A stretch of DNA of 64,000 nt, taken from positions 107,347,343 to 107,411,342 of the forward strand of contig NC_079213.1 of NCBI RefSeq assembly GCF_029633865.1, in the 5' to 3' direction. Origin of the DNA: Lampris incognitus. Taxonomy: Eukaryota; Chordata; Actinopteri; Lampriformes; Lampridae. Numbering within the stretch: the first letter of the stretch is position 1; every line of letters starts with the position of its first letter. Below the pieces are notes generated by a model. It was not told the DNA's origin. It searched no databases and saw nothing but the letters and a program-made list of their open reading frames with translations. Shown here piece after piece: positions 1 through 64,000 of this stretch. The position numbers and the translations under genes were made by a program.

Positions 1-2160
1 AGATGAATCAAGCAGTGATCAGAGTGCCCAAAGCTGCCCTGCGGGCTCCCTGCCAGGCTAACTGTGAAGCGGGGTGGTGTAGTCCTCAACAATCTCCGCC
101 TTCTGGCATGGGAATCATTGTCAGATACGCTACCTGGTCAAAGTGGCTCTGTTCAACATGAGCTCTGTTCAACGTCCAATAAGACTCTTACTTTCAATTA
201 CTTTTTCACTGCCCATGGACTGGATTTCCTACTAGTGAAAGAAACCTGGTTGAACACTGGTGAGCTTGCTCCACTTGTTGAACTCTGTCCTGATGACTAA
301 CTTTTTTAGCATGCCTACACCCTCCAAGCAAGGATCTAGCTGTTGTACTAGACCCCCACCTAATTGCCACCAACTGAAGTCTAATTATTTCCCCAGCTTT
401 GAGGTGCAATTAATTAAGGTGGACCTGGTCAATCCTCTCTTAACTGCTCTTGTGTATCATCCACCAAAAATACATAAAGACCATCATGAAACCTACAACC
501 TGCCCTCGTGACATTGTCCCTACTGCCCTCCTGAAGGATGTCTTTGACATAGCCGGGCCCAGCTTCCTCTCCATTATCAACAGCTCCCTGGCCACTGGTA
601 CCATTCCAACCTGATTAAAGCATGCAGTGGTCCAACCCCTCCTGACAAAACCCAACTTAGACCCTACCTTACTTAGTAACTACAGACCTATTTATAAACT
701 TCCATTCCTGTCAAAGGTTCATGAAAAAGTTATTCTCAAGTCAACTGCTGCCCTACCTACACCAAAACAACATCTTGGAAAGATTTCAGTCAGGTTTTAA
801 GGCTTATCATAACACAGAGTCTACCTTTGCTGAAAGTGTACAATGACTTGCTGTTCTCTACCGACTCTGGTGACTGTGCCATTCTAATTCTTCTAGACCT
901 CAGCGCAGTGTTCAATAATGTGAATCAAGACATTTTACTAGACCATCTCCAATACAAGGTTGGTGTTGATGGCTCTGCCTTAAAATAGTTCACATTTTAC
1001 CTCAAAAATAGAAGCTTCCCCATTAACACAGGCTAGTCTCTCCTGCAGGATCCCACAAGGTTCTATCCTAGGTCCCATTCTTTTCTCTATACACATGAGT
1101 CTCTCAGTCAAATCATTCAAAAATAAGACATTTCCTTCCACTGGTATGCTGATGACACTCAGCTTTATCTCCCCCTAAAACCAAACGATCAGTCCAATCT
1201 AGTCAGCCTCTTGAACTGCCTTGAGGACATTAAGTGCTGGATAGCAAAAAACTTCCTAAAGCTGAATGAAGGCAAATCTGAAGTTGTCCTATTTGGCCAC
1301 CCTGACTCCTTTAAAGTGTTTACCAACAGTCTTGGCAACCTGTCCACTATTGTCAAACCTCATTTATAAAAAACCTCGGTTTCCGCCTTCAAGTTTGACA
1401 AGCAAGTTAATGCAGGAGTGAAAGCCAGTTTTTTCCAGCTTTGTACTATTGCCAAAATCAAGCCGGTTCTCTCAAAGATTTCGAGGAAGTCATCCCCATT
1501 TTGACATCCTCTCGCTTGGACTACTGCAAATCCATGTATATCGGGATTGGTCAGTTGTCCCTGTCCAGCCTGCAACTGGTCCAGAACATCGCAGCCAGGC
1601 TCGTGACAGGTACCTGGAAGAGAGACGATATTACTCCTATACTGGCCTCCCTCCACTGGCTGCCTGTGTGATTCAGAATTGATTTTAAGGTTCTCCTGTT
1701 TGTTTGTAAAGCCCTAAATGGGCTGTCCCCCTCCGATATTGCAGACCTTTGTAACCCTCTATTCCACCTCCAGGTCCCTCAGGTAGGTGACTTAAGACTC
1801 CTGGCTGTCACACGGTCTAAGCTTAAACTCTGGGGTGACCACGCCTTTGCGGTTGCACCCCCTAGACTGTGGAACAGTATTCCCCTCCCTATAAGATCTG
1901 CCCCCTCCATCAACTCTTTTAAGTCCCAGCTCAAAACTTACTTTTATTCGCTAGTGTTTGAATCCTCCTGATGTGGCTGATTTCTGGTTTGTGCCGATGT
2001 CCATGTGTTGTTTATCTGTGCTTATGAGCTATGTGCCTTGTTGTCTATGTCTGTGTTTTGGGTACTTGTGTTTTAGCTACCTGCTCTGGCCTGTACTGCA
2101 CTTTGGTCAACATGGGTTGTTTTTGAATGTGCTCTATAAATAAATTTGACTTGACTTGAA
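1..2160 (+). mobile_element. L2-like LINE, degenerate, with 3' tail
   Basis: A non-LTR retrotransposon lying opposite to the host gene eps15l1. Around 170-300 the plus strand encodes endonuclease-like residues (LDFLLVKETWLN). From about 420 come reverse-transcriptase pieces, and near 1500-1680 the C-terminal signature LDYCKSMY...LQLVQNIAARLVTG...[13 protein letters not shown], which is characteristic of fish L2/CR1-type LINEs. The 3' end reads ataaatttgacttgacttga, the usual short tail of fish L2 copies. Many stops and frame changes interrupt it, and the part between the endonuclease and the RT is shortened. It is an inactive copy in the eps15l1 intron region. Confidence 0.8.
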
Positions 2161-3115
2161 AGCTGCCTGGGGGACAGAGCAATATGCATCTTTACAAATT
2201 GTGTAGCAGTGGTCCAGTGTGTTATTTTCCCTGGTGGGACAATTAATACACTGTCTGCATTTTGGTGGTTCATGTTTTCATTTTGCTCTGTTAAATTTGC
2301 CAAGGATTATGAAAAGTGAGTCCGTATGTTTTTGTTCCAAGCCTGTAATCTGGTCAGCCAGGGTTTGGAGTGCGCTATTCACATTGGCCTGGGGTGGGAA
2401 GTAAACACTGACCAAGATGAAGGATGAAAACTTTTGCGGTGAACAAAATGGCTTACAGTTTATGAACAATGACTCCAAGTTCAGGCTGCAGTATTTACTC
2501 AACCCTATGACATCTGCACACAAACCTTCCTTTATGTAGAAGCAACTTCCTCTGCCCTTCACTTTCCCCGATAGCACTGTAACGCAATCCACTAGGTGTA
2601 GGCAGAAGCCCGGCAAATGTAATTCACTGCTGGGGGTGGATTCGCTGAGCCAGGTTTCAGTGAAACAAAGGGCAGTAAAACGTGCAAAGTCTTTGTTGGT
2701 CCTGTTGAAGAGAAGCAGCTCGTCCATTTTGTTGGGCATGGAGCGGAGATTCGCCAGGTGAATTTCTGGGCGTGCAGATCTTAATCCCCACTGTCGGAGT
2801 CTCACCAGCACACCGGACTGCTTCCCCCATCTACGTCGCCTCCATGTCCCACAGAGAGCTGCCATTCCTCAAACTAAGATGTCCAAAAAACTTTCCGGGT
2901 TTGTGAAAACTGATGAAAAACTCTCCGGAGTTGACTGCCTAATGTTAAGCAGTTCTCTAGTCAAAGTAATCGGGTTTGAATAACCAGACACACAGAGAAT
3001 AAACAAAAGCAAAAAAAGGACTAGAGTGCTGTACTGAGGCTGCCATCCCCAGCGCCATCTTGAATACCATAACTTCACTGACAGTGAAGTTACCCACACA
3101 CATCTGCTCAATACG
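2161..3115 (-). mobile_element. LINE 5' fragment with AP-endonuclease domain
   Basis: On the minus strand, 2865-2278 encodes the start of a LINE endonuclease (LANLRSMPNKMDELLL, ALCFTETWLSE, VSVYFPPQANVNSALQ, ending near a GKFN motif where functional copies have GDFN). The stretch 3111-2869 upstream matches the leader that precedes this domain in a common fish LINE. The fragment abuts the 3' tail of the L2 copy at about 2160, so the rest of this LINE is missing. The clade was not assigned. Confidence 0.65.
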
Positions 3116-3219
3116 ATTATGCTGGGAGGCAGGGCTTATGTAAGCTTCCACAGTGTTGGCTGGGTTATTGTGAGACTGATGGGTAAAAACTGCATAACAT
3201 TTAATGACATGAAGCTCAC

Positions 3220-6200
3220 CACTGCAAACTCATCTTTGTCCAGATGGCCATCTTTATCTATGTCACTGAGGTCCCAAACCTACAGGTGGGAAACAAACTC
3301 AATGTTAACAACAACGAACAATTAACACCTCACTTTGTTGTGAAACACTTGATTTGATCAGCTGTACCGGCAAACTTTATTAAGAAAAAACGTCCCAAGC
3401 ACAGTGATATTTTTGCTGGTTTGTTTTACCAACATATGGTTCCACACACTTCCATAAGAACAATTGCATACAAGGAAAAAGAAAAAAAACATGGAACAAA
3501 TAAACATGTGCTAAGCATTTTAAACCATTCAAAACAACCCTACCTTCCCAAGGACCTCTAGAGGTAGTTTGGAGTTGATTAGCACTGGCTTGACCTTATC
3601 CCCTGACAGCAGTCCGTTGAGTGGGGCGAGGCTTTCAAATATGCCATCGAATTTACTTTTCTCCTCAGGCTACGAAAGAATACACACTTAAGTAATCTTA
3701 AAGCCCTATGCTTCAATTTTAGCAATGGTTACCAGTTAATTCACTGCACTGGAGTCCTTTTTCACATACAGAATAATATCTTCAGATTCTGAAACCATGA
3801 CTGATTGCTTTTAACTAAGAATTTTACAGAAATATTAAGAATGCAATGAACTTTATTAGAAATGTAATTTCAAAAAACATTTGCTTGAAAAAAATAAATA
3901 ATTCTGAGTTTGTGAAAGTTAGAAAAGAACCCAATGAAAATTGTGGTATGCCCTTTTACCAATGATTTTGGTTATCAATTGTTGAACCACTCATAGATTT
4001 TATATATTCTAATCCTGTGGTCTGGATCAGTCTAATCAATATTTGTGAAAGTGAGCAAGTTTCTCTCAAAGCCAGAGAACCAATTCATACTTGTTATTTT
4101 GGCAAATCGATTTCAACCATCCAAGTGCAAAGAAATAAAAAGATCTCTTATCCATAGCTCTGTTCCCATTCGACAACTCCAATGACAGTTATGCTCTTAT
4201 TTATATGCATGTGAGATTGAGTGAGCGTGTGATTCGCGCTCACCCTAACAGCCCAGTGTGGCTCGCTGGAGGCAGAAGCTGTGCTGCTGAGAGATGGGCT
4301 GCTGGTATCCTTCTAAAAACAAACCAACAAACAGAGCTGTGAGATTATTTGGATGTCTTGAACTCAATGAACTGAGGACAGCTTCTCTCTCATATTTACA
4401 CACTGAGCTTTTGACACAAGGACTCAGTGCCAGGGATAAGGAAACGTGACTTATACATCAATGATGAAAAAGGCTGCAAGATGGCTTTTTTCGACATAGA
4501 TGCTTATGTTTACTGTGAAGAGTATTTTGATTTACAACAGTAAGTTGAAAAGAATTGACCATGTATGTGTAAAACTCTTTCATGAATCTGTGACTATACA
4601 TTGACCAAAAAATTGTGGATCAGAATTTTAATGTGTACTCACAAACTTGGGAGGAGGGACTGTGAGGTTGAAACTGGCAAGACTGACTTCCTGTCCACTC
4701 TGAGCGCAAGCCACCAGCCGCAGAGCTACGTAAAACCCCTGGGAAACAGAAACAGAACCAGAATCAACAAACCTCCCCCATATCAATTTCTCTTTGACTG
4801 TCTGTCCTTCTGTCTCATTGACTCACTCAAACACTAACTTTACTTAAGGGACTGAATGGGCCATTGTAACATTATTAGAAAAACACGTAAAACTCAAATT
4901 CCATGTAAAACACTGCTTCTTCTTAGGTTGGGTGCCATTTTGTTCTCTAAATCACATAAACTTGCATTCTTGAAAATTAGTCATCTTCCCTAAATGGCTT
5001 TGACATTCAAAATATTATCAAAAGACACAGTGAACTGATCTGTACCTGTTTGTCTAGATACCCTTTGCCATCAGGGTCTGCCAAATCCCAGATCTGAAAC
5101 ACAAGGCACAAAAACAGTCAAAATTGCTGTTTGATGATGACTGCAATGTTGGGCTGGAGGGTTTGTGTGGTGTCAGGGAACCCCCCCTTCCTCATTGCCT
5201 GAGAAATCCTGGTTTACATCCTCTCTATAAGCAAAAGTTAAACCTTCTGTAGCGCCCTCCTAATGATCCACATGGACCCTAAGGGATGCTGCACTGCAGC
5301 TGACCTTGTGCACTGACCTCCCTATGCAGATACAAGCCATAAAACTGAATTTTCTTACAGAAAACAACACAGTATCAAATTATAATACCAATGACCCTTG
5401 ACTATAATGGTCTTGTAGCAACAGTCAACGCATTAAAAAAACAAATAAATAAAAAAGAAATTCCAAAATAATGGTGTCCAAGACTATCCTTTGCCTATGA
5501 AACTGTTATACAGGAATCAATGATTCTTCTGAGCAACATCAAGTAATACACAGGATCTGATGTTAAATCCCTTGTGCTGAACATTCGGGGGCTACACACA
5601 GATGCTCAGTTCACCCAAACAACCTCACCCTTTTGTCCCTTCATTCAACATCAGTCTGAAATCTCTCATAGGCCTAACATGTGCTTAAGTTACAAGCTTC
5701 TGAGAAGGCATCTTAAAAGCACCTGCAACGGTCTTAAATTGGTTTTCAAAGCATCCCTGACATATAAGAATTCAATGTGATTTTTTTTCTTCACAAAAAT
5801 CATTAAAAAACATTTTTAATACCTCCCAACATTAGTGTTAATTCACTGACTGAAAGCATCACCTGGCTGGCAGTATCAGTCTCGCAAACACCCCTGCCCC
5901 ACCTCCCTGTGTCTAAAGTGAAAGCCAAATTTATGAGACATGGCACACACAGCATGCATCCAATGTGTCTCGACCCACATTTCCTTTCCTCTGCATGCCG
6001 GTTCACCCTGGTGACAGCCTCCCCAAGTACTACCTAACCTTAACCCCAATTTTAACCACCACCTTACCTTAACCCCAAACTTAACCACTGTAACTATAGT
6101 TTCCATTGCTAGCAAGATAAAATCGACTCTGGCGGATGCACTGCTAGACCTTTTCAGAAGTGTTATATGTACGCCGTTAGCTGAGAATAGGATCGGTAGT

Positions 6201-6766
6201 CCTCGCCAATTAACAACACCACCAGAACAGTGAAAAGTCTTGCTCTGGTTTCTGCGACTCGCCCCTGGTACTCTGCTCTCACAACCACCAGTGCAGTTCT
6301 CCTTTAATCTGCCCAGCACCTTGTTTAGGTGAGGGAGGGATTAAGCAGAGATGGAATGTTACTGGTCTGCAGGTGTTAATGTCAAGATATGACGGAAATA
6401 AGAACATCTTTGAGATGTTTTGATATGCCGAATTAAAAGTGCAGATCTAAATCCACTGCAACATGAACAGTCAAGTCATGTTTAATTCATCATGTTGAAT
6501 TAAATTATTGCAGAAATACAATGTAGAAGACATTGAAATCAAGATGTCTGCAGGTGTTCTTTAAAAACCTCAAACGAAAACATTCCATAAAATCACACTA
6601 ATAACACAAATGTGTACTGTCCTTTACATTAATATAACAGAGGCCTCAACCAAACCAAGACTGCATGCAGTCATCATTTCCCGACAGAGGGTTATAATAG
6701 ACAGTAAGCCCTCCACTTTCCATCAAATTCCTCTGGGAGCTACATCATCCTGTATGTATGTATGTA

Positions 6767-6810
<44 letters not shown>

Positions 6811-9800
6811 CTTGGAAAGAATTGTGAGTAAGTGGCTCCTATTGATGCCTTAGCTAATGGCACTATGCCACTTTAACCATTTCCTGTTGGTCAACAATTA
6901 TTGTTTTACAGTGTTTTTATCAGCTCACGGACAGAAAGACAAGACTCTTTGGGCTGTCGTCGTCTTCACCAAATCAGCTGGTTCTCTCTCTTTGTTGGAG
7001 ACTTTCTTAGTTTGTTTGTTTTTTAATGGCATCTTCTTGTTTCTACTAACAACAACGAACAACTTGTGTTGTTACCGCTACCTCACAAAAACAAAGAAAT
7101 GTGATTTAAAAGATGTCCACGAGGATGGCAGAATGCATTTTAGAATGCAGGTAATGTGTTGGGTTTCATCACATATGAGCAGATAATGCTTTCCATTACA
7201 ATCAGTTTCTGGAAAAACTGTAGTACATTTTCTTTGTAATCTAAAAAAAACAAACTTGGATATCAAGAAAATAAATAGCCAAAATGGAAAAAAATATATA
7301 TTTTCAAATGCATCAACAGCAAATAGAGCAAATTATGTTTGAGCTGCCTTAGCTAATAATATGACAGGGAAACAAAGAGGCAAGATAAGTGGCTTGATTT
7401 GGTCCACTTTGGGAATCCATTTGCAACTGTATGTAGCACACCAACATGCTATTTGTGCTCAGGCCAACCTCTCTGAGTGTATCTGTGGGGTACTATTTCT
7501 CTGGTGACTTTCAGTAAGTTGTACTTACATTAGGTAAAACTCTATCAAGTACCCACCTTTCCCAAGGTTATATCAGGAAGTCCAGATTTTTTTAAGAACA
7601 AGGCAGCCTCTGTTGGTCCTACTCTTCCTGTATTTCCAGGGTCCACCTAGGGAAACACACATACATCATACATCAAAGCTTTAAATAATGGCATCTTTAT
7701 GTCTTTAGTTTTTACTTCATATAATGTTTTCAAGGATAGTGGAAAATATGAAGAACTTCATTACTAGATTATTGCTATGTAGTGTATTACATAGTCATGG
7801 TTTCGTCTAAAGTTTATTAACAATATACTCTGAGATATAATCTTACCTGTCTGTAAAAGTTCTCATAAACAGGGTTCCCACTTGACAGCTATGAGAAAGA
7901 AAGGAATTTATGAGGCTATACAACTCATGAGTTCTTCAGCAAAAATGTTTGGGGAGTATTATTGAAAAACTGTGAAAAAAAAAAATAATAAAAAACTCCT
8001 AGTGTGTTCAAAATTTCTCCAGAAAAAAACCTGCTGGCTGTAATAAACTGATTTATTGACCACACTCAAATAAACTAGCTATAATTTCAATCAGGCTTTG
8101 TTCTGTATATTGAATTTGGACTGATTCCACTCTCATCCCTGCTTCTCTTTTTAACAACTGTGTTTTAAACAGGATAAGCAGTGTGCTTAATTTCAATAGA
8201 AAAGAGACCAAACCAAACCAAGGGAAAAGCAATTATAAAGCCAAGTTGAGGAGGATCTTGTTACTTCACTGCTTATCTTATGTAGCCAGACTCTCGGTTT
8301 TGACAAGCTGACAGAGGGTCTGGAGATAATCTTCAAAAAAAAAAAAAAAAAAACTGGGATAATGTGACTTCAGAAATCCTGAGGCAACCGTTCGATTGGC
8401 TGAGTTTGAAAACACCCGCCTGCGGAAAGGGCACATCTAATAAGCTTTCGTCTACAGGTAGAAACAAGTTTCATTCTGGGTCTTACGCTAGTAATAATAA
8501 TAATAGAGGATTGTGTTTTTGGTCTTCTTTTTTTCTTGTTAAAAATGACAAAATTCACTGCAAATGCAGCAAACATCAAATGATTTGTTTTTTTGGTTGT
8601 CCTCTGAAATGACAGAACTGACACTCATCGTTACCAGCTGAAAATTATTTTCTTTTCCGAGAACCATAGTTCTAGTCATGTCTATACATCCGTGAAAATG
8701 GTCAAAACAATGGGCGTTGAATGAACTTTTAAACAATATTTACAGAGTTGGCTTCCACACCGGTGAAATATTGTATTCAAACAGAAACATTAGAGCAGTG
8801 TTTCTCAACCCAGTCCTCAAGGAACCCCTATCCTGCAGATTTTCATTGTAACCCTGCATAGTTAGTAGCCCTGCTTGTACTTACTCGACCAATCATCTCG
8901 CAGCACTTAATTATGCAAGGTGTGCAACATCTGACAAAATTCATTGCTGATTGGTTGAATAACTACAAACAGGTACCTATGCAGGGTTGCAAAGAAAATA
9001 TGCAGGATAGGGCTTCCTTGAGGACTGGGTTGAGAAACACTGCATTAGAGTATGTCACTTTTTTTAAGAAACAGCTAGATTTTGAGCTGTCTACCACTGA
9101 CACCAACAGAGAAGGAGAGCTCCTTAGGACATCGGCTGCAAGGCATGGACAACCAGCTGAGGAGGTCGGGCTGGAAGCTCACAACAGCATCATTCATCAA
9201 GGGTTGGGTTAGGTAAGGTTAGCCCGCAGCCGGTGTCATGCCAAAACAAGTCATCGTCCGCCAAAAACTGATTGCCGTCCGCGGGAGCGCGCACAGCCTG
9301 ATAAAGCTCCACCAGTTTATATATTTGAACATGGTCAATATATTCACTTCACTATCCATTAACAAGGGCTTTTCTTTAAAATGTAGATCAAGTTATCTTG
9401 CGGAAGAAAACCTCTCAGTCACAAGGTAGGAGCTGTAATCACTTTTTGGCAAGTGCAAAGGTGCATTTTATGGGCTGCACTGCCCCTTTACAGACATTTC
9501 AGCCGGTAAAGGGGACCGGGTGGGCTACGATCTTTAAGATATAACCCCGTCCAGGAAATCAAGTTATTCTGAGGCAGAAACGACTGTCCAGTCACAACGT
9601 GGGAGCTGCAATCACTTTCTGTCAATTGGAAACCGCGGACGGCAGTCCGTTTTTTTGGCGGACGATCACTTTTTGCCACGACACCTGTCGCCGGCCATCT
9701 AGCCACGTTAGCCTCATTAGCGTCTAAGCTAGCTCTATCTGCGCCCCGTACTGCGCTGCCTCTCAGCTAGACTGAGCCAGCCGCCGTTAGCCGAATTACC

Positions 9801-10395
9801 GTATAAACCCGCAACGTTATCCCGGCTCCTCATGCTCTGCTTAAAAATAGCTAGGCCCCAGTAGATGAAACTTGACGCTAAATTGCAAAGTGCGCATCTC
9901 CCTGAGCACCGCAAAAGGGGAATTGTTTTAACGACATTTTGCGTGAGTAGGGCAATTGACCCACCTAACGCTGTGTTTTATCTGGGGCCAACTTAGCTAA
10001 CAGTAGCTAAAGCCGAGGAGCCGCCCACCATAGCTTTAGCGCGTTAGCCGGCTCCTTAGCTTTAACGCGTTAGCCGGCTCCTTGGCTTTAGCGCGTTAGC
10101 CGGCTCCTTAGCTTTAGCGCGTTAGCCGGCTCCTTAGCTTTAGCGCGTTAAACTAAAGAGCCCCGCTATCTAACGGTAATGTAACGGGGCCTCGTCCCAC
10201 CAGCTGACTTGTCTCCCCTCCGGCTAGACTCCAAACCCCGAACCCGCTCCTTGTTCCGGACACCACTGGCAAATTAGCGCCCCCGATTACATTTCACGAA
10301 CGGTGCCGTGACTTCAACTTCCTAAAACCCCGAAGAGTGTCTTAGTTCAGAACGCTTGCATCTTTTACCTGGGTGAGAGATGTGAGGGCTGCCAT
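3220..10395 (-). CDS. eps15l1: Epidermal growth factor receptor substrate 15-like 1 (Eps15R), 5' coding exons, partial
   Basis: Endocytic adaptor that binds NPF-containing partners through EH domains at clathrin-coated pits. Eight coding exons are visible on the minus strand: 10395-10369 (start codon, MAALTSLTQ), 7888-7847, 7646-7557, 5093-5046, 4738-4643, 4312-4244, 3669-3544 and 3279-3220. All have AG/GT borders and phase-0 junctions, giving 186 codons in frame. EH1 runs from exon 2 to exon 5 ([59 protein letters not shown]). EH2 starts after a Ser/Thr linker ([30 protein letters not shown]) and has a complete EF-hand loop (D-D-D-G-L-D-E). [15 protein letters not shown] and HWAVR match EPS15L1 rather than EPS15. 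EH3, the coiled coil and the DPF region lie left of position 1. The translation start sits in a GC-rich stretch with C-runs (10440-10505), probably its promoter. Confidence 0.95.
5094..7556 (-). other. eps15l1 intron without recognisable genes
   Basis: This 2.5-kb intron holds a GT microsatellite and, at 6030-6110, a few CCTTAACC-like motifs inside an unclassified repeat. I see no exon, RNA gene or complete mobile element in it. Confidence 0.5.
6769..6808. repeat. (GT)n microsatellite
   Basis: Uninterrupted GT dinucleotide repeat of about 20 units within an eps15l1 intron, preceded by a short TATG repeat. Confidence 0.95.
8796..9042. mobile_element. hAT-type MITE with perfect 8-bp target duplication
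   Basis: A 247-bp non-coding element with long terminal inverted repeats: cagtgtttctcaacccagtc at the left and its complement ending gggttgagaaacactg at the right. It is flanked on both sides by cattagag (8788-8795 and 9043-9050), an 8-bp target-site duplication of hAT type. It lies in eps15l1 intron 1. Confidence 0.85.
9225..9695. mobile_element. Non-autonomous DNA element with terminal inverted repeats
   Basis: Arms of about 50 bp face each other. The left arm (9228-9283) contains atcgtccgccaaaaa and gccgtccgcgg; the right arm (9625-9692) contains their reverse complements ccgcggacggc and tttttggcggacgat. Between the arms, two related segments (near 9390-9440 and 9560-9625, each with tcaagttat...gtcacaa...gggagctg) form an internal direct repeat. 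No coding capacity. The superfamily was not determined because the target duplication is unclear. Confidence 0.6.
10031..10150. repeat. 26-bp minisatellite
   Basis: About 4.6 copies of a 26-bp GC-rich unit beginning tagctttagcgcgttagccg, with one or two changes between copies. It lies in eps15l1 intron 1, about 220 bp downstream of the first coding exon. Confidence 0.9.
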
Positions 10396-10671
10396 CTTCC
10401 CTGTTGCTGCGGGAACGCGCGCACACACCCTCTCTCGCTGTCGCCCCCCCCCCCCCTCTCTGTCTGTCTGTCGCTCTCTCGCTGTATCTCTTACCCCCCC
10501 CCCCCTGCTGGGGATAGCCATGAATAACGTCCCATCCTGGCTCACCTCCACAACGTGGGATCCAAAGTACGCGACACTTGTCCATTAGAGATGGGAATCG
10601 GATTTCATATCGCAATGCTGTTTTTATCGCCGATTGGACGCAGTGGGATTTCTCAATCGTCTCAATATTAT

Positions 10672-10807
10672 TGTAACCTACTAATAAGACACGTTAGCCC
10701 CCCAGCTAACGGGTCTGACCCTTTAGCCGAGCGGTCAGTGACGTCACCTTGTGGTGCAGCACACGCCGTATCGAATCCCGCACCGGGCAAGAAAATAACC
10801 GGCTACA
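10672..10807 (+). mobile_element. Solo LTR of a short LTR element with tRNA-like Pol III boxes
   Basis: A 136-bp repeat starting tgtaacc and ending ggctaca, flanked by ttat on both sides (a 4-bp target duplication). A near-identical 136-bp copy lies at 59359-59494. Internally it carries an A-box-like tttagccgagcggt and a degenerate B-box-like tatcgaatccc, so the LTR resembles a tRNA promoter. It is a fossil with no coding capacity. It sits between eps15l1 and rad23a. Confidence 0.65.
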
Positions 10808-11105
10808 TTATCAATGCTGCCGTTCAGCGTTACAACTTTTAAGCCTCCGTGAACTGCCAAAACTGCAACAATCCAAAGAAAATGTAAATTGTGTTTCGAT
10901 ATTGCAATTCCAGAGAACTGCGGCAAAGTTGAAATTGTCAAGGCTTATCAACATGCTGTTCTACACTGATTTTTCGCCCACCTCTGCCACCCATTTTTTT
11001 TTTTATACCTGTTTCATAGGACTCTGGGCCACAGTGGTCTGGAGTCTATCCCAACAGGCACTGGGCAGGTCAGGGAAACACCCTGTACACGTCCAGTCCA
11101 TCAGA

Positions 11106-11213
<108 letters not shown>

Positions 11214-11344
11214 GCAATTTAGAGGCCAAGGAGGAAACTAGAGTGATTGGAGAAAACATACAAACACTGGGAAAACATGTGAAGTACACAGGGAGACCAC
11301 CATCGAATTAAAGGATAAAACTTAAAACTGAAGGCTGTGACACA

Positions 11345-11460
11345 ATCTGCTTTGTAAAAGCAATTTATTTTACACAATGCTGAAACAAAAGTTTTTCCGC
11401 AACGATTCAGCAAAATTTCAAGTGGTGTATTTAAGGCTACAAGTCATTTTTATTCAACTG

Positions 11461-11506
<46 letters not shown>

Positions 11507-13636
11507 AAATTCACACCAACAAAAGTGGTAAAACAAAACAATCAAAAACAACACCTCACAGGCAGTTTTCTCATCTCTGTTCCATTGCCGTGCTGTAAAT
11601 GAACCTTTGAAACAAACTCATGCAACCAACAACCCCTCTCCGATAAAGAACAGCATTTGTCAAAATGAAGTGCTGCCTCAACTCTTACTCCAAATGCAAA
11701 ATTCATATTTCCCATGTACAGTATAATACAAAATTTGCTGTAACCTACTGGTAAAACATAAAGAATCAAAATTCAGAAAAAAGCAAAGCACATGCTGAAT
11801 GCTGGAAAAAAATAGTGTGTTTTTTTTGTTTGTTTTGGCTTCTAGCATTTATTAGAATTCCCTTATGTCCACATTCTAAATAAATACTATAATTAATTCC
11901 ATGTTTTCAAAACTACTGAATATGATCAGCAACCCATTGACACTCATCTATGCACAAATAAAACAGAAAATATCTCAGAACAGATCAAACACTACATTGT
12001 CAACGATTGCACGATCTGGAAAATGAAAAAACTCTTCAACAACCCATAAGGCATGGAGGAGCGATGGCTCATACTCTTACAGCATTAAGATGCATAGAGG
12101 ACTGGGAAAAGACAAACACAACTTTAGATTAACTGAAAGCAACAGGTTGACTACTTTAGCTACAGAAATAATAAAAAAATAAACCTGTTTGTAAATCCAA
12201 GCAATTCTTAAAAAAAAAAAAAAACTTGCTCTGTCATACTTATTTATTCATAGTTCAAATCCCTTCATCTGAGAAAAACTGTAAACAAAAAAAAACCACA
12301 AAAAGAAAAAGAAAAAAGAAATTCAATACCTTGTGGTTATTCTAACTCCGTGTTGTTGCCAGCACCACACCATAAAATGCACAGTCTCATCTAATCTTGC
12401 ATGTCGCCTTCATAGTACACTACCATAGCAAATCCAGTTCAGTTTAATAGTGGCAAGGTCGTTATTGTGTTTCCGTTCACTGTCCCGAAATCTAATTTTC
12501 CCCGACATACTGCAAAGTCACTCCCTGCCAAATTGTATTTTACACAGTGCATTTTTCAGCATTCAGACCTCACCATAGCTGGGTTGATTCTGTTTGGACA
12601 GATTAAACTCATCTATAAGCAGTTGTGAGATGCAACTATCCATGGTATGATAAAATTTCACTTTTTTTTTTTTACTTTTCAAAATCCACATCCATTTTCC
12701 ATGGTAACTGTCCCCTGGGAGTTTTTTTTAAGTTGACTGTATGTTGTAGAACCTCAAACCAACGCTATGGGGAAATCTGTATGCTGAATGAAATGTCCAA
12801 ATACCACTGGAAGCAGAAGGCCCATGTGGCATGTTTGCTTTTTTAGTTTGATACCGTCTCTAAGACTTGATGAATTTAGCGTTATTTCTTTCAAAAGGTC
12901 AAAAGACTTCAGAGAAACCACCGACACAAGACCCATACTTTAATGCCGCTGCACTGTATGAAAACACAAAGCAGCTCTCATTAACCAACTAGTCAACAAC
13001 TTACACCAGATTTTCAGGGAAATTCAAAATCTAAGCTTCATAACATCACAAAATATGTTTCTGTGTTGTCATACAGAAAAACAAACCAAACAAAAAAAAA
13101 AATAAAAAAAATTTTGGGTTTAACTTCATCTGCTTTTTTAGATGACAGTTGCCAGATAGGGTTTTCCAACTCTTTAACACCAACATCCATTTTCTCTAAA
13201 GTCTTTCAAACCAGTTTCTTTTAACACAGTGCAGATTTGCAATTTGTAAAGACAAAAATGTGAAATGTTGGCATTAGACCCAGGGGTCAGAATCTTCTTT
13301 GAAATGGTGAGGGGGGGAGGCAAAAAAAAAAAAAAGGCAAAGCGATGCATAACAAATGGGTATAACAACTGTTTTTGCATCACTTCTTCGTTTGAACACC
13401 GGGCACAAGCAGCAGTAGTAATGGTGTAGCAGCAGATGTGACCTCCTTATGATGGACATCACAGCAGAATGGAGACTAAGCAGCACGCCTAACTCATAAT
13501 AGCATACCATCGTCATTACCGATATCCTCATCATTTTGCCCAAAACCCCCATTGTTGTGAGACCAAATACATTGCGTAGTGTTGACATACATTCTGTAGC
13601 CCTCTTTGATCCGTGACGCAATACATTATCAGGCAT
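11345..13636 (-). other. rad23a: Probable 3' untranslated region of rad23a
   Basis: The minus strand runs about 2.3 kb from the rad23a stop codon without a further exon. It is AT-rich and reaches an AATAAA signal (tttatt on the plus strand at 11364-11369). It includes a (TA)n tract at 11465-11504. The transcript end near 11345 is inferred; earlier poly(A) signals could also be used. Confidence 0.5.
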
Positions 13637-16600
13637 TCACTCGTCGTCCCATGTTTGCTGAAGCAGGAAGTTTGCCGCGAGGTTTTCATTCTTCTCGCAG
13701 GCAAAGTAAGCCTGAATAACCAGTCCTTCGGGGAATCCCAGTGCTTTTAACTGGAACACAACATGAAAGTTTCCATTTAAAGAAACCCTCTACCACAACA
13801 GCCATAATAAATACAATTACAACTACTGGCACATAAGAAATAAAAGATTGTGCACAAACACGGATACGCTATAGGGAATAATATCTCGCTAGGTTAAAAG
13901 TGCACTGTCAAGAGAATACGGTATGCACGGAAGTACCTTTCTGCCAATTGTATTGCCAAGTTGTAACTCATTATGAAGTCCTATGTATTATGAACTAATC
14001 AGTGGTAATGTTCATACCCTCTCGATAGCCTCCTTCTCCTGCGGGGTGACCTGGATGTAGTTGGTGGGAGGTGACCCCTGAGCCTCCGCTCCTTCTCCTC
14101 CCGTTTCCCCACCACGGGGCTCGTTCAGCATCTGAACAAAGCGCTCCTGGTGCTGTGTGATTTGCTGCAAAGCAAACAAAGCGGGAGACTTACGTCAATC
14201 GTCTCTGCTGCACAAATACTTTGGTAACCCTAATAAGCAGCGCATTGATTGATAGATATCAATCCATCAATTTTTATGGCTTTATTTTGCACAAAATGCA
14301 ATGCAATGCACTTTACATTAAGGGAAAGAAACAGAAATATGTTGCTCATTTGAGGTTAGCGATCTTAACGCCTCTGGAACTTGAAACCAATTAATTTTCA
14401 ATGGAAATCAATCCCCCAGTTCTGGGACTCAAGCCAGTTCTGTTTAGACGAGACTTTAAACCCCCGACATCAGCTGTGGTGGGCCTTGAACCAACTCAAT
14501 CATTTCTTACAATGACAATATATTTTCTTTCCTTTTTCTCATGTCTTCTTTCCTTCTTTCTTTCCTCCTAAATAATATGACTTTCTAAACTGACATAACA
14601 AAACAGGGGAAACTTGCAATGAATGGATGGACCACGATTCCTGTTATTGAATGCACAGACCTGCAATTGCTCTGTAGTGGCACTTTTTAATGGTTTCTGT
14701 CAGGTACGGCAGGGCTTTCTTGGTAAAATGAAAAGACACATAACTTTTTATTTCTTCATTATAACAGCCAAATACAAGAAAATAAGGCAGGAAGTGAGTT
14801 CAAAGGAGATGACAATGTTGTTGTGGTTAACAAGCATACACCGATCAGCCAAAACATTAAAACCACTGACAGCTAAGTAAATAACATTGATTATCTCAAA
14901 GAGATGGCACCTGGATGCACTATGGGAAGAAGGCGGAGGCAGTATGATGCTCTGGGCAATGTTCTGCCGGGAAACCTTGGGTCCTGGCATTCGTGTGGAT
15001 GTTACTTTGACATGTGCCGTCGACCTAAACATTGCTGCAGACCAAGTACACCGCTTCATGGCAAATTCCCTGATGACAAGTGGCCTCTTTCAGCACGATA
15101 ATGCACCTTGCTACACTACAAATATTGTTCAAGAATGGTTTGAGGAACGTGACAGAGTTCAAGGTGTTGCCTTGGCCTCCAAATTCCCCAGATCTCAATT
15201 CGACTGAGCGTCTGTGGGATGTACTGAAAAAACAAGTCTTATCCACAGTCGCCCCACCTCGCAACTTACAGAACTTAAAGGATTTGCTGCTAACGACTTG
15301 GTGCCAGATACCAGAGGACACATTCAGAGGTCTTTTGGAGTCCATACCTCCAATGGGTCAGAGCTTTTCTGATAGCACGAGGGTGACGTACACAATATTA
15401 GGCAAGCGGTTTTAATGTTTTGGCTAATCGGTGTATATGGCAGGTCAAGCCCATAGAGAAACTTTACCATCAGATATTAAAACATCAATAACTAAAACTG
15501 GGGTTCACCCAATTTGTCAGTTTCAAGGTGTCCAGTTAATATTTAATCTATTGGTAGCTCTAAAGTTCTGCCTACCACTGATCACTTCAACATTAATTCA
15601 TCTCATCATCAGCCGCTTCTCCGGGGTTGGGTCATGGTGGCAGCAAGCTAAGTAGGGCACTCCAGACATCCCTCTCCCCAGCAACTCCCTCCAGCTCCTC
15701 CTGGGGGATCCCAAACTGTTCCCAGGCCAGATTGGACATGTAGTCCCTCCAGCGAGTTCTGGGTCTACTCCCAGTTGGACGTGCCCAGAAAAACTCCAAA
15801 CAAGGTGCCCAGGAGGCATCCTAGTCAGATGCCCGAACCATCTCAACTGGCTCCTTTTGATGCGAAGGAGCAGCAGCTCTACCCCCGAGCTCCCTCTGGA
15901 TGTCCGAGCTCCTCACCCTATCCCTAAAGCTGAGTCCAGACACCCAACGGAGGAAACTCATTTCAGCGGCTTGTATCTGCGATCTCACCTATGGTCATGA
16001 GCTTGTATCTGCAATCTCACCCAAGATCTCACCTACGACCATAGGTGAGGGTTGGAACGAAGATTGACTGGTAAACTAAGAAAGCTAAATCCATGAGCCA
16101 TTTGGGATCATCAAGCTCAGGAACATGTAGCCTGCCTTCTTTCATGAATTCTCTGATCGCCTCCTTCAATTCAAAAAACCTTTTCAGGACACTGCCCCTG
16201 CTCAACCAGTGCACTTGTGTGAAGTAGAACACATCTCCATATGTTGCATCTATTCCCTCCAGAAATGCACAGAATGGACGGCGTTGTATATCTCTTGATC
16301 TGATGTAATTAATGCATTTCATCACAACAGTCATAACACTGTCAAATTTCAAGCATTTGCCGCAGCATGAATGATGCAGTGCAATGGAATTGTGGGATCT
16401 ACGTTCTCTTCCTCCAGCTTTCTTTGAATCAGTCCTACAGGCCAATGTTTTCTTCCCGTCAGTGACAGGGCACCATCAGTGGTGATTCCAGCCAATTTAT
16501 TCCAGGGTAGACCAGCACCCTCAATTGCATTGCACAGCACCTCAAATATATCATTGGCTGTAGTCTTTCCCTGCATTGGATATAAAGTTAGCGGTTCTTC

Positions 16601-19600
16601 TGTTAACTAAAAATGGTCACAAATATAGCGAGCTGAGCATTGTCATTTACATCTGTGCTTTCATCGAGTGCCAAAGAATAGCCCGTCAAATCGTCTGCTT
16701 TTGTGCAAAACTGTCTGTAAATGTCGCCTGACAACTCGCTGATCCAATCTACCGTTGTATCTGGACTGAAACTGACCGTCAGAGCAATTCATATGTTCGC
16801 TTACTTTTAATCTTTGACCATGTATGACCTATACCATGTTTAACTTCATTTCACATTGCTTAGATGATGCTTAAAGTTCATGTGTAACGGAACAAAGGCA
16901 GTCTTATAAAGTGTCTTCTCCAAGTGAACAAATAAAGGCCTATTGTTGACTGTTGTTTGATAGCAGAGGAATGTATGGGAAACTCCGAGTGTAGCAAGTC
17001 TGTACACACTAATTGGAGAAATGGCCTTGGTCGGATGTGAGCTGGACGACATGCGATAAGGAGGGGAAGAACAGACAACTGCCCTATAAGCGGAGGTACA
17101 CATAACTGGTGTACAGGTGCGCATACGTGGTCAAAATAAATGATGCGCAGCAGATAATACGAAAAGAGGCGCTTTTGCGTACCAACATTTCTGGGACACA
17201 ACTCCTTATTGACACAACAGGATTTTTTCCATCTATCACTGGTAAGAAAGTCATTATGACAAATGTGTCAATTTTAATAATCAGTTGTCAATCGTACAAC
17301 TTTTAGCCGTCGTTCTTGATTAAGTGGATGCGGGTTTTTTTTCCCCCAAGTTAGCAAGGTTAACTGTGCTCCAACAAATAGTTAGCTAAAGTTACAAATA
17401 TCTTAACATTACATTTTTTTTCTCTGGTTTTAGGATTTTTGTCCATTCATCAAAATATCCAAGAAGCAAGTTACATTAAGTAATTACATTGGTGTTGCAC
17501 CACCTCCAAAGAAATGCCAGACTGAACCTGTACATAAAAAAAACGTGTATTCGCAGTAAGTGGCTGCAGGAAGTAGCCTGGCTCTAAACAGATGACGACT
17601 GCACAGAGATGTGGGTGCAAAATATGCTGTGAAAATCCCAATCTCGCAGATAAAAGCAGTGCCTTTTTTATAGGGACAACACATTTCAGTCATCCAGCTT
17701 TTATAAAGCGCGAGAAGAGTAAAGAGCACATGAACATAGTGTAAACTATTGGTAACAGGTGCAGCCAGGATCAGAAAATCCATTCGCCCTCTTGACACGT
17801 GGCAGGACAAACTGAATGAAGAACAGTGTCAAGCACTGTGTAATATGTTTCTGTCGGTGTTTCACAAAGCGAAACGTGCCCCCCCCCCCGATGCATTCAT
17901 ATGAGGAGGATATTGCGCTTCTCAAGAAGCTTGGAGTTAATGTCGGGAGAAGGGGGGGGGGCCCACATCATGCAGAGCATTGCACAGACAATCAGTTTAG
18001 AATTGAGTGAAAAACTGAAGGCAGCTGAATTTTGGGGCATGTTCTTTGGTGGATCAGAAGACATAGCGCAAGTGGAGCAGGAAATTGTATACACTGTGTC
18101 TGTGTCTAGCTACGGGGAGAGTTTACCTCAGATTTCCTTGGATTCATTCATTTGGATGTGAACCGAGTGGCACGGGACATAGTGAACAGATCGGAGCAGC
18201 TCTTCCATAATTGCGGTTTAGGGGATCAGCGGAAGACGAAGTTGGTCTCGGTGTGTACAGACGGAGCAGCAGTCAACGTTGGGAGTTTACAATGGGGGTT
18301 GTTCCCAAATTGCGCCAGATGGTGGCGATCGGGGATTCTCTTGTGCACATTCTGTGTACTGCCCACACCCTCGAGAACTGCACAAAGTCAGCCGATCGCA
18401 CGGTACCATACTGTGAGACATTTAATTGCCCCGTTGTCAAGTTGCTGCACTTTTATTTACAGAGAGGGGGTGCAAAAAGGACAGCACAACTTACGATGTG
18501 TTGAAAATGGCATTGCTTTTGTTGAACTAGGAAAGTTTCACAACATCAGATGAGCTGCACGGGGGCAAGACATTCTGTTGAACATATAGAGGCTATTACC
18601 TGCCGTTAAAATTCAAGTGGCTACATATCTGCACAGAGCGCTTTCAGTGTTTCATAGCTAACATGATTGACACTCTGGAAACACTTTAGAGTTCACCTCC
18701 CTCAGGTTCCAGCAAGATAGGCTGACTATTGGTGAATGCAAAGATGAGCTCATGGTAGGTGCTGGACACCTGACACTATTGCTTGACAGTGAAGGCGAGC
18801 ACAGGGAAGAGATTGTTTCAAATGCTGATGCTGACAGGGACAAGGCAGATGTACTGAGAGGTCTAATTCACGAGTTTGAAAGCAGATATGAATCATCCCT
18901 TAAGTCATGTGGTCAATTTTTGAATCCTTCAACTTGGCCTCAAGAAATGCAAGGCCCTCCACAGTTTTGGCAACACAACACTTACTAACATCCCCCAGAA
19001 ATATGAGGCCAGCTTGTCTGTTGACAAGAGACTCCACTGTAAGAGAATGGATGCGTTTAAAGTGAGCAGGAAAAGATCTGGCAGCCTCCTCTGTGTATGG
19101 ATTGGTCAACACAGTGAAGTAATCCAGATAGTTACTTCAACATTCATAAAGTCCTTCTGTTGTCCCTTACACTGCCCTCGAGCAGCGCCGCATATGAGGC
19201 GATTTTCACGTCTCAATACAAAAAGCAAGTACAGATCCCGCCTGTCAGACTCTCGCCCCTCATCCCTGATGCGCATCCACTCGTCTAAGATGACAACAGA
19301 CTTTGGACACAAAGTCCGCGGTTGACTTATGGATGCAAACAGCTAATCGCAGACTCAACCGGGGAGAAAGAGGCGGGCCTACATCTTCATCCGCCATGTT
19401 TGAAAGAGAGGAAGATAGCGAGGAGAGCAGTGAGGAGGGTAGTGATGATGACAGCTTGTAGGATAACCATGCTGCGCAAAGACTGAGTACCAAGCAACAG
19501 CTCCAGGTGCTCCCTTGAGAACCAGACCAAAAAAAGTTATGTGCACCCCGGCCTAAAAGAGAGACTGTACTGTATTGATCGGCGCACACTGAAGCAGCTG

Positions 19601-22600
19601 GGCTTGTGCATCATATTCATATTATATTATAGTGTGACAATACTGTAAGAGATTTTTGTCTCGCTCCTCATTTAATGTCAGAGTAGACTTGAATAATTGC
19701 CACGACACTGACGTTTCCAAATAACGAGGCCTTCCTCCGGGCAAACAATGTTCTCTCTCAGAAACGGTCCCTCTGTAAATGGCTCGCCAGCCTTCGCCCA
19801 TCGCCTCGTGTACCACATAGCTAACTTTGACAGCTGCTTTCTCTCCCTCTCCTCGCCTTTGAACCGATCCCGCTCCTCTGCACGTTTAGCAAAGTAATGC
19901 TGCTTCAGACCGAAATCCTTCAGGACGGCAACTTTTTCCCTTGTAAATTAGACAAGATCGCGGACGCGTTAAATTCGGTGAAGTGGTCGCGCGCCCGTTT
20001 CTGTTGGAACCGTCGGTGCTCCTGGTCGACTTGCCTTTCGGCTTTTGAAAGTGACATTTTTACAAAACATCTGCAAGCGGTGACAGCAGTTTACTGTAGC
20101 AAGCTCACGTGAGAGATTTCGCAGTGGGCTAGCCTACTGGGCTTATGTACTCGAGTTGCCTGGCTAGTGTGTGTGCGAGACACGCACACTGACGCACACA
20201 CACACACAACAAGAGAGAGAGAGAGTGCTGCAAAACTGATATTAGGCTACGTCATCTGCAACTGGCCTCACAACCAGTCTTAACTGAGTACTTAGAATTA
20301 TCCATTAGCCAAACCACTTATCCTGCTCTCAGGGTTGCGGGGATGCTGGAGCCTATCCCAGTAGTCACTGGGCGGCAGGCGGGAGACACCCTGGAGAGAA
20401 CATGCAAACTCCACACAGAGGACGACCCGGGACGACCCCCACGGTTGGACTATCCTGGGGCTCGAACCCGGGACCTTCTTGCTGTGAGGTGATCACGCTA
20501 ACCACTGCCCCACCACGCCGCCCATACTTAGAACTAGAAACACAGAAACGTTAAAAAAAAAAACAAACACGTAAGTAGTATGCAAAACGGATAGGCAGTC
20601 CAGATCTCTTAAGTCTAAAACAGCGCGGGCCTCACAAAACTGCCTCCGGCCCGCAGGGCAGTAGTTCGAAACCCCAGCCGTAATACATGCATCCGTTTCA
20701 TCCAGACTCGATTACTGTAACGATCCGTTTTCAGGTCTGCCACATGCTAGTATTGACCGAGTCTTCATCCATCTATCCGTCCGTTATCCGAGCCGCTCAA
20801 AATGCTTCAGCTAGAGTCCTCACTAAAACTAGAAAATACGCCCATATTACCCCAATTCTTGCCTCCCTTCATTGGCTTCCTATCCATGTTAGGTCAGACT
20901 TCAAGGTGCTTCTGCTGACTCATAAATTCCTAAATGGGCCTGTACTGCATGGCGGGTCAGTTTCGGTCTCAATGAATTTACCAAGCACCGTTCTGCCGAC
21001 AAGATTATAGAGTATAGATTATTGGCTATTGTCAACTGTTCTCTTCTCTCACGTCTTTCCTCTCTCTCTGAATGTCTTCTCATTTCCCTTCGCCCGTGTA
21101 TGCGAATGGTGTGATGCGAGTCTCCCCCATGCGCACGTGTAGTCTGTCCTCTTCCCGAGTCTCCATGGTGACGGTGGTCGCCACCTGGACACTGCTTTGG
21201 CATCCTCCCCATCACATTTTGTATATATCTTATAAATCCATATAATTTTGTTATCCTGTTTCAACGTTATATCCTTCTCTCACTCCGATGTGTGACGGAT
21301 GTTTTTTCTTGCCTCTTCCCCCGAGTATGTGAATGGTGTGACGCGAGTCTGCCGTGTGCATGCGTAGTTTGTCCTCCTGTCAGGTCTACATGGTGATGGT
21401 GACTGCGTGGCTCAGGTCCTAGGCTGTTCCAGTGGCATCTGCACACTACTTGGCATCCTCATCATATTCTTCATATGTCTTATAATTCCATTATAATTCT
21501 GTTAACTTCCTTCAACGTTGTATTCTGTAAATTGTGTTTTATTCTGTACACACAACATCCATTGCACGTCTATCCGTCTTGGGAGAGAGATCCCGCCTCC
21601 GTTGCTCTCCCTGGGGTTTCTTCCTATTTTTCCCCCCGTTAAAGGTTGTTTTTTAGGGAGTTGTTCCTTATTTGATGCGAGGGCCTAAGGACAGGATGTT
21701 GTGTTGCTGTAAAGCCCACTGAGGCAAATTTGTAATCCATGATAATGGGCTATACAAATAAAATTTACTTGTTTTGTTTGGCGATGGAAAACGTGTTGAC
21801 ACAACAGCACGAACAACTCTTCATTTAGAAATAGATCTCCGGGATGTGGAGTGGTCCGACAACCATGTAATTACCAGCATCGCAATATATGTATATTATA
21901 AACAAAAACAATCATCTTCAGAATTGCAGCTTTAAGACAATTATATGAAAAAAGTGTGAGGTTTAAACAAAAGTCCGTTTTAACCGGATAAATCAATACA
22001 CATACATGTACACGCACAGCTTCTTTTTCTATACTTGCGAGGACCCCCATTGACATCATTCACTCCCTAGCCCCTAACCTTAACCATCAGAAGTACTTGC
22101 CTAACCTTAACCCTTAGCCTAACCTTAACCCTAAACCCATGTCCTTATCCTAAAATAGACCCTTAAAGATGTGAGGACTGACCAAAATATCATCACTTTG
22201 CTAAAATGTCCTCACTGTCAAGGTTAAAAACTCAAATTGGTCCTCACAAATACAGCTGAACAAGACCACATACACACAGGTAGCAGCTCAGCAGTCAGCA
22301 TCATGATCCATGGCCTACATAATCCATGGCCTATTTCTTTTAAAATAGTCTTAAAAGGAGGCACTTCGAGATCTGTCTCCGCAGAAGTATATAGAACCGC
22401 TATACAAACTCAATTTATTATTATTTATTATTATTATTACCTGCAGTAGTTGTGGGTTATCTCGGCCCAGCTGCTGCAGCAGGGCTGGTAGGAGAGCAGG
22501 GTTTTGCTGGATGATCTGTCTCATCTGCTGGAACTGAGGCTGATTTCTAAGGAACTCCAAAGGGTTCCCTGTGGCGCCGCCGCCGCCACCACCACCACCA

Positions 22601-25600
22601 CCACCACCACCACCACCACCAGAGGAAGGAGGCTGGCTAGCAGGCTGGCTGGCAGGCTGGCTGGCAGGTGCTGCCCCTGCTGAGAAAAGACAGATCCAGG
22701 GTCACTATAACTGCTTTTTTGTTTGACCCCCCCCCCCCTTTTCAGTTTGTGCTTCGAGATAAATTACTTATGTAATGATACAAATCAAGGTGATATAGCT
22801 ATCATTAATTTAGTTGATGTGCGGTTTGAAACACGGCATGCTTATCAGCATTACAATCATCATTAGTCATGTTTTTTTTTACAGTTACCATGTCATGATG
22901 GAACAATGATTGAAAGCTACCAACAAATTAAAAAAATTACATGCACGTTGTTGATATTCTTGTATGCATGGTACTATCTCTACCTGTAAATTTGACAAGG
23001 TGATAGCAAATAATGCACACACCTAATTTTTGTGCAAATGATACCTCTATTTTTAAATACAGTAACTACTTGTACAGCACCTTTCATACATGAAATGCAG
23101 CTCAAAGTACTTTAAATTGAAGCGATAAAATATAGCAAGAACAAATAAATACAACAGCACAGATAAAAAATAAATTAAAACAAGGTATTACACGAAAAGG
23201 AAAAAAAATGTGTTTAGGGGATAAAACACTAGCTAAAAATGGCATTGAATTAGCTAAAAGCCTTCCTGAATAGGTACGTTAAAAGCTCTTTTTAAATTAA
23301 TGTCCACAGAGCTTGCCTGGGACAGGGCGTGCCGCAGTTTTGGAACATGGACCATAAAAGTAGTCTCCCCGCTCTGTTTAGGGATCACTTTAGGCACAAT
23401 TCAAAGACCAGCATCAGAGGATCTAAGAGCTTTTATGGTTGATAGGATATAAAAAAGTCAGATCTATGAAGGTGTTATGCCATTAAGACCTTTGTAGGTA
23501 ATTAAAGGACCTTAAAATCAATTCTATAAGAAACTGGGAGCCAGTGCATCTTAGCTAAAACAGGAGTGATATGCTCTCTCTTCTCGGTCTTAGTTAAAAT
23601 TCTAGCGGCAGAATTTTGTTATGAGTTCCAGTTATTGACTTTTTTTGGAGGCCAATAAAAAGTGAATTAAAATCGTGAATTATTTCCTCGGCATCCTGCT
23701 GAGTTAGAAATGACCGTACTTTTGGCAATGTTTCTCAGGTGGAAGAAAGCTGTCTGGGTCACTTTACTAATATTGGGTTTAAAATTTAAATCTGAATCTA
23801 TAATGACACCCAGACTTTTCGCTCGTGATTTGGTCTGGAAAGCCAGGCTCTCGAGCTTATTAGAAAAAGTCCTAGAAAGTCCTAGAAAAAGTATCTCTGT
23901 TTTATCCTCATTCAGCTTTAAGAAGTTGTAACTCATTAATTGGTTTATGGCGGCCAAACAGGCGCTCAGGGAGCAAAGGCTACCACGGCAACATCCCAAT
24001 AAACCTATAAGGGATTGTTAAAGGTTTATCAAATCTTATGTAATACTGTGTCATTATGAATGTACACTGCATCATAGCAGCTTGAGCACCACCGAGCTGG
24101 TGGTCAAGCTGAATTGTCAAATCAAGTCTATTTCTAGAAATACAGAGGCATCAGAAAGTATTCAGACCCCTTAACGTTTTGCACACTGTGTTATAGATTT
24201 AATTTTAAATGGATAAAATGACCATTGTTTACCCATCAACCCACACTCAATAATCCATAATGACGAGGTGAAAAAGTTTTTAGAAGTTTTTGCAAATTTA
24301 TTAAAAATCAAAAACTGAAATCTCTTATTGACACAAGTATTCAGACCCTTAGCTTTGGCACTCCAAATTGTGGTCAGTTGCATCCTGTTTGCTTTAATTA
24401 TCCTTGAGACGTGCCTAAAACGTGATTGCAGTCCACCCGTGGTAAATTGAATTGACTGGAAATAGTTTAGAAAGACACACACCTGTGTGGCTAGCTAGAT
24501 AGCTAGATAAGGTCCCAAAATTCACATTGCATGTCGGGCCAAAAACCAAGCCATGAAGTCCAAGGAACTCCCTGTAGATCTCCATGATAAAACTGCGGTG
24601 AGGCACAGATCAGGGCAAAGGTATAAAACCATTTCTAAAGCTTTGAGTGTTCCCATGAGCACAGTGGACAGAAAAATTGTGAAATGGAATGAGTTTGGAA
24701 CCACCGGGACTATTCCTAGAGTTGGCCATCCAGCCAGCCAAACTGAGTAACCGGCAAGAAGGGCCTTGGTCAGGGAGGTGACCAAGAACCAAATGGTTAC
24801 TCAGACGGAGCTTCAGAAGTCCTCTGCAGAAATGGGAGATACTGCGGGTTAGGGTAGCGTGGGTAGACAGAAGCCAATCTTGAGTGAAAGGCATATGACA
24901 GCCCACTTGGAGTTTGCCAAATGGCATTTAAAGGACTCAGATCATAAAGAAAAAGATCCTCTGGTCTGATGAGACAAAAACTGAACTTCAAGCAGTGTCT
25001 GGTGAACACCAGGCACTGCTCATCACCTGGCTAATACCATCCCTACGGCGAAGCACGGTGGTGATAGTGTCATGCTATGGCACCGATTCGAAGCGGCAGC
25101 GACAGGGAGACTGGTCAGAATTGAGGGAAGGATGAATGCAGCCAAGTACAGAGAGGTTCTTGAAGAAACCCTGCTCCAGAATGCATGCGACCTCAGACTG
25201 GGGTGACGGCCCACCTTTCAGCATGACAATGACCCAACGCATACAGCCAAGACAACGCTGGAGTGGGACAAGTCTCTGACTGTCCTTGAGTGGCCCAGCC
25301 AAAACCCAGACCCCCAAAAACATCTGTGGAGAGACCTGAAGATGGCAGTTCACAAATGCTTCCCATCCAATCTGACAGAGCTTGAGAGGATCTGCCAGGA
25401 AAAATGGGATAAACTGTCCAAATCCAGGTGTGCAAGCTTGTAGAGACTCACCCAAAACGACTGAAAGCTGTAATTGCTGCCAAGTTGGTTTCTACAAAGC
25501 GCCAAATTAAGGGTCTGAATACTTATATAAATGAGGGGTCAGTTTTTGGATTTTTGATGAATTTGGAAAAATGTCTAAAAAAAATGTTTTCACTTTTTCA

Positions 25601-28600
25601 ATATGGGTCATTGAGATAGATGGGCAAAAGGGTCAATTTTATCCATTTAAACTCAAATCTACAACACAAAGTGTGCAATGGGTGAAGGGGTCTGAATACT
25701 TTCTGAAGCCACTGTATTTGTGTGTGTGTCTGTGTTTACATTTGTGCACTATTGAGTCCAAACAAGTTTAAGTGAGTAAGTGCTTCATTGTTTTTCTGTG
25801 TGCGTGTACAACACTGTGATAACAAATGTCTGTATTCTCACTGTTGGAGGCTGGTGGGGGTTGATGGGTTCTCTCTGTAGTGGAGGCGGGGGGGTTGAAT
25901 GGGGCACTGTGTCTGATTGGCTGCTGAGGTGGGAGATCGCTGGGCTCTGCTGGAATACCCTGAAAACACAGGGGGAGCAGGGTACCATGGGAAAAACACA
26001 TTAGAGGGGTACAGCTGTTACTTCACTCAGATGACTAGCAAAACAATGCCAAGTGAAGGTGTCTCACAAATGTGGTAATATCACAACAAATTCATCCATG
26101 GCTAATTAAAATCATATAGGACATCCCATCCCATTTCCTTTTCTGTTTGGCTGGAGAGCAGTTTAATTATTTTTGGCAATCTTTTTCTTTTCCAAGTGCA
26201 CCAATGTTGCTCCAGGCTAATTGCTTTCAATAATATATATGTTATCTTGGGGTTTTTTTTTTTACTTTTAAGTTGTGAAATTGTCGATACATCTGAAGTT
26301 GAAAACAGCCTTTAAATGTGTGCTTGGATAACTGCCATTTTGAAACTGTCAAGCACATTTAAACGGAGCATAAAAAAACTAATTCACAAACCAGTAAATA
26401 AATGCAGCTAATGTTTGTTTAAAAGTTCAATCAAAAGTCTTGAATTTCAATTAATTCGATCAAGTAGTGCTGAGTGATTGAAACAAAATTTCAGGTAATT
26501 TTCAATGCTTAAAAAATTAACTGATCGAGTATTTGAAATGTTTAAAGTCGGTTAACGTTCCTTTTTTTTTTCTGAGCCCGGTGATCAGGAAGAAAATGCC
26601 CCCCCCCCGGTGCAGACTTGTCTGTGGGGCACAGCAATACACCTTGCAGTGTGCTGGAAACTGCAGTTTCAAGTGAGATATTCAACAATGTTCAGAGCTG
26701 CAATAATGACAATGACCATAATCCACTGTGCACAGTGTCATAGCAAATTAGGAGAGGTGATTATGAAAAGTTTGGTTTACATTCATAAAGGTTGTAAATA
26801 GCGGCGAAAATTAAGGATTATTTGGTGGGATTTGACATTTTAAATGTCATTTAAATGTCAGTTGAATGGTGGATTTTTTTTTTCCCATTGTGGCCATAGT
26901 CAAAATAAAGGCAAACCTGAAATCGAAATAAACATTTCCAAAATCAACATCGAAATCCCACTGAACTAAAAATGAACCTACCCATCACTCAGCACCAACT
27001 ATAAGAAGCCCATACACATTCGTGTTCAGTCATAAACGTTTTTAACCCGTAGTATTTGTGGAGTAGTGGTCCGTCTTGATGCATACACACCATGAGCAGG
27101 TACTCCACGGCTCGGTCCGGATTGTTGTAGCTGGCTCTCAGGGCGGCAATCACCTGCTCCCGCTCATAACCCATAGACATGATCTCTGACACCAGGTTCT
27201 CATAGGCCTGCCCGGTCACTGAGCAGAAAAAACACACAAACAAACAGAGGCAGGAGACGGGAGGAGAGAGGAAAAAAGACAGAGAGGATGAGGAGAAAGG
27301 GAGGAGAAATGGAGGATGGAAGGAAGAGATGGAGAGAATGGATGAACGAAGGAAAGAAGGACAGGAGGGAGAGAGAAAGAAAATGAACGAATGAATGAGT
27401 GGGGGGAAGGAAAGCGTTAATGAGAGAAGCGAGGTAAAAAGAAGGAACGGGTGAAGGAAAGAAAAAGAGAATGAAGGAAGAAAGGTGGGAAGAATAGAAC
27501 AAATAATGAATGAATAAATGTATGAATGAATGATGGAAGAAAGAAGGAAGGAATGTAGGAAGGAATGGAGGAAGAAAAGGACCAAGGAAGGAAAAAATGA
27601 GGCAAGGAAGGAAGGAAAAGAGGAGAAAAAAAAAATTAACAAGAAAAGACGGAGGGTGGATGTGATGACAGGGATAAATACTGCACAACTGTTAAACTCA
27701 GCCGCTCTCTCTTTAGTCACACCTCAAGTGTGACAGATAGAAAATGTATTACCAAGTATGGAAGCCGCTTCTTCAAGGAGACCCAATTCATCCACAAGGC
27801 TTTCAAAGAGAATGGAGAGAAAAAAAAGATAAAGATAGAAAAAAATATGTGGGCAACTTTTCTAAAACAATCGGAAATGACGGTAATAATGAGAATACAA
27901 TATACGACCAAAATAAAATTTTAAAAAAAAACAAGCTGAAATTAGTCTCATTAGCATGTCTCTGCCAACCTGGAAGCAGATGGGTGGAGTGGCGGAATGG
28001 CAGACGGCTGGTCGGGTTCCTCTTCCCGTGGTTTCTCTTCCGGTGGGGCGGCGGGCGCCGGGCACTCTGCATGGGCAGATGCGTGAGCTGGGTTCACATC
28101 TGTGCTGGGGCTTTTGTCTTCAGTGCTTTCGGGGACCGAAGGTGGACCTGGGGCAGAGACCGGGGCCGGGACCGTGCCAGGGGCCGAGTCCGGGACTGTG
28201 CTTGTGTCTGGAGTTGCACTCCCCTTAAGAGAAACCGCCGGGACACTTTCTGGAGCAGACGTCGGAGCCTCGGACGTGGGTGCTGACTGGGTGGGGTCAG
28301 AGGCGAGGGCAGGTGTGGGAACAGGCACTGCATGCGTGGGTGTGGAGGGTATTTGCGTCGGGGCGGAAGGCATGGTCGACGCCGGGACTGAAGCGGGAAC
28401 TTGGGCTTGTTGAGGGGTCGGCTGAGGGGCACCTTGTGAAGCCGGGGCTGGTTTAGGCTGTAAGGAATGAGATGGCAGAATATAACTGGAGCTTCAACCA
28501 TGCAATGACAACCAAATCAACATTTCGGCAATGTTCAAGTTCTTCTATAGCCATTTTCACATTCCCACCTTTCACCCCAGGGTGACGCCAGGGTGAACAG

Positions 28601-31600
28601 ACAAGTGTTTTACCATTATATTGTTAACACGAGGTGAAACATTCAGCCCGGGGTGAACTCAACCCTGCTTGGGACCAGGGTTGAACTGTCTCACCCCGTG
28701 CCGAGAGCTTCGACCTTGGATGGAAAAACAATTTGAAAACATCACGGGGTTGAGCTCGCCTCAGGAGGACAGTTCATCGCAGCTGGACCCATACCATAAT
28801 TACAAAACATACACTTATCGTGTAGTACTCAAAAGTTCCGCGCGTTCGAGCCTCGAACGTTTCTCCACATAACATCTCGGTGCCCTTGCCAGCTTTCGCA
28901 ATAGTAGTAGAAGGCAGCATCATTTCGACCATTTCTGTCAGATCCATTTTGCAGACAGCCTGTCATGGAGTTGACCAAGCGCTAAACTAGTGATCACCGG
29001 TGCAGTTAGTTTGGGTTTCTATGGTTACACCATTCCCATAACCTTGGGTAGTGAAGTTGAAAGCAGCCGAAGAAGTAAATGGTCTCTCTCTTCGGGTTGA
29101 AAACGTAGCGTGGAATTAATCTCGTCTGTAGTTTCGCCCAGGATGACTTCGCTCATGTCACGTGGATGTAAGCGGGGTTGAGCTCAGCGATGACTGAACT
29201 CCGGGGCACCCCGGGGGGGCGAGTCGCCCCAGTGGGAAAGGTGCCAACTTGAAAATGCCTTGTGTCGAGTGGACGGGTCGATTTCATTGAGCTTTTCTCT
29301 CTCGAACGGCTGAAAGCATATCTTAAAAAGCACAGCGATCAAGACAAAATGTACTTGAGGAGTTTTCTCACCTTCTGACTAAGGCTGACTCCGGTTAAAA
29401 AGGCTTACCTTCGTCACCATGACGACCACAAAGTTTTTCTCATCGATTTTGTAGTCTCTGAGAGGGGTGTCATCGTTCAAGATTTTGCCTGTTAAATCGA
29501 AGCATAAACACCTTGTGAAAACAGATCCATGACCTGATACGGACCTCAGATATGCCAAAACACAGGAAGAAACCAGCACACGTGAGCTGGCTGGGCAGTT
29601 ATCGTTAGCAGCAACACTTAAAAAAAAAAGTTTTGCAGTTGTATTTCATGTCAAAGCACATATTCACAGAAAAGTGCAGTATATGTAAGTACTCTTACAT
29701 TAGGTTGAGGAAATTTGACTTTTGCATCATAATACTGCCAAATACAATCCATACTTCCATCACTGATAGTAAAATACAGTCATTCTAAGCCTTAACCCTC
29801 ACGCTGACTCTGCATCTCTGCAAGGCCATTCTGGGTGATACTCTTTTCCAGAGGAATTTGCAATGAGCGTAACAGTACAATAATCTAAGAGTAACTATTC
29901 CTAGAGGAACAACAGGACTAACAGTAAGGACATGCAGGGTTGAAGTTTCTTTTTTTTTTTTGCTTTCCTTAGTGGTGGTGTTCACGTCATCTAAAAACAC
30001 ACCGTACCTAAGCACTGATTCGATAATCAATAACCAACCAAAGAGAAAAATTAAAACTACTGAGCAAGATCAGAACAGAAACATGATATTCTCTAAGAGC
30101 AACAAAGTAATTGTAAGATCTTTTTCTTTTTAAAGATGTACTCCTTTCGGGTTTTTAGCCATTACTTGACAGGACAGTAAAGACAGACGGGGAACTCGTT
30201 CAAATAGACAGGGGTGAAGAGAGTAGGGGGGAGACATGCTGCAAAGGTGCCGTGATGGGATTTGAACGCTCGACACCGTGGTCAGACCGGAGCCCACATG
30301 GTACGCCCCCTGCAAACATAATGTCCTCATGTTTAGCTTGTCTTCCACTACTTTAAGAGCTTCTCTTTGACTAGCTATTCACCAGCTTGATAGATGTGTG
30401 CTCTTACTTCAATTAAAACTGCTTTCAGCGCATGTGATGTATTTCAGCGGATTAGGCGGGGATAGACAACGGATGGATGGATGTGCAGAGGGATGTTGCT
30501 TTACACTTGATGCACTGCGGCTCACCTGCGTAGATGAGTTTTTGCCCCGCAACTGGAAAGACATCCTTGCCCTTTTCCTCTTCTATCTTCTCTTTCAGCG
30601 ACTTTACCTGGAAAACATCAACAAGCGACAGCATTTATGACCGGCTGGATTACGACAGGATTAAGTGACTATGAACAGCCCCCTCACATTTGGCTATTAA
30701 ACAGACTATGTTGACCAGACAATTATGGGCGCCCTACTACCACACAGACCCATTATGGTATAATCAGAAATTCACTGGGAGGATAATGTGTTGCAAGATG
30801 TTTCATCGAGTGGAACGACCAGCAGTAACTGGACAATCATAGGCACAGTCAGGCGATGCTTATACTGCAAATAGCAGTAGATGGATGTGACCGGCCTGTT
30901 ATATAGGTTTCAAAATGCACCCACAAAACCTAGTGTCCTTTGATGGGAAATAGTTTGTGTGTAGTAAAACGTGCACCGGCATGTGCAGATTTGGCTGACT
31001 CTCTTGTCCAGAGTAGTTTACAGGACTGTCAGCGATGAGGCCTGACAGATTCAAGTGTTGGCCACTGACATGCAAAAGCACTACAGTAAGTTATCGAATT
31101 CCGAATTCGCTACAATATGGCAACTTATTGTAGCGAATTCGGAATTCGCTACAATAAGTTGCCATATTGTAGCGAATTCGGAATTCGCTACAACATGATA
31201 CTTCTATATGGAATAGCAGTACTACTACATTTCCTCCACAGTAGTCTTATCATAACAGCGCTGGGTGGAGTAATGGCACGTTTGCCATGCATCCACAGCA
31301 CAGCCGGGCGCGCGGGTCACGCCGACTGCATGTTATCGTAGGTGAGCCTCGGCTCCTGCAGGGGCGGCCGACAGGGGAGTCAAAACCCATCGACACGCAT
31401 CAGTTCGACGGACGTGTTTTCGTCACAAGCGCCTAAATCGCAGGTAGGAGGACGGGCACCGCCGCCACCAGCACCGCCGCCACCAGCACCGCCACCACCA
31501 CCACCACCGACGTCCAAGTAAGCACGGATAACAGCGGTCGACAGCGACAAAGTTGCATTTTGGATAATTCCCCTTCGGCCCGGAAGGTTGAAGTTTTGTC

Positions 31601-32122
31601 AGACCCGTCCGTGCCCCCCCCCCCGACGTAAACAATTTCATCCATCTGCGCGGTGATGATATCCAGAACCGCCGCCCCCCCCCTCCCTCTCCACCACCAC
31701 CCCCCCCTCTCCGTACTACTCCAAATACTGCACCGTCATTCACGCCCGGCCGCTCTCATTTCCAAGGCTGCGTCGCTAACAAGCGCCCGCCGAACCTCCC
31801 CCCCCCCCGGCGGGGGGGGGAGCACGAACGTCTCGGCGTCGGAACCCGTCCGGCACACGGCAGACTGGACGGAAAACGCTCTTTTACGGGGAACAAACAG
31901 CTCCCGGTGAAAGCCCCCCCCCCCACCCACCCCCCCAACCCCGTCCGTCCGCCTGCCCGCCTTGGTTTCGTGGTTTCCCGTCACGCCAGTCAGCCCTTCC
32001 CGGCCGGAGCGCCGCGTCTACTTTTAGAGGAGTCGGCAACTCTTCTCACCCACCGTCAATTCCGGATCCACTTCGATCTTGAACGTCTGCTGCTGGAGGG
32101 TTTTCAGCGTGATCGTCAGCAT
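13637..32122 (-). CDS. rad23a: UV excision repair protein RAD23 homologue A
   Basis: Ubiquitin receptor that shuttles substrates to the proteasome and stabilises XPC in nucleotide-excision repair. Ten minus-strand coding exons: 32122-32054, 30607-30526, 29488-29409, 28457-27970, 27799-27753, 27218-27091, 25959-25842, 22679-22441, 14164-14018 and 13750-13637. The phases agree and give 503 aa. Ubiquitin-like domain at residues 1-77 ([44 protein letters not shown]). Pro/Ser/Thr/Ala linker at 78-250. UBA1 at about 256-298 ([19 protein letters not shown]). XPC-binding domain from about 376 ([19 protein letters not shown]). UBA2 at the end ([19 protein letters not shown]), closing with WDDE-stop. 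The 47-bp exon 5 is small but required by the phases. Exon 8 could start at 22679 or 22676. A 15-glycine run precedes the XPC-binding domain. At 503 aa it is longer than human RAD23A (363) or RAD23B (409). Linkage to calreticulin and eps15l1 favours RAD23A; protein similarity alone would also allow RAD23B. Confidence 0.95.
14839..15433 (+). mobile_element. Internally deleted Tc1-like transposon
   Basis: Inverted ends caccgatcagccaaaacatt and its counterpart aatgttttggctaatcggtg are bounded by TA on each side, as for Tc1/mariner. The plus strand encodes the C-terminal half of a transposase: [13 protein letters not shown], then in a shifted frame [20 protein letters not shown], with NSPDLN near the catalytic DDE residues, then ENLQ-like [13 protein letters not shown]. 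At 595 bp it lacks the DNA-binding half and has a frameshift, so it is inactive. It lies in the last large intron of rad23a. Confidence 0.85.
15593..16065 (-). mobile_element. Rex3/RTE LINE 3' fragment
   Basis: The minus strand reads FVPTLTYG at about 16063, then [12 protein letters not shown] at 15846, the conserved end of fish Rex3-type RTE reverse transcriptases. The 3' end has GATG-type tail repeats (ctgatgatgagatgaa on the minus strand), as reported for Rex3. It is truncated at the 5' side and includes a small local duplication near 15970-16040. Confidence 0.8.
16068..16790 (-). mobile_element. hAT transposase fragment (ZBED5/GTF2IRD2-like), C-terminal part
   Basis: Minus-strand translation gives [60 protein letters not shown], then [36 protein letters not shown] and [16 protein letters not shown]. 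These are the successive blocks of the hAT transposase catalytic region related to ZBED5 and GTF2IRD2. Frame breaks are present. The matching N-terminal part lies at 20057-19660 in the same orientation, so both probably belong to one element split by the hAT at 17430-19325. Confidence 0.75.
17430..19325 (+). mobile_element. hAT transposon remnant (ZNF862-like)
   Basis: The plus strand encodes [18 protein letters not shown] near 17460, [15 protein letters not shown] at 17910, [20 protein letters not shown] at 17990, [34 protein letters not shown] at 18235, [20 protein letters not shown], and late [19 protein letters not shown] near 19215, the hAT C-terminal dimerisation region. The order is that of fish ZNF862-like hAT proteins. 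Several frameshifts and stops make it inactive. Terminal repeats were not delimited. Confidence 0.7.
19660..20057 (-). mobile_element. hAT transposase N-terminal fragment
   Basis: Minus-strand translation starts [20 protein letters not shown] and continues with [20 protein letters not shown] and [10 protein letters not shown]. This resembles the start of ZBED5/GTF2IRD2-like hAT transposases (BED finger region eroded, then the segment A(S/V)YVV..A). With 16068-16790 it forms the two flanks of one interrupted element. Confidence 0.55.
20298..20524 (-). mobile_element. tRNA-derived SINE (family A)
   Basis: A SINE in reverse orientation, flanked by a perfect 9-bp duplication tacttagaa (20289-20297 and 20525-20533). 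The minus strand begins gggcggcgtggtggggcagt (A-box region) and has a B-box-like ggttcgagcccc, then the body gtttgcatgttctc and the 3' part ggataagtggtttgg. Other copies lie at 43536-43662 and 45088-45461. Confidence 0.85.
20690..21775 (+). mobile_element. L2-like LINE 3' fragment with duplicated 3' UTR
   Basis: The plus strand encodes [20 protein letters not shown] and [20 protein letters not shown], the end of an L2-type reverse transcriptase. The 3' UTR holds two related segments (about 21105-21250 and 21320-21490) and ends gggctatacaaataaaattt. A second copy of this tail is at 48640-48915. Confidence 0.75.
22000..22262. repeat. Unclassified interspersed repeat with CTAACCTTAACC motifs
   Basis: A block of simple motifs (cctaaccttaaccctta and variants) between gaggacccccattgaca and aaattggtcctcacaaa. 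The gaggac/gtcctc ends are loosely inverted, suggesting a short non-autonomous DNA element. Similar motifs occur near 6030-6110. It is not a telomeric array. Confidence 0.45.
23050..23999 (-). mobile_element. L2-like LINE 3' fragment
   Basis: The minus strand encodes [20 protein letters not shown] and [15 protein letters not shown], then [20 protein letters not shown], the C-terminal blocks of an L2-type reverse transcriptase. It ends in ctttgagctgcatttcatg...aaaggtgctgtacaa, a common fish L2 tail. Frames are broken. It lies in rad23a intron 7. Confidence 0.8.
24143..25714 (+). mobile_element. Near full-length, inactive Tc1-like transposon
   Basis: A 1572-bp element with TA on each side. Its ends start cagaggcatcagaaagtatt and mirror as aatactttctgaagccactg. 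The plus strand near 24553 encodes the paired-like DNA-binding start ([39 protein letters not shown]). The downstream DDE region is recognisable but interrupted by many stops. Length and termini match fish Tc1 elements of about 1.6 kb. Confidence 0.9.
25960..27090 (-). other. rad23a intron 6, no recognisable feature
   Basis: AT-rich sequence with short homopolymer runs between exon 6 and exon 7. I see no exon, RNA gene or identifiable mobile element. Confidence 0.4.
27229..27660. repeat. Purine-rich tract of AGGA/GAAT-type repeats
   Basis: More than 400 bp almost entirely A and G on the plus strand, a mixture of gaagga, gaatgaat and ggaggaga motifs. The minus strand is the matching polypyrimidine tract, just upstream of the rad23a exon 6 acceptor. 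It creates long but meaningless Ser/Phe/Pro reading frames. Confidence 0.9.
28550..29250. repeat. Possible MITE-like repeat in rad23a intron 3
   Basis: The left end cccacctttcaccccagg and the right end gccccagtgggaaaggtg are loosely inverted. Internal ggggtgaac/gttgaac motifs resemble a common fish non-autonomous element. No target duplication was confirmed and no coding sequence is present. Confidence 0.3.
30135..30310 (-). mobile_element. Possible SINE fragment (family B)
   Basis: The stretch gggggagacatgctgcaaag followed by gatgggatttgaacgctcga resembles a fish SINE with a reversed B-box (gggatttgaac). It lies in rad23a intron 2. The boundaries and family are uncertain. Confidence 0.4.
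31095..31187. repeat. 93-bp perfect palindrome built from LTR-like ends
   Basis: Arms of 46 bp are exact reverse complements around a central base at 31141. The unit contains tgtagcgaattc and gaattcgctaca motifs, separated by the 14-bp spacer atatggcaacttat and its inverse. gaattcgctaca is also the last 12 bp of the LTRs ending at 33995 and 59007. It lies in rad23a intron 1. Confidence 0.85.
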
Positions 32123-32330
32123 GTCGGTGAGCTGTCGGGACGAGCGCGCGCGCGAGTGGGAGGAAAACCGCGTGTTCGCAGCAATTTCCTTTACCCTGGG
32201 CTTTCATGCACACTGTGACTCAGCTGACTCACTGCGCCCGATAAGCCGCGCGCAGGCGCCGCCTGCCGGCGGGTGGGGGGCACGGCAGGCCCGTGGTTTG
32301 TCATCTTTTTTTTTTTTTGACGTCGCGAAT
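31270..32330 (-). promoter_or_regulatory. rad23a: CpG-rich 5' region of rad23a
   Basis: High CpG density from the proximal part of intron 1 through the first coding exon to about 200 bp upstream, including gcgcgcgcgcgag near 32145 and several C-runs. It has the character of a CpG-island promoter. No TATA box is evident, and the exact start site cannot be read. A GCC/ACC trinucleotide tract lies at 31459-31508. Confidence 0.6.
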
Positions 32331-32489
32331 TAAAATTTCACGGGTAAAACTCCCTAATTTTTTCCCAGCCCCGTCCGTTACCCGAACCGCCTATCCCGCT
32401 CCAGTTTAGCCACGGCTCAGTTGTGACTAGGTTCAATACCGGTCGTTCGTATCGGAAATGCAGCTGCTGATGTCACACGTTTGAAGAAT

Positions 32490-33846
32490 AATACAACAGA
32501 ATGACTTCCGGCTGCTGCCGTTAGGGGGCGCCGCAGCGGATCATCCGTTTCCCATCTCTTCCGGTCCTCGGTCACGCCAGCCCACCTGTATGTCCCCCCC
32601 CCCTCGCCGCATTCAGAAACCTCTTCTTTGGCCTTCCTCTTTTCCCGCTTCCCTGGCAGCTCCATATTCAGCACCCGTCTCCCATTACACCCAGCGCCTC
32701 TCCTCCGCCCGCACATGTCCAGACCACGTCATCTCGCCTCTCTTGCTTTGTCTCCAACCCGTCCAACCTGAGCTGTCCCTCTAATATACTCCTTCCTAAT
32801 CCTGTCCTTCGTCGCTCCCAACGACAATCCGAGCATCTTCAACTCTGCCACCTCCAGCTCCACCTCCTGTCTTTTCACCAGTGCCACCGTCTCCAAACCA
32901 TACAACATAGCTGGTCTCACTACACCCTTCCCTTGAACTCTTGTTGGTACCCTTCAGTGGCAAATCATTACTGACACTCTTCTCCACCCTGCCTGCACTC
33001 TTTTTCACATGTCTTCCACATCCCCCTTTACTTTGAACAGTTGACTCCAAGTATTTAAAATCATCCAGTTTCGTCACCTCTACTCCTGGCATCCCCACCA
33101 CTCCGCTGTCCTCCCTCTCGTTCAAGCATGTGCATTCCGTCCTGCTCCTACTGGCTTTCATTCCTCTCCACTCCGGTGCGTACCTCCACCTCTCCAGGCT
33201 CTCCTCCACCTGCACCCCACTCTCGCTACAGATCACAGTGTCATTCGCGAACATCATAGCCCACGGAGACTCCTGCCTGATCTCGTCCGTCAACGTGTCC
33301 ATCACATGAAGGGCTCAGGGGGGGCGTCCGGGTCTATTCCGTTGCCTACCAACACGGGGCTCGGCAGTTCGAATCCCCCGTGTTGCCTCCGGCTTGGTCG
33401 GGCGTCCCTACAGCCACAATTGGCCGTGTCTGCGGGTGGGAAACCGGATATAGGTACGTGTCCTGGTCGGTGCACTAGCGGCTCCTGGTCGGTGCACTAG
33501 CGCCTCCTCTGGTCTGTCGGGGCGCCTGTGCGGGAGAGGGGGGGGCTGAGGGTAATAGCGTGATTCTCCCACGCGCTACGTCCCCCTGGTGAAACTCCTC
33601 GCTGCCAGGTGAAAAGAAGCGGCTGGCGCCTCCACGTGTATTGGAGGAAGCATGTGGTAGTCTGCAGCTCCGCCCGGATCGGCAGAGGGGATGGAGCAAC
33701 GACCGGGACGGCTCCAAAGAGTAGGGTAATTGGCCGGATGCAATTGGGAGAAATGGGGGGGGGGGGCAAAAAACTAAAACATGAAGGGCTCAGAACCGAT
33801 CCTTCACCTTGAACCCATCTGTCATTCTTGCTGCACACCTCACCAC
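32490..33846 (-). mobile_element. RTE-type LINE, C-terminal fragment, split by a SINE
   Basis: The minus strand reads VVRCAARMTDGFKVKDRF (33845-33795), then after the SINE MDTLTDEIRQESPWAMMFAN, CSESGVQVEESLERWRYA, AMLYGLETVALVKRQEVELE and RIRKEYIRGTAQVGRVGDKA, the end of an RTE reverse transcriptase. The 3' end lies near 32490-32520. The usual FADD catalytic box reads FAND here. Frame changes are present. An N-terminal fragment of a similar RTE in the same orientation lies at 42690-41540. Confidence 0.8.
33319..33778 (+). mobile_element. tRNA-derived SINE (family C), full length
   Basis: Flanked by an exact 15-bp duplication acatgaagggctcag (33304-33318 and 33779-33793), so it inserted into the RTE fragment. 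It has a B-box-like ggcagttcgaatccc near 33370, the body cacaattggccgtgtctgcg and gtgtattggaggaagcatgt, and a C/G-rich 3' end. It includes a short internal duplication (gctcctggtcggtgcactag). Confidence 0.9.
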
Positions 33847-34014
33847 TGCGGATAAGAAGACACGCTGACCGCTGGCTCGCGGGTCTGACCCTTTAGTCGA
33901 GCGGTTAGCGACGCCTCCTGCGGTGCGGGCGATACGGGTTCGCTTCCCGGTCGCGGCAGTTCCTATGGTTGCGTTGTCCCCCCGAATTCGCTACATTGGT
34001 GTCAGAAGTGGGAT
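33847..34014 (+). mobile_element. LTR with tRNA-like boxes followed by a primer-binding site (short LTR element)
   Basis: The LTR spans 33847-33995 (tgcggataagaag ... gaattcgctaca) and is followed after one base by tggtgtcagaagtgggat (33997-34014), a typical LTR-retroelement primer-binding site. Inside the LTR, tttagtcgagcggttagcg (A box) and acgggttcgcttccc (B box) resemble a tRNA promoter. Its left edge cuts the RTE fragment. No second LTR or coding region was identified, so it is an incomplete fossil. A related LTR lies at 58850-59007. Confidence 0.6.
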
Positions 34015-34200
34015 GGAGCGACCGTAAGGCCATCGGAAGCGCATGCGCCCTGAGGTGTGAAGGAGCTGATGCGCTTAAGCGCGGGGATGCGTGCGCAGCT
34101 TGGCTGCAGGGAAGAACGTTACCCGACCGTTGATTACCGCCTCGGCTTGGTATGAAGACGAACTTCCGATACGTTGCAACGGTTTGGTTTAAGTTTTAAA

Positions 34201-35085
34201 ATGTTTTCCGCCTACTACAACAGCCTGTCACCCAGTGATAAGACCAGTTATGCTACGAAATTAACCTTGGTGAAAGGGATACGTCTTGGAGACCCATATG
34301 CTTTAGGCGCAGGTCAGCGGATTAATGGCGAGACAAAATGGCCCAGTCTTCAGTGGCCAAATATTCACGAATACCTGATCGACACACCGAGTCTTTATTC
34401 CCAGGAGAACTTGAAAACGTACATGTCTCTGGATGCATACAACTATACTACTAGCGGTCATGTCCAGGATGTACTATTTCATGATTACAAAGTTGAAAAC
34501 TTTGTAGTTCTGAGGACTGAGGTGCTGCCTAGCCAAAGACAGGGCAAGAATACGGAGATGTTCAAGGTCTGGGTTATTGTGAACAAGAGAAACAACTGTA
34601 TATTCTGACCGTGAACTGCACCTGTATGGCTGGGTATGTAACTTAAGTTACTTTGCTAAATACTCTTAGCTTTCCATTACTATTTAACCTCTTCAGTCAC
34701 TGTCGTTAATGTAGTAAACAACATTTCACTGCTCATTTGCTGCAATTATATATCTGTGCCTGCAGACATATCTGGCCCGAACGCCGTTTAAATCAATGTG
34801 TGTAGTACGTTAGATTGCTAGTACTTAATCTCTATGCTATTTTCTTGCAGCCTGGGGTCATGCTGCAGGCATGCTGCTGCTCAAAGTTGATCTGTGGGTC
34901 AGATATGGAAAGACCGAGAAGTCTTGTACCTCAGGGACAAACAAGTGGTTCCTCGCATCCAAAAGAGAGGTGAAGCCAGCCAGACTGAGTGAAATCTGCA
35001 TCAGAAAGCCAAAGTGGACAGACACCCAACTGCAACCAGCCAGAAAGGCCAATGTCAAAGTTATAATATATTTTATATTAAAAAA
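34201..35085 (+). pseudogene. SWIM-finger protein exons of a YqaJ-type transposon gene
   Basis: The first block starts MFSAYYNSLSPSDKTSYATK and continues with EYLIDTPSLYSQENLKTYMS and VLPSQRQGKN. In a shifted frame it reaches ILTVNCTCMAG before a GTATGT donor at 34634. The second block follows an acceptor at 34852 (HAAGMLLLKVD, then KPARLSEICIRKPK). CxC plus H is the SWIM zinc-finger pattern found upstream of the YqaJ nuclease domain in mobile-element proteins of fish and other animals. The finger is damaged by a small deletion. It probably belongs to the same transposon group as the blocks at 36203-40150. Confidence 0.55.
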
Positions 35086-35130
35086 TGAATTTGCTTCATG
35101 CAAAGACATTGCTATCACACATATTGCACC

Positions 35131-35309
35131 CAGGGGTGTAGTGGAGGGTAAACCCAGCTAAACTCATTTTACCCACCGTCTTTAAATCAGGCTGAGTGTT
35201 TACTCGCTTATTTTCTGATTAACTGTGTTAATAAATGAGGGGAAACAAGGTGGGTAAACTCTGCACTCGACAGGTTTACCCACCTCTGTATTTACCACTA
35301 CACCCCCCG
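35131..35309. mobile_element. hAT-type MITE
   Basis: A 179-bp element with inverted ends caggggtgtagtgg and ccactacacccc. It is flanked by attgcacc and attgtacc, an 8-bp duplication with one mismatch. An internal 12-bp stem aggtgggtaaac/gtttacccacct is visible. It is inserted inside the SWIM/YqaJ block. Confidence 0.7.
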
Positions 35310-36202
35310 ATTGTACCACATTGTATCCCACACAATTATATTCATGCGTTATCTAACATCTATTTTATTGTGTATTCAGAGCTGAGGGATGAAGACATAA
35401 AGCGTGTGGATTCCGATGCAGCCTCATCAACAACTTCTGTGAACTGATGTCCATTGTCTGGCCATCTGTGGAGGGTTTCATCCCTTCCTCTTTTTTCTCT
35501 CATATCTAATACACACAGAAGAGAGCAAGCAGTTAGTACAAAACAGTTAATCTACTCAGTTGACCACAGGTTTATCACATCCTCAATTCAAGTCTGTGGA
35601 AATCACACAGCATGCCTTAAAGGGCTTCATGAGATAATGTAGACGTAACAGAAACTATCTGGCCTAACAGACAATCCTGACAAAAATGTAGCTACATTAA
35701 ATTACTCACCATTTCTTCCCTGCACTTCGAGTCATGCTATGTTGAGTCATGCTGGGTGATCACATTGAACAATAAATCACAAGGAAGTGACCATGTTTAC
35801 CCCTCATGTTTTGCATCGCCTTTGCTGGACTGGGTTGAGTAGGAGCAGACAGATGGGACAAAGCCAGGACTGTCGAAGTCCTCAGATGCCTCTCCTGTAC
35901 AAATAAAGTGTATTCCAATGACTTACAGTAACGTTAACACACCAAAACAGGTCATTGGCCTACCATTACTACGTTAACAGTTAATAGCAACACAACTTTA
36001 GCAAAATTGAACGAAGGTACGTTAGCTTTTAAGCTAGTTCAACTCAAACTTGAACATAATTACTCTGTTGCTTGCAAACATTTGTTAGTTATATATGCAT
36101 GGGACTCAATAATTACGTTATTTAATGTTTGTTCTAAGTTAAAACGAGCGATGTAACGTTATGGCTGATTAGCCTGTTAGCTGAGGCCTAACGTTAACTT
36201 AC

Positions 36203-36397
36203 CTGTTAAGAAGTGATCACTGCAAATGCGGGCATTTTTAGCCAGTTCCTCGCTCAAATCGCATTTTCTGATTGCTTGCAACCAAAGACGTCTGTAGTTA
36301 GCCTTAAATGGGGTGCGAGTCGACGGAATTCAGTAAAACGTTAGCATTTTGTTTCTTTGTCAAAACGATTCAGGCAACCGACTGCACAACACGACAT
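36203..36397 (-). pseudogene. THAP-domain exon of a transposase, copy 1
   Basis: The minus strand starts MSCCAVGCLNRFDKE and, after a small frame change, reads YRRLWLQAIRKCDLSEELAK and ARICSDHFLTG, ending at a GTAAGT donor. C..C...W...C..H is the C2CH THAP zinc finger that starts P-element, Kolobok and some PIF/ISL2EU transposases. One in-frame stop and one frameshift are seen. The start lies only 177 bp from the oppositely oriented exon at 36574. Confidence 0.65.
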
Positions 36398-36573
36398 GAT
36401 GATGCCGGCCGCTTCCTTGCTGCAGCCGACATGCGCAGTAGAACCTGCATGACGTTAGAGTGACGTAGACTGATAATTCCCCCTATAGCCTGGGTGCGTA
36501 AAATGGCGTCGTTCGACTTCCGACGTACGAGTACTTGCACAAGAACTTCCGGTCTGGTTTGTTTCGAGGAGAG

Positions 36574-36726
36574 ATGGCTTTATTCCACACTCTGTTTGCA
36601 GGACCTTCCTAAAATCACGGTAAACGATGTACATCGTATCACGAGTGCTTCCTCGGTAGCTTAGACAAGCAAAAAAAGAAAAGGGGTTTAAGATGTATAT
36701 TTCGAGCTACATTCACAACTACGAGG
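36574..36726 (+). pseudogene. N-terminal exon of a YqaJ/SWIM-type protein, copy 1
   Basis: The plus strand begins MALFHTL and continues in neighbouring frames with DLPKITVNDVHRI and KGFKMYISSYIHNYEG, ending at a GTGAGT donor. It is paralogous to 37934-38099. DLPK(I/L)TVND and KG.K.Y..S.IH recur at the start of SWIM/YqaJ-type mobile-element proteins. Broken. Confidence 0.5.
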
Positions 36727-36928
36727 GTGAGTAAAGGTATCATTAGCACTATGCTAGCGCTAGCTAGCTAACTAACATTAGCTGGCTGCCTTGCAACTAA
36801 CGTTACCTTGCTACTTATTGCAATCTACTACGTGGGTGTGTGAAAGAGGCATGGTGGGGGTGGAGAGACTGAACAGGTGAGTTAATTTGGCAGGGGCGAT
36901 TAAGTGAAATTATACAAATCGGACATAC

Positions 36929-37525
36929 CTGGTGTAAAATTGAATGTCCCCACCAGAATCTGCAAAATCGCCTCAGGCTTCATTGGGACTGTAGCTGGAC
37001 GGTCTCTAGTTGTTCTGGAGCACTTCTATTTGTTTCCTCACTGACTCGTTATGGGCCAGGGCATCATCCAAAGTGGCAGGATTAGGAGCCATGCGATAGT
37101 CATGCTCTTGCAGGCAGCTGCTGGCATCCATCTCATTATCGGAGGAGTCCAGAGCTGGCAGAGGGGTGACAGCAGGATGCTCCCAGTGCTCCCGCACACC
37201 TAGCCTGGGTGCGGGTTCGGAGTACTCATTCCACACAGAGTGTGGGGACAGCTCCTTTCTTGAGCCTCCTTAACACACCTGTACCTGGCACAGTGAAATC
37301 ACCCAGTTCAAAATACTGACTAACCACTTTTGTACTCTTGGTGACGGTAAATGCATCCCTCCGAGTCTTCGCTAGCCACTTAGCTCTTTCCTCGCAGTTG
37401 CTAGGGAATGAATGGAAACTTAGAAGAGAATTAAAGCTTGCCGAATTCACACACTGTGGCACACAACAGTGCTCAGTGGAGCCTGATTCACGGCGTTGAT
37501 ACTTGAACGCCCCTTTTTGAGTCAT
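36929..37525 (-). pseudogene. THAP-domain and linker exon of a transposase, copy 2
   Basis: The minus strand reads HCCVPQCVNSASFNSLLSFH, SNCEERAKWLAKTRR, VVSQYFELGDF and KKGAVPTL: the THAP fold, with the second Cys/His pair replaced (VVSQY where CSxHF is usual). It continues in another frame with PLPALDSSDNEMDASS and ALAHNESVRKQIEVLQ, then DIQFYTR before a GTATGT donor. DIxFYT is where the DDE part starts in THAP-DDE_Tnp_4 transposases. The DDE exon itself was not found nearby. Confidence 0.6.
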
Positions 37526-37933
37526 TAATTTTTCGGACGAAATTAAGATTTCGGACGGAAGTTAGCAGCTGGCTAATGATTCAGTAGGACCTAATCATCC
37601 GGTTGGACTGGAAGTTCTTATGCAAACAGACACACCCGGAAGTTCCACAGCGCGCCATTAATGCACCGAGCCTATTCCTTTCCACAAACGCTCTGTTGAT
37701 AGCGTCGTTGTTCAGCTGGTTGATAATATTTCCCCGTCCTGGCTGATGGCTTCGATTGTGTACTTCCAGTGCCCTGTTTTGTTTCGCCATGATTTTTTTT
37801 TAACTTACGGTAGTAGTGGTCCTGTGTTCCGCTACCTATATGCACACTCTCTTCCGCATTCCGACTCGGCCAGCTCGATCATTTCCGGACAGCGCCGGAA
37901 GTGATAAGGAGAACCGACAACAACAGCGCATCA

Positions 37934-38099
37934 ATGGCGTTTTTCACTCTTCAAGATCTACCCAAACTCACAGTTAACGATATAAGTCGCATTATCCAAG
38001 AAGCATGCCATACGTCAGTTAGCAAAAAGGAGACGGGCCTCAAACTTTACGTTTTAAGCGACATCCACGAACCCACGATTAATTAGAAGGTAAGATCCA
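37934..38099 (+). pseudogene. N-terminal exon of a YqaJ/SWIM-type protein, copy 2
   Basis: Starts MAFFTLQDLPKLTVNDISRI and continues IQEACHTSVSKKETGLKLYV and SDIHEPT, ending at a GTAAGA donor with a stop codon just before it. It is the better preserved of the two paralogous first exons, 409 bp from the divergent THAP start at 37525. Confidence 0.5.
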
Positions 38100-39229
38100 G
38101 ACGTGTAATGTTAGCACCTAGCATGTTTTTGTACGAGCCAATGCTAGCGTAGCGATAAGGTACTGATAACTTTATGTTTCTATTTGTCAATCACTGTTAC
38201 AATTTTCTGAATGTCATTGTCAATCTCAATTTCAAACAAGGCTTCGACAGGAGAACTATCAATTAGGGCTGAGTGCTATAGATCTATGAGGAAAAGCCAA
38301 AACCCTCACAGTTTTGAGCGTAAGGGAACGTTATCCTGCAGGTTCAGTGCGGACTGGTTTATGAGACAGGTTTCTGTTCGTCAAATCAATAAAGTTTCTG
38401 TGAATCATATCACTGCTATGACTCTAATACTGTTATAGGCTACGTTAAATATACCCCATACATAGCCCTAGTGTGTAAAATGTGTAAAAGTAATGGGATT
38501 CACAGAAACTATATTGCATTCTGGGTTCTTTAACTTATTTTACACATTCTGTGTTCCCTATTATTTTAAAAGAGTACAGTGAGATTGGTAATGATTTGGC
38601 TACAAGCTTTGATTTACACATTAGTGCATATCAACTGTGGTTTTATTGTTCATTTTTTTCTCATTCATGTTATCAATTCTTACATCATTAATATTTTTCT
38701 CACTGTACTCATGTATTCTCCTTTATAACAAAAGTTTATGTTATTGAAAACTTGTTTTTTTTTATTTGTTTTTTTATGCAGGGTGTTAAACCTGGTCTGG
38801 TGAATAACATGGTGATTCTTTCTGCCAGACCTCGGAAAAGGAGACTGGTAGAAGGCATCAGGTTATTATTATTAGTATTAGAATATATTTTTATAGTAAT
38901 CTTATCAGTAAGCTATCAGATAAAGTAATCATCTGCTACGTTATAGGATTAATTTTATTTTAGCATTTACTGGTAGTAATGATACTGTCAGTCGATCAAG
39001 CAAGAAAGTCCAAACCCGATCTTTTCAGGCTTTTCACACAAATAAGGCCTTTCTACTACTCCTTAAATACAAATAAGGTATTTCTTTATTCTCTGGTGTT
39101 TCATTTGAATGTATGCTTTAGCTTACTTCATGCAAACAATGAGTTCATCTTTTTGAGTAAGAATGAGTCATCTTTTTTTTTCTTTTTTTTTTTCATAGGA
39201 GAAACTTGTATAAAGGCGTTGATTCACCT

Positions 39230-40150
39230 CTCCCTGAACTTTACATGCTCAGGGTGGACGAGGTCTACGGTGACCTTTCTAGTGATGTGGCTCCTCATAA
39301 CAACTATGGCCATAGCCGATAATGTGCCTCTGGTAGAATCTAAGTTCGGTAAAGTACAAGAAGGAAGTGTGTTGTCCGATCACTTGCCAACAAAGACAGT
39401 GCCAAAAACCCATCCACACTCAGATGCCCCTTCTCCCCCACAGCTGCCACTTTCTGGTTACAGGCTGAGACCCTCTACCTGTTGCTTCGTCCGCTCTGAG
39501 CATGAGTGGCTCCACATGATGTCCCTGGCAACGTCATTTGAGACAGCTCACAAAATTGAGAACAGCAGAGTTCCTGTGTAGATTGGCACCAACTAAGGTG
39601 GTCCCGCATCGCCTCCATCAAATTTAGAGAGGGCTGTCACACCAGGGGACAGACCTCTGCTGAAAATCTGGCGAAAAGGCTTCCGAGACCCAGTCATCAG
39701 ACTGCAGACATGAGGAGGGGGCTGGACATGGAACCTGCAGCAGTAGACGAGTACTGCAGAGCAAGGGAGGTCAATCAATATCCTTGTGGGTTCCTTATCC
39801 ACCCTGACGCACCTTGGATGGGGTCATCACCTGATGGCATAGTGTATGATCCAAAGGGGCAGACAGAGTTTGGCCTTGTTGAAATTAAATGCCCAAATGT
39901 TTCGAGTTATGTGGACTGCCCATACATTAAGATCAGTGAGGGCATACATACACTAAGGAAACCCCATCCGTACTTTTGGCAGATCCAGGGTCGGCTGTTC
40001 ATTTCTGGACTTGAATGGTGTGACTTTGTTGTCTACACACAGGAAGACATGTTCATTCAGAGGATTCTCAGAGACAATGAAATCGCAGCCACAATCACAG
40101 AAAATGTTGACTATTTCTTTTATTTTTACCTCTATGCTTCCCTGCAATAG
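39230..40150 (+). pseudogene. YqaJ-like (lambda-exonuclease fold) recombinase domain
   Basis: The plus strand encodes SRIASIKFREGCHTRG, then MRRGLDMEPAAVDEYC, GSSPDGIVYD, GLVEIKCPN, FWQIQGRLFISGLEWCDFVV and a stop at 40148-40150. The E...SPDG...EIKCP...Q.Q series is the catalytic pattern of YqaJ/lambda-exonuclease nucleases (metal-binding D, E and K). The 39565-40150 portion is close to intact; the part upstream has at least one frame change. Such nucleases accompany THAP-DDE transposases in ISL2EU-type DNA transposons. Confidence 0.7.
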
Positions 40151-40621
40151 AGAACTGCTCTGCACGCTGCCTCACTCAGCTCAGTTTGTCACAGGGATAG
40201 TCAGTGGTAGTGTATATAGTGTAATACTGTGTTTTTAAATGTTTATCTGTAATTTTCTGTAGTGCACTAATATTTATTGTTAAAGTGTACTGAAGTGGAA
40301 TATCCAATAACATGGTTAAATTAAGTTAAAGTGAAAACAAAAAAGGTTATAAATGCAGCTGCAAGAACAATACTTTCATCATATTTTCGGATGTTTGATT
40401 AGAAAGAGAACTTATTTTAATTGTAATTATAGCTATTCTGATTATCTGTTAATTCCCTCTGCTCCTTCATCTGTTTCACTCTGCGGAGTATTAAGTGTTT
40501 TGACGGTGATTTGTTATTTGGAGTGCTTTAACTCGGTGTAATAAAGCTAAATGATTAACATTGGAATGTTGTGTCTTGTATTAACTACAGTAATTGTTAT
40601 AGAAAGGTAAATGAGCAGAAC

Positions 40622-40735
40622 TGACAGGGAGGAGTTTTGCCAGGGGGACATAGCACGTGGGAGGATTACGCTATCCCCCCCCAGTTGCCCCCCCTCCCCC
40701 CAAACAGGCGCCCCGACCGACCAAAGGAGGCGACC
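40622..40735 (-). mobile_element. SINE family C fragment
   Basis: gccagggggacatagcacgt and ggcgccccgaccgaccaaag on the plus strand are reverse-complement pieces of the SINE at 33319-33778. It is a truncated copy. Confidence 0.7.
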
Positions 40736-40737
40736 AT

Positions 40738-40935
40738 GTCTTGCTCTATCACTGATTTTATTAATCTCTTCGAGTCTTTTAATCTTGAACATCTGTTAAG
40801 GAGCCAACTCATAATAAGGGGCATACTCTTGATCTGGTGTTGTCTTACAATGTTTCTCTTGATAATATTGAACTGCTAGATTTTAATGTCTCTGATCATA
40901 AAGCTGTGATTTTTCACATCCTGCTCCGGCTCCTT
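40738..40935 (+). mobile_element. LINE endonuclease fragment
   Basis: The plus strand encodes DFINLFESFNLEHL, HTLDLVLSYNVSLDN and FNVSDHKAVIFHIL, the end of a LINE AP-endonuclease domain (SDH motif) of L2/CR1 style. It has one frame change. Confidence 0.65.
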
Positions 40936-41099
40936 GCTTACGAGTCATGTACCTGTATCTGTTTTAGGTCTTTTAATTCCAAGTCAGCTAGTAGTTTTAG
41001 AATAAAGTTTTTATTGGCTCCGGCTGTTATTATTATTCGTCCGTCGCAGCGACAAGGACCATCTAGTCATCCTGTGATGGATGACTGATGACTTGCACA

Positions 41100-41535
41100 A
41101 TGATTAAAGTGAGGAAGAGTTGCGCGTCATCAACCCCACTCTCTCATCTGAGACCACCTATTACCAGTGGCAAGACGAAGCGAGACGACTGGCAATGGAG
41201 AGGGATGCAGATTTTTCCTCAAGGTTTCTTCCCGAAGCCTTTCCCATAGACGTATACTCGTGAGGTTTTGGAGGTTTTAAATCAAGAGTTTTCCTTCTCC
41301 TAGATGAGCTGCCTGACAAGGGTAATGAGCTTCATCTACCCAGGTTGGAAATCAGAGTTGTCCTTCTCCTAGCCTGGCTGCCAACCAAGGCTAACGAGTC
41401 CAATCGACCCACCTGGTTATACTGCCTGGAACCCAGTCGCCCCCTCACCAGACTTTGTGAAAACAGGAGGTACCGCGAGAAGGTGCTGCTGCGGCTGGCT
41501 CTGGGTAGTAATACCCTTAACCAGAAGGATCTCTC
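41100..41535 (+). other. Unassigned stretch with a local tandem duplication
   Basis: Two imperfect copies of about 60 bp follow one another (near 41283-41340 and 41347-41410; both contain ttccttctccta or tccttctcctag and aaggstaaygag). The neighbouring translation (SSETTYYQWQDEARRLAMER) looks protein-like but was not recognised. It borders the RTE fragment on its right. Confidence 0.35.
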
Positions 41536-41539
41536 TGCA

Positions 41540-42690
41540 AATGATTTATTGTACTCCTGTCTACTTTCTTCATCTATCCTTCTATCCCACTTCTTTGCCA
41601 ACCTCTTCCTCAGTATTCTTTGCTGTACCTCCTCATTCCACCACCAAGTCCCCTTGTCTTCCTTCCTCTGTCCAGATGACACACTGAATACCTTCCTAGC
41701 TGTCTCCCTCTCTATTTCTGCAGTGCTTGCCCAGCCATCTGTCTTAACTCCTCCCTGGACTCTCCCTGAACTCCACACCACAGTCTTCCTTCTTCAGCCT
41801 CCACCATTTGATCCCTTGCTCTGCCTTCACTCTCTTCCTCTTCTTGATCTCCAAGGTCACCCTACAGACCACCATCCGAAGCTGCCTAGCTACGTTCTAC
41901 CATGTCACCACCTTGCAGTCTCCAATCCCTTTCAGATCGCGCCTCCTGCCTAAGATATAGTCCACCTGTGTGCACCTTCCTCCACTCTTATGCGCTACCC
42001 TGCATTCCTCCCTCTTCTCGAAGTATGTATTCACCACAACCGTTTCCATTCTTTTCGCAAAATCCACCACCATCTTTTTTTCCACATTCCTCTCCTTGAC
42101 ACAATACCTACCCATCACCTCCTCATCACCCCTGTTCCCTTCACCAACATGCCCATTGAAGTCCACTCCAGTCACCACTCTCTCCTCCTTAGGTACACTC
42201 TCCACCATTTCATCCAACTCACCCCAGTTCTTCTTTCGCTTCCATCTCACACCCAACTTGCGGGGCATATGCGCTGATAACATTCATCATCACGCCTTCA
42301 ATTCCCAGCGTCATACTCATCACTCTGTCCGACACTCTCTACACCTCCTACGCATTCTTGACATACTCTTCCTTCAGTATTACCCCTACCCCATTTCTCC
42401 TCCCATCCACACCATGGTAGAAGAGTTCGAACCCACCTCTGATACCCCTGGCCTTACTGCCCTTCCACCTGGTCGCTAGCACACACAGTATGCCTACCTT
42501 TCTTCTCTCCATCATATCAGCCAGCTCTCTCCCTTTACCAGTCATGGTGCCAACATTCAAGGTTGCGACTCTCACTTCCACACTCATACTCTTCCTCCTC
42601 TCCCGCTGCCTCTGCACATGCCTAGCCCCCTCTCCTCCTCCTTCGCTCAACAGTAGCCTAGTTTCCACTGGCACCCTGCTGGCCAACAGT
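41540..42690 (-). mobile_element. RTE-type LINE, N-terminal endonuclease fragment
   Basis: The minus strand reads VRVATLNVGTMTGKGRELAD, VGILCVLATRWKGSKARGI, GVDFNGHVGEGNRGDEEVMG, VVNTYFEKREECRVAHKSGG and QVDYILGRRRDLKGI, the RTE endonuclease blocks, followed by WWWNEEVQQRILRKRLAKK. It stops where the reverse transcriptase should begin. Same orientation and order as the RTE C-terminal fragment at 33846-32490. Confidence 0.8.
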
Positions 42691-42699
42691 ACTGGTGGC

Positions 42700-43535
42700 A
42701 GTCTTTGGTAACCTGGGCCTCGACTGATCCAGTATGGAAATCTGATTTATGATCTGCACATTTGATTGGGCAATTATCTGGGCTTGGGACCGGCACTGAG
42801 AATGCACTGACCAGAGTAAGTCATTTACGTTCCCGTCTGTTCTCATTTAATCAATTTTCGTATTGATTTTGAATACAACAGAATGACCAGAATCGAAATG
42901 AAAATTGATTAAATTAGACCAGAGGACCGTAATTGAACATAATTGATCAACAGCCGATTAAGGGGCTATCGAATAAAAGTAGACACGATTAGGTTGCCCT
43001 AGGATAAAGCACTGTTAAAAATGTGTTTTAAAGATACGATCCATAATTCAAACGGGCTGCCCTGCTGCCACAAACTGATACCTCCCAAATTGATTGACAG
43101 GTCTCTTATGTAATACAAGGACTAACACCAAACAGCAGCTAAATCTATGTTTCTGTAAGATGCTGTAAGACTTGTTTACGTCGGAAATGTTTATTAGCAT
43201 TTGAGCAAAACAGGCTCGTATTTTCAGTCGGTTGAGAAAAACACAAAATGCTTATTTTCCACGTGTAACTCAAATTCTTCCGCTGTGCATGTGAAATGTA
43301 CCTCAACTTTATGTGGTGAAAGGAATCTCAGATTGGGCCTTTGAAAAAAAAGTTGCTAGAGAAGTGGCTTTTGTGAGTCCCAGCGGGGGACCATTCCGCA
43401 ATTTAAGTACATGTACAAACATAAAAACACACATATTCACCATGATTCTTTTACTTTGTGTTCTTGGAATAGTTGGGAGAAGAGTGTCTGTGGATTCGAG
43501 AGCTATAGCTGTATCATTTATGTAGACAGGAAAAA
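42700..43535. other. Intergenic, no recognisable feature
   Basis: AT-rich intergenic DNA with no supported exon, RNA or repeat boundary. Confidence 0.4.
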
Positions 43536-43662
43536 GTCTGTGATGGCCCGGCGGCCTGTCCAGGGTGTCTCCCCGCCTGCCGCCCAATGACTGCTGGGGT
43601 AGGCCCCAGCATCCCCGCGACCCTGAGAGCAGGATGAGCGGTTTGGACAATGGATGGATGGA
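43536..43662 (+). mobile_element. SINE family A, 3' part
   Basis: gtgatggcccggcggcctgt through gcaggatgagcggtttggac and ggatggatgg is the 3' half of the SINE seen complete at 45088-45461. The 5' half is absent. Confidence 0.8.
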
Positions 43663-43669
43663 GCAAGTC

Positions 43670-45087
43670 TATTAAAAGATTTATAAACAAATAAAAAGAA
43701 ACTTAAAAGCTACTCTAGCACTATTGGTAGCTGGTGAACAGATTTCCCAATAGGTGTGATGTGACATTTTGTCTTTGTTTCCTGTTAGTCCAACCACAGG
43801 GTTCTGGACCAGTTGTGGCCGTCTTATGGTTTTCTTGGGTAACGCTGGTGGCTATGCATTGCAATAGATAAGCGTACTGGTAACAAGTACATGTACCAAT
43901 TTCTTGGAATAGACCATCCGTCTGAATCACACAGGGTTGATATTTCTCCCTCCAGTCGGCTAGAAACGTGTCTGGTTTAGCTGACAGATTTGCATTATGT
44001 AGGCTACATACGCATTTTGAAATGCTTCTAATATTTTATCCTATACTAACCAAACTATTAAGCCAATATGTTCACTGGCCACTGTTGAGGCCATAATAGA
44101 GAAAAACATCTATTTACAACCAAATATGAGAAGATGATTTCTGGTTTTATTGAGACAGCGGCCAAAATCATATTTTACAAATTTTAATGACTCAAATTTA
44201 ACACCAAACATGAGGAATCCTGTTTCGTTATGGTTGCCGCCACCAACTGTGCCATCTGCTATTTGTACTTTTTACTGCTACAATACTTCAGTAGGATTCC
44301 TTTTACCAACTGCACAATCTGCCATTTGCAGGTTTACTGTTGAGGGTACCATTGCATGTCAGACAACCTCTACTGTCGCACATGCCCAACAAAGTCAATC
44401 CAAAGTCTGCACCCACTGTCTTTGCACTTGTATCCTGTTCTTGCACTTTGATTTTTCGAAGTACTTTTATTTCCAACTTGTGTGTTGAGCCAGCAAAGCA
44501 AGCATCTCATGAGAATAAGTGTAAACATGCTTTCATGACTTGTAATACATACGACTTCAAAACTGTCAGTGACTGTTAAAAAGAGGCAAGTGTAACGTTG
44601 AAGAGAAGTTTCATTTTATTCATTCAAACAGTGTGTGCCATGGGGACAGCAACTTATTCAGAGCAAACAAAAAAAAAAACCAAAAAAAAAAAACCGAAGA
44701 TTGTGAATCACAGTTTGTCTGATAGTCTCTTGCTAGCAGACATATTCACACATACACACAACCAGGAGAAAGACATGCCAAAATCAGAGCTTTGAGTACT
44801 GACACGTTGTCTGTTTCATGAGAATGACTGCAATGATTAAATAAATTATGATGGGATAAATACATATAGTACTGCATATGAAATCATATAGAAAAAAAAA
44901 GTGCAAGGACCCCACTGGTCAACAACTGGTCCTTAGTTCACGGCACACTGGAAAAAAAGGAGCCAGCGCAAATAAAGATGTGATGACTAGATGGACAGTT
45001 TGGACATATATGATCGGCTTAAGCTTATTAGATTGAGGGAAAGAAAGAACGAAAGCCACTTTATTTTTGTCACTGTATGGCTACAAC
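43670..45087. other. Intergenic, no recognisable gene
   Basis: AT-rich sequence with A-runs (44665-44700). Short open frames show no domain or codon pattern of a gene. Confidence 0.4.
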
Positions 45088-45461
45088 GGGGCGGCATGGT
45101 GGCGCAGTGGTTAGCGCGGTCACCTCACAGCGAGAAGGTCCTGGGTTCGAGCCCCGCGGTAGTCCAACCTTGGGGGTCGTCCCAGGTCGTCCTCCGTGTG
45201 GAGTTTGCATGTTCTCCCCGTGTCTGCGTGGGTTTCCTCCGGGGGCGCCGGTTTCCTCCCACAGGCCGAAGACTTGTAGGTCAGGTGACTCAGCCGTACT
45301 AAATTTTCCCTAGGAGTGAATGTGTTTGTGTGTTGGTCCTGTGATGGCCTGGCGGCCGGTCCAGGGTGTCTCCCCACCTGCCACCCAATGACTGCTGGGA
45401 TAGGCTCCAGCATCCCTGCGACCCTGTGAGCAGGATAAGCGGCTTGGATAATGGATGAATG
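45088..45461 (+). mobile_element. tRNA-derived SINE (family A), full length
   Basis: Starts ggggcggcatggtggcgcag (A-box region), has ggttcgagccccgcgg (B-box) near 45144, the body gtttgcatgttctccccgtg and the 3' end ggataatggatgaatgg. The flanks atggctacaa and atggttacaa form a near-perfect duplication. It is inserted in the tail of another SINE lying in reverse at about 45465-45605. Confidence 0.85.
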
Positions 45462-45464
45462 GTT

Positions 45465-45605
45465 ACAATGAAATCTGAGTTCTGCATTTAACCCATCCTA
45501 TTGTATAGGAGCAGTGGGCAGCTGCAGCGCCAGGGGACCAACTCCAGTTCTGTTTTCTATCATCTTGGTCAGGGGCACAGAGAAGAGAGGAGTATTAACC
45601 CTGAC
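45465..45605 (-). mobile_element. SINE fragment (family D), reverse orientation
   Basis: Contains, in reverse, gctgcccactgctcctatac followed by aataggatgggttaaat, also found on the plus strand at 61140-61240. Its tail was split by the family A SINE at 45088-45461. Confidence 0.6.
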
Positions 45606-45719
45606 ACAGTAAAGATAAAATGCTGATCAAGACCAGCGGTGCATCAGTGATAACCGAAGGACTTTCAAATGGCAATCATCATAAGGCAAAAGCACAAAAA
45701 AACAAAGTCAAATCAGTTT

Positions 45720-46324
45720 CATTTATTTTTTTAGCTTATTATCCCATCTTCATACAACTTTCAGTTTGATACTCCTTGGGATAGGTTATGTATCATGAAT
45801 TTACTCGTGAAAAAACAGGTAGGCAACTATTGTGCAAGTCAAAAAGGTGAACTGAATTTGGGTGGTTTTAGCCTCCTGACATCTCCGGTCACTGCTAATT
45901 GGGAAACAACACAAGAAAAGAAAGAAAAAAAATGCAGCACCTAAAAACAACTGTAGGATTCACACTCAAACAGGACTGACCACAATCTGAAATCACATTA
46001 AATTATAAAATTCTCTCTGGGATGGACACACAGACACACACACACAAAAAGAAAAATGTAAACCCTTCTCTAACTTTCTAAAAAGGGGGAAAAAAAGATG
46101 AAGGAATCCATAAAAAAAAAGGGAAACTAAGCCTGCCCCCTCCAACCCTTCCCCAACCCTTCACCTGGATAAAAGGCTTCTGTATGGAGAGCCCAAGTCC
46201 ATTGGATTTGTTTGTTGTTTGCATGTTTGTTTAAAACCAGAATCAGGAGGAGAGACGCCTGCGGTCCTCCGCTGAAGGAGCTGCACAGAGGTTGGAGCAG
46301 AATATGTCCGCCAGCTCTTCTCCT
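45720..46324 (-). other. calr: Probable 3' untranslated region of calreticulin
   Basis: From the stop codon at 46325 to an AATAAA signal on the minus strand (tttatt at 45722-45727) there is no other feature. The length of about 600 bp is plausible for calreticulin. The cleavage site is inferred. Confidence 0.5.
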
Positions 46325-49300
46325 CTACAGCTCATCCTTTGGCGTGACGTCATTGTCCTCCTCCTCTGTCTGAGAGTCTTCCTCGCTCTCCTCATCTTCC
46401 CCCTCTCCTTCCTCTTCCCCCTCATCTTCCTCCCCATCATCTTCGTCATCATCATCCCCCTCGGTTTTCTTCTTGCTCTTCTCCTCCTCCTCCCTCAGTT
46501 TCCTCTCCACCTCCTCCTGTTCGTCCTTCATCTTCTTTTCTGGTCCCTGGTGAAGAGAGAGAGAGGGAGCGAGAGAGAAAAAAATATTAGGCCTATTTAA
46601 TTTACTTACTACCCCTTTAAGAGGCACTCCCCCGTCCTTTACACCAGTTATCAATTTGCCAAGACGACCAGTCACTTAATGTACACCTGGATGACATTAA
46701 AACACTCAGCACCACACATCCTACATCACAAGAACCCAGTCAGACTTAAATGTTCAAATTGTTCACCTCCAATGATGATCAATATTGGTCTGCAAATAGC
46801 ATAGTTGTACAGGTGGATTACAGTGGTTTTTCAGGTCAGAGTAGTGATGTCACATTTCTTTTGATTCCGTTCAACCCCTCAATCTGAAAATTAAATCTGC
46901 CTCATTAGCCACCTGACCTTTTGACCATCCACACATGGTGGCGAGTTCAAATAGCAACTCAAGCACTGCAGGCTGTGTATTTGTCAAAATAATGCTTGTT
47001 GGATGATCCATCAGCCACCAAGACAGCAGCGGTCAAGCACTGAGGTGTTGCCACTTAAAAACCAAGTGGTTGAGGGCTTAAGAGGAAGGCTGCGTTCAGA
47101 ACCAGCTTGTATCTACACTTGTCATACCAGGCACGGCACAAACAGGAACACGCCTCCTACCTTAGTAGCTCCCCAGGTTTCCTTCCCAAACTCCTCCGCC
47201 TCTTTGACATCATCAGTGATCAGGAAGTTGTCAAAGATGGTGCCTGATTTCACCTGGACAGAGCAAAAGACACTTAATGAGATTAAGAAGTACAGGAGGG
47301 CGGTATTAGCATCCTCAGACAAAATTAATCACTTATTACTATAGAATTCTTAAATATATAATGCACTTATTACAACTCTGACAAGTTTATGTTTACCTGC
47401 CATAGGTCCAGACCCAACACTCCAATGTTATCAAACTTGTACATAGTGGCATCAGCAGAGTACTCTGGGTTGTCGATCTCAGGGTGGATCCAGGCTCCCT
47501 TGTAGTCAGGGTTGTCGATCTGTTTGGGTTTCCACTCACCCTGGGAGGTAAAACAAACTGAAGTTATTACTGTTCCTATTTTTTTTTTTACTATACACAA
47601 GTCGCTCAGTTAGCTGAGAGTGGGTTATCACAAACATTTTGACCCAGTGTTGTAGTACTTGTGTCCAGGACTCGAGCCCTGATTTTCAGGACTCGTGACG
47701 TGAGCACCGATGACTCGGACTTGAGCATTGACTGCATTCGGACTCGAACTTGTTAAATGATAAAGACTTATTTTGTTTTTGTTAAGTTTTTTTGTAATAG
47801 GCCCTAATAATTTGGCATAAGATATTGACAGCTATATTAACTTTTAATTATAATAATTATTTGTATGTCAAGCTTTTTTACGGTGCCAGAGTGGAGCACT
47901 GGAGCCCATCTTGGAACTCGACTCAACCCTGATGACTCGGACTCGAACACTGGGGACTTGAGACTCAACTTGGACTCGAGGTTTAGTGACTCGACTACAA
48001 CACTGTTTTGACCACACAAATCTACAATCCGTGTCTAAATTTTTCTTTAAAATAATGGATTGGATCCGCACGATGACCAATACTTAAGAGCTGGGTAACT
48101 GGAATTAATGTCAGCAGTGAGCAAAAAGTAAATAATGTACAAATCCATACTGCAAGATGTTTGACGGAAAACTAAACAACAGAAAACCATTTCAATGTTG
48201 GCAAAAATCAATATCATGGATTTTATTTTGCAATCATATCCCAAATATGAGCATATGTGTGTCCTAACTCAGTGATGTGTTCAGGAGCACAACAGCAACA
48301 AAAAGGGGGTACAGTCACATTTATTATTAACAAGTCTTTCTATAATGGCGGGCTATACCTGGTATTCTGGGTTGGTGATCATGGGAGGTTCCCATTCTCC
48401 ATCCATATCCTCATCCCAGTCATCGGGCTTCTTAGCATCAGGGTCAGGGATGGTCTCTGGCTTGTCCCAATCCTAGTGGAGAACAGTATCTTTATTATTT
48501 GTTGAATAATTAAGGTGTATAGAATGTGATGAGTATAAATGGTAAAAAAAAAAAAAAGCAGTGTCTTTATGCATGCCCAGTGATGCAGGTAAGAAAAGCA
48601 AAGAAAGTTTAATTGGTTCATCTGGACGCGTTTATTTGTCCTAAATGACAAAGTGTAATCTATCTGGACACTGCTTGGCATCCTCATCATACATCTTATA
48701 ATTCCATTCTTTTATCCTCTTTCAATGTTATATTCTGTGAACTGTGTACACACAGCATCCATTGCACATCTGTCTCCCTGAGGTTTATTTTTTCTCCTTG
48801 TAAAGGCTTTTTTTTTTAGGGAGTTGTTCTTCATCCGATGCAAGGATGTTGTATTGCTGTTAAGCCCACTGAGGTAAATTCGTAATAATGGGCTATACAA
48901 ATAAAATTATATTGACTTTTAAGCCACTCGGTAATTACGTAACCCTCCTCATCTCTTACTTGGAAATGTAGCAATGGGATTGTGGAGCAATGGGCCTCGC
49001 TTGCATTGCCTTTTCCCCACTCATGCATAGAGTAAGATGGGGTAAACTGATATGAATGCTTTTTCTGCCCGGCTGTCTGCCAGCTCTGTGACGTTTCCGC
49101 TGAGAAAATATTTACTAGTAAAACAACGCTGGGCAAAGGACAAAATAAAGGGTCCCCTATTGAGTAATTAGGAAGAGTAACATGGACGAGTACGTCATGT
49201 CAAATCAAATATTTAAGATAAAGTTCTTTTGTAGTTTAAAGCTACAGAATTGCTTTAATGCTACAGTCATGATATGCATGCAAGTAAATGCCTCCGATAA

Positions 49301-52300
49301 CTTTCTATTGCTGGTATATTTAAGACAAGCTAATCCAAAAAACATCCAGATCATTAACGCTTTGGCAGTGGCTCATTTCACTATATGTATTGTCAAAGCA
49401 ATACAAGCAGTGGCTCATTTTAGTGGCGATAGTCAGGAAATAGTTTCCCATGAAAAATGGTCCTCTGCATGTTGTTTTACTTCCTCATCTTGGCAAACAC
49501 GAGGAAGAATGCAGATAGCAGAGAGTTGAAGTTAAAGAAAAGTTGCTGTGGCCAAACAGCAGACATGGCAGACCAAGCCCACAGAAGACAGTTACCAATC
49601 GATACCACAGAATTAATAGCAAAAACTTAAATTCATCCATCTTTTTTTTCGCGGCAGCGGGGAAGGTACCGACATAGCAGCACCATCTACTCCCGTTTTA
49701 TTTTGAAAGAACCTTCTCAATTTGGATTAACCAAACACCACCTTACCCGACCGAGCACCTGTTATTACCATAGGCGTCGGTAAGTGAACCGGAAAAAAAA
49801 AAACAACCATCTACAGGAATGGCGCTTTAAGGATCAAGAAGTGTGTGATAACCTTGTTAAGTCTACATTTAGGCACAATGGCCATTGTTTAAATAGAATA
49901 GTGCGTTAAGACCGACACCCATAAATGCATAAATCTACAAGATCTGAAAACAGAAACAGCCTGATCCCACCCACCTTCCCAAACAGCATGGCGTGTACAC
50001 TCCTCTTAGAAAGTAAACGTTAATGAATACACTAGCGATTGAAAAGGAAGATACGTTATTTGCTGAAGGCGGGGGTGGGGGTGGGGGGGGAGATTTCTAC
50101 CCAAAACTGGAATTATGCCGACTTGAGAGGAAACAGGTCTTGCCCATCTATATAATGCCCCTTTTCCACCTCACTGTACCGGCTCAACTCGCTTTACCTT
50201 TTCCGGATTTCGTTTCCCACCGCAGATGGTACACCCTGCTTTGCCGGTTGCATGTGGGCGTGTTGACTAGTTGTTCCCCTCCTTCTCTACCAGCACCCCC
50301 ATGAGTGTTTTAGTTAACCGAGCCGACTCGAAACGGCTGCTCCACATGAACAACATCGGTGTAACAGATTCGCTGAATTTTTTTTTTCCCCCCCGATTTC
50401 AAACTCCCCAAAAATTGGGAAAAATACAGGCGTAGTTGGAAAATATGATGGTGTGATCGATTATGCCGGCCTCCCAAGGTGCAGACGAGAATATTTACAA
50501 AAGTGCAAGAAGACGGAACAGAAAAACAAAATACTCCATTGCAAAAAAAATATATATATAAAAAAAGGAGTTACTCAGTAACTCAAATATCTTTCAAAGA
50601 AGAAAAAAAAAACCCCAAAAAACTTTTATACAAAGAATTTACAACAGTACTACAACCACTGTATCAAAACAAAGTAGTCGTTACCGCCTCTGTAACCAAA
50701 CTTGACTCCACCGGGGCCGAAGGCAGCCCTTTTAAACCGGTAGCCCCTCCCACTAGGCTTAATTAACATTTTAAACAAGGACTATCCAAACAGTCTCCTT
50801 TTAAGTTTGCAGCAACAAAACAAAAAAAAAAGAGACGGGAGAGAGTGTTGTGACTATGCAACGCACTACAACAAATGGTAAACGAATAAAACATTTGCAT
50901 GAATGCATGTGTAAATGAAAATAGAGCGACCAAGTCTGCACGCTTGGTTGCTCCACTGAAACGGAGAAGGAAAGAGGGACGATAGTGAGGTTTATTAACC
51001 TCTTAATGAGAACGGAAGGGAGCCGGGAATGTGTGGCGTGTGTATGAGCGCCGCCCGCAGTCGGTGATGGAGCCGCTCCGTCGCAGGTAGATTATCAACT
51101 AATACAAAGAAACAAGTTTCACGAGTCGCTCTACTGGTATCCTCCCTGGTTGTAAACGCAGCTGTTCAATTTCCCTCACCTTTTAGTATTGACTCAGCTC
51201 GCTTTGGAACCTCGACGGAGGTTGTACCAAAAAAAAAACAAACAAAAAACGAGTAGAGTCGAGACCATGCAGTGGAAAAGGGGCATAAGGCAATATGGCC
51301 CTGATAAAGGGTTTTCTGTGTTTTTCCTCATCCGAGTCATGGGAGAGGTGGTGTTGTACATGACACATAATGCAACTGTAAAGCCATCTGGGAATAAATT
51401 GTGATTTAAGGGCTACACAAATAAATTTGACTCGACTATACCGATTACTTTCGCTGCACATTGGCTAGTGTTACGTGCCAGATAGGGGCCAAGTGCTTGT
51501 GGTGTGTGTGTGTTTTTGTTCCCTTCCTCTCCCCCTCCCCAGTTTTCTCTCCAGATGCTGAAAATAAAAATCAATTTTCATTTTTCACTAAAAAAAAAAA
51601 AAATGTTTTGTGTGTTCGTTCATTATGTAAAGTTTGCATCAGCGTTGCCACGCCTGGTAGGTAATGTGTTCTCTCGTGCTGTCAAAAGCTAGGTTTTCCA
51701 AGCACACGCTCACCTTGTGCTTATTAAAGCCCTTGCTTTGTCTGAGGCTATGTGGAAGACGCCGCAGGACTTTTAAAGTCTGCCATTAAGATTCTCTCTC
51801 TCTTTTTCTGAATGCTTATAAAGCAGGATTGGGGCTCCGTGGGAACTACCATCAACTCATCTTCCGAAACAGAGCCAAATACAAGCCACAAAATAACCAA
51901 AAGAGTTAAATATTAGCTAGATTGGGGGGAGAATCTTACATTGCATACCTTAAAAAGATACTTTCATGCGGTTTCTGAGCACATTTTTAACATGGGTGGT
52001 TTGAATTACAACCGAAAGGTAGATGTGGTTTTATTTCATAGCTATTGGCTTCTGAAATTCAGGGTGGGCTAAACCGCCTGCTGTAGAAAAACGAGAAATT
52101 CACTGGTGGCAGCCCCCTTCCTGCTCTGTCGTCACTTTACAAAAAAAAAAAAAAAGGCGCGCAACGAGACCACCGACAGCAGCTTTGAGGTTGAGGATGT
52201 GGAAAATGATTCCTCTTTCTCAGTGGAAGTTGACTACTTGCCTCACAAATATGTTGCTCAGCCACTACAGCCATATTCCTTTGAGCCAAAAGGGTGCATC

Positions 52301-53732
52301 TCCGCTTTTATAGTGTCCCACTACGGACACGCACTCTATGCTAATGGTAAGTCGTGACACGGCAAGTTACCACATTTTCGCCAACTGGAAATCAGTTACT
52401 TGGCCGCCGATATCTCTCGTCTGGCCATAAATGTGATTTTAGGGCTACCATTTGTCTCATCGATCACATCCACACGCCTTACATCGATTAACAACGGGAA
52501 AAGTTGGATTTTGATGCAAGTATCTCTTTAAGGCAAATTCTTTCAGTGCCAGCTATTTCTGAAATAATGGACAGCTCATTTAGTTAATATTATGGAAGGT
52601 ATCATTACTCATGTACAGCCTAGTTGAGAAGGTGCTGGAGGGGGAAAATGCAAAGAAAACTCATGTGGTTCAATTACGTGTTGCATTACTACAACAGCCC
52701 TGGAAAGTGGCTCTACATATGTCCCTTCACAAGTGTTTTTTTATCTGGCTGTACTACCTCTGGCTTGGTGTCGCTGGGGTCGTCAATCTTAGCCCTGTCA
52801 TCCCAGTCACTGGGTTTCTTGGCCTCAGGATCTTTGATCTTCTTAGGAGGGAGCATATCCCAGTCGTCCTCTAGGCTGCCTGACCCCACCTTCTCATTGT
52901 CAATCTTGACCTCGTACGTCTGGTCTGGATTCAGAATCAGCGTGTACAGGTGGGTCAGCTCATCATCCTGAAGGAGGATGCAATGGGATGGAGACAAAAG
53001 CAAGTGTGTATGAAAGTTACAAAAAGCAGATAGGAGAGTTGTGCATCTGACTTTTAACGATTAAACAATTCAATTCAAGAGAGAATCAAGATGTTAGACA
53101 TGCTCGTAGAAAAAATAAATACCTTGCAATTGATGTCTTTTTTGATGAGGTGGTTCTGTCCCTTGTAGTTGAAAATCACATGAACCTTCTTTGTGCTGTA
53201 TCCACAAATATCAGGGCCTGGGGACACAGGTCACACGTTTTGAGTGTGCTTAGAAACTTTACACTTACAACAGAATCACCGAAGAGGAACAGCTGTGTGG
53301 TCCACTGAACTACTAAGTGGGAAAATGCTGTCACCACTTAGTCAACAAGTAGCCTTCAAAGTCTTCTCTCCAAACAGATGTAAAAACATTAGGTTCAGTC
53401 CTCAACTGGCCTAATAACACAGACAAAACGAGACTTACCAAACATGATGTAATACTGTGACTCTCCATGCATTTCGCTCTGGTCAAGGCTGGAGGGGAAG
53501 ATCTTGACATAGCCACCTCCACAGTCAATCTTCTGCTCATGCTTTACTGTGAACTGGATGACCAGGGGCTTGCCTTCATTGCTGAATGCTTCAAAGCGAG
53601 AGGATAGGGCGTAGAAACGGGCGTCCTGTGTGGTTTGGAGACCTAAGAAAAATCATGACAAACGGGATTGAACGACAGGTTTTAGCAACTCCGTTTATCT
53701 GTCCGCCTTACAGGGTTTCCTGGTAAACTCTG

Positions 53733-53775
<43 letters not shown>

Positions 53776-54864
53776 TATCCATCCTATATCATTTTGAGTG
53801 GGTTTTGCCTTTTTCTGTGACCAGGTGTCCCTTATTATTTTTGTTCATTGTCATTTCTCTCAATTTGATCATGATTTTTTTTTCCTAAGGAGGCCAGAAG
53901 CGAAACCAAATAGCTTTCTGCATTTGGCCAAGCAGACTAGACTTTTGTCTTCACTTTTTTACCCATGCATGCAAACACACACACAAATAGTCTCCCGCCT
54001 CCTTCTTGTCACATTGGTAAACAATCCACAACGATTTGACTGATGCAAATCAACCCAATTGAGCCATTTTGTATCAAATGTTACCCTTATCAGCCTCGGC
54101 ATCCCCATAGAACTTCCCAGCAGTCAGTTTCCACTGGCCATAGTCTGACTTGTGCTTGGATTCAGCCCACCGACTCTTCCATGCGTCTGAAACAGAAGAG
54201 TTCACGCATGAGCAGTGCAGTACATCACATTTGTCTTATTCCAACCATTAGGCTGTCTCTTAACTAAGCCAGCTCATACACCACGACAACGAGTCGGTTT
54301 ATTTAACATGCGCTAAAACAGCTACACACTGACAAGTCACCAGGCAGTTTAACAAAGGCGTATATTATGATACAGCATATTCCACACAGACTGCATTTCG
54401 GCGGAAAGGCCCTTTGAAAGTAGACTTCGGTGCAATACGTGCGCCAAAAGTGAAAGTACTTCTGCAACCACGACTCGTACACTGATCAAGATTTATTAAT
54501 ACTTATTGAAAAGCCCAACAGGCCACACAGCTGAATTCCTATTGGAAATGAACCCAGCCCGACTTAAATACCACCGTTATTGGCTCATCGTGCGTTTCCT
54601 ACCGCTACGAAATGGAAATCTTGCAACATTGTAACGATTCGTTTCCTTCGAACGTCCCCAAAAGGAACTCGAGAACCGGCGAGACGCGGGCCACGCACGA
54701 AGGGGAATAAACACTTTCGCCAAACCACCGTGGGGGGGAAAAGGGCGCACAGAAATTCGCGATACTGCACCTCCGTCCAGAAACTGCTCCTTGAAGTAGA
54801 CAGCGGCGTCCGTGGTGACGGCTACCGACGCCAAAACCGCGAGGATTGCCACTTCCAGCCTCAT
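46325..54864 (-). CDS. calr: Calreticulin (calr/calr3-type), ER calcium-binding lectin chaperone
   Basis: ER-lumen chaperone that binds monoglucosylated glycoproteins and stores calcium. Nine minus-strand exons: 54864-54771, 54186-54085, 53642-53439, 53217-53123, 52967-52758, 48472-48359, 47540-47397, 47253-47161 and 46546-46325. Phases agree; 425 aa (human CALR 417). Signal peptide at about 1-20 ([20 protein letters not shown]). The N-domain contains [17 protein letters not shown] and [19 protein letters not shown], with the conserved cysteines. The P-domain has three type-1 repeats ([42 protein letters not shown]) and three type-2 repeats ([43 protein letters not shown]). The C-domain is strongly acidic and ends KDEL. 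Divergent pairing with c19orf44 and linkage to eps15l1 match human CALR3, whereas adjacency to rad23a matches human CALR. The protein keeps all canonical features, so only the name is open. Confidence 0.96.
47645..48005. mobile_element. hAT-type MITE with perfect 8-bp target duplication
   Basis: A 361-bp element bounded by cagtgttgtagtacttg and ctcgactacaacactg, with gactcgaac-type motifs inside. ttttgacc occurs directly on both sides (47637-47644 and 48006-48013). It lies in a calreticulin intron. Confidence 0.88.
48640..48915 (+). mobile_element. L2-like LINE 3' tail
   Basis: ttgctgttaagcccactgag and gggctatacaaataaaatt match the tail of the LINE at 20690-21775. Only about 270 bp remain. 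Confidence 0.7.
48916..50156. other. Calreticulin intron 5, unassigned part
   Basis: No exon or mobile-element boundary is visible. An open frame on the plus strand at 49182-49529 shows no recognisable domain. Confidence 0.35.
50157..51284. mobile_element. Non-autonomous DNA transposon with terminal inverted repeats
   Basis: The left end atgccccttttccacctcac and the right end cagtggaaaaggggcat are inverted repeats. Subterminal motifs ccggctcaactcgc and gagtagagtcgag also mirror. The 1.1-kb interior is AT-rich without a transposase. It is a common style of fish hAT-derived element. Confidence 0.65.
51365..51437 (+). mobile_element. LINE/SINE 3' tail fragment
   Basis: aaattgtgatttaagggcta followed by cacaaataaatttgactcga is an L2-type 3' tail. 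Nothing upstream was assigned. Confidence 0.45.
52106..52349 (+). other. Orphan exon-like open reading frame in calreticulin intron 5
   Basis: An 80-codon open frame antisense to calreticulin. After a Lys run it encodes [29 protein letters not shown] and [14 protein letters not shown], then meets a strong donor (aatg|gtaagt) at 52350. The acidic stretch followed by QPYxFEP resembles the start of the P2X7-type zinc-finger proteins common in fish mobile-element gene sets. No partner exon was found. It could be a transposon-derived exon remnant. Confidence 0.3.
53733..53772. repeat. (CA)n microsatellite
   Basis: About 20 CA units in calreticulin intron 2. Confidence 0.95.
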
Positions 54865-55016
54865 CCTTCCGACCTCTCTCCGGCACTTGCGGGTTCCGAG
54901 TGAGCGGAAACGAGCTGAAATAAAGGTTTTATGTTCTCAGGACAACGCAGGGTCGGGAGATTCCGCACGCCTCGGTCCCCGCACAGATGGCCGCTGCTCA
55001 TTGGACGAAAGCCTGA

Positions 55017-55035
55017 CCAATGAAATGAAACCACG
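55017..55035 (+). promoter_or_regulatory. calr: ER stress response element (ERSE) upstream of calreticulin
   Basis: ccaat-gaaatgaaa-ccacg is an exact CCAAT-N9-CCACG element, the site bound by NF-Y and ATF6 in ER chaperone promoters and active in either orientation. It lies 153-171 bp upstream of the calreticulin start codon. In the opposite orientation, a second CCAAT-N9-CCATC at about 55004-54986 matches the first half exactly and three of five bases of the second half. Confidence 0.75.
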
Positions 55036-55540
55036 AGTTACCTTCCGGAAGTGCTCGGGTTACGTTGGTACATCGTCGCTAGAGTTCCCGGAGTGCGGCG
55101 GGGAGGGGGGGGGGGATAATACCGCCATCGAAGCGCGGCGACCCTCATTCAGCCGCTAGAGGCGCTATTGAGCACGGGCAATGCCGGTAATTGTGAAACG
55201 ATATTATTATTATTATTATTATTTTAAATAGTTAGCTGTAGTGCTAGCTCTACCACACTTGAAATCGTGTTCAGACGAGGCAGTCACAGATCTGGCTGGA
55301 AAATTAGTACCGGTTAATAGGTTGTAACGATTACTGAACTGAAATCCGTGCGGGAGTTGTAATTCATTGTAATTTTAGCCCGACACTCCCAGCAATTCTG
55401 CGCGACTCTACTCTGTCCAACTCACCGCCGCCTATCGGCGAAAGCTTACAGTGCAGGCTGAGTGAGAATTTATGGGAGACAACTGGTTTCGCTCCCAGGG
55501 GAGCTGAGGTCACATCTATCAAGCGCGTGTCGGAGCTGTG

Positions 55541-56368
55541 GTATGAGGGGACTTATCTAATAAGGTATGGGGGCATATCTAATAATGTATGGGGGGCATA
55601 TATCTAATAATGTATGGGGGGCATATATCTAATAATGTATGGGGGCATATATCTAATAATGTATGGGGGCATATCTAATAATGTATGGGGGCATATATCT
55701 AAAAATGTATTGGGGGCATATCTAATAATGTATGGGGGCATATATCTAATAATGTATGGTGGCATATATCTAATAATGTATGGGGGCATATATCTAATAA
55801 TGTATGGGGGCATATCTAATAATGTATGGGGGCGTATATCTAATAATGTATGGGGGCATATCTAATAATGTATGGGGGCATATCTAATAATGTATGGGGG
55901 CATATATCTAATAATGTATGGTGGCATATATCTAATAATGTATGGGGCATATATATAATAATGTATGGGGGCGTATATCTAATAATGTATGGGGGGCATA
56001 TATCTAATAATGTATGGGGGCATATCTAATAATGTATGGGGGCATATATCTAATAATGTATGGGGCATATATCTAATAATGTATGGGGGCATATATCTAA
56101 TAATGTATGGGGGCATATCTAATAATGTATGGGGGCATATATCTAAAAATGTATTGGGGGCATATATCTAATAATGTATGGGGGCATATCTAATAATGTA
56201 TGGGGGGCATATATCTAATAATGTATGGGGGCATATATCTAATAATGTATGGGGGCATATCTAATAATATATGGGGCATATATCTAATAATGTATGGGGC
56301 ATATCTAACAATGTATGGGGGCATATATCTAATAATGTATGGGGGCATATCTAATAATGTATGGGGGG
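55541..56368. repeat. Satellite of 22-24 bp units
   Basis: About 35 tandem copies of gggggcatatatctaataatgtat (24 bp) and a shorter form lacking one AT pair in the catatatc run (22 bp), with G-run lengths of 4-6. It ends at a longer G-run (56363-56383). It lies between the calreticulin promoter and the tRNA-His gene. Confidence 0.95.
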
Positions 56369-56383
56369 CGAGGGGGGGGGGCA

Positions 56384-57000
56384 AAAACGAGAGGCAGGCG
56401 ATGTCATGAGGGAAATAAACGAGAACCGCCGCACAATAAGGGAAGTCCTCTCCTTGTCCGTACATGGTTAATATAGCCCAAATGTAGCACGCTTGCCATT
56501 GGCCACCCTGTTCACTGCGGTGTTTCTTCTTCATCCATCCAGTGTTAACAGACGGCTGCGCGCCGAGACGTTACTCTCTTCCTTAACATGCTCGGCGCGT
56601 GACCAGCAAGCGACTTGTAGCGAACCGGCGCGTGACGTCACTGTTTAAACGTTCCTTTAACCCCTTCCGGGGTGCGCCGAACCCCGCACCATGAATAGGA
56701 CATACCAAATGTGGAGAAGGCTGGCCGTTTACGCCGTCCATTACACACGTACGTGTTAATGCCGATGCGCAAATCTCAGGGACGCTGCAAATACTCACCA
56801 GCGACAATCCCCCGCCATGCACAAAATGCATCACCGATGTGCACCCAAATGATTTAGAAACGACTTTTAAACTTTGCTTTTTGACAGAAAAAAAACACAC
56901 AACTGTGGAAGGAGATTCTGATTTAAAGGTGCCAAAATGTCGCCAAAACCACACACATATCCGAAATATACCTGAAATAATACGTCGGGCATGTTTGCAA
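56384..57000. other. Intergenic, unassigned, with one open frame
   Basis: A 123-codon open frame on the minus strand (56954-56583) encodes MHFVHGGGLSLVSICSVPEI, but I recognise no family. It could belong to an interspersed repeat. Nothing else is visible. Confidence 0.3.
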
Positions 57001-57175
57001 GCAACCTGCTAACGTTTTTATTTATTTATGCTTTTTTTTTAAATTTTTACTCTTACTTATTTGGTCTTACTCTTATTTTTGCCTTGTCTGGTTTTGTTTC
57101 TTTGTAAAGCACGTTGTAACACTGTTTTAGAAAAGTGCTATATAAATAAAGTTATTATTATTGTTATTATTATCT
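57000..57175 (+). mobile_element. LINE/SINE 3' tail
   Basis: gtgctatataaataaagtta followed by ATT trinucleotides is the typical 3' end of a fish LINE- or SINE-derived repeat. The 5' part was not recognised. Confidence 0.5.
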
Positions 57176-57920
57176 ATTCCAACTTTGAATTTGAACTGTG
57201 CATGCAGTGTAGTGGGAACTGAGTCTGAAGTGAACAGTAGCTGGATTAAGTGAAGGGGTAGGGGGGGGGAAATAAGGGCATACTTCCTCCTGCTCCTTTT
57301 CGAAGGTGCAACAAATGAGCTGATGCAAACGGAGATCTGTTCGCTGTTTGGTGTGTGGGTTTGTTGATCGTTTCAGATTATTGGCAATAGTTTATCTGTA
57401 TGTTATTATCCTACTTATTTACATGCTCGACATAAATCATCATCCATTCATTCATGTCTGACATATTATCTGCACCGCTGCAGTTTGTCACCTCCTATTT
57501 CGCCTTGTGTCTATATCTGAAGGGTGTTGTGTTGTTGTTGTTCTATGTTAAGTACACTGAGAGAGCCACGACACCGGAGTCAAATACCATGTGTGTGTAC
57601 AAACCTACATGGCCAATAAACATGATTCTGCAAAACAAGCATCTTTAAAGTTTTGTTTTTTCTGGTTAAGGCAATTTTTTAACTCACCCCCCCATTCATT
57701 TCTGAGCTTTAACGTCTTCATGCTTTTCTAGAGCTGATGACGGAAGCGGAAGGTGAATTTGCCGTCTCGTTTCTTCCTGGTCTCTCGCAGCATCGCCTAA
57801 GAGGGCTGGCAGCAGCTGATTGGTGGCAAAACTCCTCAAAGACTCCGCATCGGAAGAGTCCCTGTCCACCGACTGATAAGCTGCCTCTTAGAGCTAAAGT
57901 GGATGATTCGAAAAGTAAAT
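57176..57920. other. Intergenic, no recognisable feature
   Basis: No gene, RNA or repeat boundary is visible before the 50-bp minisatellite. Confidence 0.4.
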
Positions 57921-58250
57921 TACATTATGGACATTTAATAAGAGTCTTATTAGGAGCCCTAATAAGAGTCTACATTATGGACATTTAATAAGAGTCTTTT
58001 TAGAAGCCCTAATAAGGGTCTACATTATGGACATTTAATAAGAGTCTTATTAGGAGCCCTAATAAGAGTCTACATTATGGACATTTAATAAGAGTCTTAT
58101 TAGGAGCCCTAATAAGGGTCTACATTATGGACATTTAATAAGAGTCTTATTAGGAGCCCTAATAAGAGTCTACATTATGGACATTTAATAAGAGTCTTTT
58201 TAGGAGCCCCAATAAGAGTCTACATTATGGACATTTAATAAGAGTCTTAA
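57921..58250. repeat. 50-bp minisatellite with internal hairpin
   Basis: Six full copies and a partial seventh (starts at 57921, 57971, 58021, 58071, 58121, 58171 and 58221) of a unit starting tacattatggacatttaata. Each full unit contains cttattagg-agc-cctaataag, a 9-bp inverted repeat with a 3-base loop (with single-base variants in some copies). Copies differ by only one or two bases. Confidence 0.97.
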
Positions 58251-58377
58251 AAGTTTATACCTATGGATCACACAGCTTGTACTGTTTTATAAAAATGCTG
58301 GGCGGTCACAGTCGCCGTCCCCGAGGGAGTAATAGCGACCATATGTCACGAGCGCAAGAGCGTGTGCTGTGTAGCAC

Positions 58378-58449
58378 GCCGTGATCGTATAGTGGTTAGT
58401 ACTCTGCGTTGTGGCCGCAGCAACCCCGGTTCGAATCCGGGTCACGGCA
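58378..58449 (+). tRNA. tRNA-His (anticodon GTG)
   Basis: 72 nt forming a complete cloverleaf. The acceptor stem is gccgtga/tcacggc with discriminator A, the A box is tagtggttagta, the anticodon loop is ttgtggc, and the T arm is cccgg-ttcgaat-ccggg with the B box ggttcgaatcc. It differs from the mammalian tRNA-His gene mainly by a compensated T-stem pair. A T-run that could stop Pol III lies at 58512-58517. The gene looks functional. Confidence 0.95.
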
Positions 58450-58849
58450 ATGTTCAGATTGATGGGCGTTACAGCGCACGTGTCATTGCATCTATAATTA
58501 CGAAGTAGGTGGTTTTTTAACTACCTACCCTGTATGTAGAACAATTAGAAGTAAGGCCAGTTTTGCATCAGTGGACCTCAACTAATTTCCCAAGACAGGA
58601 CGACTCTCGTGGCCACGGCTGTTTCCCGTAAGGCTATTGCGACACTTTTCGCAATGAAGATCAGTGAGAGGAAAAAGCGAAGAGGGCTGAAGGTTTGATT
58701 TCTGGTCTGCTCACACGGAACGGACTAATGGACCTAAGTGGGGGGGGGGGGCTTGGTTGACGTGCGTTGGGCTCCCGACGGTTTATTTGCCCAGTTAACA
58801 CAGACAACGCACTAAATCAATTAGGATTATGATGATTAATATTGTGACG

Positions 58850-59007
58850 TGCATGGATAAGAAGACAGGATGGCCGCTGGCTGGCCGGCTGGCGGGTCGG
58901 AGCCTTTAGTCGAGCGGTTAGCGATGCCTCCTGCGGTGCGGGCGATACGGGTTCGCTTCCCGGCCGCGGCACTTCCTGTGGTTGCGTTGTCCCTCGAATT
59001 CGCTACA
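58850..59007 (+). mobile_element. Solo LTR with tRNA-like boxes
   Basis: Related to the LTR at 33847-33995 (gataagaagaca ... ggttcgcttcccgg ... gaattcgctaca) and ending with the same 12 bp. It contains A-box-like tttagtcgagcggttagcg and B-box-like acgggttcgcttccc. No primer-binding site or internal region follows, so it is a solo LTR fossil. No clear target duplication. Confidence 0.6.
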
Positions 59008-59358
59008 ATGTTAACAATCAATCATAGTGCATCACTAATCGTGTATTACTATGGTGTGCGTTAGTATTTGTTGACGTATCTTCTGTCACTCGAGCCTTGG
59101 GAAATTCACAACGTTTCCAAAAATAAATTACTTGATAACACTGGTCTACAAAAATACAGTTTTTTTTTCTCTTGCGTGGACTTTGGAAACTGTTTTTGGC
59201 CAATTTTGGGCTGCTGAATCCAAATCTGAGCTCAATTTTGCTCCATCGCGTCAAGTTTTCGTGCCGTCTGTACGCTCCTTATTCAGGATTTTACAAAAGT
59301 TGACCATCTAGTCTGGCAATCTCGATGGGGATAAAAATGACCCCTGTTCATTTCCGTA

Positions 59359-59494
59359 TGTAAACTACTAATAAGACACGTTAGCCCCCTAGCTAACGGG
59401 TCTGACCCTTTAGCCGAGCGGTTAGCGACGTCGCCTTGTGGTGCAGTACACCTCGTATCGAATCCCGCACCGGGCAAGAAAATAACCGGTTACA
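59359..59494 (+). mobile_element. Solo LTR with tRNA-like boxes
   Basis: A 136-bp copy starting tgtaaac and ending ggttaca, nearly identical along its length to 10672-10807. It carries tttagccgagcggttagcg and tatcgaatccc. A fossil without internal sequence; the flanks show no duplication. Confidence 0.6.
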
Positions 59495-60248
59495 CCAAGT
59501 AATTTCGTGCTAAGCTGAGTGTTTATTTATTCACTGTAGCCATTTTCGCATCTATCGATCTTCTAATGCAGCGGTGTTTTTTTTAATCTTCCGAGTGTAA
59601 AATTGCTGTTTTCTCAAAAAAATTATTTTTCATAGTCCAAAAACGCTGATGTGATAGGCAAAAAACTAACGCCAGATTTGGATTCAGTACCCAAAAAGTC
59701 AGCTAGAACCCGTCGAAAGACCCCACGCAAGCAACATTGTGTTGACCAGGGTAATAAACGCAAACCGAAACGCGCCAGTCGTTTAATCCTTCTGGCTTCC
59801 CGTAGACGCGTCTTAAATACGTCATTCACAGGCGACGGCCTCCTTGGATACCGCCGCGAAGACCAAGCGGTCGGTCGCTATACGGGCAGTGGTCGCCGTC
59901 CTTAACTACCGAAACGATTCGACGCCGATGTAAGCGGGTTAAACGCCAGACACTTCCTATTGCGTTTCAGGACATAAACCGCGTTGTGGTTCGTTTTGCG
60001 GCATTTCCGTAACCTAACGTAACGTAGTTAGCGTTAGGTCGGTGGAACTGCGGCGTGACAGATTTCACGTTAGCTGCTCGTCGCCTTGCACCCTCGTCAG
60101 AGGAACGTTATACCCCCCCCCTCTAAGTTATACGGTGTCTTATGTTAGGGGGACGATAACCATGCAGCCTAAAGTCTCTCACAAAGCCAGATTCAATGAA
60201 CCTGAGAGGTGACTCTTGACAAACCAGGTAACAGCTGTAAGGTTAAGC

Positions 60249-63200
60249 ATGTGGAAGCGTGGTAGCCGGAGTTCAGCTTTGGAAAGGGCTCAGGCACTGC
60301 TTGCACGGAAAGGAAGTGCCAGCGGGAATAACGGACCTGGAAACAACTCACCGGCGAAAACGGTGCGTTTCAAATATTGCAAAATGTGTTGTTGTTTTTT
60401 TCTCCTGCATTCCCGGGTCTTTTAAAGCTGTTGCTTTTTTGTGTGTGTTATTTCCGTTTAGGCTCCCTCGAATACACATGTTTCATTTCTGGACCTGAGT
60501 GACCTGTCTTCGGCCAGTGAGCATGGATACGGCACCATGGGCTCTGCTGCAGCTGGACAGGATCCACCCAAGGTAACTGATTTTGGAGGGTATTGTCAAT
60601 GGATGTAATGTGACACTAACTAGAAAACATCCTTTAAAGAGTGGCTAAACAATAGACCCATTTTAGTGAGTTTGCTGACATCTACAGGTTGAAAAACATG
60701 TAAAGGTTAAAACATTGCAGGCTGGCCTTTGGCCTCTTTTCCATGGTAGGGCCAAACAGTTCTGAGCACGAAGCAGAATGGTTCCAATGACATTTCGACC
60801 TGGACATGGTTTGGCAAGGAATGCTTACAAACCATATCCAGCATGCGGTTAGATAACTGCTCAGTGCAGCAGAGCCATTCTGGTAGGATGGCTTAATTCT
60901 GTTGGTATTCACTGATGGGTTTCACATTTACATCAAGTTTTATGACTCCCTATCTGGTCTCTTCACATCCTCTTCCAGGTCAGCTTGGTTGGTAGAAAAA
61001 GGAATAAAAATGCCCGAGAAGGTGTCATGGGTAGCGCATGTTCTCCCCGTGTCTGCGTGGGTTTTCTCTGGGTGCTCCGGTTTCCTCCCACCATCAAAAA
61101 GACATGCATGTTAGGGTTAATACTCCTGTCTGTGCCCCAGACCAAGGCAATGGAAAGAAGAACTGGGGTTGGTCCCCGGGCGCTGCAGCTGCCCACTGCT
61201 CCTATACAATAGGATGGGTTAAATACAGAGAACAAATTCATTGTAAGAATACAATTCATTGTAATACATTGAAATACAATGTCGAATAACGTGGCATTCA
61301 TTATGACTACCCTTGTACAAATTGACATCTGGTTCGACCAAAAACATTCATGATCAAGCAAAGAAAAATGAAGAAATGTTCCAACAGATAGCTGAGTCAC
61401 TGACCCACTGCATCGCTTGCTGTTGTCACTAGTTTTTATGAGGTACTTTCTAGCTCTGGTTTTAGCAGCCCGACAGATGGAAAAAGACACTGTAACTGTT
61501 CCCATGAGTCCGGAGCAGCACGGAATGTCACGATGCAACGCTGGTAACCATTCTGCCTTACCGTGGAAAAGAGGCTTTTGATTTAAGCATAGCAGGATAC
61601 ACACAGCTAATAACATAATGGATCTGTTGGATGTAGGTGTGCCCAAGAACCAGCATGGACAGTGCTATTGACAATTGTTAGTGCTGACTGTCTTGTCTGT
61701 CAATGCTGATAGGTGTACTGGTACACCCACATCCAACAGACCCATTACTAATGTTATTTCCAGCAGTGTTTATCCTGTTATGCTAACATCACAGAGTACC
61801 AAGACCAGCCTGGCATGTTTTTAAACTTTACATGGTTTTTAACCTGAAAATGTCAGGAACGTCACTAAAATGGTCTGGTGTTTCATTACTCTTTAAAGTA
61901 GGGCTGGACATAGCCTGATTAGGGACTCTGCTGGTTGTGAGTCCCAAATCGGGGCTAGGGTGGACAGTGTTATCAAGAAAGGGCCAATGTGGATGCAGGC
62001 TTTTGCCCCAACCAGGCGGTTACACTCTTGAGTCAGCTAGTCAACCAGTAGAGTCTTTGTAATGGACTTTGGTTCGTAGACGCATGTGTGACTACTTAGT
62101 TGGAACAAAAGCCTGCATCCACACCAGCCCTTTCTGGGAAAGATTGCCCACCCCTACTTTAGAAGGTGACCAGCAGAAGCTCTAAATCAGGGTTCTGACA
62201 GTATATTTGATATTAGTAAAATCTTGACATATCTGTTTTAATTTGCTATATTCATCCTAATTGAAGTGATTCAAAATCCCAAATAGCCATATTACACTTT
62301 GTTTATTAACGGTGGATCATTTTTCCTGATGTAAATCTCATGTCTGACAGTAGACATCTGCTCTTACAGCACTGCCTGACCCCTCTCCATTTTCTGCTCC
62401 TAGGAGCCGAGACCTCAGACCTCTCTCGGAGGAAGAGGGGGGAGTGGGAGCAGGTTTTTGAAGAAGGCCACACCACCTGCTACAATCAGCAGACAGTCCC
62501 CAATTGTTGGCAAGTCTGAAATGACACAGCCGACTGAACCCAGGTATGGCTTGGGTTTAGGGATACACGGGCCTAATGGTTAGCACCAGCGATAAGTAAA
62601 TACTGACCTAAAGCATCAGAGGGAACAATTGGTAAAGGGAATTCATAATTCTTATGTATAAAATAAGTAAAATATTCAAATATGCTGTTGAAACCCATTT
62701 CACAGAAAATGTTGTTTTATCCACCCCCTTGGGCAGGGACGTGTCATTTCTCCAGCGTAGCTCCCAGAATGCTGCCCTGAACAGATTGGCATTGATCAAG
62801 GAAGGCAGCAAGCAAGCTGGCACTGAGACACAAGGACAGGAAAGGGAAGGACCTAAGACTGCACGGATACTTTCCTCTGACCCGGGTGTCTCTTTCTACT
62901 CATCCCCCTCTCAGTCCTTTCAGGCTCCCATGCCCCTATTAGCCCAGTCCAACAATGATGTGAGCCTGAGGGGGAAACGTTATCTAAAGAAAAATGCAGC
63001 TGCAGCTGCTGTCAGCAGTGCTGTGCCCCCCAAAGAGCCAGAGGTCAGTGTCAAAATGTCTGCTGCTGACACCATTATGTCAAAGGGCAGGCCCAGCACT
63101 GCTACTGCTTCAGTGTCACATGCTAGTTTGGGGGCCAAACCAGTCAAAGTGGTAAGTGGTGTTAGTTTGGACAGCGATGAGGAGGACATGAGGAAGCTGT

Positions 63201-63862
63201 TGGGAGACTCTTTTGATTCAACAGAGGACAGCCTGCCAAGACCAGCCAGAGCTACGATGACGGAAGGAAAGGTAAACGTGTTTACCAACGTTCAATAACT
63301 CGCTGCCTTAACACGCCCTTTGACAAGCCATTGTCAGCCACAGAGCAAATAAAGGTGTACTTTTACTGTAAAAAAGGACATAATGATTCTTTGAAGAGTC
63401 ATAGGACTATTGCATGCTGTATCACACCAAAATCACGAATAAATTTCAGCCTTTTCTAACCAGTATTGTCTTTCTCTCTCTTGCAGTCTTTTAGCAAAAT
63501 CAAACATAACGGCTTATCCAGTCCGCCTCCGTCGGTCCATCCCATGTCATCCTCCCACAGAATGTCATCTCTGCCTCCTGGAAACGGTTCTTCCTTCCAT
63601 CCCTCCAGCCTGGCTCGGGACCATCTTAGCCCTCCTCTCTCAGTCCCGAGTGCATCTGTTGTGCTCTCTCCATCCCCTTCTCCTCCCTATGCCTCCCCTC
63701 TTCTACCAGGTAGGCCAGGCTCCCCTTCCAGCACAGGAAGCCCACCAAGCTGCCGCTCTTCAACTTCGGGACAAAGTGAGATACACTCTCTGGCAGAACT
63801 CTTCCCTGTCGCCCCTAACTCACACTACTCCCACAGTGAGAGGAGCAGAGTTTCCACCGAAG
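60249..63862 (+). CDS. c19orf44: C19orf44 homologue, 5' coding exons, partial
   Basis: Poorly characterised vertebrate protein; no function is inferred. Five plus-strand coding exons are seen: 60249-60362 (MWKRGSRSSALERAQALLAR), 60462-60572 (FLDLSDLSS), 62404-62543 (SGSRFLKKATPP), 62737-63271 and 63487-63862. The junction phases (0, 0, 2, 0, 1) are consistent and every border is AG/GT. FLKK, the helix around NAALNRLALIKEG, and SDEEDMRKLLGDSFDSTEDS match the corresponding conserved blocks of human C19orf44 (FLKRN/FLKKK, ALMKLAQLETRI, DSDEEEMKVLLGSLMDSS). Exon 5 is rich in Ser and Pro. The ATG at 60249 is preferred because no upstream ATG is in frame. The gene continues right of the window, where the conserved C-terminal region would lie. 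It is divergent from calreticulin, as in human CALR3/C19orf44. Confidence 0.88.
60725..61580. mobile_element. Non-autonomous element with inverted ends, containing a SINE
   Basis: ggcctcttttccatggtagg at the left and ccttaccgtggaaaagaggc at the right are inverted. Subterminal cagaatggttccaatgacat and its mirror near 61525-61560 extend the match. A SINE fragment (61035-61240) lies inside. In c19orf44 intron 2. Confidence 0.6.
61035..61240 (+). mobile_element. SINE fragment (family A body joined to family D tail)
   Basis: catgttctccccgtgtctgc is shared with family A, whereas gcagctgcccactgctccta followed by tacaataggatgggtt is the family D tail seen in reverse at 45465-45605. The 5' tRNA part is missing. 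Confidence 0.6.
61610..61757. mobile_element. Palindromic MITE
   Basis: Arms of about 35 bp, taataacataatggatctgt at the left and the mirror acagacccattactaatgtt at the right, with ttggatgtaggtgt against acacccacatccaa. 148 bp, non-coding. Confidence 0.6.
61898..62157. mobile_element. hAT-like MITE
   Basis: Near-terminal inverted repeats gggccaatgtggatgcaggc and gcctgcatccacaccagccc. The flanks ctttaaag and ctttagaa agree at six of eight positions, suggesting an old 8-bp target duplication. In c19orf44 intron 2. Confidence 0.55.
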
Positions 63863-64000
63863 GTGAGAGTAGAGAAGTTTTGTGTTTGTAGAAAACTGTT
63901 GTTGAAGGTACTTGGGGTAGGGAAGCGGAGGAGAGGCACCATTCAGCATTTTTACTGCTGTTCAAGATTCTAAGTAATCCTATCTCTTCTATTTATACAT

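Follow-up and report, generated by a model that had tools for sequence, protein, structure and literature searches.

What kind of mobile element carries a tRNA-like promoter between LTR-like ends? The question is raised by four short repeats in a 64,000-nucleotide stretch of the Lampris incognitus genome (the window; contig NC_079213.1), in which the initial annotation had seen an A box and a B box at the spacing of a tRNA gene, framed by LTR-style tg...ca ends. It proposed a Pol III-driven LTR design, with a tRNA-derived SINE captured by an LTR as the competing reading. Very likely, in our view, three of the repeats are solo LTRs and the fourth is an LTR with a primer site and a truncated interior, all belonging to two TRIM families of the Helenus type, which would be transcribed by Pol III, primed by tRNA-Leu and presumably mobilised by Gypsy enzymes, and which appear to recombine with each other.

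Two LTR families in the window

Table 1. LTR copies in the window and the features that belong to them
Feature	Position	Strand	Details
5' target duplication of a1, TTAT	10668..10671	.	3' copy at 10808-10811, perfect 4-bp match
a1, family a solo LTR, 136 bp	10672..10807	+	box A 10724-10734 TAGCCGAGCGG, box B 10768-10778 GTATCGAATCC
b1, family b LTR without its first 12 bp	33850..33995	+	box A 33894-33904, box B 33937-33947
b1 primer-binding site TGGTGTCAGAAGTGGGAT	33997..34014	+	one base past the LTR; complement of the 3' end of host tRNA-Leu-CAG plus CCA
b1 interior, first 96 bases of the family b type	33996..34091	+	truncated, without purine tract and without 3' LTR
b2, family b solo LTR, 165 bp	58843..59007	+	box A 58907-58917, box B 58950-58960; flanks ATAT/ATGT, 3/4 match
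a2, family a solo LTR, 136 bp	59359..59494	+	without target duplication; box A 59411-59421, box B 59455-59465

The division of the repeats into two subfamilies proposed at the outset is borne out: two copies, 93% identical, belong to a family that we call a, and the other two to a family b (Table 1). LTRs of family a are 135-136 bp long and those of family b 157-158 bp, the window copy b2 measuring 165 bp. Both a ranges stand as first drawn, as do the tg...ca ends of three of the four copies, but two corrections are needed on the b side. The true start of b2 is 58843, reading TGTGACGTGCATGG..., rather than 58850, and the "tg" at 33847 is not the start of the b1 LTR because homology to an intact copy opens only at 33850. 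The annotation was also right that one copy is flanked by a 4-bp target duplication (a1) and that another is followed, after one base, by a primer-binding site (b1). A stop-to-stop open reading frame at 34156-34608, considered as a coding interior for b1, was rejected because it falls past the end of the TRIM homology at 34091.

Three other features of the window were recorded in passing. A 39-bp tandem array of 2.6 copies at 31095-31197, whose unit is the 14-bp end of LTR b (CCGAATTCGCTACA) facing its own reverse complement, looks like a rearranged remnant of LTR ends. The only tRNA that ARAGORN calls in the window is a tRNA-His gene at 58378-58449, about 400 bp upstream of the b2 LTR. Positions 39560-40150 hold an open reading frame that resembles a YqaJ-like exonuclease, as judged from reading the sequence only.

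Paired LTRs around a short interior

A genome search had been suggested for pairs of these LTRs around a short interior with a primer site and a polypurine tract, and such elements were found. By its RAG1 the 1.48-Gb genome is probably that of a bony fish: one intact exon reading frame scores 1116 bits against 3jbw (zebrafish) and 989 against 5zdz (labelled mouse RAG1). In this genome, two LTR searches were run and the best 40 of 1940 and the best 40 of 2226 candidates scored. The fetched loci L001-L058 and the window together held 130 LTR matches in 89 elements, or 87 without L001 and L009, which are window copies. Of these 87 distinct elements, 50 have a single LTR, 33 have two and 4 have three, partial LTRs included. 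The counts are not independent, given that the copies are related and that similarity to those in the window decided which loci were taken.

The order of parts is LTR, one base, tRNA-Leu primer site, interior, purine-rich tract and LTR. Family a combines 136-bp LTRs with a gene-free interior of about 103 bp, and family b 157-bp LTRs with one of about 117 bp; two-LTR copies number 24 of 351-377 bp for a and 6 of 424-432 bp for b, with a median LTR-LTR divergence of 5.2% and 3.9%, respectively (one b pair stands at 18.5%). The primer site one base past the LTR is TGGTGGCAGCGGTGGGAT in family a and TGGTGTCAGAAGTGGGAT in family b, or a close variant. These 18-nt sites match host tRNA-Leu-AAG (a) and tRNA-Leu-CAG (b); CCA is added to the 3' end of tRNAs, and the host genome has a tRNA-Leu-AAG gene at one place and tRNA-Leu-CAG genes at four that end in the primer-site complements. 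With at most two mismatches in 18 nt the site is present in 27 of 29 a interiors and in all 8 of family b (exact in seven of each). A purine-rich tract lies ahead of the second LTR in 29/29 a and 8/8 b interiors, the a interior ending in GGGGAGGGTGACGAC in 16 of 29 cases and the b interior in GAAGGAGGGGGGTAG in 4 of 8, with variants elsewhere; in family a the tract is followed by seven mixed bases, TGACGAC, and then the LTR.

Both ends could be read in 63 elements. Of these, 26 are flanked by a perfect 4-bp target duplication, where mispaired flanks predict 2.05, and the other 37 are not. Exact flank matches of 3, 5, 6 and 7 bp occur in 1, 0, 1 and 1 elements, respectively, and a flank table of 64 rows has one mismatch in 13 and two or more in 24. 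The perfect duplications have the form NTAN in 11 of 13 cases for b and in 6 of 13 for a, a difference that, in this small sample, hints at different integrases. No A-tail is present in the printed 3' flanks. Adjacent TRIMs with LTRs in common form tandem arrays at four loci (L003, L048, L049 and L094). The pairing of the LTRs, the primer sites and purine tracts and the 4-bp duplications together uphold the proposal of a short TRIM-like element with tRNA-type Pol III boxes, comparable to Cassandra.

Searched with at most two mismatches, a 22-mer around box A occurs at 21,068 places genome-wide, and the junction of the family a LTR with its primer site, with at most three, at 3,524; the reversed control for the 22-mer and the control for the junction each gave 0. 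The first 100 core places, all without mismatch and within the first 9.3 Mb of one contig (C1), have a mean spacing of 86 kb, and 39 of them lie in same-strand neighbours 190-330 bp apart.

A tRNA-type promoter module

The observation that first drew attention to the four repeats is confirmed in its main points, with the qualification that box B is imperfect. Box A (TRGYNNARNGG) matches in full in all four window LTRs, box B (GGTTCGANTCC) is two positions off in a and one off in b, and the box starts lie 43-44 nt apart, the spacing of a tRNA gene, in all four; for each LTR, none of 400 dinucleotide shuffles gave a pair as good. Box B is likewise two off in 52 of 63 a LTRs and one off in 33 of 37 b LTRs. 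The boxes of a diverged b-like copy at L012, with three mismatches, were equalled by 7 of 400 shuffles. ARAGORN called no tRNA in the window LTRs or in loci L001-L008, and the Rfam tRNA model matched no LTR in the seven loci scanned, at E values up to 10. By these two programs the LTRs lack the cloverleaf of a functional tRNA gene, and their likeness therefore consists of promoter boxes and spacing, not of a tRNA.

Since the copies are related and were picked by similarity, comparisons between the families serve as indications only: identity between a and b is 97% over the ten columns that end in the first bases of box A (25 of 56 a LTRs against 25 of 32 b LTRs), 86% in the following ten, which are the rest of box A, 49-58% around box B, which is no better than its surroundings, and at the LTR ends 0-50%. 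Conservation is thus good on the box A side and not at box B. TTTT is a stop signal for Pol III. With the same reservation, it is absent on the sense strand from all 100 LTRs (63 a, 37 b) and all 37 interiors (29 a, 8 b), while AAAA is present in 59 of the 63 a LTRs and in none of the 37 b LTRs or the 37 interiors. The missing T4 therefore says little for b, and the strand contrast is informative only for the a LTRs, because b LTRs and interiors also lack AAAA.

From these sequence features we infer transcription of the LTRs by Pol III. The polymerase would begin in the 5' LTR, a short way before box A, continue through the T4-free element and out of its 3' LTR, and stop at a T-run in the flanking DNA. 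Reverse transcription of this RNA would be primed by tRNA-Leu, and the enzymes of a Gypsy-type element would integrate the product in trans. Families a and b have the promoter module in common but not the LTR ends, interiors or primers, and they may also prefer different targets.

Could the repeats instead be ordinary tRNA-derived SINEs, with tg...ca ends by coincidence? Boxes of tRNA type at tRNA spacing fit such an identity, as do the 50 of 87 elements that are single. What speaks against it is that LTRs stand two or three together about a constant interior that has a primer site and a purine tract, that target duplications are 4 bp long, and that the printed 3' flanks are free of A-tails. 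The copies that the initial annotation would have taken as those of SINEs, always single with poly(A) or variable tails and long duplications, are not what the genome shows. We have rejected the SINE identity on the paired LTRs and the 4-bp duplications, and regard it as highly improbable. Somewhat more credible, though still unlikely, is that these are indeed LTR TRIMs, but transcribed by Pol II and carrying the tRNA-like stretch as a captured fossil. That reading gains from a box B that is imperfect and not specially kept between families and from the want of a tRNA call by Rfam or ARAGORN in the LTRs; it must contend, however, with the stretch just before and in box A being the best kept between the families, with a T4 that in family a is absent from the sense strand and present on the opposite one, and with perfect boxes in a related copy. 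The latter lies at L021:2134-2369, where two inverted copies of an a-related repeat, possibly an older relative, have both boxes perfect; for one copy the match was equalled by none of 400 shuffles. When this repeat was tried as a SINE ancestor, the best 40 of 648 genome candidates scored yielded relatives at 76-89% besides its own copy, and some of these lie in same-strand pairs about 180-250 bp apart. We thus favour TRIMs with a putative Pol III promoter in the LTR.

Mixed arrays and chimeric LTRs

A further genome search found the b primer site behind non-b LTR ends at 110 places, and the family a end CGGTTACAT stands ahead of it in 20 among the 100 matches listed. Four of these 20 sit on three fetched loci: two (L094 and L096) are mixed tandems of a LTR, b interior and b LTR, and in the third (L095) the first LTR is chimeric, with a b 5' side and an a 3' side, and the second is of family b. 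Exact searches gave 25 chimeric LTRs, 11 b-to-a and 14 a-to-b, and none in reversed controls. Judging by these junctions, families a and b have recombined with each other, although some of the chimeras may share common descent. The switch falls within a 17-bp block, CGGGTCTGACCCTTTAG, directly before the variable base of box A, in 17 of the 25 (9 of 11 b-to-a, 8 of 14 a-to-b) and outside it in 2 b-to-a and 6 a-to-b chimeras; these breakpoints were read by eye from the printed letters, and the assignment leans on one box A base, which reads C in 58 and T in one of the 63 a LTRs, with four unread; 36 of the 37 b LTRs have T there, and the last is unread.

The 17-bp block coincides with the expected Pol III start. 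Since a and b share no longer identical run, however, DNA recombination accounts for the breakpoints equally well. We give about an even chance to chimeric LTRs and mixed arrays having arisen at the DNA level, by unequal crossing-over or gene conversion, rather than by template switching in reverse transcription. Besides the long identical run, crossing-over is likely in tandem arrays, 6 of the 14 a-to-b chimeras switch outside the favoured block, and just the first of the two LTRs at L095 is chimeric; against it stand the agreement of the block with the expected Pol III start, hence with the R boundary, and the spread of the chimeras over 8 and 9 contigs. A more tentative, and on balance doubtful, proposal is that RNAs of the two TRIM lineages, made by Pol III and primed by different tRNA-Leu species, are co-packaged in Gypsy particles and trade halves of their LTRs when strands transfer at the 5' end of the RNA. 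The favoured breakpoints would then mark the Pol III start and the R boundary, and promoter modules would move between LTR chassis.

Relation to Helenus and other small elements

The structural reading of the initial annotation holds, but its suggestion of a design not yet described fails, because Kojima 2024 (PMC10886601; cited in the meeting report PMC12859917) had already named Helenus (TRIMp3), TRIMs with tRNA-like boxes in the LTR, fish included. Apart from these two publications, the literature listings showed papers on other subjects. In the available part of that paper, Helenus is recorded from coelacanth, sturgeon, paddlefish, zebrafish and other Ostariophysi; it measures 311-1263 bp, mostly below 1 kb, has 4-bp duplications in animals and tRNA-His, -Leu or -Lys primers in vertebrates, forms tandem arrays, and has Gypsy as its likely partner in animals, its Pol III transcription being putative there as well. 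Every defining feature in that account that could be decided here is present in the window repeats and their relatives: a short non-autonomous element with two LTRs, in both families inside the Helenus size range; box A and box B inside the LTR, here with an imperfect box B; a primer site after the 5' LTR complementary to a tRNA (here Leu) and a polypurine tract before the 3' LTR; and 4-bp target duplications, here in 26 of 63 elements against 2.05 expected. Tandem arrays are common to both, and a Gypsy element is a candidate partner here too. What differs is that a single genome here has two families, each with a tRNA-Leu primer of its own, together with arrays that mix a and b and LTRs that are chimeric; on chimeric LTRs and arrays of mixed family the part of PMC10886601 available to us is silent, as it is on any absence of terminators from Helenus. 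It lists 5,575 LTRs at over 90% length and identity for the zebrafish Helenus family LTR-11_DR, a figure measured differently from our 21,068 cores (22-mer, at most two mismatches).

Cassandra of plants is likewise a TRIM with a small-RNA Pol III promoter in its LTR and with tandem arrays, but its boxes are those of 5S rRNA rather than of a tRNA, and it terminates inside the 3' LTR (PMC10886601, as available), whereas we see no T4 in the element. The tRNA-derived SINEs (SINE2) have an internal promoter of the same type but, from general knowledge and the same source, lack the LTR pair, primer site and 4-bp duplication and use LINE machinery. Ajax of nemerteans, as described there, has the TRIMp3 design and a tRNA-Leu primer but a 5S-derived promoter and 5-bp duplications.

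This is, on good support, a case of a known kind, in which the high count and the recombination between two lineages are the points worth following. Relative to what was available of that published account, the present analysis adds the 21,068 cores, the TTTT-free elements, the mixed a/b tandems, the 25 chimeric LTRs and a Gypsy-type candidate partner. Made independently and in a fish genome, these tests lend support to a class of LTR elements, named only recently, whose promoters are of Pol III type. The natural recombinants could help to place the RNA start without a transcript map, and the large set of copies could be used for testing how such elements borrow partner enzymes.

A candidate partner element

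Ahead of the b (Leu-CAG) primer site, ATGTCACAT stands in 7 among the 100 matches listed, and two of these were fetched (L097 and L098). A piece of L097 matches Pfam rve above the cut-off (5.2e-14) close behind the primer site, so this copy is internally deleted. At L098 one piece matches RVT_1 above the cut-off (7e-9) and another below it (2.6e-4); five of the eight pieces tested from the two loci gave no Pfam match. We treat the Gypsy-type element as a candidate only for the partner of TRIM b. L097 has only the spacer and primer site in common with TRIM b, and L098 has 22 nt, TTGGTGTCAGAAGTGGGATGGA, which are the spacer, the primer site and three further bases.
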